From positions 1-64,000 of the forward strand of contig CAMDLR010000005.1 in NCBI GenBank assembly GCA_945901845.1: a stretch of DNA of 64,000 nt, in the 5' to 3' direction. Source of the stretch: Sediminibacterium ginsengisoli. Its GTDB lineage: Bacteria; Bacteroidota; Bacteroidia; Chitinophagales; Chitinophagaceae. The position numbers and the translations under genes were made by a program. Positions within the stretch are counted from its first letter, which is position 1. The number at the start of each line of letters is the position of its first letter. The notes under the pieces were generated by a model, which ran no database searches, was not told where the DNA came from, and saw nothing but the letters and a program-made list of their open reading frames with translations. Of this stretch, positions 1 through 64,000 are shown in pieces.

Positions 1-1071
1 ATAAAAAAACATAAAAATATCAAACACAATGAATAGCGGCCAGAGGTCTAGTTCGTTTAACTTTTTCATCCCTTTATAAAATACAAAGGCTTGAATTAAA
101 AAACGAACACCAAATACAGCAAGGCTCAACCACCAGCTGTAAAAAATAATAGAAACAATTAGTAGTGGATATAATAAAAATTGTGAACTGCTATAAAGGC
201 CTAATAAAAATTTGTGGCCCGGCTTATAATAACGGCTGGTGGTGTAGTGTCTATACTTTTGCGCCATCCACTCGTTCCACGTAGATTTTGGCTCACTTAA
301 AGTGTGCGTTTCTGGGTCAATACAAACAGCGGTATTGCGCGCTGTGGCTACCTGATTGATAAATAAATCATCATCACCGCTAGGCACCTGATTGATAGAA
401 GAGAATCCTTTGTTGCGTAAAAAAACTTGTTTTTTATAACTCAGGTTTCTGCCCACACCCATATAAGGGTTGCCGCTTAGGGCATAGGTTAGATATTGTA
501 GCGCTGTGTGAAAAGTTTCAAAACGAATGAGTTTATTTAAAAAACCAGGCTTTTTTCGGTAAGCGCCATAGCCTAGTACAATTTCAATATTGTCAGTGTA
601 TGCTGCTTGCATTTTTTTAATCCAGTGTTCCGATGCTGGAATACAATCTGCATCTGTAAGTAAAACAATTTCATACTTAGCACTTTTAATACCCATCGAA
701 AGAGGAAACTTTTTTCCTGCAATCATTTTTGCTTCCTGTGTTAATAAAACATGGTTGATGTTTTTAAATGCTTTTTTAAATTCATCAATTAAGTATTTGG
801 TATCGTCGGTAGAATTGTCATTTACGAGTACTACTTCGAATGTGCTTTTATAATCTTGTACCAAAACGGCTGGCAAAGTTTGTACCAAATTGTGCGCTTC
901 GTCTCTTGCACAAATCACCACTGATATTGCATGTTCCATTTGCTCCGTGGGTGTAACCTGCTTATAAAAAGCCAAACGAATAAAAAAGTAGAGGTAATAA
1001 AAGAGTTGAATGGCTACTACCGAACAAAAAATATAGAAAATGAGGGTCCAAATGATGGGAGCTATGTTCAT
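1..1071 (-). CDS. Family 2 glycosyltransferase, membrane-anchored (3' end beyond window)
   Basis: Read from the reverse complement; the frame is open from the ATG at 1071 to the window edge, so the C-terminus is missing. A hydrophobic N-terminal segment (about residues 5-33) precedes a GT-A fold: SVVICARDE near residue 49, VNDNSTDDT near 82, TDADC (metal-binding DxD type) near 139, GDDDLF, and a NEWMAQKYRHY segment that resembles the Q/RxxRW-type acceptor motif. Hydrophobic helices follow near the cut end. The layout matches processive-type GT2 enzymes that transfer sugars from nucleotide donors at the inner membrane. The acceptor and sugar cannot be told. It is transcribed divergently from tgt with 38 bp between the start codons. 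Confidence 0.85.
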   Translation of the reverse strand, partial: MNIAPIIWTLIFYIFCSVVAIQLFYYLYFFIRLAFYKQVTPTEQMEHAISVVICARDEAHNLVQTLPAVLVQDYKSTFEVVLVNDNSTDDTKYLIDEFKKAFKNINHVLLTQEAKMIAGKKFPLSMGIKSAKYEIVLLTDADCIPASEHWIKKMQAAYTDNIEIVLGYGAYRKKPGFLNKLIRFETFHTALQYLTYALSGNPYMGVGRNLSYKKQVFLRNKGFSSINQVPSGDDDLFINQVATARNTAVCIDPETHTLSEPKSTWNEWMAQKYRHYTTSRYYKPGHKFLLGLYSSSQFLLYPLLIVSIIFYSWWLSLAVFGVRFLIQAFVFYKGMKKLNELDLWPLFIVFDIFMFFY

Positions 1072-1096
1072 GAGCGCAAAAATAGTGGTTTTGTGC

Positions 1097-1104
1097 TACT
1101 TTTG
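1097..1104 (+). promoter_or_regulatory. -7 box (TAnnTTTG) of the tgt promoter
   Basis: TACTTTTG matches the Bacteroidota -7 consensus TAnnTTTG. It lies only 5 nt before the tgt ATG, so the transcript would start at or within a few bases of the start codon. No good -33 TTTG was found at the usual spacing. Confidence 0.5.
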
Positions 1105-1109
1105 TAGTC

Positions 1110-2249
1110 ATGGCTGCACTTACCTTTCAACTTCAAAATACCGCTACTGGCACAGGCGCAAGAGCGGGTGTGATGCAAACCGATCATGGTGAAATACTAA
1201 CCCCCATTTTTATGCCAGTGGGTACTGTTGGGACGGTTAAGGCGGTTACGCAGCAGCAGCTTTCATTAGAAATTCAAGCTCAAATTATTTTAGGGAATAC
1301 CTATCATTTGTATTTACGTCCGGGTACCGAAGTATTAGAGGCGGCAGGAGGCCTCCATAAATTTAATGGATGGCATAAACCCATCTTAACAGATAGCGGT
1401 GGGTATCAAGTTTTTTCTTTGGCCGCAAAACGTAAAATAACTGAAGAAGGTGTGTTGTTTCAATCGCATATAGATGGTAGTAGGCATCTTTTTACACCAG
1501 AGTCGGTGATGGATATTCAGCGCAGTATTGGTGCCGATATTATTATGGCTTTTGACGAATGTCCGCCATACCCTAGTGAATATTCTTATGCTAAAAAAAG
1601 TATGGAACTCACGCACCGCTGGTTAGAGCGTTGTATCAAAAGACTTGCCGAAACCCCTGATAAATACGGGTATACACAAAATTTATTTCCCATTATACAG
1701 GGCAGCACCTTTAAAGATTTACGTGTTGCCTCTTCGGAATTTATAGCATCTACTAACTGTGCAGGTAATGCTATTGGTGGCCTAAGTGTGGGGGAGCCCG
1801 AAGAAATGATGTACGCGTATACATCCCTTTGTACCGACAATTTACCTGCCAATAAACCCCGTTACTTAATGGGCGTTGGAACACCTTGGAACCTACTCGA
1901 ATGTATAGATAGAGGGGTTGATATGTTTGATTGTGTCATGCCTACCCGAAACGGCCGAAACGGTATGTTATTTACGTCAGAAGGCGTGATTAATATCAAA
2001 AATAAAAAATGGGCATCCGACTTTTCTCCAATAGACACAGGCATTCCATGTCATTCTAGTAACTATTATTCTAAAGCCTATTTGCGCCATTTGTTTGTAG
2101 CTGATGAAATATTAGGGCTTCAAATTGCAAGTATTCATAACTTGGCCTTTTACTTGTGGTTGGTGGGAGAGGCTAGAAAGCAAATTCTAGACAATAATTT
2201 TGCAACTTGGAAAGCGCAAATGCTGCCCATTTTAAAACAGCGTTTATAA
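1110..2249 (+). CDS. tgt: Queuine/preQ1 tRNA-guanine transglycosylase
   Basis: Exchanges guanine-34 of GUN-anticodon tRNAs for preQ1 during queuosine synthesis. Full length (379 aa) TIM-barrel protein. TDSGGYQVFSLA (Asp95) carries the general acid/base and DMFDCVMPTRNGR (about 271-283) the nucleophilic Asp. The usual C-terminal zinc site is CxCxxC plus His. Here the aligned stretch around residues 312-317 keeps only the middle Cys (Cys314), with Ile and Ser at the other two positions, while the downstream IHNL His (343) is kept. Bacteroidota homologues may share this; I recall no Cys-rich knuckle in them but cannot check. The lptG-like gene follows 15 bp downstream, probably in the same transcript. 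Confidence 0.95.
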   Translation: MAALTFQLQNTATGTGARAGVMQTDHGEILTPIFMPVGTVGTVKAVTQQQLSLEIQAQIILGNTYHLYLRPGTEVLEAAGGLHKFNGWHKPILTDSGGYQVFSLAAKRKITEEGVLFQSHIDGSRHLFTPESVMDIQRSIGADIIMAFDECPPYPSEYSYAKKSMELTHRWLERCIKRLAETPDKYGYTQNLFPIIQGSTFKDLRVASSEFIASTNCAGNAIGGLSVGEPEEMMYAYTSLCTDNLPANKPRYLMGVGTPWNLLECIDRGVDMFDCVMPTRNGRNGMLFTSEGVINIKNKKWASDFSPIDTGIPCHSSNYYSKAYLRHLFVADEILGLQIASIHNLAFYLWLVGEARKQILDNNFATWKAQMLPILKQRL

Positions 2250-2264
2250 TTATTTTGTAGGTAC

Positions 2265-3356
2265 ATGAAAATACTTGACTGGTACATACTTAAAAAATTC
2301 TTGTTCACTTTTTTCTTTGCAATTTTTTTATTTGCAGTGATTGCTATTGTTATTGATGTAAGTGAAAAAACAGATGATTTTGTGCGTTCTGGTTTGGGTA
2401 TAAAAGATATTATTACGAGTTATTATTTTGGATTTATCCCACACATTATTGCGCTACTATTACCACTTTTTGTTTTTTTAGCGGTCATTTTTTTTACGTC
2501 AAAAATGGCTGGAAACTCCGAAATCATTGCTATTTTAGCCAGTGGCACTTCTTATAATAGATGGCTTCGTCCATACTTAGTGGGTGGTGTCATGCTTGGT
2601 ATGGTGTTGTGGTTTGCCAATCAATACGTGGTACCAAAAGCCAATCAAATTAGGGGAAGTTTTGAAGCTACCTACATCGATAAAAACAGTTCTTACAATG
2701 CACTTGTAGGCACCAACTCCAATATTTATTTGCGCATCGATTCATTTACGTATGCAGGGATCTATGCATACGATACAGCTACAAAAAGAGGGGGTCCATT
2801 TTTTGCATACACGTTAAAAAACAACAAGCTAGTGCGCAATATTAGAGCCGATCAGATCACTTGGGATACGGCTTCCAAAAAATGGAAACTTGAATTTATT
2901 ATTGATCGAAATGTGTTGCCGCTCAAAGAAAATGTTGCATATACCACCCAGCAATTGATGGCTTTTAATTTTGGTCCGCTCGATTTAAGTAGGGATAAAT
3001 ACACCAAGGATAAATTAACCACATCCGAGCTCAACCGCTTTATCGAACTTGAAAAATTAAGGGGTTCCGAAGGGCTTAATGCCTTAAAAGTGGAGCGCTA
3101 TAGGCGCGATGCCACCTGCGTAACGGTTTTACTACTTACTATTATTGGAGCCATTGTTGGTGGCCGAAAAGTGCGCGGAGGTAGTGGCATGCACCTGGCT
3201 GTTGGCTTTATAATTGCCGCATTATTTATTATAACCGACCGTTTTTCTACCATTTTTGCCACAAAAGGCAATTTACCCCCCTTAATGGCCGCTTGGATAC
3301 CCAATTTTATCTTCCTTTTTGTGATTCTATACCTATACAGGAAAGCCCCTAAATAA
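2265..3356 (+). CDS. LptF/LptG-family (YjgP/YjgQ) lipopolysaccharide export permease
   Basis: The family forms the membrane part of the LptB2FG ATPase, which extracts LPS from the inner membrane and pushes it along the Lpt bridge. The 363-aa protein has the family layout: about three N-terminal membrane segments (near residues 10-35, 55-75, 95-115), a large periplasmic beta-jellyroll region (about 120-270), and three C-terminal membrane helices from about residue 280 (VTVLLLTIIGAIVGGRKVRG onward). It sits 15 bp behind tgt. Whether it plays the F or the G role cannot be decided here; Bacteroidota usually encode two paralogues. Confidence 0.85.
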   Translation: MKILDWYILKKFLFTFFFAIFLFAVIAIVIDVSEKTDDFVRSGLGIKDIITSYYFGFIPHIIALLLPLFVFLAVIFFTSKMAGNSEIIAILASGTSYNRWLRPYLVGGVMLGMVLWFANQYVVPKANQIRGSFEATYIDKNSSYNALVGTNSNIYLRIDSFTYAGIYAYDTATKRGGPFFAYTLKNNKLVRNIRADQITWDTASKKWKLEFIIDRNVLPLKENVAYTTQQLMAFNFGPLDLSRDKYTKDKLTTSELNRFIELEKLRGSEGLNALKVERYRRDATCVTVLLLTIIGAIVGGRKVRGGSGMHLAVGFIIAALFIITDRFSTIFATKGNLPPLMAAWIPNFIFLFVILYLYRKAPK

Positions 3357-3403
3357 TTTCTCCAATAACCCCCTGTTAATAATTTAAACTTCTTTCATAT
3401 TCT

Positions 3404-3436
3404 TTTGTTATACACGTCAAGTTGTACTTACCTTTG
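3404..3436 (+). promoter_or_regulatory. Promoter of the citrate synthase gene
   Basis: TTTG at 3404-3407 and TACCTTTG at 3429-3436 are separated by 21 bp, close to the Bacteroidota TTTG-N19-TAnnTTTG pattern. The predicted 5' untranslated region is about 20-25 nt. Confidence 0.6.
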
Positions 3437-3463
3437 CGCAAGATTTTTTTTAAATAATGTAGC

Positions 3464-4789
3464 ATGGAATTACTGAAAGAAAAGTTTAAGGCAAAAGCAG
3501 AAGCTGCTGGACTTGAAATCAAAGAAATTATTAAAACCCACGGGGCAAAAAAAGTGGGTGAAGTAACACTTTCACAAGTGTACCAAGGTATGCGCGGTAT
3601 TACCGGACTCGTCACCGAAACTTCACTGCTAGATGCGCAAGAGGGAATCAGGTTTAGAGGTTATTCTATTCCAGAATTACAAGCGAGGTTACCAAAAGCA
3701 CCAGGTGGTGGGGAGCCACTTCCAGAAGGACTTTTTCATTTAATGTTACTCGGCGAACTTCCAAATCAAGAAGACGTTGAAATGATCACTAATATTTGGC
3801 AGCGCAGAAGTCATGTACCCAATCATGTGTTTGCAACCATTGACGCACTTCCAATTAACGCACACCCAATGACCATGTTTGTTACGGGTGTGATGGCACT
3901 TCAAACCGAAAGTAATTTTGCAAAAGCATATGCAACCGGTATCAATAAAAAAGATTATTGGAGTCCAGTTTTTGAAGACGCGATGGATTTACTTGCACGT
4001 CTTCCGCGCATTGCTGCATACATCTATCGCCGTAAGTATAAAAACAGCGAACATATTCATCCAAACGGCCTATTAGACTGGGCTGGTAACCTTGCGCACA
4101 TGATGGGTTACAACGATGAAAGCTTTAAAGAACTCATGCGTTTATACATGACCATTCATGCCGATCATGAAGGAGGTAACGTATCTGCGCACACCACACA
4201 TTTAGTAGGTTCTGCATTAAGCGATCCTTATTTAAGTTATGCTGCTGGTATGAACGGCCTTGCTGGTCCATTACATGGTCTTGCCAATCAAGAAGTAATC
4301 AAGTGGATTTTTGAAATGCAAGAATCACTTGGTACCGATGCGCCAACTTCAGAACAAATTGCAAACTATGTGCAAGCAACACTTAGTGCAGGTAAAGTAG
4401 TTCCTGGATATGGTCATGCCGTGCTGCGTAAAACAGATCCACGTTTTACAGCGCAAATGGAATTTGGTAAAAAACACATGCCAGATGATAAGTTGTTAAA
4501 CACGGTTTGGAATATTTATGAAACAGTGCCACCCATTTTACAATCACTTGGTAAAGTAAAAAATCCTTGGCCAAACGTAGATGCACATTCTGGGGCCTTA
4601 CTAGTCCATTACGGCATGGTAGAAAATGAGTTTTATACGGTGCTATTTGCCGTGAGTAGAGCACTTGGTGTTTTATCTAGCCTTTGTTGGGACCGTGCAT
4701 TAGGTTTTCCACTTGAAAGGCCAAAATCTGTAACCACAGATTCGGTGAAGCAATGGTTGGAAGGAAAAGCAGAGATCTGGGAAGGGTAA
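3464..4789 (+). CDS. gltA: Citrate synthase, eukaryotic (mitochondrial) type
   Basis: Condenses acetyl-CoA with oxaloacetate to give citrate, the entry step of the TCA cycle. The 441-aa sequence resembles animal mitochondrial citrate synthase far more than the hexameric E. coli enzyme. NGLAGPLHGLANQEV holds His271, PGYGHAVLRKTDPR holds His318 and NPWPNVDAHSG holds Asp373, close to the pig-heart catalytic residues His274, His320 and Asp375. MTIHADHEGGNVSAHT and ALGFPLERPKS are also typical. It should therefore be a dimer without the NADH site of the Gram-negative enzyme (inference from the family). It has its own promoter. The symbol follows bacterial usage. Confidence 0.96.
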   Translation: MELLKEKFKAKAEAAGLEIKEIIKTHGAKKVGEVTLSQVYQGMRGITGLVTETSLLDAQEGIRFRGYSIPELQARLPKAPGGGEPLPEGLFHLMLLGELPNQEDVEMITNIWQRRSHVPNHVFATIDALPINAHPMTMFVTGVMALQTESNFAKAYATGINKKDYWSPVFEDAMDLLARLPRIAAYIYRRKYKNSEHIHPNGLLDWAGNLAHMMGYNDESFKELMRLYMTIHADHEGGNVSAHTTHLVGSALSDPYLSYAAGMNGLAGPLHGLANQEVIKWIFEMQESLGTDAPTSEQIANYVQATLSAGKVVPGYGHAVLRKTDPRFTAQMEFGKKHMPDDKLLNTVWNIYETVPPILQSLGKVKNPWPNVDAHSGALLVHYGMVENEFYTVLFAVSRALGVLSSLCWDRALGFPLERPKSVTTDSVKQWLEGKAEIWEG

Positions 4790-4883
4790 TGTTCGTTTAA
4801 TTTCATTGGTAATTGTAGTTTTTATATTCAAATTAATCTATATTTAAATAGTATATATTTTTTACCCAATCATAAACATTATT

Positions 4884-5816
4884 ATGGAAGCATCATCTAT
4901 CTTATTAATTGCCCTCTTGATTATTGTTTTTACTGGTTTATTAACAGTAAGCCAAGGAACAATAGCGGTAATAACCATGTTTGGAAAGTACAGAAGGATA
5001 CTTACTCCAGGATTAAGATTTAAAATCCCATTAGTTGAAAGTGTATATAAGCGCGTAAGTATTCAAAATCAAAGTTTGGAATTAGAATTTCAGGCTGTAA
5101 CCATTGACCAAGCCAATGTATATTTTAAGAGTATGTTATTATACTCTGTGCAAAACTCTGCCGAAGAAACACTTATTAAAGTAGCATTTAAATTTATAAG
5201 TAATAAGGATTTAATGCAGGCTTTAGTGAGAACAGTAGAAGGAAGTATTAGAGCTTTCGTAGCCACCAAAAAACAAGCCGAAGTATTAACGGCTAGAAAA
5301 GATATTGTAGACTATGTTAAAGACCAAATTGATCATAGTTTAGAGGAATGGGGGTATCATTTACAGGATTTACAAATTAACGACATCACTTTTGATCAGC
5401 AGGTAATGGATAGTATGAGTAAAGTGGTAGCAAGTAATAACTTAAAGGCTGCAGCAGAAAACGAAGGACAGGCTTTATTAATTACCAAAACAAAATCAGC
5501 AGAAGCTGAAGGTAATGCAATAAAAATATCTGCACAAGCCGAAAAAGAAGCTGCTCAATTAAGAGGTCAAGGTGTTGCATTGTTTAGACAAGAAGTAGCA
5601 AAGGGAATGAGTGAAGCCGCTGAAGAAATGAAGCAGGCAAACCTTGATACCAATGTAATTTTATTTAGTATGTGGACAGAAGCTATCAAAAACTTTGCAG
5701 AGTACGGAAAGGGTAATGTTATATTCTTGGACGGTAGTCCTGAGGGAATGGATAAGAATCTTAAACAATTGATGGGGTTGATTACAAATAAAAACAACGA
5801 GTCTGCAAAAAAGTAA
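4884..5816 (+). CDS. SPFH/band-7 (prohibitin/stomatin-like) membrane protein
   Basis: 310 aa. One N-terminal membrane helix (about residues 5-25, ILLIALLIIVFTGLL) is followed by a band-7 domain (about 28-200; ITMFGKYRRILTPGLRFKIP is the diagnostic opening) and an Ala/Glu/Lys-rich coiled-coil segment (about 195-250) typical of SPFH oligomers. Such proteins form large ring or cage assemblies in membrane microdomains and often tune proteases or transporters. No nfeD-like or protease gene is next to it, so its partner is unknown. The tRNA-Ala gene follows 50 bp downstream. Confidence 0.85.
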   Translation: MEASSILLIALLIIVFTGLLTVSQGTIAVITMFGKYRRILTPGLRFKIPLVESVYKRVSIQNQSLELEFQAVTIDQANVYFKSMLLYSVQNSAEETLIKVAFKFISNKDLMQALVRTVEGSIRAFVATKKQAEVLTARKDIVDYVKDQIDHSLEEWGYHLQDLQINDITFDQQVMDSMSKVVASNNLKAAAENEGQALLITKTKSAEAEGNAIKISAQAEKEAAQLRGQGVALFRQEVAKGMSEAAEEMKQANLDTNVILFSMWTEAIKNFAEYGKGNVIFLDGSPEGMDKNLKQLMGLITNKNNESAKK

Positions 5817-5866
5817 TTTGCAATAAATAATTCTTCCCAACATGTAATTTATACGTATTTGGGTTT

Positions 5867-5939
<73 letters not shown>

Positions 5940-5951
5940 CATACATATAGT

Positions 5952-5986
5952 AAGGATTTCAGCAATTTTGTTGAAATCCTTTTTTA
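5952..5986 (+). terminator. Rho-independent terminator of tRNA-Ala
   Basis: A perfect 10-bp stem, AAGGATTTCA with TGAAATCCTT, encloses a short A/T-rich loop and is followed by a run of T. Confidence 0.9.
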
Positions 5987-5990
5987 TTTG

Positions 5991-6022
5991 GTTTAAACAT
6001 GGTTTAAACATGGTTTAAACAT
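5991..6022. repeat. Three tandem copies of GTTTAAACATG
   Basis: Units at 5991-6001, 6002-6012 and 6013-6022 (the last lacks its final G). Each contains the palindrome GTTTAAAC. The array lies between the tRNA terminator and the left inverted repeat of the insert. Its function is unknown; it could be a protein-binding array or slippage-prone junk at an insertion hot spot. Confidence 0.85.
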
Positions 6023-6025
6023 ATG

Positions 6026-6055
6026 TAAATCGTCAGCATAAAGTGGACGAAATAT
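6026..6055 (+). repeat. Left terminal inverted repeat of the insert
   Basis: Includes the core GTCAGCATAAAGTGGAC followed by GAAATAT. It matches the reverse complement of 8159-8188 at 29 of 30 positions (G versus A just after the core). Confidence 0.9.
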
Positions 6056-6405
6056 AGTCTAAATTAGTAGAGTGTTACGCTGTAAAATTATAACATTATT
6101 TCTGTCGCCTTTCCAATAAAGTTGTAACTAATGGCATGTGTAAAATAGATAACCATCTGCGAATAAACGTAAGTAGTTGATTTTCACGTATCTTAATGTG
6201 TAAGTAAATTGAATTGTAAACAACGTAAAAAGATTTAAGTATATTTTTTTCATGACAAAGTGCTTTTATATTCTTTGTGTTAAGAATATGGGAACTTCTT
6301 TGTTAATTTATTTAATATACTTTATCTACTATAAATATGACTCTGATTTTAATAAAATTAATTATATTTATTATATGTTTTTAGGCACTTAATAAATCCT
6401 TTCAA

Positions 6406-8154
6406 ATGAAAAATAATAAGATATTTATTTTAATTTTTATTCTATCCAATACATTTAGTGCCTATGCGCAAGTTGTTAAATCAAATAATAGTTTATTATA
6501 TAATTGGAATGATGATCCAGGTGATTTAAAATATACTTATTATGAAGATCTAAAAACTGGCAATTATGTAAATCATGGAAAATACACATTTAATTTAGTC
6601 CAAGGTACTCATTATAAAGAGTATGCTAATGGCAATTTTAAAAATGGGAAAAGAGATGGAGCATGGGAATATAGAATTACAAGATTAGATGACTTGGCAT
6701 TTGATGTTAATTGGACTGGTGCAATACAATTAACTTTTAGCTATAAAGATGGCAAGCCAAATGGATTGTGGTTTTATGAAAATAAACAAAAATATAGAAC
6801 GCGTGGTAGAGGAGTTTGGCTTCCATATGAGTTCTACTTTGCACCAAATGAAACATTAAGTGTAAATTTTTCAAATGGCCATCCAGCTGGTGTTTATAAT
6901 TATTCAAATAATAACATAAATAATAAATCCAAGATTACCGGACAATTTAATGCTAATGGACTAATAAATGGCACATGGATCTTAAATACAAGTGATGAAA
7001 AACAAGAATATATTTTTACCAATGGAGTGCTAATAAAAAAAATAATCAGGTCAATGCCAAACGGTGATGTTACAAATAGCTATACTAGAAGCGTAGAAGA
7101 ATTAAGCTTAATAAATTCTTTTTTGACTGGAATGCTTAAAAAAGAAGATGTAAAGAAATATAGAATACAAATAGATACTGTATCAGCTAGTGAATATATA
7201 AGCTTTGATTCTAGAAAAGAAATCTATAGTAAATTTTTTAATTGGGAACGTATTGGCGGAGATGAATTGTATCTGTCAAAAAGAGGCAGCGATTTAGGGG
7301 GGCTTGCTATTTCAATAGAATTTAAACCCCAATTAGATTTGGAGAAAATTAATGAATTTAATGAAATGAAAAACGTATACACTAAATATCATTACAGTAA
7401 ATCTTACGATACAAGTTCTTTGAATCAAGACTTTAATAATTTTATTGCAAAATATGCCATATCATTAACAGATGATGATTATAATAAAGTATTAGAATAT
7501 AAAAAAGATTTCACATCAATTATAATTAAAAGAACTGACAGCGTAGCTGTAGAAAATAGACGTCAATACTTATTAAGTGAGTTTCCTTTTTTAAGAAAAG
7601 TGAAATTAACAAATGAAACAGATCCAATATATATTGAGTTTGAGAAAAAAATGGGGCTATATAATCAATTTAAAATACGGTCAGAATACAATGCAGAATA
7701 TAAGAAAGCCAAATCTGAAGTGGATTCCGTGTGGAACGAAAATGTATTGTCAGTATACTGCGATTCTAATAGAGCTTTAAAAATCAATGAAGTTTCTAAA
7801 TTAAACTTTGAAGACAATTATCCAGACTTACATCCTCAAGTTCAGCCTATAATTAAAGCAATTTTAGTAAGTCAATATCTCCCAGCCCTAGATAGTTTAA
7901 AGAATAAAAAAGATTTTTGCGAGGCGAATAAATTAGTTGAAAACTTTCAAATACTTTTAAAAAAGGTATTAATATGGGATAAAAATGTATCTAGAGATCT
8001 TTCGAAAAAGCACTATTATAGAGCTACCAATGTTTATGCACCTTTAGTAGAAAATAAAGAATATAAGACACCTGTATTTACCAAGATTGATAATTTGAAT
8101 AATATGGAGGAACTGGTAGCACTTTTAATGTCATTAGATCCAAACGAATTTTAA
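6406..8154 (+). CDS. Secreted MORN-like repeat protein of unknown function (cargo of the insert)
   Basis: 582 aa, family not recognised beyond its repeats. A Sec signal peptide is clear (residues 1-22, ending SAYAQ). Residues about 70-215 hold four to five degenerate MORN-like units with a Gly-Asn-Gly turn and aromatic ending, such as NGKRDGAWEY, DGKPNGLWFY, NGHPAGVYNY and NANGLINGTW. The remaining 365 residues are charged, Lys/Asn-rich and probably helical, with no motif I know. MORN-like repeats in exported Bacteroidota proteins are usually of unknown role. The gene is the only one between the inverted repeats and its base composition is far below that of its neighbours, which suggests recent acquisition. 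It has no stop or frameshift, so it may be functional. Confidence 0.75.
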   Translation: MKNNKIFILIFILSNTFSAYAQVVKSNNSLLYNWNDDPGDLKYTYYEDLKTGNYVNHGKYTFNLVQGTHYKEYANGNFKNGKRDGAWEYRITRLDDLAFDVNWTGAIQLTFSYKDGKPNGLWFYENKQKYRTRGRGVWLPYEFYFAPNETLSVNFSNGHPAGVYNYSNNNINNKSKITGQFNANGLINGTWILNTSDEKQEYIFTNGVLIKKIIRSMPNGDVTNSYTRSVEELSLINSFLTGMLKKEDVKKYRIQIDTVSASEYISFDSRKEIYSKFFNWERIGGDELYLSKRGSDLGGLAISIEFKPQLDLEKINEFNEMKNVYTKYHYSKSYDTSSLNQDFNNFIAKYAISLTDDDYNKVLEYKKDFTSIIIKRTDSVAVENRRQYLLSEFPFLRKVKLTNETDPIYIEFEKKMGLYNQFKIRSEYNAEYKKAKSEVDSVWNENVLSVYCDSNRALKINEVSKLNFEDNYPDLHPQVQPIIKAILVSQYLPALDSLKNKKDFCEANKLVENFQILLKKVLIWDKNVSRDLSKKHYYRATNVYAPLVENKEYKTPVFTKIDNLNNMEELVALLMSLDPNEF

Positions 8155-8158
8155 ATAA

Positions 8159-8188
8159 ATATTTTGTCCACTTTATGCTGACGATTTA
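8159..8188 (-). repeat. Right terminal inverted repeat of the insert
   Basis: GTCCACTTTATGCTGAC core in inverted orientation relative to the left copy. It begins 4 bp after the stop codon of the cargo gene, so the repeat also lies at the end of its transcript. Confidence 0.9.
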
Positions 8189-8325
8189 TACCAGACCAGG
8201 TCATTGATCATATTTTTACCTCTTCTCATTTTACGGTTAGTAGGTGGGGCGTATTAACGGATTCTTACAATGGTAAATTTCCATCGGATCATTTTCCGGT
8301 GTTAAGCCGAATCACCCTTAAATAA
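8182..8325 (+). pseudogene. 3' stump of an endonuclease/exonuclease/phosphatase (EEP) family gene
   Basis: An open frame without start ends at the TAA at 8323-8325. From 8191 it reads as the C-terminal end of an EEP-fold hydrolase: PDQVIDHIFTSSHF, then GVLTDSYNGKFPSDHFPVLS. The SDHFPV segment holds the conserved catalytic Asp-His of this superfamily and IDHIF its preceding strand. The N-terminal three quarters or more are absent. The frame meets an in-frame TGA at 8179 inside the inverted repeat, and nothing similar lies left of the insert. The gene was therefore cut by the insertion or an associated deletion. Too short for automatic gene finders. Confidence 0.8.
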
Positions 8326-8342
8326 AGGTTTTGTGGGCCTAG

Positions 8343-8360
8343 GGCCGTTATTTAACGGCC
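8343..8360. other. Perfect 7-bp hairpin upstream of exbB
   Basis: GGCCGTT-ATTT-AACGGCC. It may be a weak terminator of the truncated EEP gene or a leader structure of exbB; no T-run follows, so the role is open. Confidence 0.45.
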
Positions 8361-8466
8361 TAATTGTGCAAAAGCTTTCTTAAATAACGTGGCTTTAGCA
8401 TTTTTATTCACAGGGCATTGCTTCTTTTGTAGAACTCACTAATTTTAAGGTAATCAAATCCATTGT

Positions 8467-9153
8467 ATGTTTTATTTATTACAAACAGACACCATTCAAA
8501 AAACACTCAGTACAGTTACTGCAAGTACGCCAGAAAAAATTTCTATGCTGAGCTTATTAGAAAAGGGTGGTTGGATAATGTATCCTTTATACTTCTTGCT
8601 TGTTGCGGCCATTTATGTTTTTATAGAGCGTTTGTTGGCAATTAACAAAGCCTCTAGAATAGAACCTAATTTCATGAATATTATTAGAGATAATATTGTA
8701 ACGGGTAATGTGCAAGCAGCACGCAACTTGGCTAAAAACACCAATAGTCCTGTGGCACGTATGATTGATAAGGGTATTCAACGCATTGGAAAGCCACTTG
8801 ATGCCATCGAAAAAAGTATGGAAAATGTGGGTCGCCTAGAAATGTACAATATGGAAAAAAACCTTTCTATTTTATCACTCATTTCTGGCATTGCACCTAT
8901 GTTTGGATTTTTAGGAACTATTATTGGAATGGTGCAATTGTTTTATGGCATTGCATCTACTGGCGAGTATACACTTAACACAATTGCTGGGGGTATTTAT
9001 ACAAAAATGATTACATCGGCCACGGGTTTAATTATTGGACTCATTGCGTATGTTGGGTATAATTTTTTAAGTACCCAAATTGATAAGACCGCCAATAAAA
9101 TGGAAGTAGCAAGTTCAGAGTTCATTGATATTTTACAAGAACCCACTCGTTAA
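8467..9153 (+). CDS. exbB: MotA/TolQ/ExbB proton channel family protein
   Basis: 228 aa, inner-membrane proton channel subunit that, with the ExbD-like protein 10 bp downstream, would use proton-motive force to energise TonB-dependent outer-membrane uptake or a related motor. The first membrane helix (about residues 38-58) is followed by a cytoplasmic stretch and the conserved two-helix core: GIAPMFGFLGTIIGMVQLF (about 140-158) and MITSATGLIIGLIAYVGYNF (about 182-202). No tonB lies alongside, so the partner is encoded elsewhere. The start is the first ATG in frame; a later ATG (residue 27) is an alternative. Confidence 0.9.
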   Translation: MFYLLQTDTIQKTLSTVTASTPEKISMLSLLEKGGWIMYPLYFLLVAAIYVFIERLLAINKASRIEPNFMNIIRDNIVTGNVQAARNLAKNTNSPVARMIDKGIQRIGKPLDAIEKSMENVGRLEMYNMEKNLSILSLISGIAPMFGFLGTIIGMVQLFYGIASTGEYTLNTIAGGIYTKMITSATGLIIGLIAYVGYNFLSTQIDKTANKMEVASSEFIDILQEPTR

Positions 9154-9162
9154 TTAACTACA

Positions 9163-9561
9163 ATGAATATCAGAAAGCGTTTAAGATCTCATCCAGAAGT
9201 GCACACCGGTGCATTAAATGATATTCTATTTATATTACTATTATTTTTTCTAATTGTATCAACTCTTGCAAATCCAAATGTCATTAAAGTGTCTAATCCA
9301 AAGGCAGCAAGTGATACAAAAGCCAAGCAAACAGTGGTGGTTACGGTAGACAAAGACCAGCAAATTTATATTGGATCAAAGCCTATTGTACTTGACTCAT
9401 TAGAATCTGAACTTTCTGTTTTTTTAGCGAAAGAAACGGATAAGCCGTCGGTGGTTATTAATGGCGATAGTACTTCACATTTAGGAACAGCTATTAAGGT
9501 AATGCAGGTGATAAAAAAATTAGGCGCAACGCCTGTAATGGCTGTAGACAATAGCCAATAG
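9163..9561 (+). CDS. exbD: ExbD/TolR-type biopolymer transport protein
   Basis: 132 aa. One membrane helix (about residues 20-36) begins with LNDILFILLLFFL, whose Asp19 or Asp20-equivalent is the proton-coupling acidic residue of the family. The periplasmic domain follows (about 60-130, VVVTVDKDQQIYIG and the VVINGDST strand). It lies 10 bp behind exbB and should assemble with it. It converges on prmC, with 14 bp between their stops. Confidence 0.9.
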   Translation: MNIRKRLRSHPEVHTGALNDILFILLLFFLIVSTLANPNVIKVSNPKAASDTKAKQTVVVTVDKDQQIYIGSKPIVLDSLESELSVFLAKETDKPSVVINGDSTSHLGTAIKVMQVIKKLGATPVMAVDNSQ

Positions 9562-9575
9562 TTATTAGCCAGCAG

Positions 9576-10439
9576 TTATTTTTTAGTGGCTACAATCATT
9601 CGGTCATTATCAAACAAGTCTTTTTTAAGCACAGTTTTGTAGTTGTTTTGTACAAAAACGTCCTGCGTTTGAAGTCCCATTGCTTGATTGATTTCTACAA
9701 AAAGTGCACCTCCTTTATTTAAATATTTATTGCCAAAACTAGCAATGGCGCTATAAAAAATAAGTGAATGGTTGTTCGCAACAAATAGGGCTGTATGCGG
9801 TTCAAAGTCAAGTATATATTTTGCCATATTTTCTTTTTCAATCTCCGCTATATACGGTGGGTTTGAAATTACAATATCATAAATACCAAACTCCGGCCAG
9901 TTTGTTTCGTCTAAAAAATCTAGTGTAATACATGAAATAGCTGTGTTATTTGCTAGTGCATTTGCAGAAGCTACTTTGATGGCTTCATTAGAAATATCTA
10001 CTGCTGTAATATGTGCACCCGGCAGTTTTTTTTGAAGTGCAATGGCAATACATCCACTACCTGTTCCTACTTCTAAAATTTTTAATGGTGCATCATTGAA
10101 CCTATTTGCTTTGGCCCAACTTGCACATAGGTTTACGAGTTCTTCGGTTTCGGGCCTGGGAATAAGGGTATGTTCGTTCACCGCTAAACACATGCCTGCA
10201 AACCATGCTTGCCCTAAAACGTATTGTACGGGCTTGCCCGATAATAGCTCGTTGGTATACTGTTCCAGCTGCTTCACATCTTCTATAGAAAGCGGTTCGT
10301 TTTTTTGAAGCCAACGGTCCATTTTTGACCTCCCCGTAATAGATTCCATCACCATACCTGCAATAGTAGCCGCCTCTCTATCATCATAGAGACCATTCAG
10401 TGCAGTAGTAAGGGATTGTTCAGCGGCTTCAAAAGTCAT
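9576..10439 (-). CDS. prmC: Release-factor glutamine N5-methyltransferase
   Basis: Methylates the Gln of the GGQ motif in peptide-chain release factors RF1 and RF2. The 287-aa protein has an N-terminal helical domain (about 1-75), the SAM-binding loop LEVGTGSGCIAIALQ (about 122-136), and the diagnostic catalytic motif ISNPPYIAE (about 190) that binds the substrate amide. Length and architecture are standard for the HemK/PrmC family. Confidence 0.95.
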   Translation of the reverse strand: MTFEAAEQSLTTALNGLYDDREAATIAGMVMESITGRSKMDRWLQKNEPLSIEDVKQLEQYTNELLSGKPVQYVLGQAWFAGMCLAVNEHTLIPRPETEELVNLCASWAKANRFNDAPLKILEVGTGSGCIAIALQKKLPGAHITAVDISNEAIKVASANALANNTAISCITLDFLDETNWPEFGIYDIVISNPPYIAEIEKENMAKYILDFEPHTALFVANNHSLIFYSAIASFGNKYLNKGGALFVEINQAMGLQTQDVFVQNNYKTVLKKDLFDNDRMIVATKK

Positions 10440-10464
10440 GATGCAATGTTAGTATCATTTAGGT

Positions 10465-10472
10465 TATTTTTG
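10465..10472 (+). promoter_or_regulatory. -7 box (TATTTTTG) before the YigZ gene
   Basis: Matches TAnnTTTG and lies 26 nt before the ATG; no convincing -33 element was seen at ideal spacing. Confidence 0.4.
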
Positions 10473-10498
10473 CGCCAGTCCTTCAATTTTATTTATCC

Positions 10499-11107
10499 AT
10501 GCAAAACGCAGATCATTACTTTACTATCGAAAAGCCATCTATGGCTGAATTTAAGGATAGGGGGAGTAAGTTTTTAGGGCATGCGTTTCCAGTTATTTCT
10601 GCTGAAAATTTCAAACACTATTTGCAAGATTTAAAAAAAGAGCACGCTAAAGCAGTACATCACTGTTTTGCATACAGGCTGGGATTGAATAACGATTTAT
10701 TTAGGGTAAGTGATGATGGTGAACCCGCTGGAACTGCTGGTAGGCCTATACTAGGGCAAATTGATAGTAGTGGCGTTACCAATACCGCCATTGTTGTAGT
10801 GCGGTATTTTGGAGGCACTTTACTAGGTGTGCCTGGGTTAATCAACGCCTATAAATCTGCGGCCTCAATGGCATTACAGTTAACGCCGTTTGTACAAAAA
10901 ACAATTGAATCTTATTACGAACTTTCTTTTGACTATACCCAAATGGGAGAGGTGATGAATGTTGTAAAGCAATATGGATGTTCCGTTTCGGAACAGTCTA
11001 TGCAACTTTTTTGTAACCTACGTATTGGTATTCCTAAAGCAAGGCTTAATGAAGTGTTGTATACATTTAAAGACTTACACACCGTAGGTATAAAACCCTG
11101 CGCCTGA
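10499..11107 (+). CDS. YigZ/IMPACT family protein
   Basis: 202 aa, two-domain member of the UPF0029/IMPACT family. The N-terminal domain shows the conserved DRGSKFLGHAFPV, HHCFAYRLG and SDDGEPAGTAGRPIL (about residues 76-90), then VVVRYFGGTLLGVPGLI. The C-terminal ferredoxin-like DUF1949 domain covers about 135-200. Biochemical function in bacteria is unsettled; links to ribosome or translation stress are inferred from eukaryotic IMPACT. The 3' end overlaps the convergent dehydrogenase gene by 33 bp. Confidence 0.9.
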   Translation: MQNADHYFTIEKPSMAEFKDRGSKFLGHAFPVISAENFKHYLQDLKKEHAKAVHHCFAYRLGLNNDLFRVSDDGEPAGTAGRPILGQIDSSGVTNTAIVVVRYFGGTLLGVPGLINAYKSAASMALQLTPFVQKTIESYYELSFDYTQMGEVMNVVKQYGCSVSEQSMQLFCNLRIGIPKARLNEVLYTFKDLHTVGIKPCA

Positions 11108-11935
11108 TTTTACGCCTAGTTTTTTATCTGCTACCATACTTACAAGAAGAGGACAGGGTGCGTATTTTTCTTCCTTAAATCCTTCGTATAAAACTTCTAG
11201 AATGCTAAGGCAAACATCGAGTCCAATAAAATCGGCAAGTTGAAGTGGCCCCATCGGATGCGCCATGCCAAGCTTCATAATCGTATCTATTGATTCTTTG
11301 GTGGCAACGCCTTGATGTAATGCATAAATAGCCTCATTGATCATAGGCATTAAAATTCTATTGGCAATAAATCCTGGAAAATCATTGACTACACATGGCA
11401 CTTTTAAAAGCACTTTACTGAGTTCAACAATGTTGTCGGAAGTAGCTGCGCTGGTCTCTTTTCCATTGATGATTTCAACAAGTTTCATGATTGGCACAGG
11501 GTTCATAAAATGCATACCAATAACTTGTGCTGGTCTTTTGGTAACGCTTGCAATTTCAGAAATAGAAATCGAAGAAGTGTTACTTGCTAGAACTGCATGT
11601 GGTGGTGCGGCAGCGTCTAGTGCTTCAAAAATGGAAAGTTTAATAGCTTTGTTTTCGGTAGCTGCTTCAACTACTAAATCGGCATTAGATACAGCTGTAG
11701 CAAGGGTTGTGCTTGTTGTTAGGTGTGCAAGTGCTATTTCTTTTTGAGCGGCCGTAATCGTTTCTTTTGTAACCAAACGGTCTAAATTTTTATGAATGGT
11801 AGCAACTGCTTTTTCAAGTTGCGCACTGTTAGTATCTAATAGCGTTACATTAAACGCATGGGTTGCAAATACTTGTGCAATACCATTACCCATGGTACCT
11901 GCACCAACAACTGTAACATTTTTTATAGTAGACAT
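11075..11935 (-). CDS. 3-hydroxybutyryl-CoA / 3-hydroxyacyl-CoA dehydrogenase
   Basis: NAD-dependent oxidation or reduction of 3-hydroxyacyl-CoA in fatty-acid or butanoyl-CoA metabolism. The Rossmann nucleotide loop VVGAGTMGNGIAQVFA is at the N-terminus. LASNTSSISISEIA and IGMHFMNPVPIMKLVEII (catalytic His) follow, then FPGFIANRILMPMINEA opening the helical C-terminal domain. About 286 aa, normal for single-domain enzymes of this family. I chose the ATG at 11935, 4 bp after the stop of the gene upstream; the longer frame to 11965 would run into that gene. Translationally coupled arrangement with the CarboxypepD_reg-like gene. Confidence 0.9.
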   Translation of the reverse strand: MSTIKNVTVVGAGTMGNGIAQVFATHAFNVTLLDTNSAQLEKAVATIHKNLDRLVTKETITAAQKEIALAHLTTSTTLATAVSNADLVVEAATENKAIKLSIFEALDAAAPPHAVLASNTSSISISEIASVTKRPAQVIGMHFMNPVPIMKLVEIINGKETSAATSDNIVELSKVLLKVPCVVNDFPGFIANRILMPMINEAIYALHQGVATKESIDTIMKLGMAHPMGPLQLADFIGLDVCLSILEVLYEGFKEEKYAPCPLLVSMVADKKLGVKSGAGFYTYGV

Positions 11936-11939
11936 AGAA

Positions 11940-12584
11940 CTATTTTTTTCGCTTATAATCGCCACGTTTCCACGACTGAATAAAGTCGGCCCAAGCTGCT
12001 GGATTTAAAATATTCATGGGCGGAATTTGCCCAGCATAATAATATTTATTGGCTTGTTGACGTAATTGATAATTTACTGCTTCTCTACCATCCGATGGTA
12101 AGGAGTTGAGTAAAATTCTATTGCGTGCTTCGTCTGTATTTTTTCTAGCAACCTCGTACATGTCATCGTTTACTTTGTTATTTACAAAGTCTCTTTCAAA
12201 CTGTTCACGTGTAGGTCTTGGTTTTAAAATAGTGGCGGGTAAATAAACGGTATCACTTACCATGAGTTGAATAACACTGTATTGGGTTTCTGTGAGGCTG
12301 ACAGGAATCTCAATGCGTCTGTCTTTAAAACCAACACAAGAAAAAGTGATTTTGTCACCTTTTAAAACAGCGATAGAAAATACGCCATCTGGGCTCGTAA
12401 TGGTACCTCTTCCTTTGCCTTCTACGATAATACTTGCAGAAGGGATAGCTCTTAAGCTGTCAGCGGTCATCACCACACCATAGAGTTGCACAACCGAGTC
12501 TCTGTAGGATGTATTTTGTGCCTTGGCCTTGTTAAGGCCACAAAAGGCTATTCCAATAAGAAGGATGCGTAGCATTTTATTCAT
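11940..12584 (-). CDS. Exported protein with carboxypeptidase-regulatory-like (beta-sandwich) domain
   Basis: 214 aa from the ATG at 12584, which gives a clean signal peptide (MLRILLIGIAFCGL...KAKAQ). Residues about 35-115 form a CarboxypepD_reg-like domain (VVQLYGVVMTADSLRAIPSA, GTITSPDGVFSIAV, ITFSCVGFKDRRIEIP), the plug-like domain also found at the N-terminus of TonB-dependent receptors. The C-terminal 100 residues are charged and of unknown fold. It is probably periplasmic or outer-membrane associated. It precedes the dehydrogenase gene by 4 bp, though a functional link is not obvious. Confidence 0.8.
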   Translation of the reverse strand: MNKMLRILLIGIAFCGLNKAKAQNTSYRDSVVQLYGVVMTADSLRAIPSASIIVEGKGRGTITSPDGVFSIAVLKGDKITFSCVGFKDRRIEIPVSLTETQYSVIQLMVSDTVYLPATILKPRPTREQFERDFVNNKVNDDMYEVARKNTDEARNRILLNSLPSDGREAVNYQLRQQANKYYYAGQIPPMNILNPAAWADFIQSWKRGDYKRKK

Positions 12585-12710
12585 CGGCTCAAAAATACGA
12601 ATGGTTTTGACAATAAAAAGGCAATAAATGAGTCTGTTTATGGCAAAGTAAGGGCTACAGCAATTAACTTTGCACACTTCTAGCTTATTTTAACAAAAAC
12701 TTGCGTGACC

Positions 12711-13805
12711 ATGACCGAAGAAGCGATATTACAGGCCCTTAGTAATGTACAAGAGCCCGATTTAGGAAAAGACCTTGTCACCTTAAATATGGTGAAAGAC
12801 GTGAAAATTAATGGCAACGATGTAAGTTTTACCATTGTGCTTACAACGCCAGCCTGCCCCATGAAAGACATGATGCGAACGGCTAGTGAAAATGCAGTTA
12901 AATTGCTTGTTAACAAAGCGGCTAATGTGCAAGTAAACTTTACAGCCAATACCACTTCTACCCGAAAAGAAAATTTACAAATATTAAGTGGTGTTAAAAA
13001 TATTATTGCAGTAGTAAGTGGTAAAGGGGGTGTAGGAAAAAGTACCGTCTCTGCAAATATTGCACTTGCCCTTGCAGAAGGTGGCGCAAGTGTAGGACTT
13101 ATGGATGCCGATATTTATGGACCTAGTGTTCCTATTATGTTTGGTGTGCGTGGTGTACGTCCACTCATGAAAGATATTGATGGCAAAGGATATATTGTGC
13201 CCCTCGAAAAATACGGTATCAAATTAATGAGTATTGGATTACTTGTTGATGAAAAAAATGCAGTGGTATGGCGTGGTCCAATGGCAAGTAGTGCCATCAA
13301 ACAATTTGTTACAGAAGTAGATTGGGGGCCACTCGATTATTTAATTATTGATATGCCGCCGGGTACTGGAGATATTCATTTAACATTGATGCAAACCGTT
13401 CCAGTAACAGGGGTGGTGATTGTTACAACACCCCAGGCTGTAGCACTTGCAGATGCTAAAAAAGGTATTGCGATGTTTGGTCAGGCACAAATTAATGTGC
13501 CTATTATTGGACTCGCCGAAAACATGGCTTATTTTACGCCGGAAGAACTACCCAACAATAAGTATTATTTGTTTGGAAAAGAAGGTGGCAAGAAATTAGC
13601 CGAAGAATATGACCTTGCATTTTTGGGACAAATTCCGCTGGTGCAATCTATTAGAGAAGGGGGTGATGAAGGCGTTCCGTCCATGATTGGCACCGATGAA
13701 ATTAGCAAGCAAGCTTTTAGAAATATTACGGCGCAAGCAGTACGAAATATTGCCATCAGAAATGCGGGTGTACCTGCAACGCAAGTGATTAAAACAGAAG
13801 TGTAA
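12711..13805 (+). CDS. mrp: Mrp/NBP35-type iron-sulfur carrier ATPase
   Basis: P-loop scaffold or carrier for Fe-S cluster assembly. An N-terminal MIP18/DUF59 domain (about 1-85, with TTPACPMKDMM) is followed by the deviant Walker A SGKGGVGKST (about 103-112), the switch region DADIYGPSVP, and YLIIDMPPGTGDIHL (Walker B). Other Mrp proteins carry a C-terminal CxxC that holds the bridging cluster after the ENMxxF motif. Here that region reads ENMAYFTPEELPNNKYYLFG, with no Cys. The ATG at 12711 is preferred over a GTG 6 bp upstream. cmk follows after 2 bp, so the two are probably co-transcribed. Confidence 0.92.
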   Translation: MTEEAILQALSNVQEPDLGKDLVTLNMVKDVKINGNDVSFTIVLTTPACPMKDMMRTASENAVKLLVNKAANVQVNFTANTTSTRKENLQILSGVKNIIAVVSGKGGVGKSTVSANIALALAEGGASVGLMDADIYGPSVPIMFGVRGVRPLMKDIDGKGYIVPLEKYGIKLMSIGLLVDEKNAVVWRGPMASSAIKQFVTEVDWGPLDYLIIDMPPGTGDIHLTLMQTVPVTGVVIVTTPQAVALADAKKGIAMFGQAQINVPIIGLAENMAYFTPEELPNNKYYLFGKEGGKKLAEEYDLAFLGQIPLVQSIREGGDEGVPSMIGTDEISKQAFRNITAQAVRNIAIRNAGVPATQVIKTEV

Positions 13806-13807
13806 GC

Positions 13808-14491
13808 ATGAAAAAAATCATCATTACTTTAGACGGATATTCTTCATGTGGCAAAAGTACCCTTGCCAAACAAATGGCAGCGCATTTAAATTATGTGTTT
13901 ATTGATAGTGGTGCGATGTACCGTGGTATTACACTTTATTTTATCAGGCATGGTATTGATGTAACAAATTCGGATGCAGTAATAGAAGCCCTCAAGCATA
14001 TTCATTTAGCATTTATGTTAAATGAAAAAACGGGAAGAGCGGATATGTATTTGAACCATGAAAATGTGGAGGAAGAAATTAGAGGATTAGAAGTAAGCAA
14101 TCAGGTGAGCCAAGTGGCAGCACTCGAGCCAGTGCGCATTTTTAGTGTAGCGCAACAGCAATTAATGGGTGGGCAAAAAGGCATTGTAATGGATGGGAGG
14201 GATATTGGCACGGCCGTTTTTCCGGAAGCCGAACTTAAAATATTTGTAACGGCTTCTCCTGAAGTACGCTTAGAACGCCGTTACCAGGAACTGGTAGCTA
14301 TAGACCCGGCTATTACCAAAGCCGAAATAAAGGCCAATTTAGAAATGCGGGATCATATCGATTCTACCAGGGAGTTTAGTCCATTAAAACAAGCAGATGA
14401 TGCACTTGTTTTAGACAACAGCAGTTTAACAAGAGATGAACAACTTGAATTGGCACTTTCTTGGGCCAAAGAGCGAATCGAAAGCGCTTAA
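13808..14491 (+). CDS. cmk: Cytidylate kinase
   Basis: Phosphorylates CMP/dCMP with ATP. The P-loop is slightly unusual, ITLDGYSSCGKSTLAKQMA (usual form xDGPxGSGKST). Substrate and lid motifs follow: FIDSGAMYRGIT, VMDGRDIGTAVFP (about 127-139), LERRYQEL and REFSPLKQADDALVLDNSSL. The 227-aa length is normal. It sits 2 bp behind mrp and is followed by an intrinsic terminator. Confidence 0.95.
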   Translation: MKKIIITLDGYSSCGKSTLAKQMAAHLNYVFIDSGAMYRGITLYFIRHGIDVTNSDAVIEALKHIHLAFMLNEKTGRADMYLNHENVEEEIRGLEVSNQVSQVAALEPVRIFSVAQQQLMGGQKGIVMDGRDIGTAVFPEAELKIFVTASPEVRLERRYQELVAIDPAITKAEIKANLEMRDHIDSTREFSPLKQADDALVLDNSSLTRDEQLELALSWAKERIESA

Positions 14492-14524
14492 TTGATTATA
14501 TTTGACATGCCTATGAAAAAAAAT

Positions 14525-14556
14525 GGTCCCTCCGTGGAAACGGAACGACCTTTTTT
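14525..14556 (+). terminator. Rho-independent terminator after cmk
   Basis: GGTC and CCGT arms pair with ACGG and GACC around a GGAA loop, with a symmetric 3-nt internal loop, then six T. Confidence 0.8.
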
Positions 14557-14719
14557 ACGATTGCTTGCCATATGAAAACCTTTGGTACAGCTTATAAATA
14601 ATTTGTACCTATATTTTTAACAGGAAACCCTGTTTGTTTGCTTGCTTTGTTAATACAAATATACAGCGTTTGTAGGCCGTTCAAAAACAACTTAGTGTTA
14701 AGGATATTACGCTTAAATG

Positions 14720-14727
14720 TATCTTTG
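14720..14727 (+). promoter_or_regulatory. -7 box (TATCTTTG) before the 517-aa helical protein gene
   Basis: TAnnTTTG match 45 nt before the ATG. The 160 bp between the cmk terminator and this box hold nothing else I recognise. Confidence 0.45.
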
Positions 14728-14772
14728 TAGCCGCAAAGCCTTGCTATTACTGGATTTTTTTGTAAACCCGAT

Positions 14773-16326
14773 ATGATGTCCAACCGTTTAGTGGATCCTT
14801 TATTTCAGTTAATTCACTCCCTCGAAAAGGCGGAGAAAAGACATTTTAAGTTGTATATCAAACGAAATTCAGCTAAAGAAGACCTCAAAATCATTCAATT
14901 ATTTGATGCGATAGCGGCTTTACCAGATTATGACGAGCGGATTTTACTCAAGAAGCTAAGCTCCATTGAAAAGCCCCAATTGGCTAATTTAAAAACACAT
15001 TTGTACAAACAGGTACTCGCTAGTTTGCGCCTTTTAAAAAGCAATGATAGTGTAGATCTTCAATTGCATGAGCAATTAGACCATGCGCGTATTTTATATA
15101 GCAAAGGGTTATATCACCAAAGTTTAAAAATTTTAGACAAGGCAAAACTATTAGCACATCAATACCATCAAGATAGTTTTTTAATTCAGATCATTTCACT
15201 GGAAAAAAAGATTGAGACCTTACACATCACAAGGAGTATGACAGACCGTGCAGGTCAGTTAACCCTCGAGGCCAACCAGGTAAATGAAAAACGAAAAATA
15301 ATTACGCAGCTTTCTAATTTGGCTTTACAACTGTATAGTTGGTTTGTACAAAATGGTCATGCACGTAATGAGGCCGATGAAATAGGTATTAAAACCTTTT
15401 TTAAAGAAGCGTTGCCTGCTAGTGCCGCGAAGCTCACCGGATTTTATGAGCGGCTTTATTTATACCAGAGTTATTGTTGGTATGCATTTATTAGGCAAGA
15501 CTTTATCATGTATTATAAGTATGCGCACCGTTGGTTTAATCTTTTTGAAACCAACAAAGAAATGGTTGAGATTGAAACAGGGCATTATATTAAGTCGATG
15601 CATATTTTACTCAATGCACATTTTGACCTACGTAATTTTGGCAAGTTTGGTAAGGTACTAGCGCATTTCGAAAAATTTGCTTTGTCGGAACTCCCCAATA
15701 AGCACGATATTTTTAGGGTCAATTCATTTGTATATATCAATAGTGCCAAGCTTAATAATCATTTGATGCAGGGCACGTTTAAAGAAGGATTACAGCATGT
15801 GCCGGCTTTAACAAAACAATTGAAGGCACTTGAAATGTATTTAGACCAGCACCGTATTTTGGTGTTCAATTATAAAATTGCCACCCTGTATTTTGGTGCC
15901 GGTGACTATGCCACTTCTATTGATTATTTAAGGCGTATTATTAATGATCATATTGATTTAAGAGGTGACTTGCAATGTTATGCGCGCCTACTGCATATGA
16001 TGGCGCATTATGAACTTGGAAATATTGAACTCATCGAAAGTTCATTGATAAAATCGGTGTATCGATTTATGGCAAAAATGGAAAACCTAACTGTTATAGA
16101 AGAAGAGATGTTTACATTTCTGCGCGGTTCTTTTAAAGATCCTTCCAGAAAAGTGACACAGGCATTGCAAGAGTTTTTAGCCAAAGTTAAAAAGTACGAG
16201 AAGTCTAGATTTGAAACACGTGCATTTGCCTACCTCGACGTTATTTCTTGGTTAGAAAGTAAGGTTGAACATAAAACGATGAGTGAGATTATTTATGCGA
16301 AGTATTTGAAGAGCCCTCACCGTTAG
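14773..16326 (+). CDS. Helical-repeat (TPR-like) protein of unknown function
   Basis: 517 aa, no signal peptide, so probably cytoplasmic. The sequence is almost wholly alpha-helical, with recurring Leu/Ala/Tyr patterns like degenerate TPRs, for example ARILYSKGLYHQSLKILDKA (about 112-131) and GDYATSIDYLRRI (about 376-388). No catalytic motif was found. The N-terminus (LFQLIHSLEKAEKRHFKLYI) is highly charged. It may be a scaffold or regulatory protein of a family restricted to Bacteroidota (inference). Its 3' end overlaps the convergent ATP-grasp gene by 38 bp. Two adjacent ATGs are possible starts. Confidence 0.75.
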   Translation: MMSNRLVDPLFQLIHSLEKAEKRHFKLYIKRNSAKEDLKIIQLFDAIAALPDYDERILLKKLSSIEKPQLANLKTHLYKQVLASLRLLKSNDSVDLQLHEQLDHARILYSKGLYHQSLKILDKAKLLAHQYHQDSFLIQIISLEKKIETLHITRSMTDRAGQLTLEANQVNEKRKIITQLSNLALQLYSWFVQNGHARNEADEIGIKTFFKEALPASAAKLTGFYERLYLYQSYCWYAFIRQDFIMYYKYAHRWFNLFETNKEMVEIETGHYIKSMHILLNAHFDLRNFGKFGKVLAHFEKFALSELPNKHDIFRVNSFVYINSAKLNNHLMQGTFKEGLQHVPALTKQLKALEMYLDQHRILVFNYKIATLYFGAGDYATSIDYLRRIINDHIDLRGDLQCYARLLHMMAHYELGNIELIESSLIKSVYRFMAKMENLTVIEEEMFTFLRGSFKDPSRKVTQALQEFLAKVKKYEKSRFETRAFAYLDVISWLESKVEHKTMSEIIYAKYLKSPHR

Positions 16327-17536
16327 TAATGTAGCTTGTGGTAGGCGCATAGGCAATACTGCCACCAACCCATGTTTCGTTTTGGTTGTAGCGAACCCCA
16401 ATCATTTTTCCTTTACTAAGCCTTGCGATGTTAATGGCCGGAAAAGGTCTAGCAGCGCCGTCTTCCCACAAATAAAGTAACCTGATTTCTACCTTAGCCG
16501 GCGTAGTTGGTGTTTTAATAATGGGGGCATAGTTTACTTTTTTTTGAAGCATCCAATTTGCTGGATCTGGTAGACTTTCAATATCATTATTAGTTACATC
16601 AATGATAACGCCCGCTCCAGCAAAAGAAAAGAGTGGCTTTAGTACATAGTTTTCTAGATCTTCTGGAATGCTTACTAGTTCGTTTACATAATAGCTAGTA
16701 GGAATATTTGGGTGTTGTAGTAAAGGCATGGTGTATTTACTAATCCGGTAAAACCAATTGGGGTGTCCGGCCCATTCTACGTTCAGGTTCTCAAACAAAA
16801 TGCGTCCTGCTTCCCTAATCTCTGATGGCATTTGATCTAGTTCATCAAAAATGATTCGGTTGTAAATTCTTTTAATGTCTATTTTTTCGCCGTCGCTATT
16901 TTTATAAAATAATGTGTCTCCTTCCTTGATAATATCTGTGATGCAAACAATAGTTACGCCGGTGAATGCTTCCGTTGCGTAAAAGTCGATTCTCGTTTTT
17001 TGAGTGTGTGGTTTTATTTCAAGTAACACCACATTTTTAGGATTGTGGTTTCCTACAATAATGGACTGTAACTTTTGTAGGTAAGAAGTTTTGTTGAGGC
17101 CACTATAATACGCCGAGAAGGGTGCTGGGATCTCGTAAACGGTGCGAGTGGCATCGTCTAGTAGTACTTGATACCCATAAAGGCTTGGAAAGCCTTGCAT
17201 TTCTATAAGTTGAGGTGCAATTTCATTTTTTTCATTCATGCAAATGCCAAAATCAAACGCTAAAAAATGAGGATATGCCGTTTGGTTGGGTACGTTTTTG
17301 TTAGCTGGAATTGAGGCATCCGTTAATGCCTGAAAATCTGAATGCGTAATGGTATCAATGATGTAATCACAAGTATCAAGCATTTGCTTATTGCAATGTG
17401 CGTCAATAAAAACTGGTGTTTCTGCTACTCTAAAATCGATGGCACCTACAAAATTTTTATTTAATTCGGATAATAACTGCGCGTATTTCTGTTCCGAAAA
17501 TTTTTGATTGAAACTATTTCTTTGATCAGGCACCAT
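16289..17536 (-). CDS. ATP-grasp-like protein of unknown substrate
   Basis: 415 aa. The C-terminal half has an ATP-grasp signature: YVLKPLFSFAGAGV (Lys300 and Gly-rich loop), WMLQKKV (about 328-334), VEIRLLYLW (Glu350, Arg352), INIARLS (Arg372), and the metal-site segment YNQNETWVGGS (Asn384/Asn386). The N-terminal 230 residues look like a pre-ATP-grasp region. ATP-grasp enzymes form acyl-phosphates and ligate them to amines or thiols. The gene directly upstream encodes a glutamine amidotransferase 11 bp away, so an amidation reaction is plausible but unproven. Last gene of a five-gene operon. Confidence 0.65.
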   Translation of the reverse strand: MVPDQRNSFNQKFSEQKYAQLLSELNKNFVGAIDFRVAETPVFIDAHCNKQMLDTCDYIIDTITHSDFQALTDASIPANKNVPNQTAYPHFLAFDFGICMNEKNEIAPQLIEMQGFPSLYGYQVLLDDATRTVYEIPAPFSAYYSGLNKTSYLQKLQSIIVGNHNPKNVVLLEIKPHTQKTRIDFYATEAFTGVTIVCITDIIKEGDTLFYKNSDGEKIDIKRIYNRIIFDELDQMPSEIREAGRILFENLNVEWAGHPNWFYRISKYTMPLLQHPNIPTSYYVNELVSIPEDLENYVLKPLFSFAGAGVIIDVTNNDIESLPDPANWMLQKKVNYAPIIKTPTTPAKVEIRLLYLWEDGAARPFPAINIARLSKGKMIGVRYNQNETWVGGSIAYAPTTSYITNGEGSSNTSHK

Positions 17537-17547
17537 GGCGTTTGAGT

Positions 17548-18369
17548 TTAATGAGCAGTCGTATCAAGAATCGCCTGGTTTAAAAAATTAGGCAAAACAG
17601 TATTGTAAGTAAGCATAATTTTTTCTGGGTCTAATACCTGGTCCACCATGGATTGCCACTTTTCGGCACCGTGATTCTCAGTCACAATATTTTTTTTATC
17701 CGCTTGTAGTAAATACAAATGCATACCTGCTGCGTCTACTTCTGCATGAAACTGTGTCCCCACAAAATAAGGGCTAAAACGCATGGCCATAATTGCTCGT
17801 TCGTATGGCACGTGCGGACGGTCTTTTTCGATGGCTAAAATAGAAGCGCCCATTGCTTCAATGACGTCATCGTTTGGTTCGATCACCTGAAAATCTCTGC
17901 TGTCAACGCCATAAAATGGGTTGTTTAATCCAGTAAACAGTGGGTCTGAAATGCCCGCTGTTGTTGGGTGTACCGGAAACACACCAAAGGCCGTTGAGTT
18001 TCTTTTACAAACCGTACCTACATGATAATATTTGCAGGCGAGCTGAAAACTATGGCATATAAAAAATACATGCTTGGGTTTTTCATTGTCGCTATTCCAA
18101 ATTTCCATGCTCTCTAGCCAATCAAAATATGAGGTCTCCCATTTGGTATCATTGGAATCAAGTGGAGAACCGGGTCCTCCACTTGAAATGTAGATATCAA
18201 AACTAGTGTCTGGTGTTTCTAATAACTGTCGTACATCAAATACCTGATAAGTGAGCGCTAGATTTTTTTGTGCAGCCCAGGCGTGCACAAGTTCATGCAT
18301 ACAACGTATGCCTTCATTGGCATCGCCATCATATAAATCGAGTACCGCAACCTTAATATTTTGATCCAT
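17548..18369 (-). CDS. Class I (triad) glutamine amidotransferase domain protein
   Basis: 273 aa, single domain. ISSGGPGSPLDSND (about 61-74) is the oxyanion loop. FFICHSFQLAC carries the nucleophile Cys105, and VGTQFHAEVD carries His208 and Glu210, so the Cys-His-Glu triad is complete. The nucleophile elbow is CHSFQ rather than the more usual CxGxQ, pointing to a divergent GMP-synthase-like subgroup. It should release ammonia from glutamine, presumably for a partner ligase; the ATP-grasp protein encoded 11 bp downstream is the obvious candidate (inference). It lies 15 bp after the M42 peptidase gene. Confidence 0.8.
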   Translation of the reverse strand: MDQNIKVAVLDLYDGDANEGIRCMHELVHAWAAQKNLALTYQVFDVRQLLETPDTSFDIYISSGGPGSPLDSNDTKWETSYFDWLESMEIWNSDNEKPKHVFFICHSFQLACKYYHVGTVCKRNSTAFGVFPVHPTTAGISDPLFTGLNNPFYGVDSRDFQVIEPNDDVIEAMGASILAIEKDRPHVPYERAIMAMRFSPYFVGTQFHAEVDAAGMHLYLLQADKKNIVTENHGAEKWQSMVDQVLDPEKIMLTYNTVLPNFLNQAILDTTAH

Positions 18370-18384
18370 GTTTTTGTTTACGCG

Positions 18385-19515
18385 TTATAAATAGCTCAGG
18401 TTTGTTTTTGGCGTAAGCGTTAAAAGCGTGTGGTACATGAGTTTGATGGTTTCTTCAATATCATCGTGGTGGATCATTTCTACGGTAGTATGCATGTACC
18501 TGAGTGGCATAGAAATAAGTACCGATGGACAACCATCATTGGCATAGGCAAAACTGTCGGTATCCGTTCCGGTACTTCTGCTCAGGGTTCTAAACTGTAC
18601 TGGGATTTTATTTTTTTGTGCAACATCTTCTACCACCGCTAATAGTTTATTGTGAATAGCAGGCGCATAAGCTAGTGAAGGGCCTTTGCCACACTGGATA
18701 TCACCTTCCACAATTTTACTAATCATTGGGGTGCTGGTATCGTGTGTAACATCTGTAATGATGGCAATATCTGGTTTAATACGGCGGGCAATCATTTCGG
18801 CGCCACGTAGTCCAATTTCTTCTTGTACTGCATTTACGACATACAACGAGTAAGGTAATTTCTTTTTATTTTCTTTTAATAAACGCGCTACTTCTGCAAT
18901 CATAAATCCACCAATGCGGTTGTCAAAAGCGCGTCCAATATAATAGCCATTTGCTAGTTCATCAAAGCCTTCTTCGTAAGTAACTACAGATCCTATATGA
19001 ATACCTAAATCTTCTACTTCTTTTTTTGTTCTAGCGCCGCAATCTAAACATAGGTTGTCTACTTTAGGTTGTGGTTCTTTAGTATCAGGATTGCCTAAAC
19101 GCGTATGAATAGCCGGCCATCCAAATACCGCTTTAACGGGGCCTTTTTTTCCATGAATCCAAACTCTTTTGGCAGGTGCAATTTGATGGTCTACGCCACC
19201 ATTTCTTTTTAAATAAATAAGCCCCTGGTCATTAATATAATTTACAAACCAACTAATTTCATCGGCATGTGCTTCAATCACTACTTTAAAAGGAGCGCCT
19301 GGATTAATAACACCTACTGCAGTGCCGTATGGATCTGTAAAAATTTCGTCGGTATATTTTTTGATATACTCGAGCCATACTTTTTGTCCACCCGTTTCAA
19401 AACCAACCGGAGATGGGGTATTGATATATTTTTTTAAAAACGCCATGGATGCTGCAGTAACGACTGCATCTTTTTTCTGCTTCTTCGTTTTTGTGCTTGG
19501 TTTTTTTGTTGCCAT
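18385..19515 (-). CDS. M42 family metallopeptidase (glutamyl/deblocking aminopeptidase type)
   Basis: Dinuclear-zinc aminopeptidase of the M42 family, whose members assemble into tetrahedral dodecamers and trim short peptides. Metal and catalytic motifs in order: VIEAHADEISWFV (His and Asp), RAFDNRIGGFMIAEV (bridging Asp), NAVQEEIGLRGAEM (Glu-Glu), AIITDVTHD and the C-terminal RYMHTTVEMIHHDD (His). The N-terminal tail is Lys-rich (KKPSTKTKKQKK), which is unusual and probably disordered. I chose the ATG at 19515; a GTG at 19530 would add five residues. Second from last in spacing-tight operon order before the amidotransferase. Confidence 0.88.
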   Translation of the reverse strand: MATKKPSTKTKKQKKDAVVTAASMAFLKKYINTPSPVGFETGGQKVWLEYIKKYTDEIFTDPYGTAVGVINPGAPFKVVIEAHADEISWFVNYINDQGLIYLKRNGGVDHQIAPAKRVWIHGKKGPVKAVFGWPAIHTRLGNPDTKEPQPKVDNLCLDCGARTKKEVEDLGIHIGSVVTYEEGFDELANGYYIGRAFDNRIGGFMIAEVARLLKENKKKLPYSLYVVNAVQEEIGLRGAEMIARRIKPDIAIITDVTHDTSTPMISKIVEGDIQCGKGPSLAYAPAIHNKLLAVVEDVAQKNKIPVQFRTLSRSTGTDTDSFAYANDGCPSVLISMPLRYMHTTVEMIHHDDIEETIKLMYHTLLTLTPKTNLSYL

Positions 19516-19531
19516 AATATTTAATTTCACT

Positions 19532-20473
19532 TTATTGTATAGAAAATAGTAGGGTAGCGATGAGGCCGCAGGTGGCTTTCACTACAATGAGCCCGTCAAT
19601 GATTGCAAGATAATAGAGAATGCTTTTACGTTGGTACATTTGGTAGCTTACACTTATCAACAAAATAAGCGGGATTGTGTTTAATAAAATTTGGTATCCA
19701 GTAAATCCGTGCAAATAGCCATAGCGAAGGGTTGCTATTAAGATTAACGCACTCATGGGTAAAACAATCCAATTGATGGTTTTAGTAAGTCCCATGCGTA
19801 CCACCAAGGTTTTCATTTGTTTATTGGCATCCGATTCAAAGTCTTTGATGTCAAATAACAAGGCGATAATGCTGATGTAAAGGGCGTTGGAGATAAACAA
19901 AATAGGCATATGCGCCATGCCCTGATAGGTCTGATTGGTTAGTTTTAAAAAGAGGTAAGGCGTAAACACACCAATACCTACCCATATAGATCCAATAACT
20001 AAAGGCTTTATAATGCCATAAGACCGGAGGTTGAGCCAAGGAAATTTTTTGGTATCAAAATAGTATAAAAAGGCTCCAAGGCCAATCAGGCAGCAATATA
20101 AAATATCATTGACCCCCATCAAATGGATACCCGGAAATAATGTATACAACTCATAGCTACCACCTCCAATTATAAAAGTAAGCAGCAACCACTGTATTTT
20201 TTTAATCTGCCCCGCATGTTCACGCACCCAATTATTTCTTTGGTTAGGGGTGCTATCATAACTTTCTAAGAGGTAAGAATGATTGTAATAATAAACTGTT
20301 GCTGCTGCGGCAATTGCTATAAATAAAATAGGTATGTGACGGTGGCCTAACTGCGCAAAGCTAGCTATACAAAGGGCTGCCATGCATACGGCGTAAAAAT
20401 AATTGCCAAAGAAAAAAGAAGTAAAGCGATGTTCAAGAAAAATACGCCACCGAATAAATGTATCCCAGTTCAC
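19532..20473 (-). CDS. UbiA-superfamily-like integral membrane protein
   Basis: 313 aa with about eight or nine hydrophobic helices. LLFDIKDFESDANKQMKTL (about 210-228) matches the second Asp-rich motif of UbiA prenyltransferases (DxxDxxxD). The first motif is degenerate (NHSYLLESYDST, about 64-75), so prenyl transfer is possible but not certain. The start is GTG, two bases after the stop of the lipoprotein gene; no ATG is available in the open frame nearby. Its location in an operon with a peptidase and an amidotransferase gives no clear substrate. Confidence 0.65.
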   Translation of the reverse strand: MNWDTFIRWRIFLEHRFTSFFFGNYFYAVCMAALCIASFAQLGHRHIPILFIAIAAAATVYYYNHSYLLESYDSTPNQRNNWVREHAGQIKKIQWLLLTFIIGGGSYELYTLFPGIHLMGVNDILYCCLIGLGAFLYYFDTKKFPWLNLRSYGIIKPLVIGSIWVGIGVFTPYLFLKLTNQTYQGMAHMPILFISNALYISIIALLFDIKDFESDANKQMKTLVVRMGLTKTINWIVLPMSALILIATLRYGYLHGFTGYQILLNTIPLILLISVSYQMYQRKSILYYLAIIDGLIVVKATCGLIATLLFSIQ

Positions 20474-20475
20474 GT

Positions 20476-20919
20476 TTAATTCACGATAATGATGTCGGAA
20501 GATACTACGGTGTCACTTTTATTTTTTGCTTTATCAGAAGCCCAAAATCTAAAATAACAAGTATCGTTTTTGCCGCATTTAGGAATGACAGTATAAATGC
20601 TGCCCGGAATAAATCCAGTATTATAACCCACTTCAAAAACGCCCCTTAAATTAGGTGTTGCTGTAAATGCGGGAATTTTTACACGGTCACTAAAATTATT
20701 ACAGCCTTTAGTTTTGGTTACTTTTTGCACCCAAATGCTATCTGAAATATCGCCTTCGGCGTCTGTAAACTCCATTGAAAAAATGATGGCGGAGGCGCCC
20801 GAAAAAACCTTTCCATTCACCGACTTAAAAGTGAGCTGGGGTTTTGTGGTATAGGTATCTTTATTGCAAGCAAATATGGTTACAATAATTGCAGTTAATA
20901 TCAATAATTTTGCCTTCAT
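20476..20919 (-). CDS. Small lipoprotein of unknown function
   Basis: 147 aa from the ATG at 20919. A lipoprotein signal peptide ends with the lipobox IFAC (Cys about 18), followed by NKDTYTTKP. The mature part is predicted beta-rich with two or three Cys (KGCNNFS, PKCGKNDTCYFRFWASD). No family recognised. First gene of the minus-strand operon and divergent from the LuxE-like gene, with 48 bp between the starts. Confidence 0.7.
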   Translation of the reverse strand: MKAKLLILTAIIVTIFACNKDTYTTKPQLTFKSVNGKVFSGASAIIFSMEFTDAEGDISDSIWVQKVTKTKGCNNFSDRVKIPAFTATPNLRGVFEVGYNTGFIPGSIYTVIPKCGKNDTCYFRFWASDKAKNKSDTVVSSDIIIVN

Positions 20920-20967
20920 TCGTGTAGGTTTCTGCTCAAATTTAGTAAAACAAACCAATCATTAGCT

Positions 20968-21972
20968 GTGTTGCCCATAGATGTTAACAATATTTTCTCT
21001 AGCGATCCTGGTTTGTTTAACCAAACAGCCCTAGACCTCTTTGCGTATCAGTATGCTGGGAATGCGGTATATAGGCGTTGGTGTGATCTTATTGTTCCGG
21101 CGCAGCATCCAAGAAATGCACAAGGAGTACCTTTAATTGAGCATTATACGGGCATTCCGGCCATGCCCATTGGATTATTTAAAACCGAAACGGTGCAAAC
21201 CGGAAGTTACGAGCCTGCCCTTTTTTTTGAAAGTAGTGGTACCACCGGAACGGAGCAAAGCAAGCATTATCTCAAAGACGAAGCCGTTTATCAGCGCAGT
21301 TTTATAACCGCTTTTGAACAGGTGTATGGGCCGGTTTCAAACTGGTGTATTATTGGACTGTTACCTGCTTATTTAGAGCGGCCGCATTCGTCGCTGGTAT
21401 ATATGGTGGAGCATTTGATGAAAGCATCTAACCATGCGCACAGTGGATTTTATTTATACGATCATGAAGCATTATCACAAACATTAAATGTCAATGAAGC
21501 AGCGGGGCAAAAAACTTTATTGATTGGTGTGACGTTTGCATTATTAGATTTTGCCGCGCAATTTCCAGTGCCTTTACAGCATACCACTATTTTAGAAACA
21601 GGTGGTATGAAAGGTAGACGTAAAGAATTAACCAGAGCCGAAGTGCATGAAACATTAATGGACGCTTTTCATGTGCCCACGATTCATGGAGAATACGGCA
21701 TGACCGAATTATTATCGCAAGCCTACGCCACCGGAAATGGTATGTACAAATGCCCGCCATGGATGCGCGTGCTCGTAACCGAAGAAGAAGATCCACTAAC
21801 CGTGAAAACCATTGGGAGAGGCACTTTGCAAGTTATTGACCTCGCTAATATCCATAGCTGTTCGTTTATTGCCACAGAAGATGTGGGCGCCGTTTACGAA
21901 GATGGTAGCTTTGAAGTTTTTGGCCGAATGGATCATTCGGCCCTACGCGGTTGCAGCCTGATGGTGATCTAA
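20968..21972 (+). CDS. LuxE-like acyl-protein synthetase / adenylate-forming enzyme
   Basis: 334 aa, member of the LuxE-PaaK adenylating group. AMP-binding signature FFESSGTTGTEQSKHYL (about 87-103), then ETGGMKGRRKELTR (about 210-223) and IHGEYGMTELLSQAY (about 231-245), and a C-terminal GRMDHSALRGCSL that resembles the mobile lid. It should activate a carboxylate as acyl-AMP and pass it to a thiol; the acyl substrate is unknown. It is shorter than acyl-CoA ligases, as LuxE proteins are. The start is GTG, the only in-frame start candidate near the beginning of the homologous region. Confidence 0.8.
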   Translation: MLPIDVNNIFSSDPGLFNQTALDLFAYQYAGNAVYRRWCDLIVPAQHPRNAQGVPLIEHYTGIPAMPIGLFKTETVQTGSYEPALFFESSGTTGTEQSKHYLKDEAVYQRSFITAFEQVYGPVSNWCIIGLLPAYLERPHSSLVYMVEHLMKASNHAHSGFYLYDHEALSQTLNVNEAAGQKTLLIGVTFALLDFAAQFPVPLQHTTILETGGMKGRRKELTRAEVHETLMDAFHVPTIHGEYGMTELLSQAYATGNGMYKCPPWMRVLVTEEEDPLTVKTIGRGTLQVIDLANIHSCSFIATEDVGAVYEDGSFEVFGRMDHSALRGCSLMVI

Positions 21973-21999
21973 AATTTTTGCGCGCACGCAATAATTATT

Positions 22000-22812
22000 T
22001 TACACACTTACATTAAAATCACGAAGTGCATCGTTTAAACTTGTTTTTAAATCGGTACTTGCTTTACGCTGACCAATAATTAATGCACAGTTTACTTGGT
22101 ATTCACCAGCGTTAAACTTTTTAGTAGTTGTACCCGGAATTACTACTGATCTTGCTGGTACACGTCCTGTATATTCTACTGGCGTTGATCCACTCACGTC
22201 AATAATTTTTGTTGATTTTGTTAATACCACATTGGCACCTAATACCGCTTCTTTTTCTACAATGACACCTTCTACCACAATACTTCTGCTACCTAAAAAA
22301 CAACCGTCTTCGATAATAACAGGGCTTGCTTGTAATGGCTCTAATACACCGCCAATACCCACGCCACCACTCAGGTGTACACCTTTTCCAATTTGTGCGC
22401 AACTACCTACTGTTGCCCAGGTATCTACCATGGTACCCGCATCAACGTAGGCCCCAATGTTTACATAACTAGGCATAAGCACCACAGAGCTAGCAATGTA
22501 AGCACCATAACGCGCCACAGCTGGAGGAACGGCTCTAACGCCTAATTCTTTGTAGTTACTTTTCAATAACATTTTATCGTAAAACTCAAAAGGAGGGAGC
22601 TCCCATGTTTGCATTTGTTGAATACCAAAATACATCAAAATAGCCTGCTTAACCCACTCGTTTACCACCCACTTATCTCCTTCTGGAGATGCTACACGCA
22701 AACGACCTTTGTCTACATCTTCAATCACGGCTCTTACGGCATCACTGTAGGTTGCTTCTTTTAATAAATCTCTATTTGACCAGGCTTCAAGTATTAAATT
22801 TTGTAAAGACAT
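22000..22812 (-). CDS. dapD: Tetrahydrodipicolinate N-succinyltransferase
   Basis: Transfers succinyl from succinyl-CoA to tetrahydrodipicolinate in the lysine/meso-DAP pathway. 270 aa. N-terminal helical domain, then a left-handed parallel beta-helix of hexapeptide repeats (about 105-210: VNIGAYVDAGTMVDTWATVG, CAQIGKGVHLSGGVGIGGVL, VIIEDGCFLGSRSIVVEG). The trimeric acyltransferase architecture is clear. dapB lies 22 kb away on the same strand, so the pathway is scattered. Confidence 0.95.
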   Translation of the reverse strand: MSLQNLILEAWSNRDLLKEATYSDAVRAVIEDVDKGRLRVASPEGDKWVVNEWVKQAILMYFGIQQMQTWELPPFEFYDKMLLKSNYKELGVRAVPPAVARYGAYIASSVVLMPSYVNIGAYVDAGTMVDTWATVGSCAQIGKGVHLSGGVGIGGVLEPLQASPVIIEDGCFLGSRSIVVEGVIVEKEAVLGANVVLTKSTKIIDVSGSTPVEYTGRVPARSVVIPGTTTKKFNAGEYQVNCALIIGQRKASTDLKTSLNDALRDFNVSV

Positions 22813-22897
22813 GCTTATTTTTTTGCAAACATATGAAACACATCTTTAACTACCATTATCTAGCTAAATTCTCGTTAACAATTTGTAATTTGCCTGC

Positions 22898-23473
22898 GTG
22901 ACCCCTCTATTTAATGCAGATATTGAAACTTGTTTGACCGTTTTAGAAAGCGGCGGGCTTATTTTGTACCCTACCGATACCATATGGGGTATTGGCTGTG
23001 ATGCAACCAATGAAGACGCTGTTGCAAAAATATTTGCGTTAAAAAATCGCCCCGATAGTAAGGCGCTGATAGTGCTCATCGCAGACGAGCGTTCACTACT
23101 TCAATATGTGGCGAGTCCGCACATCGAAGTGTTTGATTATATCCAGGGTGTATCTAAACCCACCACTATTATTTATGAAAATGCCATTGGACTTGCGGGT
23201 AATTTACTAGCCGAAGATGGCTCTGTGGGTATTCGTATTTGTGCTGATGAATTTTGTAAGCATTTGATTAAGCGTTTTAGAAAACCCATTGTAAGTACCT
23301 CTGCTAATGTATCTGGCTTCCCGGCGCCCAAAGTATTTACTGATATTGATATCGCAGTAAAGGGGGGTGTGGATTATGTGGTAGCATACCGTCAAGATGA
23401 TATGACACGAGTAGAGCCTTCTGCTGTTGTCAAATTCAATAAAGACGGGCGTTTCACAATTCTGAGGCCGTAA
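22898..23473 (+). CDS. tsaC: Threonylcarbamoyl-AMP synthase (YrdC/Sua5 domain)
   Basis: Makes threonylcarbamoyl-AMP from threonine, bicarbonate and ATP for t6A-37 of ANN-decoding tRNAs. 191 aa. YPTDTIWGIGCDATNEDAV (about 25-43), IFALKNRPDSKALIVLI (about 48-64), and KPIVSTSANVSGFPAP (about 129-144) are the defining motifs. It lacks the Sua5 C-terminal extension, so it is the short TsaC form. The GTG start fits the domain start. Confidence 0.92.
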   Translation: MTPLFNADIETCLTVLESGGLILYPTDTIWGIGCDATNEDAVAKIFALKNRPDSKALIVLIADERSLLQYVASPHIEVFDYIQGVSKPTTIIYENAIGLAGNLLAEDGSVGIRICADEFCKHLIKRFRKPIVSTSANVSGFPAPKVFTDIDIAVKGGVDYVVAYRQDDMTRVEPSAVVKFNKDGRFTILRP

Positions 23474-23498
23474 TTGGTTCCTTTTGTTTCCTTTTGGT

Positions 23499-23506
23499 TA
23501 TTTTTG
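23499..23506 (+). promoter_or_regulatory. -7 box (TATTTTTG) at the GT9 start codon
   Basis: TAnnTTTG match ending 4 nt before the ATG of the heptosyltransferase-like gene, predicting a leaderless or near-leaderless mRNA. Confidence 0.45.
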
Positions 23507-23510
23507 CATT

Positions 23511-24551
23511 ATGCATCGCATACTTGTTATTCAAACTGCTTTTATAGGAGACGTTGTGCTTGCAACAGCACTGCTACAAAATTTGCATGCAGCTTATCCG
23601 GGAGCAACAATTGATATTTTAGTGAGAGCCGGTGCTCAAGAACTTTTTATACATCATCCCTACATCCATCTGGTGCATGTTTGGGATAAAAAGAAAAATA
23701 AATACCAGCATCTTTTTCAAATCATACAAACCATTAGGCGCATCAAATATGATGTTGTCATTAATGTACAGCGTTATTTGGCTACTGGCATTATCACCGT
23801 TTTGTCGGGTGCAAAAAAAACAATTGGCTTTAATAAAAATCCACTCAGCTTTTTATTTTCGGAAGTAGTGAAGCACGCGTTTGGGACAGCCGCGCATGCG
23901 GTTGGGCGCTCGGCTGAACAGGATTCAAGCACAACATCCATACACGAAACCTCGCGCAACCATGCACTGCTTGCTTCATTAACAACAGCGCCTGTTGCAA
24001 AGCCAGCACTCTATCCATCTGCTGCTCATTTTATAGTGGTACAAAAATATCAATCGGCGCCATATATATGTATGTCGCCAGGGTCGGTGTGGGAGACCAA
24101 AAAAATGCCAGCAAAAAACTGGATTGATCTCATTAACGCAGTGCCAACTAATTATACCATTTATTTAATGGGTGCCCCTAATGAAACAGCATTATGCGCG
24201 GAGATATTGTCGGCTACATCGAGAGGGGGGGTGATCAATATTGCTGGAGAGCTAAACCTGTTAGAAGCAGCGGCACTCATTAAAAGTGCCAGTTTAAATT
24301 ATGTAAACGATTCGGCGCCCATGCATTTGGCGTCTGCAACTAATGCACCTGTAGTAGCTATTTATTGTTCTACCATTCCAGCATTTGGTTATGGTCCATT
24401 ATCATCTGTGCAGTTTGTTATCGAATCCACAGCATCATTGCCCTGTAAGCCTTGTGGACTGCATGGAAAAACGGCTTGTCCACTTGGGCATTTTAATTGC
24501 GGCAACTCCATTACAACGGCGCAATTACTAGCGCCTCTTTCGCTTATATAA
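23511..24551 (+). CDS. Family 9 glycosyltransferase (heptosyltransferase-like)
   Basis: 346 aa from the ATG at 23511 (an upstream TTG would add nine residues). GT-B fold with ILVIQTAFIGDVVLATALLQ at the N-terminus, the SPGSVWETKKMP acceptor/donor loop near residue 192, and the donor-binding segment VNDSAPMHLASATNAPVVAIY (only its central part is diagnostic, DSAPMHLASA). GT9 enzymes add heptose or other sugars to LPS inner core. It carries a Cys-rich C-terminal stretch (LPCKPCGLHGKTACP). Its TAA is directly followed by the cca ATG, so the two are coupled. Confidence 0.88.
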   Translation: MHRILVIQTAFIGDVVLATALLQNLHAAYPGATIDILVRAGAQELFIHHPYIHLVHVWDKKKNKYQHLFQIIQTIRRIKYDVVINVQRYLATGIITVLSGAKKTIGFNKNPLSFLFSEVVKHAFGTAAHAVGRSAEQDSSTTSIHETSRNHALLASLTTAPVAKPALYPSAAHFIVVQKYQSAPYICMSPGSVWETKKMPAKNWIDLINAVPTNYTIYLMGAPNETALCAEILSATSRGGVINIAGELNLLEAAALIKSASLNYVNDSAPMHLASATNAPVVAIYCSTIPAFGYGPLSSVQFVIESTASLPCKPCGLHGKTACPLGHFNCGNSITTAQLLAPLSLI

Positions 24552-25994
24552 ATGAGCAAAGCGCTACATTTGCAAAGCATGGAAATTAATTGTTCACCAC
24601 TCGAAACCCAACTCTTTAAAAAAGTAGGTACTGCAGCAGATAAGCTGGGTGTGCCTGCTTATTTAATTGGTGGATTTGTGCGTGATAAAATTATTGGACG
24701 TCCTACCACCGATGTGGATGTGGTTTGTATTGGCGATGGTATTGCATTAGCGCATGAAGTGGCAGCACTTTTTTCTCCAAAGCCTACGGTTGCCTTTTTT
24801 AAAACATTCGGAACCGCGCAAATAAAAATTGATGATTTTATTATTGAATTTGTTGGTGCGCGCAAAGAAAGTTATGCAGCAGATAGTAGAAAGCCAAGTG
24901 TGAGCCCCGGCACTATCGAAGATGATCAAAACAGAAGAGATTTTACCATCAATGCACTAGCCATTGGGTTGCATGAAGGAGCTTTTGGACAACTGGTAGA
25001 TCCATTTGGTGGCTTACAAGCCATTCAGGATAAAATAATAAAAACGCCTTTGGCGCCGCATCAAACATTTAGTGATGATCCGCTGCGCATGTTAAGGGGT
25101 ATTCGTTTTGCGTGTCAACTAGGCTACACCATTGTGCCTGAAACCCTAGATGCTATTGCAGATAGTGCACACCGCATCAGTATTATTTCGCAGGAGCGTA
25201 TCACCGAAGAGCTTAATAAAATCATGCTTTGCGATAAACCATCGGTAGGGTTTGATTTACTTTTTAAAGTAGGCCTACTACATAAAATATTTCCGCAGCT
25301 CGTAGATTTATACGGCGCCGAAAATATTGATGGTATGGGCCATAAAGATAATTTTTACCACACACTTCAAGTACTTGATAATATCGCGGATAGCACGCCA
25401 GACTTGTGGCTTCGCTGGGCAGCATTATTACATGATATTGCAAAACCCGCTACTAAAAAATTTGAAGAAGGTTTTGGATTTACGTTTCATGGTCACGAAG
25501 TTGTGGGTGCGCGCATGGTGCCTAAAATATTTACCAAACTAAAACTTCCTTTAAACGAGAAAATGAAACTCGTTCAAAAATTAGTGTTGTTACATTTAAG
25601 GCCCATAAGTTTAACCAAAGAAAATATTACGGATAGTGCTATTAGGCGTTTAATATTTGACGCTGGCGAAGACATTGAAAGTTTAATGCTTTTGTGTAAT
25701 GCCGATATCACCAGTAAAAACAAGCAAAAAGTAAAGCGCTATTTGCAAAATTTTGAAATGGTTCGCCTTAGAATTCAGGAGGTAGAGGATGGGGATAGAC
25801 TCCGTAATTGGCAGCCGCCTGTAACCGGCGAAATGATCATGGAAACCTTTGGGCTTGGACCTTCCAAAGAAGTGGGACTTCTTAAGGATGCGATTAGAGA
25901 AGCTATTTTGGATGGCATTATTCCCAACGAACAGGAGGCAGCTACTAAATTTATGCTTGAAAAAGCAGCTACTTTAGGGCTGCGTCCCGTATAA
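24552..25994 (+). CDS. cca: CCA tRNA nucleotidyltransferase with HD domain
   Basis: 480 aa. Class II nucleotidyltransferase head with GGFVRDKIIGRPTTDVDVV (about 31-49, metal-binding DxD), RRDFTINALAI and the DPLRMLRGIRFACQ helix, then an HD phosphohydrolase domain with LLHDIAKP (about 292-299) and FHGHEVVGA. The window tRNA does not encode CCA, so CCA addition is needed. Poly(A) polymerase or an A-adding/CC-adding split enzyme is the alternative. The start abuts the stop of the GT9 gene. Confidence 0.9.
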   Translation: MSKALHLQSMEINCSPLETQLFKKVGTAADKLGVPAYLIGGFVRDKIIGRPTTDVDVVCIGDGIALAHEVAALFSPKPTVAFFKTFGTAQIKIDDFIIEFVGARKESYAADSRKPSVSPGTIEDDQNRRDFTINALAIGLHEGAFGQLVDPFGGLQAIQDKIIKTPLAPHQTFSDDPLRMLRGIRFACQLGYTIVPETLDAIADSAHRISIISQERITEELNKIMLCDKPSVGFDLLFKVGLLHKIFPQLVDLYGAENIDGMGHKDNFYHTLQVLDNIADSTPDLWLRWAALLHDIAKPATKKFEEGFGFTFHGHEVVGARMVPKIFTKLKLPLNEKMKLVQKLVLLHLRPISLTKENITDSAIRRLIFDAGEDIESLMLLCNADITSKNKQKVKRYLQNFEMVRLRIQEVEDGDRLRNWQPPVTGEMIMETFGLGPSKEVGLLKDAIREAILDGIIPNEQEAATKFMLEKAATLGLRPV

Positions 25995-26027
25995 ATAATT
26001 GTATTTTAGCAAAATAAACAAAAGAGC

Positions 26028-26621
26028 ATGGCTGTTTTAAAATTTAGGGTGTATTTAGAAGAAGATGACGCGGTGTACCGAGATATATGCATTAAGCATA
26101 CACAAACTTTTGCGGAACTACATTACGCTATTTTAAAAGCGTATGAATTTGATACCAAACATCAAGCTACTTTTTATCGAAGTAATGATAAGTGGTTACA
26201 AGGCCGCGAATTAAGTTTTGAAGTGTACGATAAAAATTATCAGGCACCACCACTTCTCATGGCAGAAACAGCTATTGGAACAGAAATTATAAATACCAAT
26301 CAAAAATTTGTGTACGAATACGACTTTGCAAAGGTTTGGTTGTTTTTAATTGAGCTGATCCATGTAAGCAAAGAAACAGATGCAACACTTACCTATCCGC
26401 TCGTTACTCGTGCCGAAGGCATCGGTCCACAACAATACGGAACCAAAAGTTTACTGGGCAATAAATTTGCCGACATCGAAGAAAAGTATGATTTATCAGA
26501 AGCTGCAGATGGTTTTGGTGAAGAAGGAGAGGAAGAAGACGGCGTTAGTGATGATGCAGAGGCAGAGGCAGATGACGACATTGTAGACACGCAAGATGAG
26601 GATGGACAAGAAGAATATTAA
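26028..26621 (+). CDS. pRiA4b ORF-3-like domain protein with acidic tail
   Basis: 197 aa. The first 140 residues (LKFRVYLEEDDAVYRDI, FAELHYAILKAYEFD, YDFAKVWLFLIELI) match the pRiA4b ORF-3 / IS1096 TnpR-like domain as I remember it, a beta-grasp-like fold often named after plasmid or transposon passengers but here chromosomal. The last 45 residues are almost all Asp/Glu. Function unknown. The gene overlaps miaA by 26 bp in a different frame, which suggests translational coupling. Confidence 0.75.
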   Translation: MAVLKFRVYLEEDDAVYRDICIKHTQTFAELHYAILKAYEFDTKHQATFYRSNDKWLQGRELSFEVYDKNYQAPPLLMAETAIGTEIINTNQKFVYEYDFAKVWLFLIELIHVSKETDATLTYPLVTRAEGIGPQQYGTKSLLGNKFADIEEKYDLSEAADGFGEEGEEEDGVSDDAEAEADDDIVDTQDEDGQEEY

Positions 26622-27534
26622 TAAGGTTGTAGCGCTTCTTGCTGCAAGTGATTTTGAATTAAAGACACCCACGGTTATTGTTGTAGTTGGTCCTACGGCC
26701 GTAGGTAAAACAGCTTTTGCAATAGCGCTTGCACATCATTTAAATACCCAAATTATTTCTGCCGATTCTAGGCAGTGTTACAACGAACTAAATATTGGTG
26801 TAGCAAAGCCAACCGCCGCAGAACTTGCAGCAGTAAAGCATCATTTTATCTCGTCGCATTCAATAAATCAAGAAGTTAATGCAGGTGTTTTTGAAAAATA
26901 TGCACTAGACGCTGCTGCTCAAATTTTTAAAACCAATGCAACTGCAGTGATGGTTGGCGGCACTGGCCTTTACATCAAATCTTTTTGTGCAGGTATAGAC
27001 CTTATGCCCGCAATTGATGCAGCTATTAGAAATAGATTGATTACAGACTATGCAATAAATGGACTCGAATGGTTGCAACAAGAAGTAGCTGCTAAAGATC
27101 CAATTTATTGGGAAAGCACACACGAAAAAAACAATCCCCAGCGCCTCATGCGCGCGCTTGAAATAGTACTTGCAACCGGAAAGTCTATTACTAGTTTTCA
27201 ATCAGCACAAAAAATTGCCAGGCCTTTTAATATTTTAAAAATTGGTTTATCGATGCCCCGTGAAATACTCAATAACCGCATAGGTGATAGGGTAGATGCG
27301 ATGATACAAGAAGGGTTACTCGAAGAAGTACAAGGGCTTTTACCCATGGCACATTTAAATGCATTACAAACAGTAGGGTATCAAGAAATATTTGCACACC
27401 TCCGCGGAGAAATTTCTTTACAAGATGCTGTAACGGGGATCAAGCAACATACCAGACAGTATGCCAAACGTCAAATGACTTGGTTTACAAAAGATGCTTC
27501 GGTAAACTGGTTAGAACTTGAATCCAAAAGTTAA
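26596..27534 (+). CDS. miaA: tRNA dimethylallyltransferase
   Basis: Adds dimethylallyl to A37 of UNN-decoding tRNAs. P-loop GPTAVGKTAFAIAL (about 32-45), ISADSRQCYNELNIGVAKPT (about 55-74) with the conserved Asp/Ser and Gln, GGTGLYIKSFCAG (about 117-129), and C-terminal KQHTRQYAKRQMTWF (about 286-300). The 312-aa length is standard. The start overlaps the pRiA4b-like gene; a second ATG lies 6 bp downstream. It converges on the FadL-like gene with a 24-bp overlap. Confidence 0.95.
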   Translation: MRMDKKNINKVVALLAASDFELKTPTVIVVVGPTAVGKTAFAIALAHHLNTQIISADSRQCYNELNIGVAKPTAAELAAVKHHFISSHSINQEVNAGVFEKYALDAAAQIFKTNATAVMVGGTGLYIKSFCAGIDLMPAIDAAIRNRLITDYAINGLEWLQQEVAAKDPIYWESTHEKNNPQRLMRALEIVLATGKSITSFQSAQKIARPFNILKIGLSMPREILNNRIGDRVDAMIQEGLLEEVQGLLPMAHLNALQTVGYQEIFAHLRGEISLQDAVTGIKQHTRQYAKRQMTWFTKDASVNWLELESKS

Positions 27535-29040
27535 CATCACTGTTCCTCTCGATCCTGCTTGTGAAGCAAACGTATTTGGTTTATCATTTAAGCGGTATGC
27601 AAATTGAACGTCTCTGTTCATGATGTGCGCATAACTTAAGTCAATAAATATTCCATGGTCCCTGTAGCCAATGCCGCCTGTAGCAAGCATTCTGCTCGCA
27701 TCTAATGCATCGTCGGCGTATGGGCTACCATAATAAGCACCACCCAATCTAAACATAACGGTATGGAATTTTATTTCACCACCTAGCTTTAGATTAAAGT
27801 TGCCTTTGTAGTTTTCTTTAATGGCCTCGTTTACTTGTGTGTAATAATTTTTTAAACCCATATCGGTAGGGTCAGCTGCAGAAAATCTTGAGCCTTTGTA
27901 ATTTACATACTCAATATCGGCACTTAAAAAAGCACGTTGTTTGCGGGTGTCTTTCACTTCTCTAAATACATAACTCGCACTAGCAGTTGCTCTCCAAGGC
28001 GTGACTAACGTATAATTACTTTCACCTGCTTTGCCACTATTGAGTGCATCGCTATTTGCAGATCTGGTGCGTGCATACGATTCGGTGTTGGCAATTAAGG
28101 AAGCCCTCACTTCATCTTTAAATCCAATAACCTGTGGTGTGTGCACCGCAAAGCCAACACGCCAAAATTCGGTGGGTTTATAAATGGTGCCTAGTTTTAA
28201 ACCCATACCAATACCTCTTGAACTAAAACTTTCTTGAAAAGTGAAACTCTCAAATTGGTTATTGGGGTTAGTAGTAGCGTCTTTTTCGGTGTAGGTAAGT
28301 TCACGATTGTAATTGATGATTGGAATGGTTATACTTCCCCCTACATACATTTTGTCTTCCATATTGCCTGCAAGACCAAGGGCCAATTCGTGGTAACCGC
28401 CATTTGTGTTGGCGTCATAACTTTGGTTTACACCTGTAGATATAGGCACCATGCTCTGGTAACCATCAAACCTACCTTGTGCATTATTAGACGTGTCAAC
28501 TAAAAAAGTTCTGAAAGCTAATGAGGATCCAAAAATATAATTGCTCAGTGCTGCATTGGTATCTGCTATATCACGGGTTAATTCTTCGAGGTATTGCTCC
28601 GAAAAAGAACTCATATTATTAAAGCCCTTAAACGTTACCCTATTGTTGTAATTGGCTACTTGATTGATAGAAACCGCAATAGCATTACTGGTCCACTTGC
28701 TTTTTTTATTGTTGCTAAATCCAAAAATAAATCCACTTGTTCCGTAGAGCATATTGTTTTTTGAGCTACTACTATCGGAACCTCTATAATTAAATTTATT
28801 ATTGTTGAAGTTCATACCAGGCGACATTACAAACTCAGATGTTTTAAATAATCCAAGCCCGGCAGGGTTTATGTGGTTGGCCGTAATTTCACCACCTAGT
28901 GAACCCATCACACCACCGGTTGCTATATTTCTAGCAGAACCATTTTGTGTAAACCAAGCTGTACGAAGTGCATCGTCTGGTTGTTGTGCAAATAGGGTTG
29001 TAACAAATAATGTTGCAACAGCAAGTATTGTTAGTTTCAT
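27511..29040 (-). CDS. OmpP1/FadL-family outer-membrane protein
   Basis: 509 aa with signal peptide (LAVATLFVTTLFAQ). The mature N-terminus GSARNIATGGVMGSLGG and NHINPAGLGLF is the FadL/TodX hatch-like start found across Bacteroidota. Alternating hydrophobic/aromatic strands run through the protein, and it ends on Phe (TFGFKF) as beta-barrels do. FadL proteins pass long-chain fatty acids or other hydrophobic molecules; the substrate here is unknown. The lipoprotein gene upstream on the same strand is 24 bp away. Confidence 0.85.
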   Translation of the reverse strand: MKLTILAVATLFVTTLFAQQPDDALRTAWFTQNGSARNIATGGVMGSLGGEITANHINPAGLGLFKTSEFVMSPGMNFNNNKFNYRGSDSSSSKNNMLYGTSGFIFGFSNNKKSKWTSNAIAVSINQVANYNNRVTFKGFNNMSSFSEQYLEELTRDIADTNAALSNYIFGSSLAFRTFLVDTSNNAQGRFDGYQSMVPISTGVNQSYDANTNGGYHELALGLAGNMEDKMYVGGSITIPIINYNRELTYTEKDATTNPNNQFESFTFQESFSSRGIGMGLKLGTIYKPTEFWRVGFAVHTPQVIGFKDEVRASLIANTESYARTRSANSDALNSGKAGESNYTLVTPWRATASASYVFREVKDTRKQRAFLSADIEYVNYKGSRFSAADPTDMGLKNYYTQVNEAIKENYKGNFNLKLGGEIKFHTVMFRLGGAYYGSPYADDALDASRMLATGGIGYRDHGIFIDLSYAHIMNRDVQFAYRLNDKPNTFASQAGSRGTVMLTFGFKF

Positions 29041-29064
29041 AAATATTAGATTGAATCCTTAGAA

Positions 29065-29868
29065 CTAGTTATCTCTTCCGCCTCTGCCAGTGGATGTGCT
29101 AGTGCCAGTGCTTTTTACACCGCCGCTATTGCCACCTGCATTACTTGATGGCATTGGTGCTGCACCACTGCTAGAATTCGAAAAACTTCTGGAAGCTCTG
29201 TCCCAGCTATTGTTGTTTACAGCGCCTGCAACAGTTGTTGCGGTAGAGAATACTCTTTTGACAAGGTTCCCAAAACTATTGTTGTTGGTTCCTGTTTCAT
29301 ACGCACCCGTTTTTGGATTGCGGTAGCCTAAATTAACGTTGCCGTATGTTTTATTTTTAAATGCAGTAACATTAGACCCTGCACCTCCGCCAATATTTAC
29401 CCTTGGATTTTTAAAAGCAATGACACTACTAATAGGGTTTCTAAAACCATTACCCCAGCCGTAGCCAAGTCCTAAATTAGAACCAAAACCGAGGCCAGGA
29501 TTAAATCCAAAACCAGGCATAAACCCATTATTACATCCACAATTATAATTGTATCTGAAGTTGTTGAAATTGTTATTGAACCTATTGCCCATAAAATCAA
29601 AACGGCTATCGTACCAATAACTGTAATCATCGATGCAGTTAAAGCGGTAGCGGTTGCTTAGTTTAAGACGTAAAAAACGGTCTTCTTGCAGCTCAGTATA
29701 ACGCTCATACTGATCCTTGGCTTCTTCTTCACGTTCTAATTCTTTTTTATTGACGCCATTAGCCGGGGAATAGTAAACGTCGTCTGGGGTTTGCCCGGCT
29801 TCGTAAACGGTGCCGCAACTTGTTGCAAAAACGAGTAAAACTGCTACTGATAGGAGGTTAGTTTTCAT
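29065..29868 (-). CDS. Asn/Gly/Phe-rich lipoprotein of unknown function
   Basis: 267 aa from the ATG at 29868, which opens a lipoprotein signal peptide ending ATSC (Cys about 18). A charged helix follows (KKELEREEEAKDQYERYTEL), then a central low-complexity stretch rich in Asn, Gly and Phe (about 90-170), and a Ser/Gly/Thr-rich tail. No domain recognised. Together with the FadL-like gene downstream it may form an outer-membrane pair (inference from spacing only). Confidence 0.65.
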   Translation of the reverse strand: MKTNLLSVAVLLVFATSCGTVYEAGQTPDDVYYSPANGVNKKELEREEEAKDQYERYTELQEDRFLRLKLSNRYRFNCIDDYSYWYDSRFDFMGNRFNNNFNNFRYNYNCGCNNGFMPGFGFNPGLGFGSNLGLGYGWGNGFRNPISSVIAFKNPRVNIGGGAGSNVTAFKNKTYGNVNLGYRNPKTGAYETGTNNNSFGNLVKRVFSTATTVAGAVNNNSWDRASRSFSNSSSGAAPMPSSNAGGNSGGVKSTGTSTSTGRGGRDN

Positions 29869-30009
29869 GGCACATGGGTATTTAGGTATACTATTATGCG
29901 AAGTTACATACATTTGCGGTGCAGGCAACTACAATTACAGGGTCGGTATCTGATATCTAAACTAACAATTGTAAGCCTATTATTTTGTTAAGAATATTGT
30001 AATTCAATT

Positions 30010-31488
30010 ATGAGCAAGGAAATAACCCCAAGAGCGCAAGATTATTCGCAGTGGTACAACGATTTAGTGATTAAAGGAAGCCTCGCAGACCATAGTGCGG
30101 TTAGAGGCTGTATGGTGATTAAACCCTATGGTTTTGCACTATGGGAAAATATGCGTGATGTATTAGACAAAATGTTTAAAGACACGGGTCACCAAAATGC
30201 ATACTTCCCGCTTTTTATTCCTAAAAGTTTATTTGAGGCCGAAGAAAAAAATGCAGAGGGTTTTGCAAAAGAGTGCGCTATTGTTACGCATTACCGTTTA
30301 AAATCAGATCCTAATAATAAAGGAAAATTAATTGTAGATCCAGAAGCAAAACTAGAGGAAGAACTAGTGGTGCGTCCTACATCGGAAGCAATTATTTGGA
30401 ATACCTACAAAGGATGGATTCAATCGTATCGCGATTTACCGATACTCGTAAACCAGTGGGCCAATGTGGTGCGCTGGGAAATGAGAACGCGACTTTTTTT
30501 ACGCACTGCCGAGTTTTTATGGCAGGAAGGACATACGGCGCATGCTACTAAAACAGAGGCTATAGAAGAAACTACTAAAATGCTAGATGTGTATGCCGAT
30601 TTTGTAGAAAATTGGATGGCACTTCCAGTAATCAAAGGGGTAAAAACGGCTAATGAACGTTTTGCGGGTGCCGAAGATACCTATTGTATAGAAGCTATGA
30701 TGCAGGATGGTAAAGCGTTACAGGCAGGTACCTCACACTTTTTAGGCCAAAATTTTGCGAAAGCTTTTGATGTTAAATTCTCTGATAAAAACAACAACCT
30801 AGAATATGTGTGGGCTACTAGTTGGGGTGTGAGTACACGTTTAATTGGTGCACTTGTAATGGCGCATAGTGATGATCAAGGTCTGGTGTTACCACCAAAA
30901 ATTGCACCACTACAAGTTGTGATTGTTCCTATTTTTAAAGGAGACGAACAAAAAGCGGCGATCGATGCAAAAGTAACTGTGATGATGGCCGAATTAAAAG
31001 CACTGGGCGTTTCTGTAAAATATGATGATAGTGATAATGCAAGACCAGGATGGAAATTTGCAGAATATGAAATGAAAGGGGTGCCTGTAAGAATTGCAAT
31101 TGGTGCAAGAGATTTGGAACAAAATATTGTAGAAGTTGCGAGACGTGATACCAATGAAAAAGCAAATGCTTCGATTGATGGTATTGGACTTCACGTAAAA
31201 AATTTACTAGACGAAATTCAGGCAAATATATTTAATAGAGCCAAGGCCTTCAGAGATGATCATATTACAGAGGCTAATACTTGGGACGAGTTTGTTCAGT
31301 TACTAGATAACAAAACCGGATTTATATCGGCACATTGGGACGGCTCACCTGAAACGGAAGAAAAAATTAAAGAACAAACCAAGGCTACCATTAGATGTAT
31401 TCCTTTAGATAATAAGCAGGAAGCGGGCACTTGTATTTTATCGGGTAACCCTTCTACACAGCGCGTTTTATTTGCGAGGGCTTATTAA
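30010..31488 (+). CDS. proS: Prolyl-tRNA synthetase, eukaryote/archaeal-type
   Basis: Charges tRNA-Pro. The 492-aa enzyme is the short class, lacking the INS editing domain of E. coli ProRS. It opens with [19 protein letters not shown], with class II motif 2 [20 protein letters not shown] (about 156-175) and [20 protein letters not shown] (motif 3 region). The end RVLFARAY is the typical C-terminal aromatic terminus of this type. This version is the usual one in Bacteroidota. truB follows after 3 bp. Confidence 0.95.
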
Positions 31489-31491
31489 TCT

Positions 31492-32214
31492 ATGAAGAAG
31501 CAAAAAGAGTACCATCCATCTATGCAGCCCTACCTTGATGGGCAGGTGATATTAATTGATAAGCCACTCAAATGGACTTCATTTGATATCATTAAAAAAG
31601 TACGTTACCAAACACGCATTGCAAAAGTGGGTCATGCCGGAACCCTAGACCCACTGGCTACAGGGCTTCTTATTGTTTGCACGGGAAAATTTACCAAGCA
31701 AATCAATGATTATATGGGCATGGAAAAAGAGTATACCGGTACCATTACACTCGGTGCCAAAACGCCCACTTTTGACTTGGAAAGTGAACCTACGAATATT
31801 ACTTCTTTAGAAAATATTACGCCGCAAAAAGTGTTGGATGCAACGGCTCAGTTTACCGGAGCAATTATGCAAATGCCACCCATGCACTCAGCTATTAAAA
31901 AAGATGGACAGCGCTTATATTTAGCAGCGCGTAATGGAGAAGAAGTAGAAATAGATCCAAGACCTGTTACGATTTACGCATTTGAAATCACAAATATTGA
32001 ATTGCCCATAGTACATTTTAGGGTTGTCTGTTCTACAGGAACTTATATTAGAAGCTTGGCCAACGATTTTGGTGCAGCACTTGGTGTTGGCGGCTATTTA
32101 AGTAGCCTAAGGCGTACAAAAATCGGATCATTTTTAGTAGAAGATGCTATGCAAATAACTGCATTTGAACAGCATATTGTAGCATTAAAAGGGGAGACCA
32201 ATTCCAAACTGTAA
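31492..32214 (+). CDS. truB: tRNA pseudouridine-55 synthase
   Basis: 240 aa. KVGHAGTLDPLATGLLIV (about 46-63) holds the catalytic Asp. KEYTGTITLGAKTPTFDLES, PPMHSAIKKDGQRLYLAAR and CSTGTYIRSLANDFG are the other TruB motifs. It is coupled to proS (3 bp apart) and converges with a 30-bp overlap on the TamL gene. It lacks a long PUA extension, as in many bacteria. Confidence 0.95.
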   Translation: MKKQKEYHPSMQPYLDGQVILIDKPLKWTSFDIIKKVRYQTRIAKVGHAGTLDPLATGLLIVCTGKFTKQINDYMGMEKEYTGTITLGAKTPTFDLESEPTNITSLENITPQKVLDATAQFTGAIMQMPPMHSAIKKDGQRLYLAARNGEEVEIDPRPVTIYAFEITNIELPIVHFRVVCSTGTYIRSLANDFGAALGVGGYLSSLRRTKIGSFLVEDAMQITAFEQHIVALKGETNSKL

Positions 32215-34572
32215 AGCCAGGTTGTTTACTTTTAAACCGGAGGCACGCGTTTCTGTGATCGCAAAATTATTAAAACTCATCCATCCATTGTTTTGTTGAC
32301 GTGCAGGGTCTTTAACGCGGTAGGCTAGATCAAAACGTAATAAAAAATAGGAGAAGTCAAACCTAAGTCCAGTACCTAAACCAACAGCTAGGTCTCTTCC
32401 AAAATTTTTAAATGTAAAATGTGCATCTGGTTCGGTGGCATTTTTTTTAACGTTCCAAATATTTCCAATATCTGCAAATACAGCGCCACCAATTTTTACA
32501 GATGAAAAATCGGCAATTGTAAAACGGTATTCAATATTTGTTTCGAGTTGCATGTCGCCAAAACGGTCTCTATAACTTGAGTTAACTGTATCGCTAAATA
32601 CAGAACTTCCAAGTCCTAACTGTCTGAGTCCCCAAGCACGCATGCTATAAGGCCCCCCTGCAATAAATTGTTTGAAAAAGGGTAAGCTTTTTCCAATAAC
32701 GGGATCGGAACCATAGTTGTACCCAAAGCCAGCAAAAGCACGGTACGCTAGTTCAGATTTTGGATACCTATTTAATTGACGGTATTCGGTTTCTGTTTTG
32801 ATATACCGGTATACATTGTTTTTAATACTTGGGAAAATTTCAAAAATGGCACCCGCTTCTTCGGCGCTGATTCGGAGGTAGTGACTTCTATTTTTGTGCT
32901 TGACACTATTCACCGTTCTAATAAATGAAAAGCTTTGGCTAAAAATATTGCCCTCATTAAACGATGCTTGTAAAAACGGATTGTTTTTAATAAGGCTATC
33001 AAGTCCTGCAAGTCTAGAAATACTATAGAGTTCAAGATTGAGGGGTTTGTACAACCATATATTATCGCCGTTCTTTTTTTGTTGATGCCACTCGTAACCA
33101 ATACTTGTTACCAGTGATTTTATTTGGTAATAATCTCTTCTATCCACATAAGAGCCATTGATAGAAATTAGCGTACGCCCGTTGTCCAACGCTTTTATTT
33201 TTTTCCAATTTTTAAATGGCTGCATGATATGCGGAATGGCATAGGTATGTCCAGCATTGATTAAAAAAGTTTGTACAATATTGTTGTCTGTTGCACCAAT
33301 TAAATTTAATTCTACCCCTGTTCTAAAACTTGTAACAGATTGTATAGCCTGTTTCCAAACGTTGCGGTTGGTATAGTTCAAATTGGTAGAAATACCAAGT
33401 GTGTTACCGGTAACAATATCTGCAGAGTTTCGGCTACCTTCTAAATCTATGGAGGCACTTTGTTTAGAAGCAGGTACTAAAAACAAATGAATGTCCAAGC
33501 TGTCTTTTGCTGTTTTTAAAATTCTGGCATCTACCTGTTGCCAAGCACCTATTTGCCCAACGGTATTGAGTGTTTTATAGTAAAACCCTTCGTTGTAAAG
33601 GGTTCCAGGATATAAATAGTTATGTTGTAAAAGCGGTTTACTACTAAACTTTCCAGTTTTATTGTGAAAAAGAATTTGCTTACTATACGTGTTGGTTAAA
33701 AACTGATTGTCAATTAAAGTATCAGGCGATTCGTAAATACTTACTTCTGGATAAAAGTGAACGGCTCTAATGGTAAATGGTGTTGTTTGAAAAGTGTCTA
33801 AGGCTTTTTTATTTTTTATGAGAATATTCCAATTAATATTTGATTGTTGTTTGGCCTGGATGCTGTCAATCCTGCTGATTTGTAAAAAAGGATTGGTAAC
33901 AATTTCTAATAATTTGGTATCTACGGTATCAACCTCTGCTACTAAATTTTCTTTGTTAAAACCATAGTAACCATTGTTACGATATAAGCCCGTTAAACGG
34001 TCCAAGTCTTGACTGATAGATTCTTTGGTATAAACGCTGCCTTTTACTAGGCGACTTTCTTTGTTGTGTTGGTTGGTAAGCGCTTGTAAACTGCTATCCT
34101 CGATGGCGTAACCCACTTTGTTAACAAGTGTTTTACTGCCTGGCGTAATACGAAGTACAATATGTGTTTGTAATTGATCGCCAATAGTGTCTACTCTAAT
34201 TGAATCTGTAAAAGATGCTCTATAAAAACCCCTCGTTTGTAAATAAGCGTTCATGAAGCTAATTGAACGCTGCAAATTATTAGGTTCAAAAACGGCTGGC
34301 TGCTTTATTTTATAGAAAAAGCCAAATTTTTGAATGCTTCTGATCCGAATACTATCGTCCCAATAATTATCTAGTTCGGTAGTTAATTGTTTTTTCTCAT
34401 CTTTGGACCCTGTACCGGCAATTTCAATTTTATTGTTGTAGACAAAAGCCTTGTTAATAGGGTAGTTGACAACCGTTGTTCGGCGTTGTTCGGAACAGGC
34501 AGATAACACACAAATCACTACAAAAGTGGCAAGTGTACTGGCTAATTGATTAAAATTGCTTACTAAACGCAT
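32185..34572 (-). CDS. tamL: TamL-type outer-membrane lipoprotein barrel (BamA/TamA superfamily)
   Basis: 795 aa from the ATG at 34572. The signal peptide ends in the lipobox VLSAC, so the protein is a lipoprotein, which is the hallmark of TamL, the Bacteroidota/Chlorobi variant of TamA. POTRA-like repeats occupy roughly residues 60-330, and the 16-strand Omp85 barrel the C-terminal 400. The IAGGPYSMRAWGLRQLGLGS segment holds the lid-lock region, followed by GDMQLETNIEYRF and the terminal FGIGLPF. No tamB is next door. The start is only 4 bp from the divergent TrmH start, so each promoter must lie within the other's 5' coding region. Confidence 0.85.
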   Translation of the reverse strand: MRLVSNFNQLASTLATFVVICVLSACSEQRRTTVVNYPINKAFVYNNKIEIAGTGSKDEKKQLTTELDNYWDDSIRIRSIQKFGFFYKIKQPAVFEPNNLQRSISFMNAYLQTRGFYRASFTDSIRVDTIGDQLQTHIVLRITPGSKTLVNKVGYAIEDSSLQALTNQHNKESRLVKGSVYTKESISQDLDRLTGLYRNNGYYGFNKENLVAEVDTVDTKLLEIVTNPFLQISRIDSIQAKQQSNINWNILIKNKKALDTFQTTPFTIRAVHFYPEVSIYESPDTLIDNQFLTNTYSKQILFHNKTGKFSSKPLLQHNYLYPGTLYNEGFYYKTLNTVGQIGAWQQVDARILKTAKDSLDIHLFLVPASKQSASIDLEGSRNSADIVTGNTLGISTNLNYTNRNVWKQAIQSVTSFRTGVELNLIGATDNNIVQTFLINAGHTYAIPHIMQPFKNWKKIKALDNGRTLISINGSYVDRRDYYQIKSLVTSIGYEWHQQKKNGDNIWLYKPLNLELYSISRLAGLDSLIKNNPFLQASFNEGNIFSQSFSFIRTVNSVKHKNRSHYLRISAEEAGAIFEIFPSIKNNVYRYIKTETEYRQLNRYPKSELAYRAFAGFGYNYGSDPVIGKSLPFFKQFIAGGPYSMRAWGLRQLGLGSSVFSDTVNSSYRDRFGDMQLETNIEYRFTIADFSSVKIGGAVFADIGNIWNVKKNATEPDAHFTFKNFGRDLAVGLGTGLRFDFSYFLLRFDLAYRVKDPARQQNNGWMSFNNFAITETRASGLKVNNLALQFGIGLPF

Positions 34573-34576
34573 AACG

Positions 34577-35296
34577 ATGGTAACGAAGTCTGAGCTCAAA
34601 TATATTCAATCTTTGTCCGACAAAAAAGTTAGACTTGAAACCGGATGTTTTATTGCCGAAGGCGTAAAGCTAGTAGGTGAAATGATTGCTGCAGGCTATC
34701 CTTTAAAAGCCGTGTATGCACTTGATAGTTGGGAATCGCCAGATACTTCTATTGAAGTAACACGCATTGAAGCATTTGAACTTGAAAAAATGAGTATGCT
34801 TCAAACACCTAATCAAGTATTGGCTGTTGCCATGATGCCCCAACAAATAAAGGCACTGGATTTGACGGGTCAATTAACACTTGTTTTGGATGGCATTCAG
34901 GACCCTGGGAATATGGGCACCATTATTAGAACTGCTGATTGGTTTGGAATAAGGCAAATTGTTGCTAGTGAAGACACTGCCGATGTGTACAATCCAAAAG
35001 TAATTGGTGCAACCATGGGTAGTTTTATGCGCGTATCAGTAACCTATAAACATTTAGCAGACTGGATGCCTACTGTAAAATTACCAGTGTATGGTGCTTT
35101 ATTAGCAGGTGAAAATATATTTACAACCAAAGCACCTAATGGGGGGTTGCTTGTTATTGGTAGTGAAGGAAAAGGTATTCGTGAAAATATTTTAGACCAG
35201 ATTACCCATCCGGTTACCATTCCTAAAATTGGCGGTGCAGAGTCTTTAAATGCGGGTGTCGCTGCAGGTATTATTATCGCGCAGTTAACGCGCTAA
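34577..35296 (+). CDS. TrmH/SpoU-family RNA 2'-O-methyltransferase
   Basis: 239 aa from the ATG at 34577. N-terminal substrate-binding domain (KVRLETGCFIAEGVKLV) and a SPOUT knot: LVLDGIQDPGNMGTIIRTAD (about 105-124, motif 1), VIGATMGSFMRV, LLVIGSEGKGI (motif 2), and PKIGGAESLNAGVAAGI (motif 3). It methylates rRNA or tRNA ribose; the target is not told by sequence. Divergent from tamL with only 4 bp between start codons. Confidence 0.9.
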   Translation: MVTKSELKYIQSLSDKKVRLETGCFIAEGVKLVGEMIAAGYPLKAVYALDSWESPDTSIEVTRIEAFELEKMSMLQTPNQVLAVAMMPQQIKALDLTGQLTLVLDGIQDPGNMGTIIRTADWFGIRQIVASEDTADVYNPKVIGATMGSFMRVSVTYKHLADWMPTVKLPVYGALLAGENIFTTKAPNGGLLVIGSEGKGIRENILDQITHPVTIPKIGGAESLNAGVAAGIIIAQLTR

Positions 35297-35318
35297 ATTT
35301 TATTAAATGTTGTGGGGC

Positions 35319-36554
35319 TTATTTAAATTCAATGGCTTTAACCGGACTTATTTTTGGAATCAATAGCGTTGGTAAAAACAGGGAGATAAAACATACCAAA
35401 CTGGTACCAATACAAACGGCAGCTACCTGCCAGCCAATAATTTTTACGGGTGCCACTGAAATATAATAAGACGCTTCATCGAGTGTGATAAATCCGGTAG
35501 CTTGTTGTAAGAGACAAATGCCAAGCCCAGTTATAAGGCCAAAGCCAACGCCAGCAAGGGTTATAAAGGAAGCGTATACAATAAATATTTTTTGAATGGT
35601 CCAATTAGTGGCCCCCATCGATTTTAACAGGCCAATCATATTGGTGCGTTCTAGCATTAAAATGAGTAGGCAAGTAATTAAATTAATGAGTGCTACAATG
35701 CCCATTACAATAAATACAACATTACGGTTTACGTCTTGAATGTCTAGCCAATCAAAAATATTAGGGTACACTTCTTTGATGCTTTTGCTCATCCATTCTG
35801 AAGGTAAGGCATTGGATAAATTACTGCTTACTGCATCAATTTTTTGATATTGATCAATAAAAACTTCGTAACCCCCAATTTGATGGGGTTCCCAATTATT
35901 AATGCGCCTGATGAGGTTGATATCTGCTATCATAAAAAGTTTATCATACTCATCAATGCCGGTATGATACAATCCTACCACCACTAATTTGCGGTAGGTT
36001 TTTTGTGCATCTGCATTTGTAGAAACGAAATGCACTTTTATCGTATCATTAATTTTTATTTGCAGTCCCTTTGCAACAGCGTCCGAAATAAGGGTTTCTT
36101 TACTGTACAAACTATCGGTATATTGTATCCACCTCCCAGCTACTAAAAACTGCTTGAGTGCGGTATGGTTTTCGTTTTTTTCGATGCCTTTAATAAGCAC
36201 GCCTTCAATACCCGTTTGCGATTCTAATACCGCAGATTTTGTGGCAAAACTGTTGTAAGAAATTATACTGGGTGTGGTTGATATATTTTTTTCGACTTCT
36301 TTATTTCTGATAAGTGGAAGCTCTTCAGATACCAACGACTTGCCCGCCTCATATTTTTGTACCCTAATATGCCCCCAAAAGCCAAAAATTTTATCGGCTA
36401 CTTTTTCTTGAAAACCATTCACAAAGGCCAGCGTAATAATCATGGCTGTAATGCTTACGGCAGTAGCCACCACAGAAAGCCGGATGATAAACCGGGAAAA
36501 GCTTTGCTGCTTATTGAAGGCGATGCGTTTGGCAATATGGTAGGATAGGCCCAA
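35319..36554 (-). CDS. FtsX/LolE-like ABC transporter permease
   Basis: 411 aa. One membrane helix near residues 20-45, a large periplasmic MacB-type domain (about 50-265), then three C-terminal helices including VVFIVMGIVALINLITCLLI (about 279-298) followed by ERTNMIGLLKSMGATNWTI, the conserved FtsX core loop. The family contains LolC/E (lipoprotein release) and MacB-like exporters; the Lol role is the best guess. No ATPase gene is adjacent. The apparent start is TTG at 36554, as no ATG lies near the first conserved residues. Confidence 0.82.
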   Translation of the reverse strand: MGLSYHIAKRIAFNKQQSFSRFIIRLSVVATAVSITAMIITLAFVNGFQEKVADKIFGFWGHIRVQKYEAGKSLVSEELPLIRNKEVEKNISTTPSIISYNSFATKSAVLESQTGIEGVLIKGIEKNENHTALKQFLVAGRWIQYTDSLYSKETLISDAVAKGLQIKINDTIKVHFVSTNADAQKTYRKLVVVGLYHTGIDEYDKLFMIADINLIRRINNWEPHQIGGYEVFIDQYQKIDAVSSNLSNALPSEWMSKSIKEVYPNIFDWLDIQDVNRNVVFIVMGIVALINLITCLLILMLERTNMIGLLKSMGATNWTIQKIFIVYASFITLAGVGFGLITGLGICLLQQATGFITLDEASYYISVAPVKIIGWQVAAVCIGTSLVCFISLFLPTLLIPKISPVKAIEFK

Positions 36555-36583
36555 AAAGGTTGTTTTGGTAAAATTACGAATAG

Positions 36584-36591
36584 TATTTTTG
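36584..36591 (+). promoter_or_regulatory. -7 box (TATTTTTG) at the DUF5103 gene start
   Basis: TAnnTTTG ending 5 nt before the ATG, again predicting a leaderless mRNA. A TTTG at 36564-36567 lies 16 bp upstream, shorter than the usual 19. Confidence 0.45.
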
Positions 36592-36596
36592 TAAGC

Positions 36597-37898
36597 ATGA
36601 ATCTATCCCATAAATATTGGTCCGTCTGGCTGCTACTACTCTTTGTTTGTACAACTGCCCCTATGGCGCAGCGTGCTCCGGACCAAATTTATATGTCAAA
36701 TATTAAAACCCCCGTTCTTTTTCAGCAAAACGATCAATTTTCAATACCTATTATTAGGCTTCAATCATCTGATGCATTAGAACTGCATTTTGATGATTTG
36801 TCTGGTGTACCTAAAAATTATTTTTACAGCTTTCAACTTTGTAACGCAGATTGGACACCCGCCATGTTAAACCCATTTGATTATATAAGTGGCTTTCCTC
36901 AAAATAGAATTAGCATGTACCGTGTATCAAGTGTTGCATTAACGCGTTATGTACATTATCAAGTGCTCTTACCAGAAAAAAATTGTATACCTACAAAAAG
37001 TGGTAATTATATTTTAAAAGTTTTTTTAGATAACGATACTTCTAAACTTGCGTTTACAAAAAGGTTGTATGTGCTGGATGAAAAAGTAACGGTAGGTGCT
37101 GGTATCACACAACCTTACGGTTCTGATATTATGCGCACGCACCAAAAAATTCAAGTCAATGTGGGGACCAAAGATTTAAATATTTTAAGCCCAGGACAGC
37201 AAACAAAACTACTTATTGTACAAAATAATAAATACACGGGGGCTGGTTTTATAACACAGCCTACATTTATTAGAGGAAAGAATTTTGAATATTCTACAGA
37301 AGATGTGCAACAAGTATTTGAAGCCGGAAAAGAATACCGCTGGGTGGATATTCGAAGTTTTAGATTTGAGTCGGACAGGGTTGTTAGAACCGATAAATCA
37401 ACAACGCCATTAACCATTGTTGTGAAACCAGATTTCACAAGAAATGATCAGCGCAATATTTTTTACATGGATGCCAATGGCTGGTCAACAACTGCTTCGA
37501 CCGAACTTATTAATCCTTGGTGGCAAGGCGATTATGCAAACGTAAATTTCACGTATATACCTCCCGGGTTAAAACCGCTTCTCAATAAAGAACTCTATAT
37601 GGTAGGGGCGCTTACCGGAAATAGGATAGGGGATACGTCAAAAATGGAATTTGACGCTCTAGTAGGCGTCTACACCAAAACGCTGCTCTTAAAACAGGGC
37701 TTCTACAATTATACGTACCTTACTAAAGATAAAGGGGCTCCTTTATCCACTTCTTCTTTTGCCCTAACAGACGGCAATTTTTGGGAAACCGAAAACGATT
37801 ATACCATTTTCTACTATTATAGGACACTTGGTGGCCGTCATGACGAGTTAATAGGCTTTGCCAAGGTGAATTCGCGTAATCAGCTCCGAACCAGATAA
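36597..37898 (+). CDS. DUF5103 exported protein
   Basis: 433 aa with an N-terminal signal peptide (LLLLFVCTTAPMAQ). The family DUF5103 (Bacteroidota) is recognised from DDLSGVPKNYFYSFQLCNADW, of which SFQLCNADW is diagnostic, DYISGFPQNRISMY, and QGFYNYTYLTKD toward the C-terminus. Predicted beta-sandwich periplasmic or surface protein. Its function is unknown. Divergent from the FtsX-type permease with 42 bp between starts. SRP RNA follows downstream. Confidence 0.82.
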   Translation: MNLSHKYWSVWLLLLFVCTTAPMAQRAPDQIYMSNIKTPVLFQQNDQFSIPIIRLQSSDALELHFDDLSGVPKNYFYSFQLCNADWTPAMLNPFDYISGFPQNRISMYRVSSVALTRYVHYQVLLPEKNCIPTKSGNYILKVFLDNDTSKLAFTKRLYVLDEKVTVGAGITQPYGSDIMRTHQKIQVNVGTKDLNILSPGQQTKLLIVQNNKYTGAGFITQPTFIRGKNFEYSTEDVQQVFEAGKEYRWVDIRSFRFESDRVVRTDKSTTPLTIVVKPDFTRNDQRNIFYMDANGWSTTASTELINPWWQGDYANVNFTYIPPGLKPLLNKELYMVGALTGNRIGDTSKMEFDALVGVYTKTLLLKQGFYNYTYLTKDKGAPLSTSSFALTDGNFWETENDYTIFYYYRTLGGRHDELIGFAKVNSRNQLRTR

Positions 37899-37947
37899 TT
37901 TGGTGTATTTAATGGCGTAAAAATTAGGGAGAATTGAGGGCAAACCT

Positions 37948-37955
37948 TACTTTTG
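37948..37955 (+). promoter_or_regulatory. -7 box (TACTTTTG) of the SRP RNA gene
   Basis: TAnnTTTG match ending about 5 nt before the start of the RNA's terminal stem, at the correct distance for transcription initiation. Confidence 0.55.
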
Positions 37956-37957
37956 CA

Positions 37958-38060
37958 CCGGCAGGTCTTACACGACCAGCTCCTGCAGAACCTCCCCAGG
38001 GTAGGAATACAGCAAGGATAAGCGGTTGAGCGGTGCGATGTGAGTAGCCTGCCATTTTTT
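37958..38060 (+). ncRNA. ffs: Small bacterial signal recognition particle RNA
   Basis: Pairs with Ffh in targeting membrane proteins. The terminal stem GGCAGG (37960-37965) pairs with CCTGCC (38048-38053), giving a rod of about 95 nt. The apical region CCAGGGTAGGAATACAGCA contains the GGAA tetraloop and the conserved CAGG/AGCA internal-loop pair of helix 8. A T-run (ATTTTTTTT) follows the closing stem. The exact ends are uncertain by a few bases. A GTG at 38040 inside it can be mistaken for the fsa start. Confidence 0.92.
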
Positions 38061-38062
38061 TT

Positions 38063-38090
38063 ATTCCCCGTCTATTTCGGGGAATTTACT
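38063..38090 (+). terminator. Hairpin after the SRP RNA
   Basis: ATTCCCCG-TCTATTT-CGGGGAAT followed by a T-rich stretch. It probably ends the SRP transcript, or is a leader structure before fsa. Confidence 0.6.
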
Positions 38091-38105
38091 TTTAACAGAA
38101 AAACC

Positions 38106-38756
38106 ATGAAGTTTTTTATTGACACGGGCAACCTCGCTCAAATTAAAGAAGCCTACGATTTAGGCATTTTGGATGGTGTAACGACCAACCCTACGTTAAT
38201 GGCTAAAGAAGGTGTTAAAGGCGAAGCAGCCATTGCCAACCACTACAAAACAATTTGCGAAATGGCAGATGGTGATGTTAGTGCTGAAGTTCTTTCTACC
38301 GATTTTGCTACCATGGTAGAAGAAGGTAAAAAGCTAGCTGCGATCCACCCAAATATTGTGGTTAAAGTACCACTTATTAAAGATGGTATTAAAGCAATCA
38401 AGTGGTTTACTGATAATGGAATTAGAACCAATTGTACACTTGTGTTTAGTGCAGGTCAAGCTATTTTAGCGGCTAAAGCAGGTGCTACTTATGTGTCTCC
38501 ATTTATTGGAAGAATTGACGATAGCTCTTGGGATGGTATGGAACTGATTGGACAAATCAGACACATTTATGATATCCAAGGTTTTAAAACAGAAATATTA
38601 GCAGCGTCTATTAGAAATGCGCTTCATATTGTTAAAGCTGCAGAAGCAGGTGCCGACGTTTGTACCTGTCCGCTTGATTCTATTTTAGGATTATTAAAAC
38701 ATCCATTAACAGATATTGGACTTGCTAAATTTATTGAAGACGCTAAAAAAATGTAG
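38106..38756 (+). CDS. Fructose-6-phosphate aldolase / transaldolase (TalC/FSA family)
   Basis: 216 aa from the ATG at 38106; the frame is open back to a GTG inside the SRP RNA, which is not used. FIDTGNLAQIKEAYDLGILD (about 4-23) with GVTTNPTLMAKEG gives the FSA/TalC opening, IVVKVPLIKDGIKA holds the Schiff-base Lys (about 86), and SPFIGRIDDSSWDGMELI marks the phosphate end. Small transaldolases of this family act in the pentose-phosphate pathway; aldolase and transaldolase activity cannot be separated by sequence. A strong terminator follows. Confidence 0.92.
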   Translation: MKFFIDTGNLAQIKEAYDLGILDGVTTNPTLMAKEGVKGEAAIANHYKTICEMADGDVSAEVLSTDFATMVEEGKKLAAIHPNIVVKVPLIKDGIKAIKWFTDNGIRTNCTLVFSAGQAILAAKAGATYVSPFIGRIDDSSWDGMELIGQIRHIYDIQGFKTEILAASIRNALHIVKAAEAGADVCTCPLDSILGLLKHPLTDIGLAKFIEDAKKM

Positions 38757-38779
38757 TGGACAAAAATTTTTAGACCCGC

Positions 38780-38807
38780 CAAATGGCCGCACAAGTGCGG
38801 CCATTTG
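38780..38807. terminator. Bidirectional terminator between fsa and the YitT gene
   Basis: Perfect 13-bp inverted repeat CAAATGGCCGCAC / GTGCGGCCATTTG separated by 2 bp, with A/T-rich flanks on both sides; it suits the convergent genes. Confidence 0.8.
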
Positions 38808-38810
38808 TAT

Positions 38811-39728
38811 TTAGTGCTTGTGCACTTTTTTCTTGATCATGCCGCCCTTGGTATCTTTCACAGAAGTCATCACCACAAATGCAGTCGGGCTTATTTTTTC
38901 GATCTCTGTATTTAATTTATTGATTTCTAGTCTAGTGATAACCGTGTATATAATATCAATATCATCGCGCTCACCTCTTTTACCAGTTCCATTGGCGCCC
39001 TTGTATACGGTAACGCCTCTGCCCATGGTATGAACAATCATGTCTTTAATTTCTTTGCAGTGCGATGAAACGATTGTTACACCTATGTATTCGTCGATAC
39101 CTTCAATAATAAAATCGAGTGTTTTCGAAGCTGCAAAGTAGGTGATCATAGAGTAAAGTGCTGTTTCGATAGACAATAAAAAAGCAGCAGATCCAAAAAT
39201 GACAATATTGATGATGATAATGATGTCACCAATGGTAAGACCCATTTTCTTGCTCACATAAATGGCGAGTACTTCTGTGCCATCAATAACACCGCCACCT
39301 CTGATGGTTAGGCCAATCCCCGCTCCTAAAAAAATGCCACCAAAAATAGAAACCAATAATTTATCGTTGGTGATAATAGGAAAATGAATAAATGCAACAC
39401 AAATAGCTAACCCAATAATAGCTAGTAATGTTTTGATAGCAAATGATTTGCCTAAAGTAAAATAACTTAAAAATATAAAGGGAATATTAATGAGTATGAT
39501 TAATATAGATAAGGGAAGCTGTGTAAGCTCAGTGAGTAAAAGGGATACACCAGTAACGCCACCATCAATAAACTTATTAGGCAGTAAAAAACCATTGAGG
39601 CCAAAGCCCGCAGCAATAATGCCCAGCATAATATACAGGCTGCTCTTTATTTCTGCCTTAATGGTTACCCATTTTCTTTTATAGTTTCTTGCCTTTTGAA
39701 ATCTGGTATTGTGGGTGGTAGCTTCCAT
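38811..39728 (-). CDS. YitT-family membrane protein with DUF2179 domain
   Basis: 305 aa. About five membrane helices lie between residues 25 and 190 (for example ILIILINIPFIFLSYFTLG and GGIFLGAGIGLTIRGGGVID). The C-terminal soluble DUF2179 domain (about 210-300) contains VTIVSSHCKEIKDMIVHTMG and TGKRGERDDIDIIYTVI. A Lys-rich tail ends the protein. Function is not established for this family. The Gfo/Idh gene lies 41 bp upstream on the same strand. Confidence 0.85.
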   Translation of the reverse strand: MEATTHNTRFQKARNYKRKWVTIKAEIKSSLYIMLGIIAAGFGLNGFLLPNKFIDGGVTGVSLLLTELTQLPLSILIILINIPFIFLSYFTLGKSFAIKTLLAIIGLAICVAFIHFPIITNDKLLVSIFGGIFLGAGIGLTIRGGGVIDGTEVLAIYVSKKMGLTIGDIIIIINIVIFGSAAFLLSIETALYSMITYFAASKTLDFIIEGIDEYIGVTIVSSHCKEIKDMIVHTMGRGVTVYKGANGTGKRGERDDIDIIYTVITRLEINKLNTEIEKISPTAFVVMTSVKDTKGGMIKKKVHKH

Positions 39729-39769
39729 GGTTATTGATGTTTGAGGGCTTCGCGCTTAGATAAACGAAT

Positions 39770-40807
39770 TTATAAGTGAACCACTTGTTTTGTTTCGTGG
39801 CTTTGTTTAGCAGCCACTAGCACTTTCATAATGTTAATGCCTTCTTGTGGTGTAACAGGTACTGGCTTATTTTCTAGAATAGCTGCTGCTACTGCCTCAT
39901 AGTATTTTCCATAATCACCACGCTCACTTTCAATGGTAGTAATCGTAATGACGCCATCTGTAGCGGTGCTTAGCGTTCCATAATTTTTTGGATCTTCTTT
40001 ACCCCAGTTGTCACCTCCTGGTTTGTGTCCTGCTAATAATAAATCTTCTTGCACATCGGATCTATTTTTTATAAAGCAACCCTTGGTACCATATATTTTA
40101 TAACCAGGCCCTACTTGCATAAACACCATACCACTAGTAAGTAATATGCGGTGGGTAGGGTAGTATAATAGGAGTGTGAAATAATCATCCACTAACGACA
40201 CCGATCTTGTCATGCGAAGGTCTGCAAACACAGCAGTAGGCATACCCGAAAGTTGAATGGCCTGATCTACTAAGTGTGGTCCTAAATCTAGTAATACCCC
40301 AGCACCCGGTGTTGGTTGCTCTTTGTGTACTTTAGGACTTAAGGTGGTTCGGTAACGTTCGTAAGAAATTTGAACGTCTAATAATTGTCCAATTTTATTT
40401 TGAGCGATCAGTTTTTGTATCGTTAAAAAATCAGCATCATAACGTCTGTTTTGATATACCGTTAATACTTTTTGCTGCTGCACCGCAAGTGCAGCGAGTT
40501 CTTCCGCTTCTTCTACAGTAACGGTAAATGCTTTTTCTACCACTACATGTTTACCGGCAAGTAAAGCTTGTTTGGTATATGTAAAGTGCGTGTCGTTGGG
40601 GCTATTAACAATTATTAAATCAATACTAGGGTCGGAAAGTATTTCATCGTAAGATGCATAGGATGTAACACCTGGGTAAACGGCTTGTATGTTTTTAGAA
40701 GAGCGTTCCCACGCACCTGCTAGCACAAAATTTGGATTCAAGTTTATAAATGGCGCGTGGAACACGCGCCCACTCATACCAAACGAAACTAGGGCTGTTT
40801 TTATCAT
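39770..40807 (-). CDS. Gfo/Idh/MocA family oxidoreductase
   Basis: 345 aa NAD(P)-dependent sugar or inositol dehydrogenase relative. The N-terminal Rossmann domain opens with SFGMSGRVFHAPFI, a variant of the usual GxGxxG loop that is common to the YdgJ-like branch. AGKHVVVEKAFTVTVEEAEE is the family EKP motif with Ala in place of Pro. The C-terminal alpha/beta domain begins near residue 130 with LDVQISYERYR and has DLGPHLVDQAIQL (catalytic His). The substrate is unknown. Aconitase lies 9 bp upstream on the same strand. Confidence 0.88.
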   Translation of the reverse strand: MIKTALVSFGMSGRVFHAPFINLNPNFVLAGAWERSSKNIQAVYPGVTSYASYDEILSDPSIDLIIVNSPNDTHFTYTKQALLAGKHVVVEKAFTVTVEEAEELAALAVQQQKVLTVYQNRRYDADFLTIQKLIAQNKIGQLLDVQISYERYRTTLSPKVHKEQPTPGAGVLLDLGPHLVDQAIQLSGMPTAVFADLRMTRSVSLVDDYFTLLLYYPTHRILLTSGMVFMQVGPGYKIYGTKGCFIKNRSDVQEDLLLAGHKPGGDNWGKEDPKNYGTLSTATDGVITITTIESERGDYGKYYEAVAAAILENKPVPVTPQEGINIMKVLVAAKQSHETKQVVHL

Positions 40808-40816
40808 AGCAGCTAT

Positions 40817-43084
40817 TTATCCAGCAACTTGCTTTCTAATAATATTTAACGCACCACCCGCTTTAAACCACTCAATTTGTTGTTGGTTATAGGTGTGGTT
40901 TGCTTGAATAGCGTCAGTTGATCCGTCTTTGTGTGTTACCACTAAAGTTAACGGCGTACCTGGTGCAAAGCTTGTTAAGCCCACAACATCGATACTATCA
41001 TCTTCCTGAATTTTATCGTAGTCTGCTTTGTCTACAAAAGTTAAGGCCAACATACCTTGTTTTTTAAGGTTTGTTTCGTGGATACGTGCAAATGATTTTG
41101 TTAATACCACACGCACACCCAAATGACGTGGCTCCATGGCAGCATGCTCACGAGAACTACCTTCTCCATAGTTTTCGTCACCCACTACAATGGTACCAAC
41201 ACCTGCAGCTTTATAAGCTCTTTGGGTATTAGGGACGGTATCAAAAGATCCAGTTAATTGATTTTTTACGCTATCTGTTTTTTCATTGAAAAAGTTAACC
41301 GCACCAATGAGCATGTTGTTAGAAATATTATCTAGGTGACCACGGAATTTTAACCAAGGACCTGCCATAGAAATATGATCTGTGGTACACTTGCCTTTTG
41401 CTTTGATTAAAAGTTTTAATGATTTTAAATCGGTGCCTTCCCATGCAGCAAAAGGATCTAATAGTTGTAAACGTTTAGAGGCAGGATCCACTGCAACAAC
41501 AACGCCCGAACCATCTGCAGCAGGAGCTTGGTAGCCTGCATCTTCTACGGCAAAACCTTTTATTGGTAATTCGTCACCAGTAGGGGCGTCTAACATTACT
41601 TGTTCGCCTTTATCGTTGGTTAAGGTATCTGTTAATGGATTAAAAGTTAAGTCACCCGCAATCGCAAGTGCTGTAACAATTTCCGGACTCGCTACAAATG
41701 CAAATGTATTAGGGTTACCATCGGCACGCTTTGCAAAGTTTCTATTGAAAGAATGTACGATGGTATTTTTTTCTTTTTTCTCTGCACCTACGCGCTCCCA
41801 CATACCAATACATGGTCCACAAGCATTTGCAAATACTTTCGCACCAATTTGACTAAACACGTCTAAGAAACCATCTCTTTCGATTGTGTATCTAACCTGT
41901 TCAGAACCTGGTGTAATCATGTATTCGGCCTTTGTCGTAAGTCCTTTTTGTGCTACTTGTTTAGCAAGGCTAACTGCACGGCTGATGTCTTCGTAAGAAG
42001 AGTTGGTACAGCTACCAATTAAACCAACTTCTACAGTTGTAGGCCATCCGTTTGCAGCAGCCACTTCTTTCATTTTAGAAATTGGTGTCGCTAAATCTGG
42101 TGTAAATGGTCCGTTTAAGTGTGGTTCTAATGTATTTAAATCGATTTCAATGACTTGATCAAAATATTTTTCTGGATTTGCATACACTTCTGCGTCTGCA
42201 GTTAAATGTTCTGCAACGGTATCAGCTAATGCAGCAACGTCGGCACGTCCAGTGGAACTTAGGTAACGGCTCATGCTTGCATCGTAACCAAATGTAGAAG
42301 TGGTAGCACCAATTTCGGCACCCATATTACAAATGGTTCCTTTACCTGTACAGCTCATGCTTGTTGCACCTGCACCAAAATATTCTACAATCGCACCAGT
42401 ACCACCTTTTACAGTTAAAATACCAGCCACTTTTAAAATCACATCTTTAGGCGCTGTCCAGCCGTTTAACTTTCCGGTTAATTTAATACCAATCAATTTA
42501 GGCCATTTTAATTCCCAAGCAAGTCCTGCCATCACATCACATGCATCTGCACCACCAACACCAATCGCTAGCATACCTAAACCACCCGCGTTAACGGTGT
42601 GTGAATCGGTACCAATCATCATACCACCAGGAAATGCATAATTTTCTAAAACTACTTGGTGAATAATACCTGCACCTGGTTTCCAAAAACCAATGCCATA
42701 TTTATTAGAAACAGAAGCTAAAAAATCATACACTTCTTTACTCTCTGTTGTTGCTACTTGTAAATCTTGTTTGGCTTCTACTTTTGCAGAAATTAAGTGA
42801 TCGCAATGCACGGTACTAGGTACGGCAACTTTTGGACGACCGGCTTGCATAAATTGTAACAATGCCATTTGTGCTGTTGCATCTTGCATCGCAACGCGGT
42901 CTGGTGCAAAGTCTACATAAGAACCACCTCTTTCAAAATTACTTGGAGATTGATCACCATGTAAATGTGAAAAAAGAATCTTTTCTGATAGGGTTAAGGG
43001 TCTGCCAAGTGCTTCTCTTGCTGCATTAATTTTTGCAGGCATTTCTGCGTACACTTTTTTGATCATTTCAATGTCAAAAGCCAT
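40817..43084 (-). CDS. acnA: Aconitate hydratase, mitochondrial type
   Basis: Isomerises citrate to isocitrate using a [4Fe-4S] cluster. 755 aa. [12 protein letters not shown] (Cys359) and [11 protein letters not shown] (Cys422, Cys425) are the cluster ligands, one residue off the pig mitochondrial numbering (358, 421, 424). [26 protein letters not shown] and [17 protein letters not shown] are the substrate-binding motifs. The length and opening ([20 protein letters not shown]) fit animal mitochondrial aconitase rather than E. coli AcnA or AcnB; this type is known in Bacteroides. It has a textbook promoter. The symbol is a convention only. Confidence 0.95.
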
Positions 43085-43131
43085 AACATTAGGTATTTAA
43101 AGTGGTTGAATTGGTTGTTAAAAATCTGCTG

Positions 43132-43162
43132 CAAAATTACGAAAAAAAGAGGGGTGCTCAAA
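43132..43162 (-). promoter_or_regulatory. Promoter of the aconitase gene
   Basis: On the minus strand TTTG (43159-43162) is followed by 19 bp and TAATTTTG (43132-43139): an exact TTTG-N19-TAnnTTTG Bacteroidota promoter, about 40 nt before the ATG. Confidence 0.75.
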
Positions 43163-43220
43163 AGAGTTTCTTTAAGAGAAATCCCCTAAATTGCCCTATA
43201 CTTCTTAAAAAAGTACCGTT

Positions 43221-43445
43221 ATGATTCAAAAAGTAAGGGAATTTGTAGAATTAAGGGCTTTTGGCGTTTGTAATGCAATAGGGGAAAGGCTAGGTATTGC
43301 CACTTCCCGTATTAGAATGTGGTTTATTTATATCAGCTTTTTAACCCTTGGGTCACCGGTTATTATTTATATGGTGCTCGCTTTTTGGATGAACATCAAG
43401 CGGTACATTTTAGCAGGCAAAAGAAACCCATTAAAAAATTGGTAG
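43221..43445 (+). CDS. Small PspC-domain membrane protein
   Basis: 74 aa. Begins with a soluble segment then one or two membrane helices (MWFIYISFLTLGSPVIIYMV, about 35-54). The pattern GVCNAIGERLGIATSRIRMWF matches the PspC family, often seen in envelope-stress proteins. The short length leaves only the PspC part. Convergent with kdsA, 16 bp apart, and divergent from aconitase. Confidence 0.8.
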   Translation: MIQKVREFVELRAFGVCNAIGERLGIATSRIRMWFIYISFLTLGSPVIIYMVLAFWMNIKRYILAGKRNPLKNW

Positions 43446-43461
43446 ACGTTTTTATTTAGTG

Positions 43462-44286
43462 TTAAATAACGGCCTCTCTTAATCTCACTAACTTTTCTAG
43501 TAACGGTTCCAGTAAATGAAGTGGTAGCATGTTGGCACCATCGCTTTTTGCAACAGCAGGATTCGGGTGTGTTTCAATAAATAACCCGTCGGCACCAGTT
43601 GCGATAGCCGCTTTTGCAATCGTTTCAATTAAATGCGGGTTGCCACCTGTTACGCCACTTGTTTGATTGGGTTGTTGAAGTGAGTGAGTGCAATCCATAA
43701 TAACTGGCACATTGTTTTCTTTCATGGCAGGAATGTTTCTATAATCCACCACCAAGTCTTGATAGCCAAAAGTATTACCACGTTCAGTTAACATAATATT
43801 GTTGTTGCCCGCTAATTTAATTTTATCAACTGCAAATTTCATAGAAGCACCACTTAAAAATTGTCCTTTTTTTACGTTTACAATTTTACCTGTTTCGGCA
43901 GCAGCAACCAACAAATCTGTTTGGCGGCAAAGGAATGCAGGAATTTGTAAAATGTCGATGTACTGAGCAGCAATAGCAGCTTCGTCGTGTGCGTGAATAT
44001 CTGAAGTAGTAGGTAAGTTATACGTAGCGCCTACTTTTTTTATGAGTTCAAGCCCATTGTCGTCACCAATGCCGGTAAATGAATTGGCGCTTGTGCGGTT
44101 GGCTTTGCGGTAACTAGCTTTAAACACATAGGCAATACCAAGGTTTTTACAAATACCACTTACTTTATCCGCAATTTCCATCACCAGTTCTTCACTTTCT
44201 ACCACGCATGGTCCGGCAATTAAAAAAAACTGATTTTTATTGTATGATTGATTTTTAAATAATTCTGTTAAGAAGGGCTGATTCAT
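43462..44286 (-). CDS. kdsA: 3-deoxy-8-phosphooctulonate (Kdo-8-P) synthase
   Basis: Condenses arabinose-5-phosphate with PEP for Kdo of lipid A core. 274 aa. FLIAGPCVVESEELVMEIAD (about 22-41), FKASYRKANRTSANSFTG (about 55-72), VKKGQFLSGASMKFAVDKI and LTERGNTFGYQDLVVDYRNI are diagnostic. The metal-dependent class is distinguished by a Cys in the GPCVVES motif and His/Glu/Asp elsewhere; the Cys is present here, but I cannot confirm the class. Follows dapB by 10 bp. Confidence 0.95.
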   Translation of the reverse strand: MNQPFLTELFKNQSYNKNQFFLIAGPCVVESEELVMEIADKVSGICKNLGIAYVFKASYRKANRTSANSFTGIGDDNGLELIKKVGATYNLPTTSDIHAHDEAAIAAQYIDILQIPAFLCRQTDLLVAAAETGKIVNVKKGQFLSGASMKFAVDKIKLAGNNNIMLTERGNTFGYQDLVVDYRNIPAMKENNVPVIMDCTHSLQQPNQTSGVTGGNPHLIETIAKAAIATGADGLFIETHPNPAVAKSDGANMLPLHLLEPLLEKLVRLREAVI

Positions 44287-44296
44287 GTTTATTTAT

Positions 44297-45013
44297 TTAT
44301 AGTCCTAAAACTTCTTTCATTGAAAAAATTCCTTTGTGTGTAGCAGCAAATTCGGCAGCTAATACGGCGCCTCCTGCAAATCCTTTACGGTTGTGCGCGG
44401 TATGTGTAATTTCTATGGTGTCAATAGCTGACGCATACGTAGTGGTGTGCGTGCCAGGTGCTGGATCTATGCGCTCCGAACTGATTAATAAATCTGACGC
44501 TACACCAGACGCTTCATTCACCCATTTAGTTTTATGCGGGATAGCGTCAAGCACTTGCTCTGCAAGTGTTATAGCTGTTCCGCTAGGAGCATCTTTTTTT
44601 TGTGTGTGGTGGATTTCATGTAAGCTCACCTCATAATTCGTATGCTTTGCCATGAGCGCAGCCAGTGTTTTGTTGACTTCAAAAAATAAGTTTACACCAA
44701 TACTAAAATTACTTGCATAAATAAGGGTGCCGTTTTGCGCCTCGCAAAATGTTTTTGCTTCCTCGTATTTTTCTAGCCAACCAGTAGATCCGCAAATTAC
44801 CGGAACACCTAATGATAAACATTTCATGACATTGTCAAATGCACTATGTGGTCCTGTAAATTCAATGGCAACATCGATGCCTGCTACTTTATCTGCGCAT
44901 AAATCTGCGGCATTATCAAGGTCTATTTTTAATCCAATGGTATGACCATTTGCTACTGCAATTTCTTCTATGGCTTTACCCATTTTTCCGTATCCAACGA
45001 GTGCAATATTCAT
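44297..45013 (-). CDS. dapB: 4-hydroxy-tetrahydrodipicolinate reductase
   Basis: Second step of the lysine/DAP branch. 238 aa from the ATG at 45013; a longer frame would run into the DUF5683 gene. VGYGKMGKAIEEIA is the Rossmann loop, VAIEFTGPHSAFDNVMKC and YASNFSIGVNLFFEV (about 101-115) follow, and the catalytic LHEIHHTQKKDAPSGTAITLA (His-His and Lys; DAPSGTA) is complete. The protein is slightly shorter than E. coli DapB. Confidence 0.95.
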   Translation of the reverse strand: MNIALVGYGKMGKAIEEIAVANGHTIGLKIDLDNAADLCADKVAGIDVAIEFTGPHSAFDNVMKCLSLGVPVICGSTGWLEKYEEAKTFCEAQNGTLIYASNFSIGVNLFFEVNKTLAALMAKHTNYEVSLHEIHHTQKKDAPSGTAITLAEQVLDAIPHKTKWVNEASGVASDLLISSERIDPAPGTHTTTYASAIDTIEITHTAHNRKGFAGGAVLAAEFAATHKGIFSMKEVLGL

Positions 45014-45020
45014 GCTTACT

Positions 45021-45677
45021 TTATTTTGTCGTAAATATTTTTTTTGACGGTTCTTTAAAATTAAAAACGAGTCCAAGGCCTGGTGTTCTGGTATTTGGAT
45101 TGAACTGTGGTTTTAATTGTAAAGATAAATCATCAGAAACATCAAATTGTTTGAGGTGCGCAAAAACAGTAGCATCAGCTACTTGAAGACCCCAAGCCAA
45201 TATAAAATATAAAATGGAATAGTCTCTATCTCTTCTAAATGTGTTTCGGTAAGATTGTAAGGAGGCAACTCCTAAATTTTTTAATTGTGGATCAATGCCT
45301 GCAAGTCCCGAACTATCTAGGGTAGGTGCTTGTGCTTTAAATTTTGCCTCGTAGGCGTATTTTGTTTTGTTGTACCAGCTGTCATTGTAAAAATACAAAG
45401 CACCTGGTATTGCTAAAACGCCATATACAATGGGGATTTTCCAATATTCTTTATTGGTTGCTTGACCCCAGCCTGGTAAAATGGCGGATCTACGGGTAGC
45501 TACTTGCGGACGAAAATTTAATTTGACAACAGTATCACTTTTTATAAGTGCGCTGTCTTTTTTCATAACGATGCTATTTTTTCGTGTACTAGTATCTTTT
45601 TTTTGAGCACTCAACTCCGTGCTGCAAAAAAGGATGCAGCCAATAAATAAAAAGGTCAACTTTTTTGCACCTATCAT
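45021..45677 (-). CDS. DUF5683 family exported protein
   Basis: 218 aa with a signal peptide (LTFLFIGCILFCSTELSAQ). The RSAILPGWGQATNKEYWKIP segment (about 62-81) is the DUF5683 signature, followed by VYGVLAIPGALYFYND, a hydrophobic pair of helices, and a Leu/Lys-rich C-terminus with VADATVFAHLKQFDVSDDL. It belongs to a family regularly found between parB and dapB in Bacteroidota, as here. Function unknown; possibly linked to the envelope. Confidence 0.82.
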   Translation of the reverse strand: MIGAKKLTFLFIGCILFCSTELSAQKKDTSTRKNSIVMKKDSALIKSDTVVKLNFRPQVATRRSAILPGWGQATNKEYWKIPIVYGVLAIPGALYFYNDSWYNKTKYAYEAKFKAQAPTLDSSGLAGIDPQLKNLGVASLQSYRNTFRRDRDYSILYFILAWGLQVADATVFAHLKQFDVSDDLSLQLKPQFNPNTRTPGLGLVFNFKEPSKKIFTTK

Positions 45678-45678
45678 T

Positions 45679-46599
45679 TTAATTTACCGTTACGTTCATG
45701 GCATCTAGTATCTTATTGAGTTCGTCCAATGAAAAATACTCGATGGTAATGCTACCCGTTCCTTTTTTAGAATGGGTCATTTTAACTTTTGTAGAAAAAT
45801 GTGAAGATAAATTATCTTCAATTTTTTTATAGGCTGTTGGAAGGCTAGATTTATTGTCTTTCGCACCTGCAGGTTTTTGTGCGAGGTACATTTTGCGTAC
45901 CAGTTCTTCGGTTTGTCTAACGCTTAAACTTTTTTGAATAATTTCTTTGAAAACAAAAAGTTGTCTGTCAATGGTATCAATATTTACTAGCGCTCTTGCA
46001 TGACCCATTGATATTTTGCCACTTCTAATAGCAAGTTGCAAATCGGGCGGTAATTTTAAAAGACGAATGTAATTTGAAACCGTACTTCTTTCTTTACCCA
46101 TGCGCTCTGCTAACTGCTCTTGGGTGTATGAAAGCTCGTCCATCATGCGCTTATAGCTGATGCCAATTTCGATGGCATTTAAATTTTCTCTTTGTAAATT
46201 TTCAAGTAAAGCCCACTCTAGTAATTGCTGGTCGTTGGCTTGTCTTACATATACCGGCACTTCTTTAAGACCTGCCATTTTAGAGGCTCTAAACCTGCGC
46301 TCACCTGCAATTAGTTGGTATTTACCAGATGCTAATTTAGAAACCGTTAATGGTTGAATAACATCATGAATTTTAATAGACTCAGCAAGTTCATGTAATG
46401 CTTGCTCGTCAAAATCGCGGCGTGGTTGCTTGGGATTGGTTTGAATATCTGCGAGTGCAATTTTGCTAGTGGCAACGGCTTGTTGCGCAAGTGCAGGCTC
46501 TACCTGTCCCTTTGGGGTTTTGTATTCTGCGTCTATATTTGAAAGCAAGGACCTAAGTCCTTTGCCAATCATTTCTTTGTTATTTTTTGCGCTGCTCAT
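45679..46599 (-). CDS. parB: ParB/Spo0J chromosome partition protein
   Basis: 306 aa from the ATG at 46599, one base after the parA stop. The N-terminal ParB/Srx CTPase-like domain includes QTNPKQPRRDFDEQALHELA (about 57-76), QLIAGERRFRASKMAGLKEV (about 101-120; the GERRxRA CTP-binding motif), and LQRENLNAIEIGISYKRMMD. The helix-turn-helix region TQEQLAERMGKERSTVSNYI (about 156-175) binds parS. A C-terminal dimerisation segment ends the protein. No parS palindrome was noticed in the window. Confidence 0.95.
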   Translation of the reverse strand: MSSAKNNKEMIGKGLRSLLSNIDAEYKTPKGQVEPALAQQAVATSKIALADIQTNPKQPRRDFDEQALHELAESIKIHDVIQPLTVSKLASGKYQLIAGERRFRASKMAGLKEVPVYVRQANDQQLLEWALLENLQRENLNAIEIGISYKRMMDELSYTQEQLAERMGKERSTVSNYIRLLKLPPDLQLAIRSGKISMGHARALVNIDTIDRQLFVFKEIIQKSLSVRQTEELVRKMYLAQKPAGAKDNKSSLPTAYKKIEDNLSSHFSTKVKMTHSKKGTGSITIEYFSLDELNKILDAMNVTVN

Positions 46600-46600
46600 G

Positions 46601-47401
46601 TTATTCAATAATTCTTTCTTCATTAGAAATTTTTGTCATGCCATTGTTTTGTAAAATTTCTTTAGCAAGGTTTAAATAATTAATGGTACCCTTACTATCG
46701 GCATCATACAAAATAACCGGCTTTCCTACACTTGGGGATTCACTCAATCTGGTATTGCGGTGAATAATGGTATCAAAAACCATTTCATCAAAATGTCTTC
46801 TCACTTCGCTTACCACTTGATTGCTTAAGCGTAAACGGCCATCATACATGGTCATTAAAATGCCTTCTATTTGAAGTGCTGGATTTAACCTGCTTTGTAC
46901 AATTTTGATGGTATTTAATAATTTACCTAAACCTTCTAATGCAAAAAATTCGCACTGTACAGGAACGATAACGCTATCAGCGGCAACTAATGAATTAACA
47001 GTGATTAATCCGAGTGAAGGCGAACAGTCGATAATAATAAAATCATACTTATCACGAACGGCATCTAAAATGCCTTTCATCACATTTTCTCTGTTCGGAT
47101 AATTGATCATTTCAATTTCGGCACCCACTAAATCTATATGTGAAGGGATTAAATCTAGGTTGGGAACTTCGGTTTTTAGAATCACATCATTTGCCGTTGC
47201 ATTGTTCACCATGCAATCATACAAACTGTTTGTAATGTTGTGCAAATCAAATCCAACACCCGTGGTGCTATTTGCCTGCGGGTCGGCATCTACAAGTAGT
47301 GTTTTAAACTCTAAAACAGCCAAACTTGCCGCTACATTGATTGCAGTCGTTGTTTTGCCCACGCCTCCTTTTTGATTGGCTACGCCTATAATTCTCGCCA
47401 T
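46601..47401 (-). CDS. parA: ParA/Soj chromosome partition ATPase
   Basis: 266 aa. Deviant Walker A NQKGGVGKTTTAINVAASLA (about 9-28), DADPQANSTTGVG (about 40-52), FIIIDCSPSLGLITVNSL (Walker B) and PVQCEFFALEGLGKLLNTI are the Soj set. It forms a coupled pair with parB (1 bp between stop and start) and would position the chromosome origin. A -7 box lies 24 nt upstream. Confidence 0.95.
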   Translation of the reverse strand: MARIIGVANQKGGVGKTTTAINVAASLAVLEFKTLLVDADPQANSTTGVGFDLHNITNSLYDCMVNNATANDVILKTEVPNLDLIPSHIDLVGAEIEMINYPNRENVMKGILDAVRDKYDFIIIDCSPSLGLITVNSLVAADSVIVPVQCEFFALEGLGKLLNTIKIVQSRLNPALQIEGILMTMYDGRLRLSNQVVSEVRRHFDEMVFDTIIHRNTRLSESPSVGKPVILYDADSKGTINYLNLAKEILQNNGMTKISNEERIIE

Positions 47402-47424
47402 AATATTTAATGCTTGTAAGTTGC

Positions 47425-47432
47425 CAAAAATA
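47425..47432 (-). promoter_or_regulatory. -7 box (TATTTTTG) of the parAB operon
   Basis: TAnnTTTG on the minus strand, 24 nt before the parA ATG; the -33 element is imperfect. Confidence 0.5.
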
Positions 47433-47526
47433 AGCTTTCAGCTACATCTTTTGAAACAATCTTATCCATACTTTGTTGAAGCATTAACCCCTTGTCAAAT
47501 TTCCCTAAAAACGGCTAAAAAAGGGG

Positions 47527-47534
47527 TAATTTTG
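47527..47534 (+). promoter_or_regulatory. -7 box (TAATTTTG) of the phosphoesterase gene
   Basis: TAnnTTTG 50 nt before the ATG at 47584. Confidence 0.45.
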
Positions 47535-47583
47535 CCTTTTTCCAATTGATTTTGGCATAAAATCACTCAAAAAACCCAAACCT

Positions 47584-48834
47584 ATGCGCAGTGCAACAAG
47601 CTGGTGGATCATCGCTCTTGTCATTTTTTTACTGGATTTATACGTTTTTCAGGCCTTAAAAACAGTAAGCCAGCAGGGGTCCGAAAGGGGGCGTCAGGCC
47701 ATTTTTATTACCTATTGGGTGGTTTCTTTTTTTACCATTGTTACCATGCTATCTTTTCCTTACCTCCAATTTTTGCAAACCTCTAAAATTTTTCGAAATT
47801 ATGTTTTTGCCATTTTGATAGGACTTTTTTTAGCAAAATTAATTGGCTCTCTATTTTTTGTAGCAGATGATATTAGGCGGGGCGCACTTGTGCTCATGAA
47901 TAAAATTTTTCCATTATCAGGCGCACAATATATGGGTCCAGAGGGGCAGGGCATTCCAAGATCTACTTTTTTAAGTTGGTTAGGACTTGGACTTGGTGGT
48001 ACTTTATTTGGAACTTTACTATTTGGGTTTAGTAATAAATACAAGTATCAAGTTAAAAATATTAAACTTCAGTTTAAAAATTTACCAGAGGCGTTTAGAG
48101 GGATGCGCATGGTACACATAAGTGATATTCATAGTGGAAGTTTTCAGGACATCAAGGCAGTTAATAAGGGTATCGATTTAATATTAAAACAAAAGGCCGA
48201 TCTCATTGTATTTACTGGTGATTTAGTAAACGATAGGGCAACAGAAATGGAACCTTATCAAAATTCATTTGGCCGGATAACCGCACCATTAGGCGTATAT
48301 TCTACACTGGGTAATCACGATTATGGTGATTACGTGCAGTGGCCAACTCCACAGGAAAAAATAGATAATTTAGAAGCGCTTAAAAAAGTGCATGCTAATA
48401 TGGGTTGGCGATTATTAATGAACGAGCACGTGGTGTTAGAAAAAGGGGATGAAAAAATTGCTTTATTAGGCATCGAAAATTGGGGTTCGAAAGCAAGGTT
48501 TCCGAAGTATGGGAAAATGGATCTTGCGCATGTAGGTACCGAGGATATTAAGTTTAAAATTTTATTAAGTCACGACCCTAGCCACTGGGATGCACAAGTG
48601 TTACCTGAATATAGCAGTATTGATTTGATGCTTTCTGGCCATACCCATGGTATGCAGTTTGGTCTCGAAAATCCTTATTTTAAATGGAGTCCTGTGCAGT
48701 GGATGTATAAACAGTGGGCGGGTTTGTATGAGCAAGGGGCACAAAAACTTTACGTGAATAGAGGGTATGGATTTATTGGTTATCCAGGTAGGGTAGGTAT
48801 ACTTCCAGAAATCACGGTTATAGAATTCGTTTAG
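47584..48834 (+). CDS. Membrane-anchored metallophosphoesterase
   Basis: 416 aa. Three or four N-terminal membrane helices (about residues 8-25, 42-62, 76-98, and 128-150) precede a calcineurin-like phosphoesterase domain: VHISDIHSGSF (about 178), IVFTGDLVND, STLGNHDYGDY, LLSHDPSHWD and LSGHTHGMQFG supply all metal ligands. Similar YkuE/YaeI-type proteins act at the membrane on phospholipid-like or nucleotide substrates, for example lipid A precursors. The actual substrate is unknown. Confidence 0.88.
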   Translation: MRSATSWWIIALVIFLLDLYVFQALKTVSQQGSERGRQAIFITYWVVSFFTIVTMLSFPYLQFLQTSKIFRNYVFAILIGLFLAKLIGSLFFVADDIRRGALVLMNKIFPLSGAQYMGPEGQGIPRSTFLSWLGLGLGGTLFGTLLFGFSNKYKYQVKNIKLQFKNLPEAFRGMRMVHISDIHSGSFQDIKAVNKGIDLILKQKADLIVFTGDLVNDRATEMEPYQNSFGRITAPLGVYSTLGNHDYGDYVQWPTPQEKIDNLEALKKVHANMGWRLLMNEHVVLEKGDEKIALLGIENWGSKARFPKYGKMDLAHVGTEDIKFKILLSHDPSHWDAQVLPEYSSIDLMLSGHTHGMQFGLENPYFKWSPVQWMYKQWAGLYEQGAQKLYVNRGYGFIGYPGRVGILPEITVIEFV

Positions 48835-48919
48835 ATATGTTATAGTTCAGCCATTTAACAATAGGTTGATATTTTTTTCGTTTTAAATACAAGAACTTAC
48901 TGTAATAAAACTTTAGATT

Positions 48920-49519
48920 ATGAAAAAGACGTTTATTTTATTTGGACTTGTTGTTTTTTTATCAATGCAAGCAGTTGCTCAAGGTGGATTTAGACTTGGT
49001 GTAAAAGGTGGTTTAAATTTAAACAAAGTGAATGGCCAATCTTTTAATGATGTTTTTGATATGGGCTATATGGCTGGCGCTTTTGCAGAAATTGACATCA
49101 ATAAATTTATTGGTATTCAACCAGAGCTATTGTACAGTCAAACCATGACTAAACGTTCTAGTTTTTCTACATTATATAATACTAGATTTAGCCAATCTTT
49201 TTTAATTGACAACGCCTATACAAGACTCAACTATTTAAGTATCCCTATTTTACTCCGCCTTAATTTAGGTAAGCTTATTACATTTAATGCAGGCCCTCAA
49301 TATGGCATACTTATTGGTCAAGATAAAAATGTTTTAAACAACGCGCAAAATGCGTTTAAGTCAGGCGATATATCTGCAGTAGTGGGTGCGCAATTAAATT
49401 TGAGTTCTTTCAGAATCTATGGAAGATACGTAGCGGGCTTGCAAAATATTAATGCTATTGATGACATGGAAACATGGAAAACGGCTTCGTTGCAACTTGG
49501 TATTGGACTTAAATTCTAA
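48920..49519 (+). CDS. Porin-like outer-membrane beta-barrel protein (PorT/OMP_b-brl family)
   Basis: 199 aa with signal peptide (FGLVVFLSMQAVAQ). RLGVKGGLNLNKVNGQSF is the opening strand typical of the small OMP_b-brl/PorT type. Alternating strands include YLSIPILLRLNLGKLITFNA (about 109-128), and the last residue is Phe (LQLGIGLKF). Probably an eight-stranded barrel of unknown function. Confidence 0.85.
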   Translation: MKKTFILFGLVVFLSMQAVAQGGFRLGVKGGLNLNKVNGQSFNDVFDMGYMAGAFAEIDINKFIGIQPELLYSQTMTKRSSFSTLYNTRFSQSFLIDNAYTRLNYLSIPILLRLNLGKLITFNAGPQYGILIGQDKNVLNNAQNAFKSGDISAVVGAQLNLSSFRIYGRYVAGLQNINAIDDMETWKTASLQLGIGLKF

Positions 49520-49523
49520 GTCG

Positions 49524-50915
49524 TTATAAAAGTAGTCCTTGGAGGAATAAATAGGCAAAGCTAAAATAGATAATGAGCCCAGTTACATCTACAAGTGTAG
49601 CAACAAATGGTGCCGAAGAAACGGCTGGGTCAAATCCTAAACGCTTTAAAAAGATGGGTAGCATAGAGCCTGATAAGGTACCCCATAACACAACGCCGAT
49701 TAATGAAAATCCAACGGTAAATCCAATCATCATCCAGTGTTCACCATAAATATTGGGGAAGATAGAATGCCATACACCTACGCGTATAAAACCAATGATA
49801 CCAAGTACAGTGCCCAGTAACATGCCGCTGGTAATTTCTCGGCGTAGCACGCGCCACCAATCGGTAATGGTAATTTCACCAACGGCCATAGCCTGAATAA
49901 TAAGGGTAGAAGCTTGTGATCCACTATTGCCACCACTAGAAATAATAAGTGGTACAAATAATGCAAGCACAATGGCTTTTGCAATTTCATCTTGGAAATA
50001 ACCCATGGCAGTAGCTGTGAGCATTTCACCAATAAATAATACCACCAACCAGCCCACTCTTTTTTTGAAGAGTTTTAGTAAAGGGATATCTAAATAAGGT
50101 TCATTTAAGGCTTCGGTACCACCCATTTTTTGCATGTCTTCGCTGAACTCTTCGTTGGCAACCCAAAGCATATCATCGATGGTTACAATACCTAGTAAAA
50201 TATTATTATCATCCACCACCGGAAGTGCCACGCGGTTGTTCATTTTAAACACTTGGTTGGCGTGTTCCTGGTCGTCATGTACATTTAAGGAAACAATACG
50301 ACCATCAATAATTTCATCCATTCTTTTATTGGGTGCCGCTAAAATAACGTCTCTAATTCTGATGTCATCCACCAGTTCGCCATTTTGATCAATGATATAA
50401 ATAACATCGATGGTTTCAGAATTTTTTCCAAACTTTCGGATGGTATCAAAAACTTCAGTAACGGTATTGTAAGCGAATACATAAACATAGTCGGGGGTCA
50501 TTAAACGGCCCACACTATCCTCGGGGTACCCAAGCATGGCGAGGGTAATTTTTCTTTCTTCGGGGTCGAGTAATTTAATTAAATCACGAATGGCCGCTTT
50601 AGGAAGTTCCTCCAAAAAGTCGGTACGGTCATCGGCGGGGAGCTCATTTAGTAACTCGGCAGTTTTTGAAGAAGGCAGTTCTTTTACAATGTCTTTTTGC
50701 TGGGCAATGTCTAAAATTTTGAATACACTAGCCGCCCTATGAATGGCCATGTTTGCAATAATTTGGGCTTCGTACTCAGGATATTCATTGATAAGCTCCG
50801 CCACATCGCTAATATTTTGATCATCTAGAAACTCTTTAATTTCCAGCTTATCTTCCTTAGCGATGAGTAGTTCAAACTGTTCATTGATATTTAATTGGTC
50901 TAGCTCCAAAGACAT
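49524..50915 (-). CDS. mgtE: MgtE-type magnesium transporter
   Basis: 463 aa. N-terminal MgtE_N helical domain (about 25-135, with LLNELPADDRTDFLEELP), two CBS domains (about 140-265, including GRLMTPDYVYV and RVALPVVDDNNILLGIVTID), then a five-helix membrane domain (about 290-460) with SSGGNSGSQASTLIIQAMAV, the Mg2+-pore motif region. CBS and N domains sense cytosolic Mg2+ and close the pore. No M-box riboswitch was recognised in the short upstream region. Convergent with the porin-like gene, 4 bp apart. Confidence 0.95.
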   Translation of the reverse strand: MSLELDQLNINEQFELLIAKEDKLEIKEFLDDQNISDVAELINEYPEYEAQIIANMAIHRAASVFKILDIAQQKDIVKELPSSKTAELLNELPADDRTDFLEELPKAAIRDLIKLLDPEERKITLAMLGYPEDSVGRLMTPDYVYVFAYNTVTEVFDTIRKFGKNSETIDVIYIIDQNGELVDDIRIRDVILAAPNKRMDEIIDGRIVSLNVHDDQEHANQVFKMNNRVALPVVDDNNILLGIVTIDDMLWVANEEFSEDMQKMGGTEALNEPYLDIPLLKLFKKRVGWLVVLFIGEMLTATAMGYFQDEIAKAIVLALFVPLIISSGGNSGSQASTLIIQAMAVGEITITDWWRVLRREITSGMLLGTVLGIIGFIRVGVWHSIFPNIYGEHWMMIGFTVGFSLIGVVLWGTLSGSMLPIFLKRLGFDPAVSSAPFVATLVDVTGLIIYFSFAYLFLQGLLL

Positions 50916-51000
50916 GGGCGCAATTTAGTCATCATTTATGATTCGTCCATATTAATTGATATGAAAAGAGGCTGTATCTTCATATCCGACATTGATTTAT

Positions 51001-51384
51001 ATGATATTACCCATTTTAACCATTGCCCCATCTGATCAGCGCGGAAGGGGTGTGTTTGCCACCGAAAGTATTGAGGTGGGCACTACGATAGAAATTTCGC
51101 CGGTGTTGGTGGTGAGTCCCACAGAAAGGGCTGAACTTGAAAAGACAGTCTTGTATGATTATATTTTTGAATGGGGTGACGATTTATTGTCGGCCTGTGT
51201 AGCGCTTGGTTATCTTTCTATTTACAATCATTCTTATGCAGCCAACTGCGTATATGAAATGGATTTTGATAACGCCACTATTTCTATTACAACCGTAAAG
51301 CCAGTTGCTGCTGGTGACGAATTATTTATTAATTATAATGCAGAGCCTGATAACACAAAACCCATTTGGTTTGAGGCTACATAA
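51001..51384 (+). CDS. SET domain protein (putative protein lysine methyltransferase)
   Basis: 127 aa from the ATG at 51001 (a TTG nine bases earlier is less likely). It is little more than the SET core: SDQRGRGVFATESIEVGTTI (about 11-30) is the GxG opening, LSIYNHSYAANCVYEMD holds the NHS-N-C pseudoknot motif, and GDELFINYNAEPD the ELxxxY catalytic turn. SET domains are common in eukaryotes and scattered in bacteria; the protein target is unknown. It precedes the DUF3472-FKBP gene by 10 bp and may share its transcript. Confidence 0.82.
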   Translation: MILPILTIAPSDQRGRGVFATESIEVGTTIEISPVLVVSPTERAELEKTVLYDYIFEWGDDLLSACVALGYLSIYNHSYAANCVYEMDFDNATISITTVKPVAAGDELFINYNAEPDNTKPIWFEAT

Positions 51385-51394
51385 ATATATAACT

Positions 51395-53098
51395 ATGAAA
51401 AAAAATATGTTTAGTGTTGTTTTATTATTAATGTTGAGTGGAAGTTTATTTGCGCAAAGTGATAGTGCGCTATCTGTTACGACTGCTTACATAACCCCGC
51501 TTAACACAGAGATTCAATTGCAAGATGAAGAAGAGGAAGATCAATTTGTACAAGGAGCTCCTACGTATTACAACTGGAAACAAGCTAGTAAGCAAATTCA
51601 TTTTTTTGTAAAAATCAGAAAGGCCGGGGAGTTGCGCGTTCAGTTGCAGTTCAAAAATAAATGGGCCCAGCCTATTCAAGTAAGTGTGGGTGCTACTGTA
51701 CTTAAAGTGACGCTTCCTGCAACGAGTAAATTTACAACCCTTAAACTGGGTAAGGTTTCAATAACCGACACAGGCTTTGTTCAAATCACTTTATCAGTGC
51801 CTCAAAATACGGCGCGTATGCAGGCGTCTATTGCGGGAATTTTGCTGGGCGGCACAGCGGTGGAACAAATGCATTACAACCACAAACCTAGGCGCAATGC
51901 GGCATCGGTGCATTTAAAATACCCGGTTTCAGATAGCATTAAAACAGTTTCATTTTATAATGAAATAACCGTCCCTGCTGGCTTTGATCCAATTCATACC
52001 TATTATATGGCCTGTGGTTTTGCACGTGGTTATTTTGGTATTCAGGTAAATAGTGAAAAGGAAAGACGCGTTATATTTTCGGTGTGGGATGCGGGTAACG
52101 AAGCTGTAGATCGTAATAAAGTAGAAACTGATAACAGGGTTGTGCTACTTGCAAAAGGGGACAGTGTAATTACCAATGATTTTGGTAACGAAGGTACAGG
52201 AGGGCATAGCCATTTGGTGTACCCATGGAAAACCCAAACCACGTATAAATTTTTAGTAACTGCATTAACCGATTCTGCTTCTCAAACAACTATTTACTCG
52301 GGTTATTTTTATTTACCAGAAAAACAAAGATGGAAATTAATAGCGAGTTTTTCGGCATCAAAAGATGGGAAGCCTTTACGAGGCTTATATTCATTTAGTG
52401 AAAACTTTGTAGGTATTAATGGTCAACTAGAAAGAAAAGCTTTGTTTGGAAATCAGTGGATTCAAAACGGTGCCAATGGGCAGTGGAGTGAGTTAACAGA
52501 AGCGCGTTTTTCTTATGATGTGACTGGTAAAATGGGAGACCGAATCGATTATGGTGCGGGCGTTACTGCAAATGGTGCATTTGAACTTTGGCATGGCGGG
52601 TTTAAAAATGCCACAGCAAATTATGGCCAATCCTTTACGAGGCCAGCACTTTTAAATAAACCAGTTATTGATTTTACAAAAGATGCCGACTCTTTGAGTT
52701 TGGCACAAAAAGATATTGCGCAAATTAAAGCAGCTGTTGCAGCAGGTATTATAGATACTACAGGAAGTGTTGGTGGCGTTTATTATCAGATTGTAAAAGA
52801 AGGCAGTGGTGAATATGTAAATGTAACCGATACAGTCACTGTTTTTTATAAAGGAACACTTTTAAAAGACGGCTCTATTTTTGATCAAACAAAAGATAAG
52901 CCTGCACGTTTTCCTTTGCAACGATTAATTAAAGGTTGGCAAATAGGAGTGCCTAAATGTAGGGTAGGTGGCACCATAAAAATTATTATTCCAGCGGGTA
53001 TCGCTTATGGTATGCGCACAAGAAGTAAAGCCATACCGCCCAATAGTGTGTTGGTATTTGAGATTGAGGTAGTTAAAGCAGCGCCTGCCAAAAGCTAG
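51395..53098 (+). CDS. DUF3472-FKBP fusion exported protein
   Basis: 567 aa from the ATG at 51395, which starts a signal peptide (FSVVLLLMLSGSLFAQ). Residues about 30-140 look like a DUF5077 beta-sandwich (NWKQASKQIHFFVKIRKAGE). Residues about 170-410 look like DUF3472 (HTYYMACGFARGYFGIQVNS, GGHSHLVYPWKTQTTYKFLV). The C-terminus (about 470-565) is an FKBP-type prolyl isomerase: DTVTVFYKGTLLKDGSIFDQ, PLQRLIKGWQIGVPKCRVGG and IPAGIAYGMRT, with PPNSVLVFEIEV. The combination couples a likely carbohydrate-associated surface module to a foldase. Function unknown. Confidence 0.8.
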   Translation: MKKNMFSVVLLLMLSGSLFAQSDSALSVTTAYITPLNTEIQLQDEEEEDQFVQGAPTYYNWKQASKQIHFFVKIRKAGELRVQLQFKNKWAQPIQVSVGATVLKVTLPATSKFTTLKLGKVSITDTGFVQITLSVPQNTARMQASIAGILLGGTAVEQMHYNHKPRRNAASVHLKYPVSDSIKTVSFYNEITVPAGFDPIHTYYMACGFARGYFGIQVNSEKERRVIFSVWDAGNEAVDRNKVETDNRVVLLAKGDSVITNDFGNEGTGGHSHLVYPWKTQTTYKFLVTALTDSASQTTIYSGYFYLPEKQRWKLIASFSASKDGKPLRGLYSFSENFVGINGQLERKALFGNQWIQNGANGQWSELTEARFSYDVTGKMGDRIDYGAGVTANGAFELWHGGFKNATANYGQSFTRPALLNKPVIDFTKDADSLSLAQKDIAQIKAAVAAGIIDTTGSVGGVYYQIVKEGSGEYVNVTDTVTVFYKGTLLKDGSIFDQTKDKPARFPLQRLIKGWQIGVPKCRVGGTIKIIIPAGIAYGMRTRSKAIPPNSVLVFEIEVVKAAPAKS

Positions 53099-53144
53099 TT
53101 TTGTGGAGGGTTTTAGGTTATTTGACGGCTAAATTTCAATTTTA

Positions 53145-53176
53145 TTTGCTCAATGCCCACCAAGGCGCTATTTTTG
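53145..53176 (+). promoter_or_regulatory. Promoter of the histidine operon
   Basis: TTTG (53145-53148), 20 bp, then TATTTTTG (53169-53176): a good Bacteroidota promoter. Transcription should start near 53180-53184, at the leader-peptide ATG itself. Confidence 0.7.
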
Positions 53177-53183
53177 TACTCTA

Positions 53184-53234
53184 ATGAAGCAATTTACACA
53201 TAACCACCATCATCATTTCTTACCAAACGGGTAG
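53184..53234 (+). CDS. hisL: Histidine operon leader peptide
   Basis: A 16-residue peptide, MKQFTHNHHHHFLPNG, ending at TAG. Five of its residues are His, four consecutive. It lies between the his promoter and an intrinsic terminator 34 bp downstream, in front of hisG. Ribosome stalling at the His codons (53199-53216) when charged tRNA-His is scarce would let the region around 53229-53236 pair with the terminator's left arm and allow read-through. Too short for ordinary gene finding. Confidence 0.85.
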   Translation: MKQFTHNHHHHFLPNG

Positions 53235-53297
53235 GCTGTAGGTGTTTGTGTCATAATAAAACATTGAAGAGGCTTACCATTTGGTAGGCCTCTTTTA
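53228..53297 (+). promoter_or_regulatory. Attenuator: antiterminator and intrinsic terminator of the his operon
   Basis: Terminator: AGAGGCTTACCA (53268-53279) pairs with TGGTAGGCCTCT (53282-53293), one G-U, with a T-run after it. Antiterminator candidate: GGTAGGCT from 53230 can pair with the same left arm (AGGCTTACC), including G-U pairs, so the two folds exclude each other. The leader TAG lies within the antiterminator arm, so a ribosome that reaches it would block antitermination. Confidence 0.75.
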
Positions 53298-53312
53298 TTT
53301 TAAACTAAGTAT

Positions 53313-54167
53313 ATGAAATTAAGGTTAGCGATTCAAAAAAGTGGGCGATTGCACGACGATTCTATTAAACTTTTAAAAGAGTGTGGGATTGATATTAGTA
53401 ATGGCCTAAACAAGTTAAAGGCAGAAGCTTCTAATTTCCCCATCGAAGTTTATTTTTTGCGTGATGATGATATTCCTCAATACGTTGAAGATGGTGTTGC
53501 AGATATTGGTATTGTAGGAGAAAATGTAGTGTATGAAAAAAACAAGCCACTAACAGTACTCAACAAATTGGGCTTTGGTAAATGTAGGCTTAGTATTGCT
53601 GTGCGTAAATCTGAAAATTATACAGGCTTATCATTTTTAGAAGGTAAAAAAGTGGCTACTAGCTATCCAGTTATTTTATCAAAATATTTAAAAGACAAGG
53701 GTGTAGCTGCTGAGGTGCATGAAATTAGCGGAAGCGTAGAAATTGCGCCTAGTATAGGTCTTGCTGATGCTATTTGTGATTTGGTAAGTAGTGGATCTAC
53801 TTTATTTTCGAATGGATTAAAAGAAGTGGAAACCATTTTGGTTTCGGAAGCTGTGCTGGTAGCAACCAACTTAATTAGTGCCGAAAAGCAGGCTATCATT
53901 GACCGTTTATTATTTAGAATGGAGGCTGTAAAAAAGGCGCGCAACACCAAATACATTTTATTAAATGCACCCAATGAGAAACTATCGGATATCATTGCAT
54001 TATTACCTGGCATGAAAAGCCCTACAGTTTTACCTTTAGCAGAACCAGGTTGGAGTAGCGTGCATAGCGTACTCAATGAAAATGATTTTTGGGAAATTAT
54101 TGAGCAGTTAAAAGCAGCTGGTGCGCAAGGAATTTTAGTAGTACCCATAGAAAAAATGGTGATATAA
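53313..54167 (+). CDS. hisG: ATP phosphoribosyltransferase, long (HisG-L) form
   Basis: First committed step of histidine synthesis, PRPP plus ATP. 284 aa. LRLAIQKSGRLHDDSIKLLK opens the catalytic domain, with YVEDGVADIGIVGENVVYE (about 55-73) and ISGSVEIAPSIGLADAICDL, DLVSSGSTLFSNGL (about 155-168) forming the PRPP site. The C-terminal 75 residues (VLPLAEPGWSSVHSVLNEND) are the ACT-like regulatory domain. That marks the long form, which needs no HisZ and is feedback-inhibited by histidine. First structural gene after the attenuator. Confidence 0.95.
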   Translation: MKLRLAIQKSGRLHDDSIKLLKECGIDISNGLNKLKAEASNFPIEVYFLRDDDIPQYVEDGVADIGIVGENVVYEKNKPLTVLNKLGFGKCRLSIAVRKSENYTGLSFLEGKKVATSYPVILSKYLKDKGVAAEVHEISGSVEIAPSIGLADAICDLVSSGSTLFSNGLKEVETILVSEAVLVATNLISAEKQAIIDRLLFRMEAVKKARNTKYILLNAPNEKLSDIIALLPGMKSPTVLPLAEPGWSSVHSVLNENDFWEIIEQLKAAGAQGILVVPIEKMVI

Positions 54168-54176
54168 AAATATTGT

Positions 54177-55457
54177 ATGAAAATAATTGTAAACCCTTTA
54201 GTAGAGTCACTTCCGGAATTACTGCAAAGACCAGTAATGGATCATGCTGCACTGCAAACTGTAGTGCAGGCTGTTTTAGATGCGGTACGCACAGGAGGTG
54301 ACAAAGCGGTAGCTTCCTACACAAAACAATTTGATGGTGTTGACATTGATAATCTGCAAGTTTCTACTTCAGAAATAAATGAAGCTACGCTATCACTTGC
54401 ACCTGCATTAAAAGAAGCCATACTGCTTGCTGCAAAAAATATTCGTTGTTTTCATGAAGCGCAGGTAAATGGTCCAGTATCAATAGAAACGATGCCAGGT
54501 GTGCGTTGCTGGCGTAAAACTGTGGGAATTGATAAAGTGGGGCTTTATATACCGGGTGGATCAGCACCATTATTTAGTACAGTTTTGATGCTGGGTATTC
54601 CTGCAGTGATAGCAGGTTGTAAAGAAATTATTTTATGTACGCCTCCATCAAAAGACGGATTAGTACACCCAGCTATTTTATATGCAGCATCGGTGGTAGG
54701 TGTTACTAGTATCTATAAAATAGGTGGTGTGCAGGCCATTGCGGCTATGGCATACGGCACCGAAACGGTGCCGCAGGTGTATAAAATTTTTGGTCCGGGC
54801 AACCAGTATGTTACTGCGGCAAAACAACTGGTACAACAATCAGGTGTGGCTATTGATATGCCTGCAGGGCCTAGCGAAGTGTGTGTATTAGCCGACGAAA
54901 CTTGTAATCCGGCTTTTGTAGCTTCTGATTTATTATCGCAGGCAGAACATGGGCCGGATAGTCAGGTGCTACTAGTAAGTACGAGTAGCATAGTCGTAGA
55001 TCAAATAAACGACGCCTTAGCGTCGCAATTAGCGGTACTCCCACGAAAAAATATTGCGCAACAGGCACTTGAAAACAGCACTGCCATTGTAGTTGACTCC
55101 ATGGAGCGGGCTATTTTTATTGTAAATAGTTACGCTGCAGAGCACCTTATTATTGCTTGCAAAAATGATGAAGTAATTGGCGAACAAATAACCAATGGAG
55201 GTTCTGTTTTTTTAGGAAATTACAGTCCAGAATCGGTGGGCGATTATGCGAGCGGCACTAACCATACATTACCTACAAGTGGTTATGCAAGGGCCTATAG
55301 TGGCGTGAGTGTAGATAGTTTTGTTAAAAAAATAACCTATCAAAAATTAACGCCTGCTGGCCTACAAGCCATTGGAGCAGCAGTAGAAACCATGGCAGCA
55401 GCAGAAGGATTAGACGCACATAAAAATGCAATCACCATTCGTTTGCAAACATTATAA
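54177..55457 (+). CDS. hisD: Histidinol dehydrogenase
   Basis: Two NAD-dependent oxidations of histidinol to histidine, zinc-dependent. 426 aa. VGLYIPGGSAPLFSTVLMLG (about 120-139), KIFGPGNQYVTAAKQLV (about 202-218), AEHGPDSQVLLVS and GNYSPESVGDYASGTNHTLP are the family motifs with the zinc and catalytic His. 9 bp after hisG. Confidence 0.96.
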   Translation: MKIIVNPLVESLPELLQRPVMDHAALQTVVQAVLDAVRTGGDKAVASYTKQFDGVDIDNLQVSTSEINEATLSLAPALKEAILLAAKNIRCFHEAQVNGPVSIETMPGVRCWRKTVGIDKVGLYIPGGSAPLFSTVLMLGIPAVIAGCKEIILCTPPSKDGLVHPAILYAASVVGVTSIYKIGGVQAIAAMAYGTETVPQVYKIFGPGNQYVTAAKQLVQQSGVAIDMPAGPSEVCVLADETCNPAFVASDLLSQAEHGPDSQVLLVSTSSIVVDQINDALASQLAVLPRKNIAQQALENSTAIVVDSMERAIFIVNSYAAEHLIIACKNDEVIGEQITNGGSVFLGNYSPESVGDYASGTNHTLPTSGYARAYSGVSVDSFVKKITYQKLTPAGLQAIGAAVETMAAAEGLDAHKNAITIRLQTL

Positions 55458-55483
55458 ATTCTTGAAAGTATAAATACAGTAGC

Positions 55484-56536
55484 ATGTTTGATGTTCAAAA
55501 ATTAGTGAGAGAAAATATTAAAAACCTGGCACCGTATTCATCGGCGAGAGATGAATTTAGTGGTATGGCTAAAGTTTTTTTAGACGCCAATGAAAATAGT
55601 TTTGGTTCACCACTAACCAAGTGGTACAACCGCTATCCAGACCCGCATCAAGTGGCTATTAAGGCTGCATTATCTGTGATAAAATCGGTTCCGGCGGAAC
55701 AAGTATTTATTGGCAACGGAAGTGATGAGTGCATTGATTTATTGTTTAGAAGTTTTTGTGCGCCAGGCAAGGATAATGTTATTATTTGTCCCCCAACTTA
55801 TGGCATGTATGAAGTGAGTGCGAATATCAATGATATTCAAATTAAAAAAGCGCCACTGCTTCCTGATTTTCAATTAGACCTGATTCATTTAGAAAATTTA
55901 ATTGACGCCAACACTAAAATAATATGGATTTGTTCGCCTAACAATCCCACAGGAAATTCTATGGAACGTTCCTCAATAGAAATGGTGCTTAATAATTTTA
56001 ATGGCCTAGTCGTTATTGATGAAGCGTATATCAATTTTTCAAAACAAAAATCTTTTATTCAGGAGTTGCAAGACTATCCCAATTTAGTGGTGTTGCAAAC
56101 ATTAAGTAAAGCTTGGGGACTTGCTGGATTAAGACTTGGTATGGCTTTTGCTTCTGAAGCTATCATAGGCATTTTAGACAAAGTAAAGCCTCCGTATAAT
56201 ATCAATACCGCAACCCAAGAGCTAGTGCTTAAAGCGTTAGAAGAAGTGGGGCAGGTAAATGGTATGATTAAAATTATTGTACATATGCGTGAGGCGCTAG
56301 CGAATGTGTTTAGAAAAATGCCTACCGTAGAAAAAGTGTACCCTTCCGATGCTAACTTTTTACTCGTTAAAATAGTAGATGCCAGGGCGGTATATGACTT
56401 TTTGTTAACACAGCAAATAGTGGTTAGAGACCGGAGTAGCGTGGAACTTTGTGAAAACTGCCTCCGAATTACCATTGGCACGGAAAAAGAAAACACGTTG
56501 CTTGTAGATGCCATGCAGGCCTGGTTCAACAGGTAA
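55484..56536 (+). CDS. hisC: Histidinol-phosphate aminotransferase
   Basis: PLP-dependent transamination of imidazole-acetol phosphate. 350 aa. LDANENSFGSPL (about 33-44), FIGNGSDECIDLLFRSF, ICSPNNPTGN (about 149-158), and LQTLSKAWGLAGLRLG with PLP Lys209. Follows hisD by 26 bp. The gene order then breaks: two redox genes stand between hisC and hisB. Confidence 0.95.
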   Translation: MFDVQKLVRENIKNLAPYSSARDEFSGMAKVFLDANENSFGSPLTKWYNRYPDPHQVAIKAALSVIKSVPAEQVFIGNGSDECIDLLFRSFCAPGKDNVIICPPTYGMYEVSANINDIQIKKAPLLPDFQLDLIHLENLIDANTKIIWICSPNNPTGNSMERSSIEMVLNNFNGLVVIDEAYINFSKQKSFIQELQDYPNLVVLQTLSKAWGLAGLRLGMAFASEAIIGILDKVKPPYNINTATQELVLKALEEVGQVNGMIKIIVHMREALANVFRKMPTVEKVYPSDANFLLVKIVDARAVYDFLLTQQIVVRDRSSVELCENCLRITIGTEKENTLLVDAMQAWFNR

Positions 56537-56603
56537 ACAAAATGACCATCACGTTTAAATAATAATTATATTAGGGTTCTATTTATACACCAATTTTTAT
56601 ACC

Positions 56604-57881
56604 ATGAAAAAAGTTACTCAATTTTTAGTTTTCTCAAGCTTGTTTATTTCGATGTTGCTTGCGCATGTTAGCGTATCTGCACAAAATATTAAGCCCGATG
56701 AAGATAATGCAGGCTTAACATTACCAAAAGGATTTGCTGCATTGAAAGTGGCAGATAATTTAGGTCGTACAAGACATATTGTAGTAAATAAACAAGGTGC
56801 TATTTATGCTAAACTTGAAAGACTTGATAATGGCAAAGGCGTTTTAGTTTTAAAAGATACCGATGGTGATGGAAGAGCAGAAACTAAAACATCATTTGGA
56901 AATTATACTGGTACAGGTATTGCTATCAAAGGCAATTATTTATATGCTGCTTCTAACAAAGAAGTATTTAAGTATGCGTTAAATGATAATGGTGACATTG
57001 TTGATGAAAATGCAGCAGCTACTATTGTTACTGGGCTCGTTGATAAAGGACAACACAACTCAAAATCTATTACACTAGATAATGCAGGTAATATTTATGT
57101 AAACGTTGGTGCACCGTCAAATTCATGCCAAGAAAAAGACCGCACCAAAGGTTCGATGGGTATGATGCCTTGTCCAATACTAGATTCGGCAGGTGGTATT
57201 TGGCAGTTTAAAGTAGATCAGTTAAACCAGAGCTACGCTTCAGGTGTGCGCTATGCAACTGGACTTAGAAATGTGGTAGGACTTGATTGGAATAATCAAC
57301 TTAATCAGTTGTTTGTGACACAGCATGGTAGAGATATGCTTAATAATTTATTTCCTGATTTATACGATACTACAATTAGTGCCGAGCTTCCTTCAGAAAC
57401 CATGTACGCTATAAAAAAAGGCGACAATGCAGGCTGGCCTTTTATTTACTATGATCATGTAAAAGGAAAAAAAATGATGGCACCAGAATATGGTGGTGAT
57501 GGGGTTAAAACAGTGGATGATAAATACATCAATCCAGCGATGGCGTTTCCTGCGCACATGGCACCTAACGGTCTTTTATTTTACACCGGTAATCAATTCC
57601 CTGCTCGTTATAAAAATGGTGCGTTTATTGCGTTTCATGGCTCATGGAATAGATCACCGCTTCCGCAAGAAGGCTATTATGTTGTGTTTGTACCTTACGA
57701 AAACGGTAAGCCAACAGGTAAGTGGGAAGTATTTGCAAACGGATTTTCTGGAAAATCAGTGGTGAAAAATCCACGTGATGCACAGCACCGTCCTTGCGGT
57801 TTAGCAGAAGGCCCTGATGGCTCTTTGTACATCTCTGATGATGTGAAAGGAACGATTTATAGAATTATGTATCAAAAATAA
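56604..57881 (+). CDS. PQQ-dependent sugar/sorbosone dehydrogenase-like protein
   Basis: 425 aa with a signal peptide (LVFSSLFISMLLAHVSVSAQ). Six-bladed propeller of the soluble glucose/sorbosone dehydrogenase family: LVLKDTDGDGRAETKTSF (a Ca-binding-like DxDxDG), ATGLRNVVGLDWNNQLNQLF, FVTQHGRDMLNNLFPDLY, KGDNAGWPFIYYDH and the C-terminal RPCGLAEGPDGSLYISDD. Several motifs match the PQQ/Ca site, but PQQ use is inferred. Periplasmic. The cytochrome c gene 6 bp downstream is its likely electron acceptor. The pair sits inside the his operon. Confidence 0.85.
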   Translation: MKKVTQFLVFSSLFISMLLAHVSVSAQNIKPDEDNAGLTLPKGFAALKVADNLGRTRHIVVNKQGAIYAKLERLDNGKGVLVLKDTDGDGRAETKTSFGNYTGTGIAIKGNYLYAASNKEVFKYALNDNGDIVDENAAATIVTGLVDKGQHNSKSITLDNAGNIYVNVGAPSNSCQEKDRTKGSMGMMPCPILDSAGGIWQFKVDQLNQSYASGVRYATGLRNVVGLDWNNQLNQLFVTQHGRDMLNNLFPDLYDTTISAELPSETMYAIKKGDNAGWPFIYYDHVKGKKMMAPEYGGDGVKTVDDKYINPAMAFPAHMAPNGLLFYTGNQFPARYKNGAFIAFHGSWNRSPLPQEGYYVVFVPYENGKPTGKWEVFANGFSGKSVVKNPRDAQHRPCGLAEGPDGSLYISDDVKGTIYRIMYQK

Positions 57882-57887
57882 AAAAAC

Positions 57888-58307
57888 ATGCAGCGTATTT
57901 ATTTAACGTTTGTTGTTCTATTTCTATTTATTGCAGGGGCATCTGCACAAACCAATAATAAACTGGTGGCAGCAAGTATTGCGCGCGGGAAAACAGTTTA
58001 CCTACAGCGTTGTATGGTATGCCATCAAGCAGATGGAGGTGGTGTTCCAAAACTCAACGCACCATTAGATGCATCTACCGCCGTTAATGGATCTGACGTA
58101 TCTAAACTGATAAAGTATATTGTAAAAGGTTTTGCAGACCGTGTTGAAATTGATGGAGAACTCTATTCCAATGCCATGCCTGCAGCCGCAGATTTAACGG
58201 ATCAACAAATTGCAGACGTACTCACTTTTATAAGAAGTAATTGGTCCAATAAAGCAGGTCCTGTATCAACGTTGCAAGTAAAACAAACAAGAAGCAAATT
58301 AAAATAG
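57888..58307 (+). CDS. Periplasmic class I cytochrome c
   Basis: 139 aa with signal peptide (LTFVVLFLFIAGASAQ). A single haem-binding CMVCHQADG (about 43-51) and the distal ligand loop YSNAMPAAADLTD (Met about 97) define a class I cytochrome c. It is 6 bp behind the dehydrogenase gene, which suggests it accepts electrons from it. hisB starts 16 bp further on. Confidence 0.9.
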   Translation: MQRIYLTFVVLFLFIAGASAQTNNKLVAASIARGKTVYLQRCMVCHQADGGGVPKLNAPLDASTAVNGSDVSKLIKYIVKGFADRVEIDGELYSNAMPAAADLTDQQIADVLTFIRSNWSNKAGPVSTLQVKQTRSKLK

Positions 58308-58323
58308 CGTATAATAATCTGGC

Positions 58324-59454
58324 ATGAAGCGAATTTTATTTATAGATAGAGACGGTGTGATTTTACAAGAGCCGCCACAAGATTTTCAAGTAGATAGCAC
58401 AGATAAAACAAGCTTTGTACCGGGCGCTATTGTTGGACTCTCAAATATTGCCGCATCACTCGATTATTATAAAGTAATGGTCACCAACCAAGATGGACTT
58501 GGTACGACATCCTATCCAGCAGATACTTTTTATCCCTACCAAAATTTAATGCTTCGTACACTTGAAGGCGAAGGGTTCACGTTTGATGAGGTGATGATTG
58601 ACAAAACATTTGCACACGAAGATGCGCCTACGCGTAAGCCGGGCACGGGCTTACTTACGCATCTGATGAATAATCCGGCTTACGATTTGACCAACTCATA
58701 TGTTATAGGCGACCGCTACACCGATATACAACTAGCTAAAAATTTAGGGTGTAAAGCTATTTATTTTAAAAGTGATTTGCACCCGCTTACTCCCGAGCAG
58801 GATCAAGACTTACGCGGTACCATCGCGCTTGAAACAAGTAGCTGGCAGGAAGTGTATAGTTTTTTAAAACTAGGCATTCGAAAAGTGAGCCATGCGCGAA
58901 ACACCAACGAAACAAAAATACAAGTAGACATTAACTTGACAGGATCTGGTATTGCCAACATACATACTGGGCTTGGATTTTTTGACCATATGCTCGATCA
59001 AATTGCGCGTCATGGAAATATAGATCTAGCCATCACTACGAGTGGTGATTTACACATTGATGAGCACCACACGATTGAGGATACTGGACTAGCGCTTGGC
59101 GAAGCGTTTGCTTTGGCGCTGGCCGACAAGCGCGGGATGGAGCGTTATGGCTTTGCGCTTCCAATGGATGAAGCAGAAGCAAAAGTACTCATTGATTTTG
59201 GTGGTCGAAATTGGTTGGTATGGGATGCAAGTTTTAAAAGAGAAAAAATAGGAGAGATGCCTACCGAAATGTTTTTCCATTTCTTTAAATCCTTTTCGGA
59301 CGCAGCAAAGTGTAATTTAAACATTAGTTGTGTTGGCGATAATGAGCATCATAAAATAGAAGCCATCTTTAAAGCATTTGCAAAAGCGATTAAAATGGCG
59401 GTTAAGCGCGATGCTTTTTCCAATCACTTACCCACTACAAAAGGGGTTTTGTAA
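58324..59454 (+). CDS. hisB: Bifunctional histidinol-phosphatase / imidazoleglycerol-phosphate dehydratase
   Basis: 376 aa fusion. HAD phosphatase: LFIDRDGVILQEPPQDF (about 4-20) with the DxD nucleophile and VTNQDGLGTTSYP, ending near residue 165. IGP dehydratase (about 185-376): GLGFFDHMLDQIARHGNIDL, DLHIDEHHTIEDTGLALGEA (metal ligands), DFGGRNWLVW and FFHFFKSFSDAAKCNLNIS. The E. coli-like fusion is seen in some Bacteroidota. Last his gene here; hisH, hisA, hisF and hisI/E are not in the window. Converges on the oxidoreductase, 9 bp apart. Confidence 0.96.
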   Translation: MKRILFIDRDGVILQEPPQDFQVDSTDKTSFVPGAIVGLSNIAASLDYYKVMVTNQDGLGTTSYPADTFYPYQNLMLRTLEGEGFTFDEVMIDKTFAHEDAPTRKPGTGLLTHLMNNPAYDLTNSYVIGDRYTDIQLAKNLGCKAIYFKSDLHPLTPEQDQDLRGTIALETSSWQEVYSFLKLGIRKVSHARNTNETKIQVDINLTGSGIANIHTGLGFFDHMLDQIARHGNIDLAITTSGDLHIDEHHTIEDTGLALGEAFALALADKRGMERYGFALPMDEAEAKVLIDFGGRNWLVWDASFKREKIGEMPTEMFFHFFKSFSDAAKCNLNISCVGDNEHHKIEAIFKAFAKAIKMAVKRDAFSNHLPTTKGVL

Positions 59455-59463
59455 AACCCAGAA

Positions 59464-60438
59464 TTATTGTAGGATAGAAGTATTGTTGATTTTGTCTAAA
59501 ATTTTATGCGCCACTTCCATCGCTAAATAGCCATCAATTTCACTTACCACAGTAGGCTTATTGTTTACAATTGCATCTACAAAAGAAGTAAGTTCTAGTT
59601 TAATGGCATTTAGTGGTTCGATGCTTGGATTTGCAATAGCAATTGTTTTTTTGCCATTAGGCGTATCAATATCAAAAGAAAATGCATCAACATCTTCAGG
59701 TTGTTTTAACTTAATGATTTCAGTTTTCTTTTCTAACAAATCAATACCAATGTAGGCGTCTTTTTGGAACAGCCTTACTTTGCGCATTTTTTTCATTGAA
59801 ATGCGACTACTTGTTAAGTTGGCTACACATCCATTGTTAAATTCAATTCTTACATTGGCAATATCAGGCGTGTCGGTCATAACGGCTACGCCACTTGCTG
59901 AAATTGATTTAACATCAGATTTTACGAGGCTTAAAATAATATCAATGTCATGAATCATTAAATCTAAAATCACACTAACCTCTGTGCCTCTTGGATTAAA
60001 TTGTGCTAGCCTATGCACTTCAATAAACATAGGGTTGAGGTTCATTTCTTTTAAAGCTAAATAGGCAGGATTAAATCTTTCTACATGACCCACTTGCATT
60101 TTCACGCCAGCTTCTCTCACCATGTTCACTAGATCTTTACCTTCTTGTAGGGTGTGGGCTAAAGGTTTTTCAACAAATACATGTTTACCTTTTCGGATGG
60201 CCATCATACAAACTTCGTAATGCAAATCGGTGGGCGTGATAACATCGATAACATCACAGGCTTCAATTAATTTTTCTTCATCAGAAAATCTTTTGAGGCC
60301 ATATGTATTAATGACTTCATTGGCGTTGTCATTATTTGGATCAAAAAATCCAATAATTTTTACGCCTTCAATTTCTTTCCAATTTGTTATATGAAACTTG
60401 CCGAGGTGTCCAACGCCAAAAATCCCTACTTTAAGCAT
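59464..60438 (-). CDS. Gfo/Idh/MocA family oxidoreductase
   Basis: 324 aa. GIFGVGHLGKFHITNWKEIE (about 4-23) is the Rossmann loop, FDPNNDNANEVI the NAD-specificity strand, AIRKGKHVFVEKPLAHTLQE the EKP motif, and MIHDIDIILSLVKSDVKSIS the catalytic Asp-His. The substrate is unknown; the gene is 73 bp from the M23 gene upstream, with the same orientation, so co-transcription is possible. Confidence 0.88.
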   Translation of the reverse strand: MLKVGIFGVGHLGKFHITNWKEIEGVKIIGFFDPNNDNANEVINTYGLKRFSDEEKLIEACDVIDVITPTDLHYEVCMMAIRKGKHVFVEKPLAHTLQEGKDLVNMVREAGVKMQVGHVERFNPAYLALKEMNLNPMFIEVHRLAQFNPRGTEVSVILDLMIHDIDIILSLVKSDVKSISASGVAVMTDTPDIANVRIEFNNGCVANLTSSRISMKKMRKVRLFQKDAYIGIDLLEKKTEIIKLKQPEDVDAFSFDIDTPNGKKTIAIANPSIEPLNAIKLELTSFVDAIVNNKPTVVSEIDGYLAMEVAHKILDKINNTSILQ

Positions 60439-60511
60439 GTATGTATTTATTTGGCGTAAAGGTAGGCAAACGGGATCCTTTAACTATCTAGGGGCATCTT
60501 ATGTGGATATT

Positions 60512-61570
60512 TTACTTCTTTTTCTTAACAGGCGCTTTTTTAGTAGGTGCCTTTTTAGGCGGGGCTTTCTTTGATATAGGTTTCTTTCCAGTAGTAGCCT
60601 TTTTCTTAGCAGGCGCTTTTTTAATGGACTTTTTCTTTTTACTACTTGATTTTACGCCTTTTTTAGACTTTTTAGATATGCTCGTTGGCCTTTTTCCTGT
60701 ATTGATATTGTTATTTGTAGTTGGATTTCTGTTATGAATTATATCAGCTTTATCAAAAATGACCATCTCTGATTTAAGTTGCTGGGTTGTTATATCAATT
60801 AACAGTTGTGGGTCTATTGGTATACCATTATATCTTGTTTCAAAATGAAGGTGTGGTCCTGTGGAGTGTCCTGTTGAACCACCTAAGCCAATAAATTGTC
60901 CACTTTTTACGTATTGGTTTTCTACTACATTGATGTTGTTTAAATGCCCATACAATGTTTCTAATCCATTTTTATGTCTTATAACAATACAATTACCATA
61001 CCCTCCGGTGTTTGGTTTGGCAAAGCGCACCACACCATCAAATGCAGATACAACAGAGTCTCCAAAATTTAAGCTTAAGTCGAGGCCCTGATGTTGTTTC
61101 CCCCATCTATTTCCGAATACCGAATTCATTCTACCATACCATGTTAGTGTGAACTTTTCGTCATCTTTAATTAAGTTGAATAAAATTTCATCTGTCGTAT
61201 CAGATATAGTTTTTTGTGTAAACAAACTAGAGTTAGACCAATCTCTGATAAATATAGAGTCATTAGAAAGTAGATGTTCTGCTAACTGTTGTGCACTATC
61301 TTCGTCTAAGCCCGGTTCAGTGATCCATGTTTTTTTACTTCTATTAATTACTACAGGATATCTATAGGTTTTACTTGACTTAAATCTGCTTTTTTTCTTA
61401 CCGCTTTTTGTCGCTTTCTTTTTTTTAGGGGTATTTTTTTTCTTTGTTGTTTTACTTTTGCTGCCTTTTTTTGATTGTGCAATACTTTCAGGCATAACAA
61501 CAAATAATGCAATTAATATACTTAATACATAAAAGGCTTTGCGTAAAGTGGATGTAAGTTGCATGATCAT
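60512..61570 (-). CDS. M23-family peptidoglycan endopeptidase with Lys-rich ends
   Basis: 352 aa with signal peptide (FYVLSILIALFVVMPESIAQ). A Lys-rich linker (SKKGSKSKTTKKKNTPKKKK region, about 32-75) precedes the catalytic part. The peptidase domain (about 155-255) has RWGKQHQGLDLSLNFGD (His and Asp zinc ligands), GNCIVIRHKNGLETLYGHLN and GSTGHSTGPHLHFETRYNG (HxH). The last 70 residues are almost all Lys, Pro, Ala and Ser, very basic. Cuts peptide cross-links of peptidoglycan; the basic tails may bind wall or LPS (inference). A second ATG 6 bp later is possible. The T9SS gene ends 2 bp upstream. Confidence 0.9.
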   Translation of the reverse strand: MIMQLTSTLRKAFYVLSILIALFVVMPESIAQSKKGSKSKTTKKKNTPKKKKATKSGKKKSRFKSSKTYRYPVVINRSKKTWITEPGLDEDSAQQLAEHLLSNDSIFIRDWSNSSLFTQKTISDTTDEILFNLIKDDEKFTLTWYGRMNSVFGNRWGKQHQGLDLSLNFGDSVVSAFDGVVRFAKPNTGGYGNCIVIRHKNGLETLYGHLNNINVVENQYVKSGQFIGLGGSTGHSTGPHLHFETRYNGIPIDPQLLIDITTQQLKSEMVIFDKADIIHNRNPTTNNNINTGKRPTSISKKSKKGVKSSSKKKKSIKKAPAKKKATTGKKPISKKAPPKKAPTKKAPVKKKK

Positions 61571-61571
61571 C

Positions 61572-64000
61572 TTATTGATATCTAATTAGGGTTACGTTGC
61601 CTTGTCTTATAACAGGTTTATTGTTGTAGTCAAATCCTTGTATGATCCAAGTGTATGTTTCCATGGGTTGATTTACGCCATTACTTGTGCCATCCCAGTA
61701 TTTACTCATATCTGAAGTAGTAAATACTTCGTGACCAAACCTGTCATAAATTTTAAAGTATTTAATAGCGGTAACTCCCACATAAATTGGTTTAAATATG
61801 GCATTGTCTCTATTATTACTTGAAGGTATAAATGCCCTTGGTAAGAATATGTCTGTTCCTGGGAATCCCCATATTTCTTGTCTATCTGTTATGGTACAAC
61901 CTGCCGAATCGATGATCGTAATTTTGTAGGTTGTTTTTGGATGTTGCACGTTAATGTTAACACATCTGCTATCAATTGGATTGATATCGGTGCTTGGAGA
62001 CCATGTATATTTATCGCCACCAGGGACTGCACATAAACTTTGTGATACATTGTACTGTAAGTATTTGATAGCATACACAGAATCTCTTCTTCTATCAATA
62101 ATTTTCAATGGCACTGTAATTGAATCTTGCATCGATGGACAAAGATTTCCACCCACAATTAATTGAACAGGGAAAGTGCCAATATTCTTATAAATATGAA
62201 CGGGACTAGCAACACTATTAAAAGAGTTGTCTCCAAAATTCCATTTCCATGATCCAACTTTGTCTGCATAGCCAGCTATACTAGAATCCTTAAAGAAAAT
62301 CGGGGATTCGACACAATAGTTTACGATGCCAAATTTAGCTTTTGGATAGCCGATAACAATGACCGAATCTACAAAAGTAGAAGTCAGACATGAACTATCT
62401 GCTCTAACAGTTAAGCGAACCTTAAACGTTCCAGCAAATTTAAATCGGTGTGTAGGGTTAGCTGTGTAATTGAGCGGAATTCCATCACCAAAATCCCAAG
62501 TGTAGGATATGAATCGTGTGCTGCCATATCCAAGCGAAGAGGTGTTTACAAACGGTATGGAGTCTGTTAAACAAATTTGTTTAGGCATAACAAATGCTGC
62601 TTTTGGTGGACCAAATACAGTCAATTTTTTTCTAGTTGGTAATGATGAGCAACCTTCGTTGTTGGTAATCACCAATGATATTGTATAAGTACCTGGTTTG
62701 CTATAAAAATGCGACGGATTTTGACTACTAGAAGTAGTGCCATCACCAAAATCCCATAACCAACGTATGATTGTTTCAGGTGTTCTAGGAATCGATTCAT
62801 CTTTAAATTTGATCGTAATAGAGTCGATACATGTAGTTGTATCGCTCATACTAAACACGGCGGTAGGAAGTGCTTTGGCGTCTAATTGAACAATAGCTGA
62901 GTCTACGCAACCGTTAACGGTTGTTGCTACTTGTTTAATATAATAGCTCACTAAATTTCCGGTAATATTTGGTGGCACTAGTACTTTAGGGCTTATTGCT
63001 GTTGCAGATGGGAAAAATAAAAGCGGGTTTCCGGTAGGCGATATGTATGACCAAACTTTGGAAGTTGGAACATTACTTGTTTGATCCGTTAACTGCAAAG
63101 TATTTTCACCACAAACAAGTGCATTACTAATTGTAAATTTAACATTTGGTCTTCTATACAATGAAATGTTGGTTGTTGTATCAGCTTTACATCCATTGAT
63201 TGAAGTTGCCGTTAATTTTATAGCATAAACCGTATCTATATTGCCAGGATTATCCCCAAATTGGAGTTGGAAACGTTTGTTGATACTTGTTGGCAATACT
63301 TGTATTCCAGATGGTTTATTGAGGGTTACATTTGTAAGCGCCCATGTTGCATTGTAAATATTATTTTTTGCAATGATACTCTCGGTTACAAAGTTTTTGA
63401 ATCCAACCGGATTTCCGCAAATTTCTTTAGTTGTAACTGTAAAGTTTGGAGCAGGAGCCGGATAGATCGTTATCTTTTTTGTGACACTATCGTTACAGCC
63501 AGTACCCGTATAGGTTGTAACTAGTTTGACGTACAAGATGGAATCCAAGATATTTGAATTATTTCTAAATGTAAACGTAGGACTATTTAGACTCGTGACT
63601 TTGCTGTCATTTACATACCAATCATAAATTAAGCCTGCCGTTTGATTGTTATTGCCGTAATAACTTGTATTTGTAAATGCAAGTGGTAGGTTTGCGCAAA
63701 TAGTAGAATCGGCAGTAACATTTGCTTTTACACTATTTGGCCTAGTTATTACTTGTCTTGAGAAAATATCTTGCGTACAGCCCCATTTGCTATAAGCAAT
63801 GAGTTGAAGTGTTACCGTATCACTTTCATTTTGTATGATATAGTCTGGCGCAAGCACTGAGCTATCGTAATTACCTTGTAAAAATCCAAACCTGTCATAA
63901 ATACGCCACTCATATCTCCAAATATCATTCGCCCCCGGGAAGTCTTGTACTTTAATATGATCTCTAATTTTAAATGGAGCACAGCCTAAAGTATCTGTGT
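61572..64000 (-). CDS. PKD-repeat T9SS-secreted surface protein (5' end beyond window)
   Basis: Frame open from the edge; over 800 residues in view. PKD domains repeat along it, for example IIRWLWDFGDGTTSSSQNPS with TYTISLVITNNEG, FISYTWDFGDG, and GSWKWNFGDNSF, with Cys-bearing SIPF-type segments between. The C-terminus (about the last 90 residues: IFLPRAFIPSSNNRDNAIFK, FKIYDRFGHEVFTTS, YTWIIQGFDYNNKP, RQGNVTLIR) is the gliding-motility-associated CHU_C-type (T9SS type B) sorting domain. Secreted by the PorSS/T9SS and probably surface bound; length suggests an adhesin. An internal GTG at 63857 is not the real start, since the PKD frame continues upstream. Confidence 0.9.
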   Translation of the reverse strand, partial: TDTLGCAPFKIRDHIKVQDFPGANDIWRYEWRIYDRFGFLQGNYDSSVLAPDYIIQNESDTVTLQLIAYSKWGCTQDIFSRQVITRPNSVKANVTADSTICANLPLAFTNTSYYGNNNQTAGLIYDWYVNDSKVTSLNSPTFTFRNNSNILDSILYVKLVTTYTGTGCNDSVTKKITIYPAPAPNFTVTTKEICGNPVGFKNFVTESIIAKNNIYNATWALTNVTLNKPSGIQVLPTSINKRFQLQFGDNPGNIDTVYAIKLTATSINGCKADTTTNISLYRRPNVKFTISNALVCGENTLQLTDQTSNVPTSKVWSYISPTGNPLLFFPSATAISPKVLVPPNITGNLVSYYIKQVATTVNGCVDSAIVQLDAKALPTAVFSMSDTTTCIDSITIKFKDESIPRTPETIIRWLWDFGDGTTSSSQNPSHFYSKPGTYTISLVITNNEGCSSLPTRKKLTVFGPPKAAFVMPKQICLTDSIPFVNTSSLGYGSTRFISYTWDFGDGIPLNYTANPTHRFKFAGTFKVRLTVRADSSCLTSTFVDSVIVIGYPKAKFGIVNYCVESPIFFKDSSIAGYADKVGSWKWNFGDNSFNSVASPVHIYKNIGTFPVQLIVGGNLCPSMQDSITVPLKIIDRRRDSVYAIKYLQYNVSQSLCAVPGGDKYTWSPSTDINPIDSRCVNINVQHPKTTYKITIIDSAGCTITDRQEIWGFPGTDIFLPRAFIPSSNNRDNAIFKPIYVGVTAIKYFKIYDRFGHEVFTTSDMSKYWDGTSNGVNQPMETYTWIIQGFDYNNKPVIRQGNVTLIRYQ

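Follow-up and report, generated by a model that had tools for sequence, protein, structure and literature searches.

A putative ribosome-mediated histidine attenuator before hisG in Sediminibacterium and its candidate lysine-coded relatives

The 64,000-nucleotide stretch of Sediminibacterium ginsengisoli DNA analysed here (the window) carries in front of hisG what is very probably a classical ribosome-mediated transcription attenuator, controlling a hisGDC-(dehydrogenase, cytochrome c)-hisB operon. We computed directly the sequence elements of this leader, their conservation and the mutually exclusive folds that depend on ribosome position; from these we infer that in the cell the leader is translated, the ribosome stalls when tRNA-His is uncharged and the polymerase reads through. 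Comparison of the His leader with its relatives indicates that classical his attenuation is common in Bacteroidota, and led to a candidate lysine attenuator as well as to His leaders without recognisable terminators.

Results

A DUF3472/FKBP-domain gene lies on one side of the complete leader region, and hisG, which comes first among the histidine synthesis genes, directly follows it (Table 1). A first-pass annotation of this DNA had described a TTTG-N20-TATTTTTG promoter, a 16-aa leader peptide with five His and a 12-bp terminator hairpin with a T-run, all placed before hisG. Both promoter elements and the 20-nt spacer are located in the sequence, and the short leader ORF, hisL, runs from the ATG at 53184 with codons for the end product of the operon, five His codons starting at 53199, 53205, 53208, 53211 and 53214. 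Its stop codon, TAG 53232-53234, falls within the 5′ strand of antiterminator helix 1. The downstream gene, with its ATG at 53313, is confirmed as hisG by Pfam HisG and HisG_C matches. An intrinsic terminator is present between the leader ORF and hisG; the hairpin and T-tract stand as described, but the stem measures 13 bp rather than 12, including a closing G-U pair, around a loop at 53279-53282. This terminator is strong by folding, and contributes most to the folding z of -3.8 that the whole leader reaches against shuffles; a leader ending before the terminator 3′ arm gives z = -1.07, which is not significant alone.

Table 1 Features of the leader and the operon behind it, in window coordinates
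Feature	Positions	Strand	Basis
Promoter of the Bacteroidota primary sigma factor type: TTTG, 20-nt spacer, TATTTTTG	53145-53176	+	sequence
Promoter TTTG element	53145-53148	+	
Promoter TATTTTTG element	53169-53176	+	
Predicted 5′ UTR, about 3 nt, with +1 expected at 53181	53181-53183	+	position of the -12 to -5 box, from an excerpt of PMC9723704
Leader peptide ORF hisL, MKQFTHNHHHHFLPNG, 16 codons	53184-53234	+	sequence, family conservation, codon differences
Anti-antiterminator 5′ side: His codons and CUUACC, pairing with 53230-53251 in free RNA	53198-53224	+	folding
Antiterminator helix 1, 5′ strand GGUAGGCU, holding the stop codon	53230-53237	+	folding; alignment
Antiterminator helix 2, 5′ strand GGUGUUU, partner AAACAUU at 53259-53265	53241-53247	+	folding
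GGCUUACC, common to antiterminator (with 53230-53237) and terminator (with 53283-53290)	53271-53278	+	folding, alignment
Intrinsic terminator: 13-bp hairpin 53266-53278/53283-53295 and T-tract 53293-53301	53266-53301	+	folding, covariation
hisG, ATP phosphoribosyltransferase, first controlled gene	53313-54167	+	Pfam HisG, HisG_C
hisD, histidinol dehydrogenase	54177-55457	+	
hisC, aminotransferase class I/II	55484-56536	+	hisC name from operon position
Glucose/sorbosone dehydrogenase-like protein, within operon	56604-57881	+	
Cytochrome c, within operon	57888-58307	+	
hisB, bifunctional histidinol-phosphatase / imidazoleglycerol-phosphate dehydratase	58324-59454	+	NF003937, 500.1 bits, cut-off 443

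We modelled the ribosome by blocking the RNA from -17 to +13 nt relative to the first base of the A-site codon, and folded a transcript ending at 53282, just beyond the terminator 5′ arm. With the ribosome on any of the five His codons, the antiterminator is the best fold at -16.4 kcal/mol, an energy that leaves out kinetics and pausing. In the free RNA of the window leader, the His-codon region and CUUACC pair with 53230-53251, no antiterminator forms and the terminator is left free. A ribosome at the stop codon blocks the antiterminator, because that codon lies inside its 5′ strand, and the terminator forms in silico. The modelled antiterminator thus excludes the terminator and appears only with the ribosome on the His codons. 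The competing pairing claimed by the first-pass annotation is therefore borne out and is larger than claimed, with two helices rather than one pairing, and folding in the alternative states yields the three-state behaviour expected of a classical attenuator. For the full-length transcript, every ribosome state that we folded has the terminator as its best fold; the switch must therefore act during transcription, as known attenuators do.

These folds suggest the following model. The message would start about 3 nt before the leader AUG, and a ribosome could load once the RNA leaves the polymerase. With ample His-tRNA, the ribosome would reach the UAG at 53232, inside the antiterminator 5′ strand, and cover approximately 53215-53245; no antiterminator would then form, and the hairpin 53266-53295 would terminate transcription, leaving an RNA of about 120 nt. 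With scarce His-tRNA, the ribosome would halt on a His codon and break the stem 53198-53224:53230-53251. The freed 53230-53247 would pair with 53259-53278, the terminator 5′ arm would be occupied and the polymerase would continue into hisG. Without any translation, the long leader hairpin would form and transcription would terminate.

The leader is conserved in the family Chitinophagaceae. We collected hisG upstream DNA from the 30 best genomes of 214 with a hisG match (294 searched) and from the best 80 named contigs, two overlapping sets that include the window genome and represent its closest relatives rather than a random draw. At 98% identity, the window hisG matches its counterpart in a Sediminibacterium metagenome assembly of the same family. 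The culturable relatives Chitinophaga pinensis (L092) and Sediminibacterium salmoneum (L087) have a leader of this kind. A leader ORF with at least three consecutive His codons lies upstream in 108 of the 110 hisG loci, window included; in the other two (L025 and L056) the His runs are interrupted. Since leaders were found through this run of at least three His codons, His conservation rests on the 108/110 count; the choice of ORF was mechanical and a start codon may be wrong. Eight of the 108 are exact duplicates, which leaves 100 distinct leaders, many of them mutually close and so not 100 independent events. All 100 switch: stalling strengthens the pairing of the terminator 5′ arm by at least 2 kcal/mol over both the free and the stop state. 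Mean 5′-arm pairing is -9.6 kcal/mol stalled, -1.1 free and -0.7 at the stop, against -2.7 in the shuffled control, and for 94 of the 100 leaders at most five of 100 dinucleotide shuffles match the switch.

Covariation, counted on a MAFFT alignment of 52 less similar leaders, is clearest for the terminator, where nine homologous pairs are 99.1% kept and 40 cells are changed on both sides. Antiterminator helix 1 is paired with the homologue of 53271-53278 in 95.2% of cells. Helices 2 and 3, the counterparts of window helix 2, are kept in 75.7% and 63.0% of cells; the pairs broken in the remaining 24% and 37% are perhaps partly due to misalignment. Overall, 83.2% of antiterminator pairs are kept, and none of 500 shuffles matches the antiterminator covariation score. 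In L015 and L021 the antiterminator strand and both terminator arms change together. For the anti-antiterminator, 81.5% of pairs are kept and 64 of 500 shuffles reach the covariation score, a weak signal; its apical helix (53219-53224:53230-53235) is kept in 91.2% of cells and its lower stem less. Because helix 1 is clear, helices 2 and 3 are mixed and the anti-antiterminator is weak, we weight per-sequence folding above pair counts. What would count against his attenuation had been named in advance: relatives that lack the His run, the terminator and the pairing that competes with it. All three are conserved in the family, the terminator and antiterminator covary in the related genomes, and together with three-state folding this supports the his attenuation reading.

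The peptide itself could be the functional product, in which case the 3′ hairpin would simply be a constitutive terminator that ends a short RNA, and the His run would belong to a small protein with its own function. Leader-derived functional peptides do exist, as an excerpt on peTrpL of Sinorhizobium meliloti describes (PMC10117765), and the strength of the window terminator would suit this explanation, yet we regard it as unlikely: the competing pairing is ribosome-dependent in silico in 100 of 100 family-set leaders, and several leaders (L013, L092, L103 and others) keep the His run and the hairpin while the C-terminal frame shifts, which fits an RNA function and not a peptide function. The codon differences also speak for attenuation. 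Among 35 distinct 16-aa leaders compared pairwise, codons 8-11 differ at codon positions 1, 2 and 3 in 165, 132 and 663 cases, a codon-position bias that indicates coding and hence a presumably translated leader. The His runs of the 100 leaders contain 327 CAT and 84 CAC, and the His codons vary mostly silently.

The leader AUG is predicted to lie close to the 5′ end of the message. As reported in part of a study of Flavobacterium psychrophilum (PMC9723704), a TAnnTTTG box occupies -12 to -5, which would place the window +1 near 53181; the near-leaderless ATG proposed in the first-pass annotation thus holds as a prediction. Across the 110 family loci, 91 distinct leaders have a TAnnTTyG box followed by an in-frame ATG, and 80 of these have a TTTG 16-24 nt upstream, boxes with a TTTG partner having been preferred in the search. 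With the box taken at -12 to -5, the predicted 5′ UTR is 0 nt in 14 of the 91 and at most 8 nt in 71, with a median of 4 and a window value of 3. Box-to-ATG spacing is more variable elsewhere in the class: a box was found for 61 of 86 leaders from other families, and the ATG follows it by 2 to 48 nt. A promoter-gap control on ordinary genes was too small, since the full pattern occurs in seven of 564 genes (gap at most 12 in one of the seven), and published genome-wide figures were therefore used for comparison. Only 5.5% of 890 mRNAs are given as leaderless in an excerpt on F. psychrophilum (PMC9723704). For B. thetaiotaomicron, the share of 5′ UTRs shorter than 10 nt is put at about 3.7% (PMC7366714). 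The leader is therefore a place to ask if selection has favoured near-leaderless starts as a means of keeping the first ribosome in step with the polymerase.

Within the presumably histidine-controlled operon, a redox pair of a dehydrogenase-like protein and a cytochrome c lies between hisC and hisB. The dehydrogenase-like gene is matched in 42 of the 80 named loci and cytochrome c in 37, counts in which many loci end early, and every dehydrogenase match listed lies after hisC; in L070 and L092, hisB directly follows hisC. Upstream of trpE, the window genome has TAAATTTG, 5 nt, the ORF MIQLLNNKWWWHTNSNRGL and a terminator, and this WWW leader occupies L239 3060-2850 on the minus strand. Blocking up to a Trp codon gains -7.7 or -9.4 kcal/mol for the antiterminator, compared with -1.0 free and -2.1 at the stop. 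A cluster (L343, C20:3000-13189) reads, on one strand, trpE, G, D, C, F, B, A, hisH, hisA, hisF and hisIE, with trpE (chorismate-binding), hisA and hisF named by Pfam and the remainder by sequence and position. Since hisHAF-hisIE belong to the trpE cluster, the histidine pathway is split between the His leader and the Trp leader, and half of it lies behind the Trp leader in the window genome.

Several other observations concern the same genome. No HMGL-like (leuA-type) protein exceeds the Pfam cut-off in the 2.1-Mb, 97% complete assembly, which has one weak fragment, and leucine auxotrophy is possible. The window also holds a tRNA (5867-5939) and a Bacteroidales small SRP RNA (37952-38058).

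The His leader extends beyond the family. A class-level search of 296 genomes matched hisG in 136, of which 130 lie outside the family. We read 124 upstream regions outside the family, made up of 100 and 24 of 27 further loci; two belonging to the family and one that was too short (L125) were left out. A short ORF with at least four His in eight residues precedes 96 of these 124 hisG genes from other families of the class, whereas shuffling yields such an ORF in 8 of 2480 cases and reverse-complementing in 1 of 124. Hairpin candidates are present in 95 of the 96 leaders, and 69 of the 95 switch by at least 2 kcal/mol. However, at most five of 100 shuffles do as well in 44 of the 95 only, and the evidence for the switch is clearly weaker outside the family. 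Beyond the class, a His-rich ORF occurs in 20 of 40 chosen upstream regions. Several leaders of other families have a different terminator sequence, of the AACCCGTCTGAG type, which we take to be the Flavobacteriaceae type.

Two groups of leaders stand apart by their 3′ ends. In family f39 (L217-L219, L222, L223, L225, L226, L228, L231 and L237), all ten loci have a His-rich leader ORF that ends 67-88 nt before hisG, and terminator scoring finds no convincing intrinsic terminator in any of the ten (scores 16-24). The f39 leaders have a small hairpin that overlaps the stop as well as the last His codons, and in L228 and L237 a T run accompanies a small A+T-rich hairpin. In families f16, f3 and f48, leaders are longer (L141, L147, L155, L164, L171, L178, L184 and L172), end in HHSS (HHSSL in L171) and keep an ATTCCTC-GAGGAAT-type hairpin around the stop codon; a convincing terminator was not found in these listed leaders (scores 12-26, none for L164). 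The f39 leaders are possibly under translational or Rho-type control. Such a mechanism, in which stalling controls access to the hisG start, or transcription ends by Rho instead of a hairpin, may thus exist in the phylum, given the terminator-less His leaders of f39 and part of f3, f16 and f48. For the window it is very improbable: here and in the family the terminator covaries and carries a T-tract, and the conserved alternative pairing captures exactly the terminator 5′ arm, as transcription attenuation would have it.

We then built a covariance model, R1, from the His leader. The window leader scores 106.5 bits, and of 147 family genomes 124 contain an R1 match with E no worse than 0.01. 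Its nine other matches in the window genome all have E 0.36 or worse. One of these sites, L284, is a SAM riboswitch (1439-1556) before homoserine dehydrogenase, so weak R1 matches alone prove nothing.

Some of the weaker R1 matches in relatives fall away from hisG, at short Lys-rich ORFs. Sixteen hand-picked family matches away from hisG were examined, rather than all such matches, and four (L301, L302, L303 and L306) were dropped by eye, as no Lys-rich ORF could be seen in register with a gene close by. Lys-rich ORFs lie before asd (L295, L298, L300, L304 and L308), aspartate kinase (L294 and L297) and a PLP aminotransferase (L293, L296, L305 and L307). One gene of each kind was checked and the others were named by likeness: L300 passes the NCBIfam cut-off for asd and L294 that for aspartate kinase (TIGR00657), and the L305 aminotransferase is below the cut-offs of the families listed. 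Eleven of the 12 tested Lys-type candidates switch in silico; the exception is L299, before an acetyltransferase-like gene. The peptides are of the type M-x-x-x-KHTKRTKKHS, and the leaders are predicted to be mostly near-leaderless, with CCTTCC or GGCTTACC terminators.

A second search started from asd. Of 191 matching genomes, we took the 30 best loci (L310-L339), and one mechanical rule, by which an ORF start may be wrong, finds a Lys-rich ORF and a terminator in 25. Of these leaders, 22 switch, 21 do so with at most five of 100 shuffles as good, and 21 have the ATG 5-14 nt after a TAnnTTyG box. Among the five misses, L329, L333 and L335 show the same kind of peptide under another rule, and two are without a recognised start. 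Lys density is matched by 3.3 of 50 shuffles on average. As Lys codons are common in A-rich DNA, we give more weight to the repeated KHTKRTKK motif and to where it stands than to Lys content. No Lys leader was seen before asd or aspartate kinase in the window genome. We consider the leaders before asd, aspartate kinase and the aminotransferase candidate lysine attenuators on these modelled grounds; they may instead act as conserved arrest peptides, or sense threonine in addition. We lean towards the view that Chitinophagaceae use one modular near-leaderless attenuator, recoded for His (hisG), Trp (trpE) and, in relatives, lysine.

The conserved RNA architecture of the window leader might instead belong to a metabolite- or tRNA-sensing RNA, a riboswitch or T-box that overlaps a His-rich ORF by chance. 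This is extremely improbable. No T-box, and no other such Rfam family, is matched in the window at gathering scores, the His codons vary mostly silently, and the same layout recurs with Trp or Lys codons before trp or aspartate-family genes. The attenuator reading, to which we return, also lacks an Rfam entry that fits: in a 231-base search, RF00514 (His_leader) gives the window leader 19.9 bits (E 0.29) and misses the gathering cut-off of 49. At a low threshold, the weak matches to Thr_leader, Phe_leader and His_leader are all far below gathering and are read as reflecting a common leader-plus-terminator shape rather than membership. The Lys-rich leaders likewise have no Rfam match at gathering.

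Discussion

If the reading of the Lys-rich leaders is true, they would constitute a lysine-sensing ribosome-mediated attenuator. The RNA control known for the lysine pathway is the L-box riboswitch, according to a passage of a 2005 comparative study (PMC1262725), and no lysine attenuator of the kind described here was found in the open-licence literature. The nearest case is SEP5 of Sinorhizobium, with six Thr and three Lys codons, which is suggested as a possible leader peptide in an extract of PMC10117765.

For histidine, the mechanism is not new and the phylum is not new to attenuation; the sequence type of the window leader is one that Rfam misses. A comparative survey by Lopatovskaya, Seliverstov and Lyubetsky in 2010 reportedly dealt with attenuation of amino acid and aminoacyl-tRNA operons in bacteria and is said to have covered Bacteroidetes/Chlorobi. 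Within the same phylum, strong clues of leader-peptide attenuation before amino-acid operons are described for F. psychrophilum, together with a structured hisG 5′ element that is conserved in Flavobacteriaceae without an Rfam hit; for hisG, neither a peptide nor a switch is named in that paper's section on 5′ cis-regulatory RNAs (PMC9723704). The surprise that the first-pass annotation attached to a his attenuator in another phylum was therefore too strong, as the leader is common in the class and present beyond it and the Flavobacterium clues were reported earlier (PMC9723704).

The enterobacterial his attenuator works as in the model proposed here for the window leader. Both have a His-codon leader before hisG with a mutually exclusive antiterminator and U-tract terminator; the enteric system, RF00514 in Rfam, is summarised in an excerpt of PMC9413887. 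The same excerpt names his attenuators in Proteobacteria and some Firmicutes, and the text of PMC9413887 does not contain "Bacteroid". Its Firmicutes examples resemble the window, by description only, in having leader peptides with three to five consecutive His codons before attenuator and terminator hairpins, and differ in belonging to another phylum and to few lineages (PMC9413887). In a portion of PMC10117765, trpL/rnTrpL of S. meliloti is an attenuator RNA that starts at the leader-peptide AUG; it is a Trp system of Alphaproteobacteria and is described there as leaderless, whereas the window leader is only predicted to be nearly so. Compared with the enterobacterial his attenuator, the window leader has a Bacteroidota promoter and an AUG about 3 nt from the predicted 5′ end. 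Bacteroidota have their own promoter type and initiate independently of Shine-Dalgarno sequences, as part of PMC9723704 states, and his attenuation in a phylum without this reliance would thus not depend on initiation of the enteric type.
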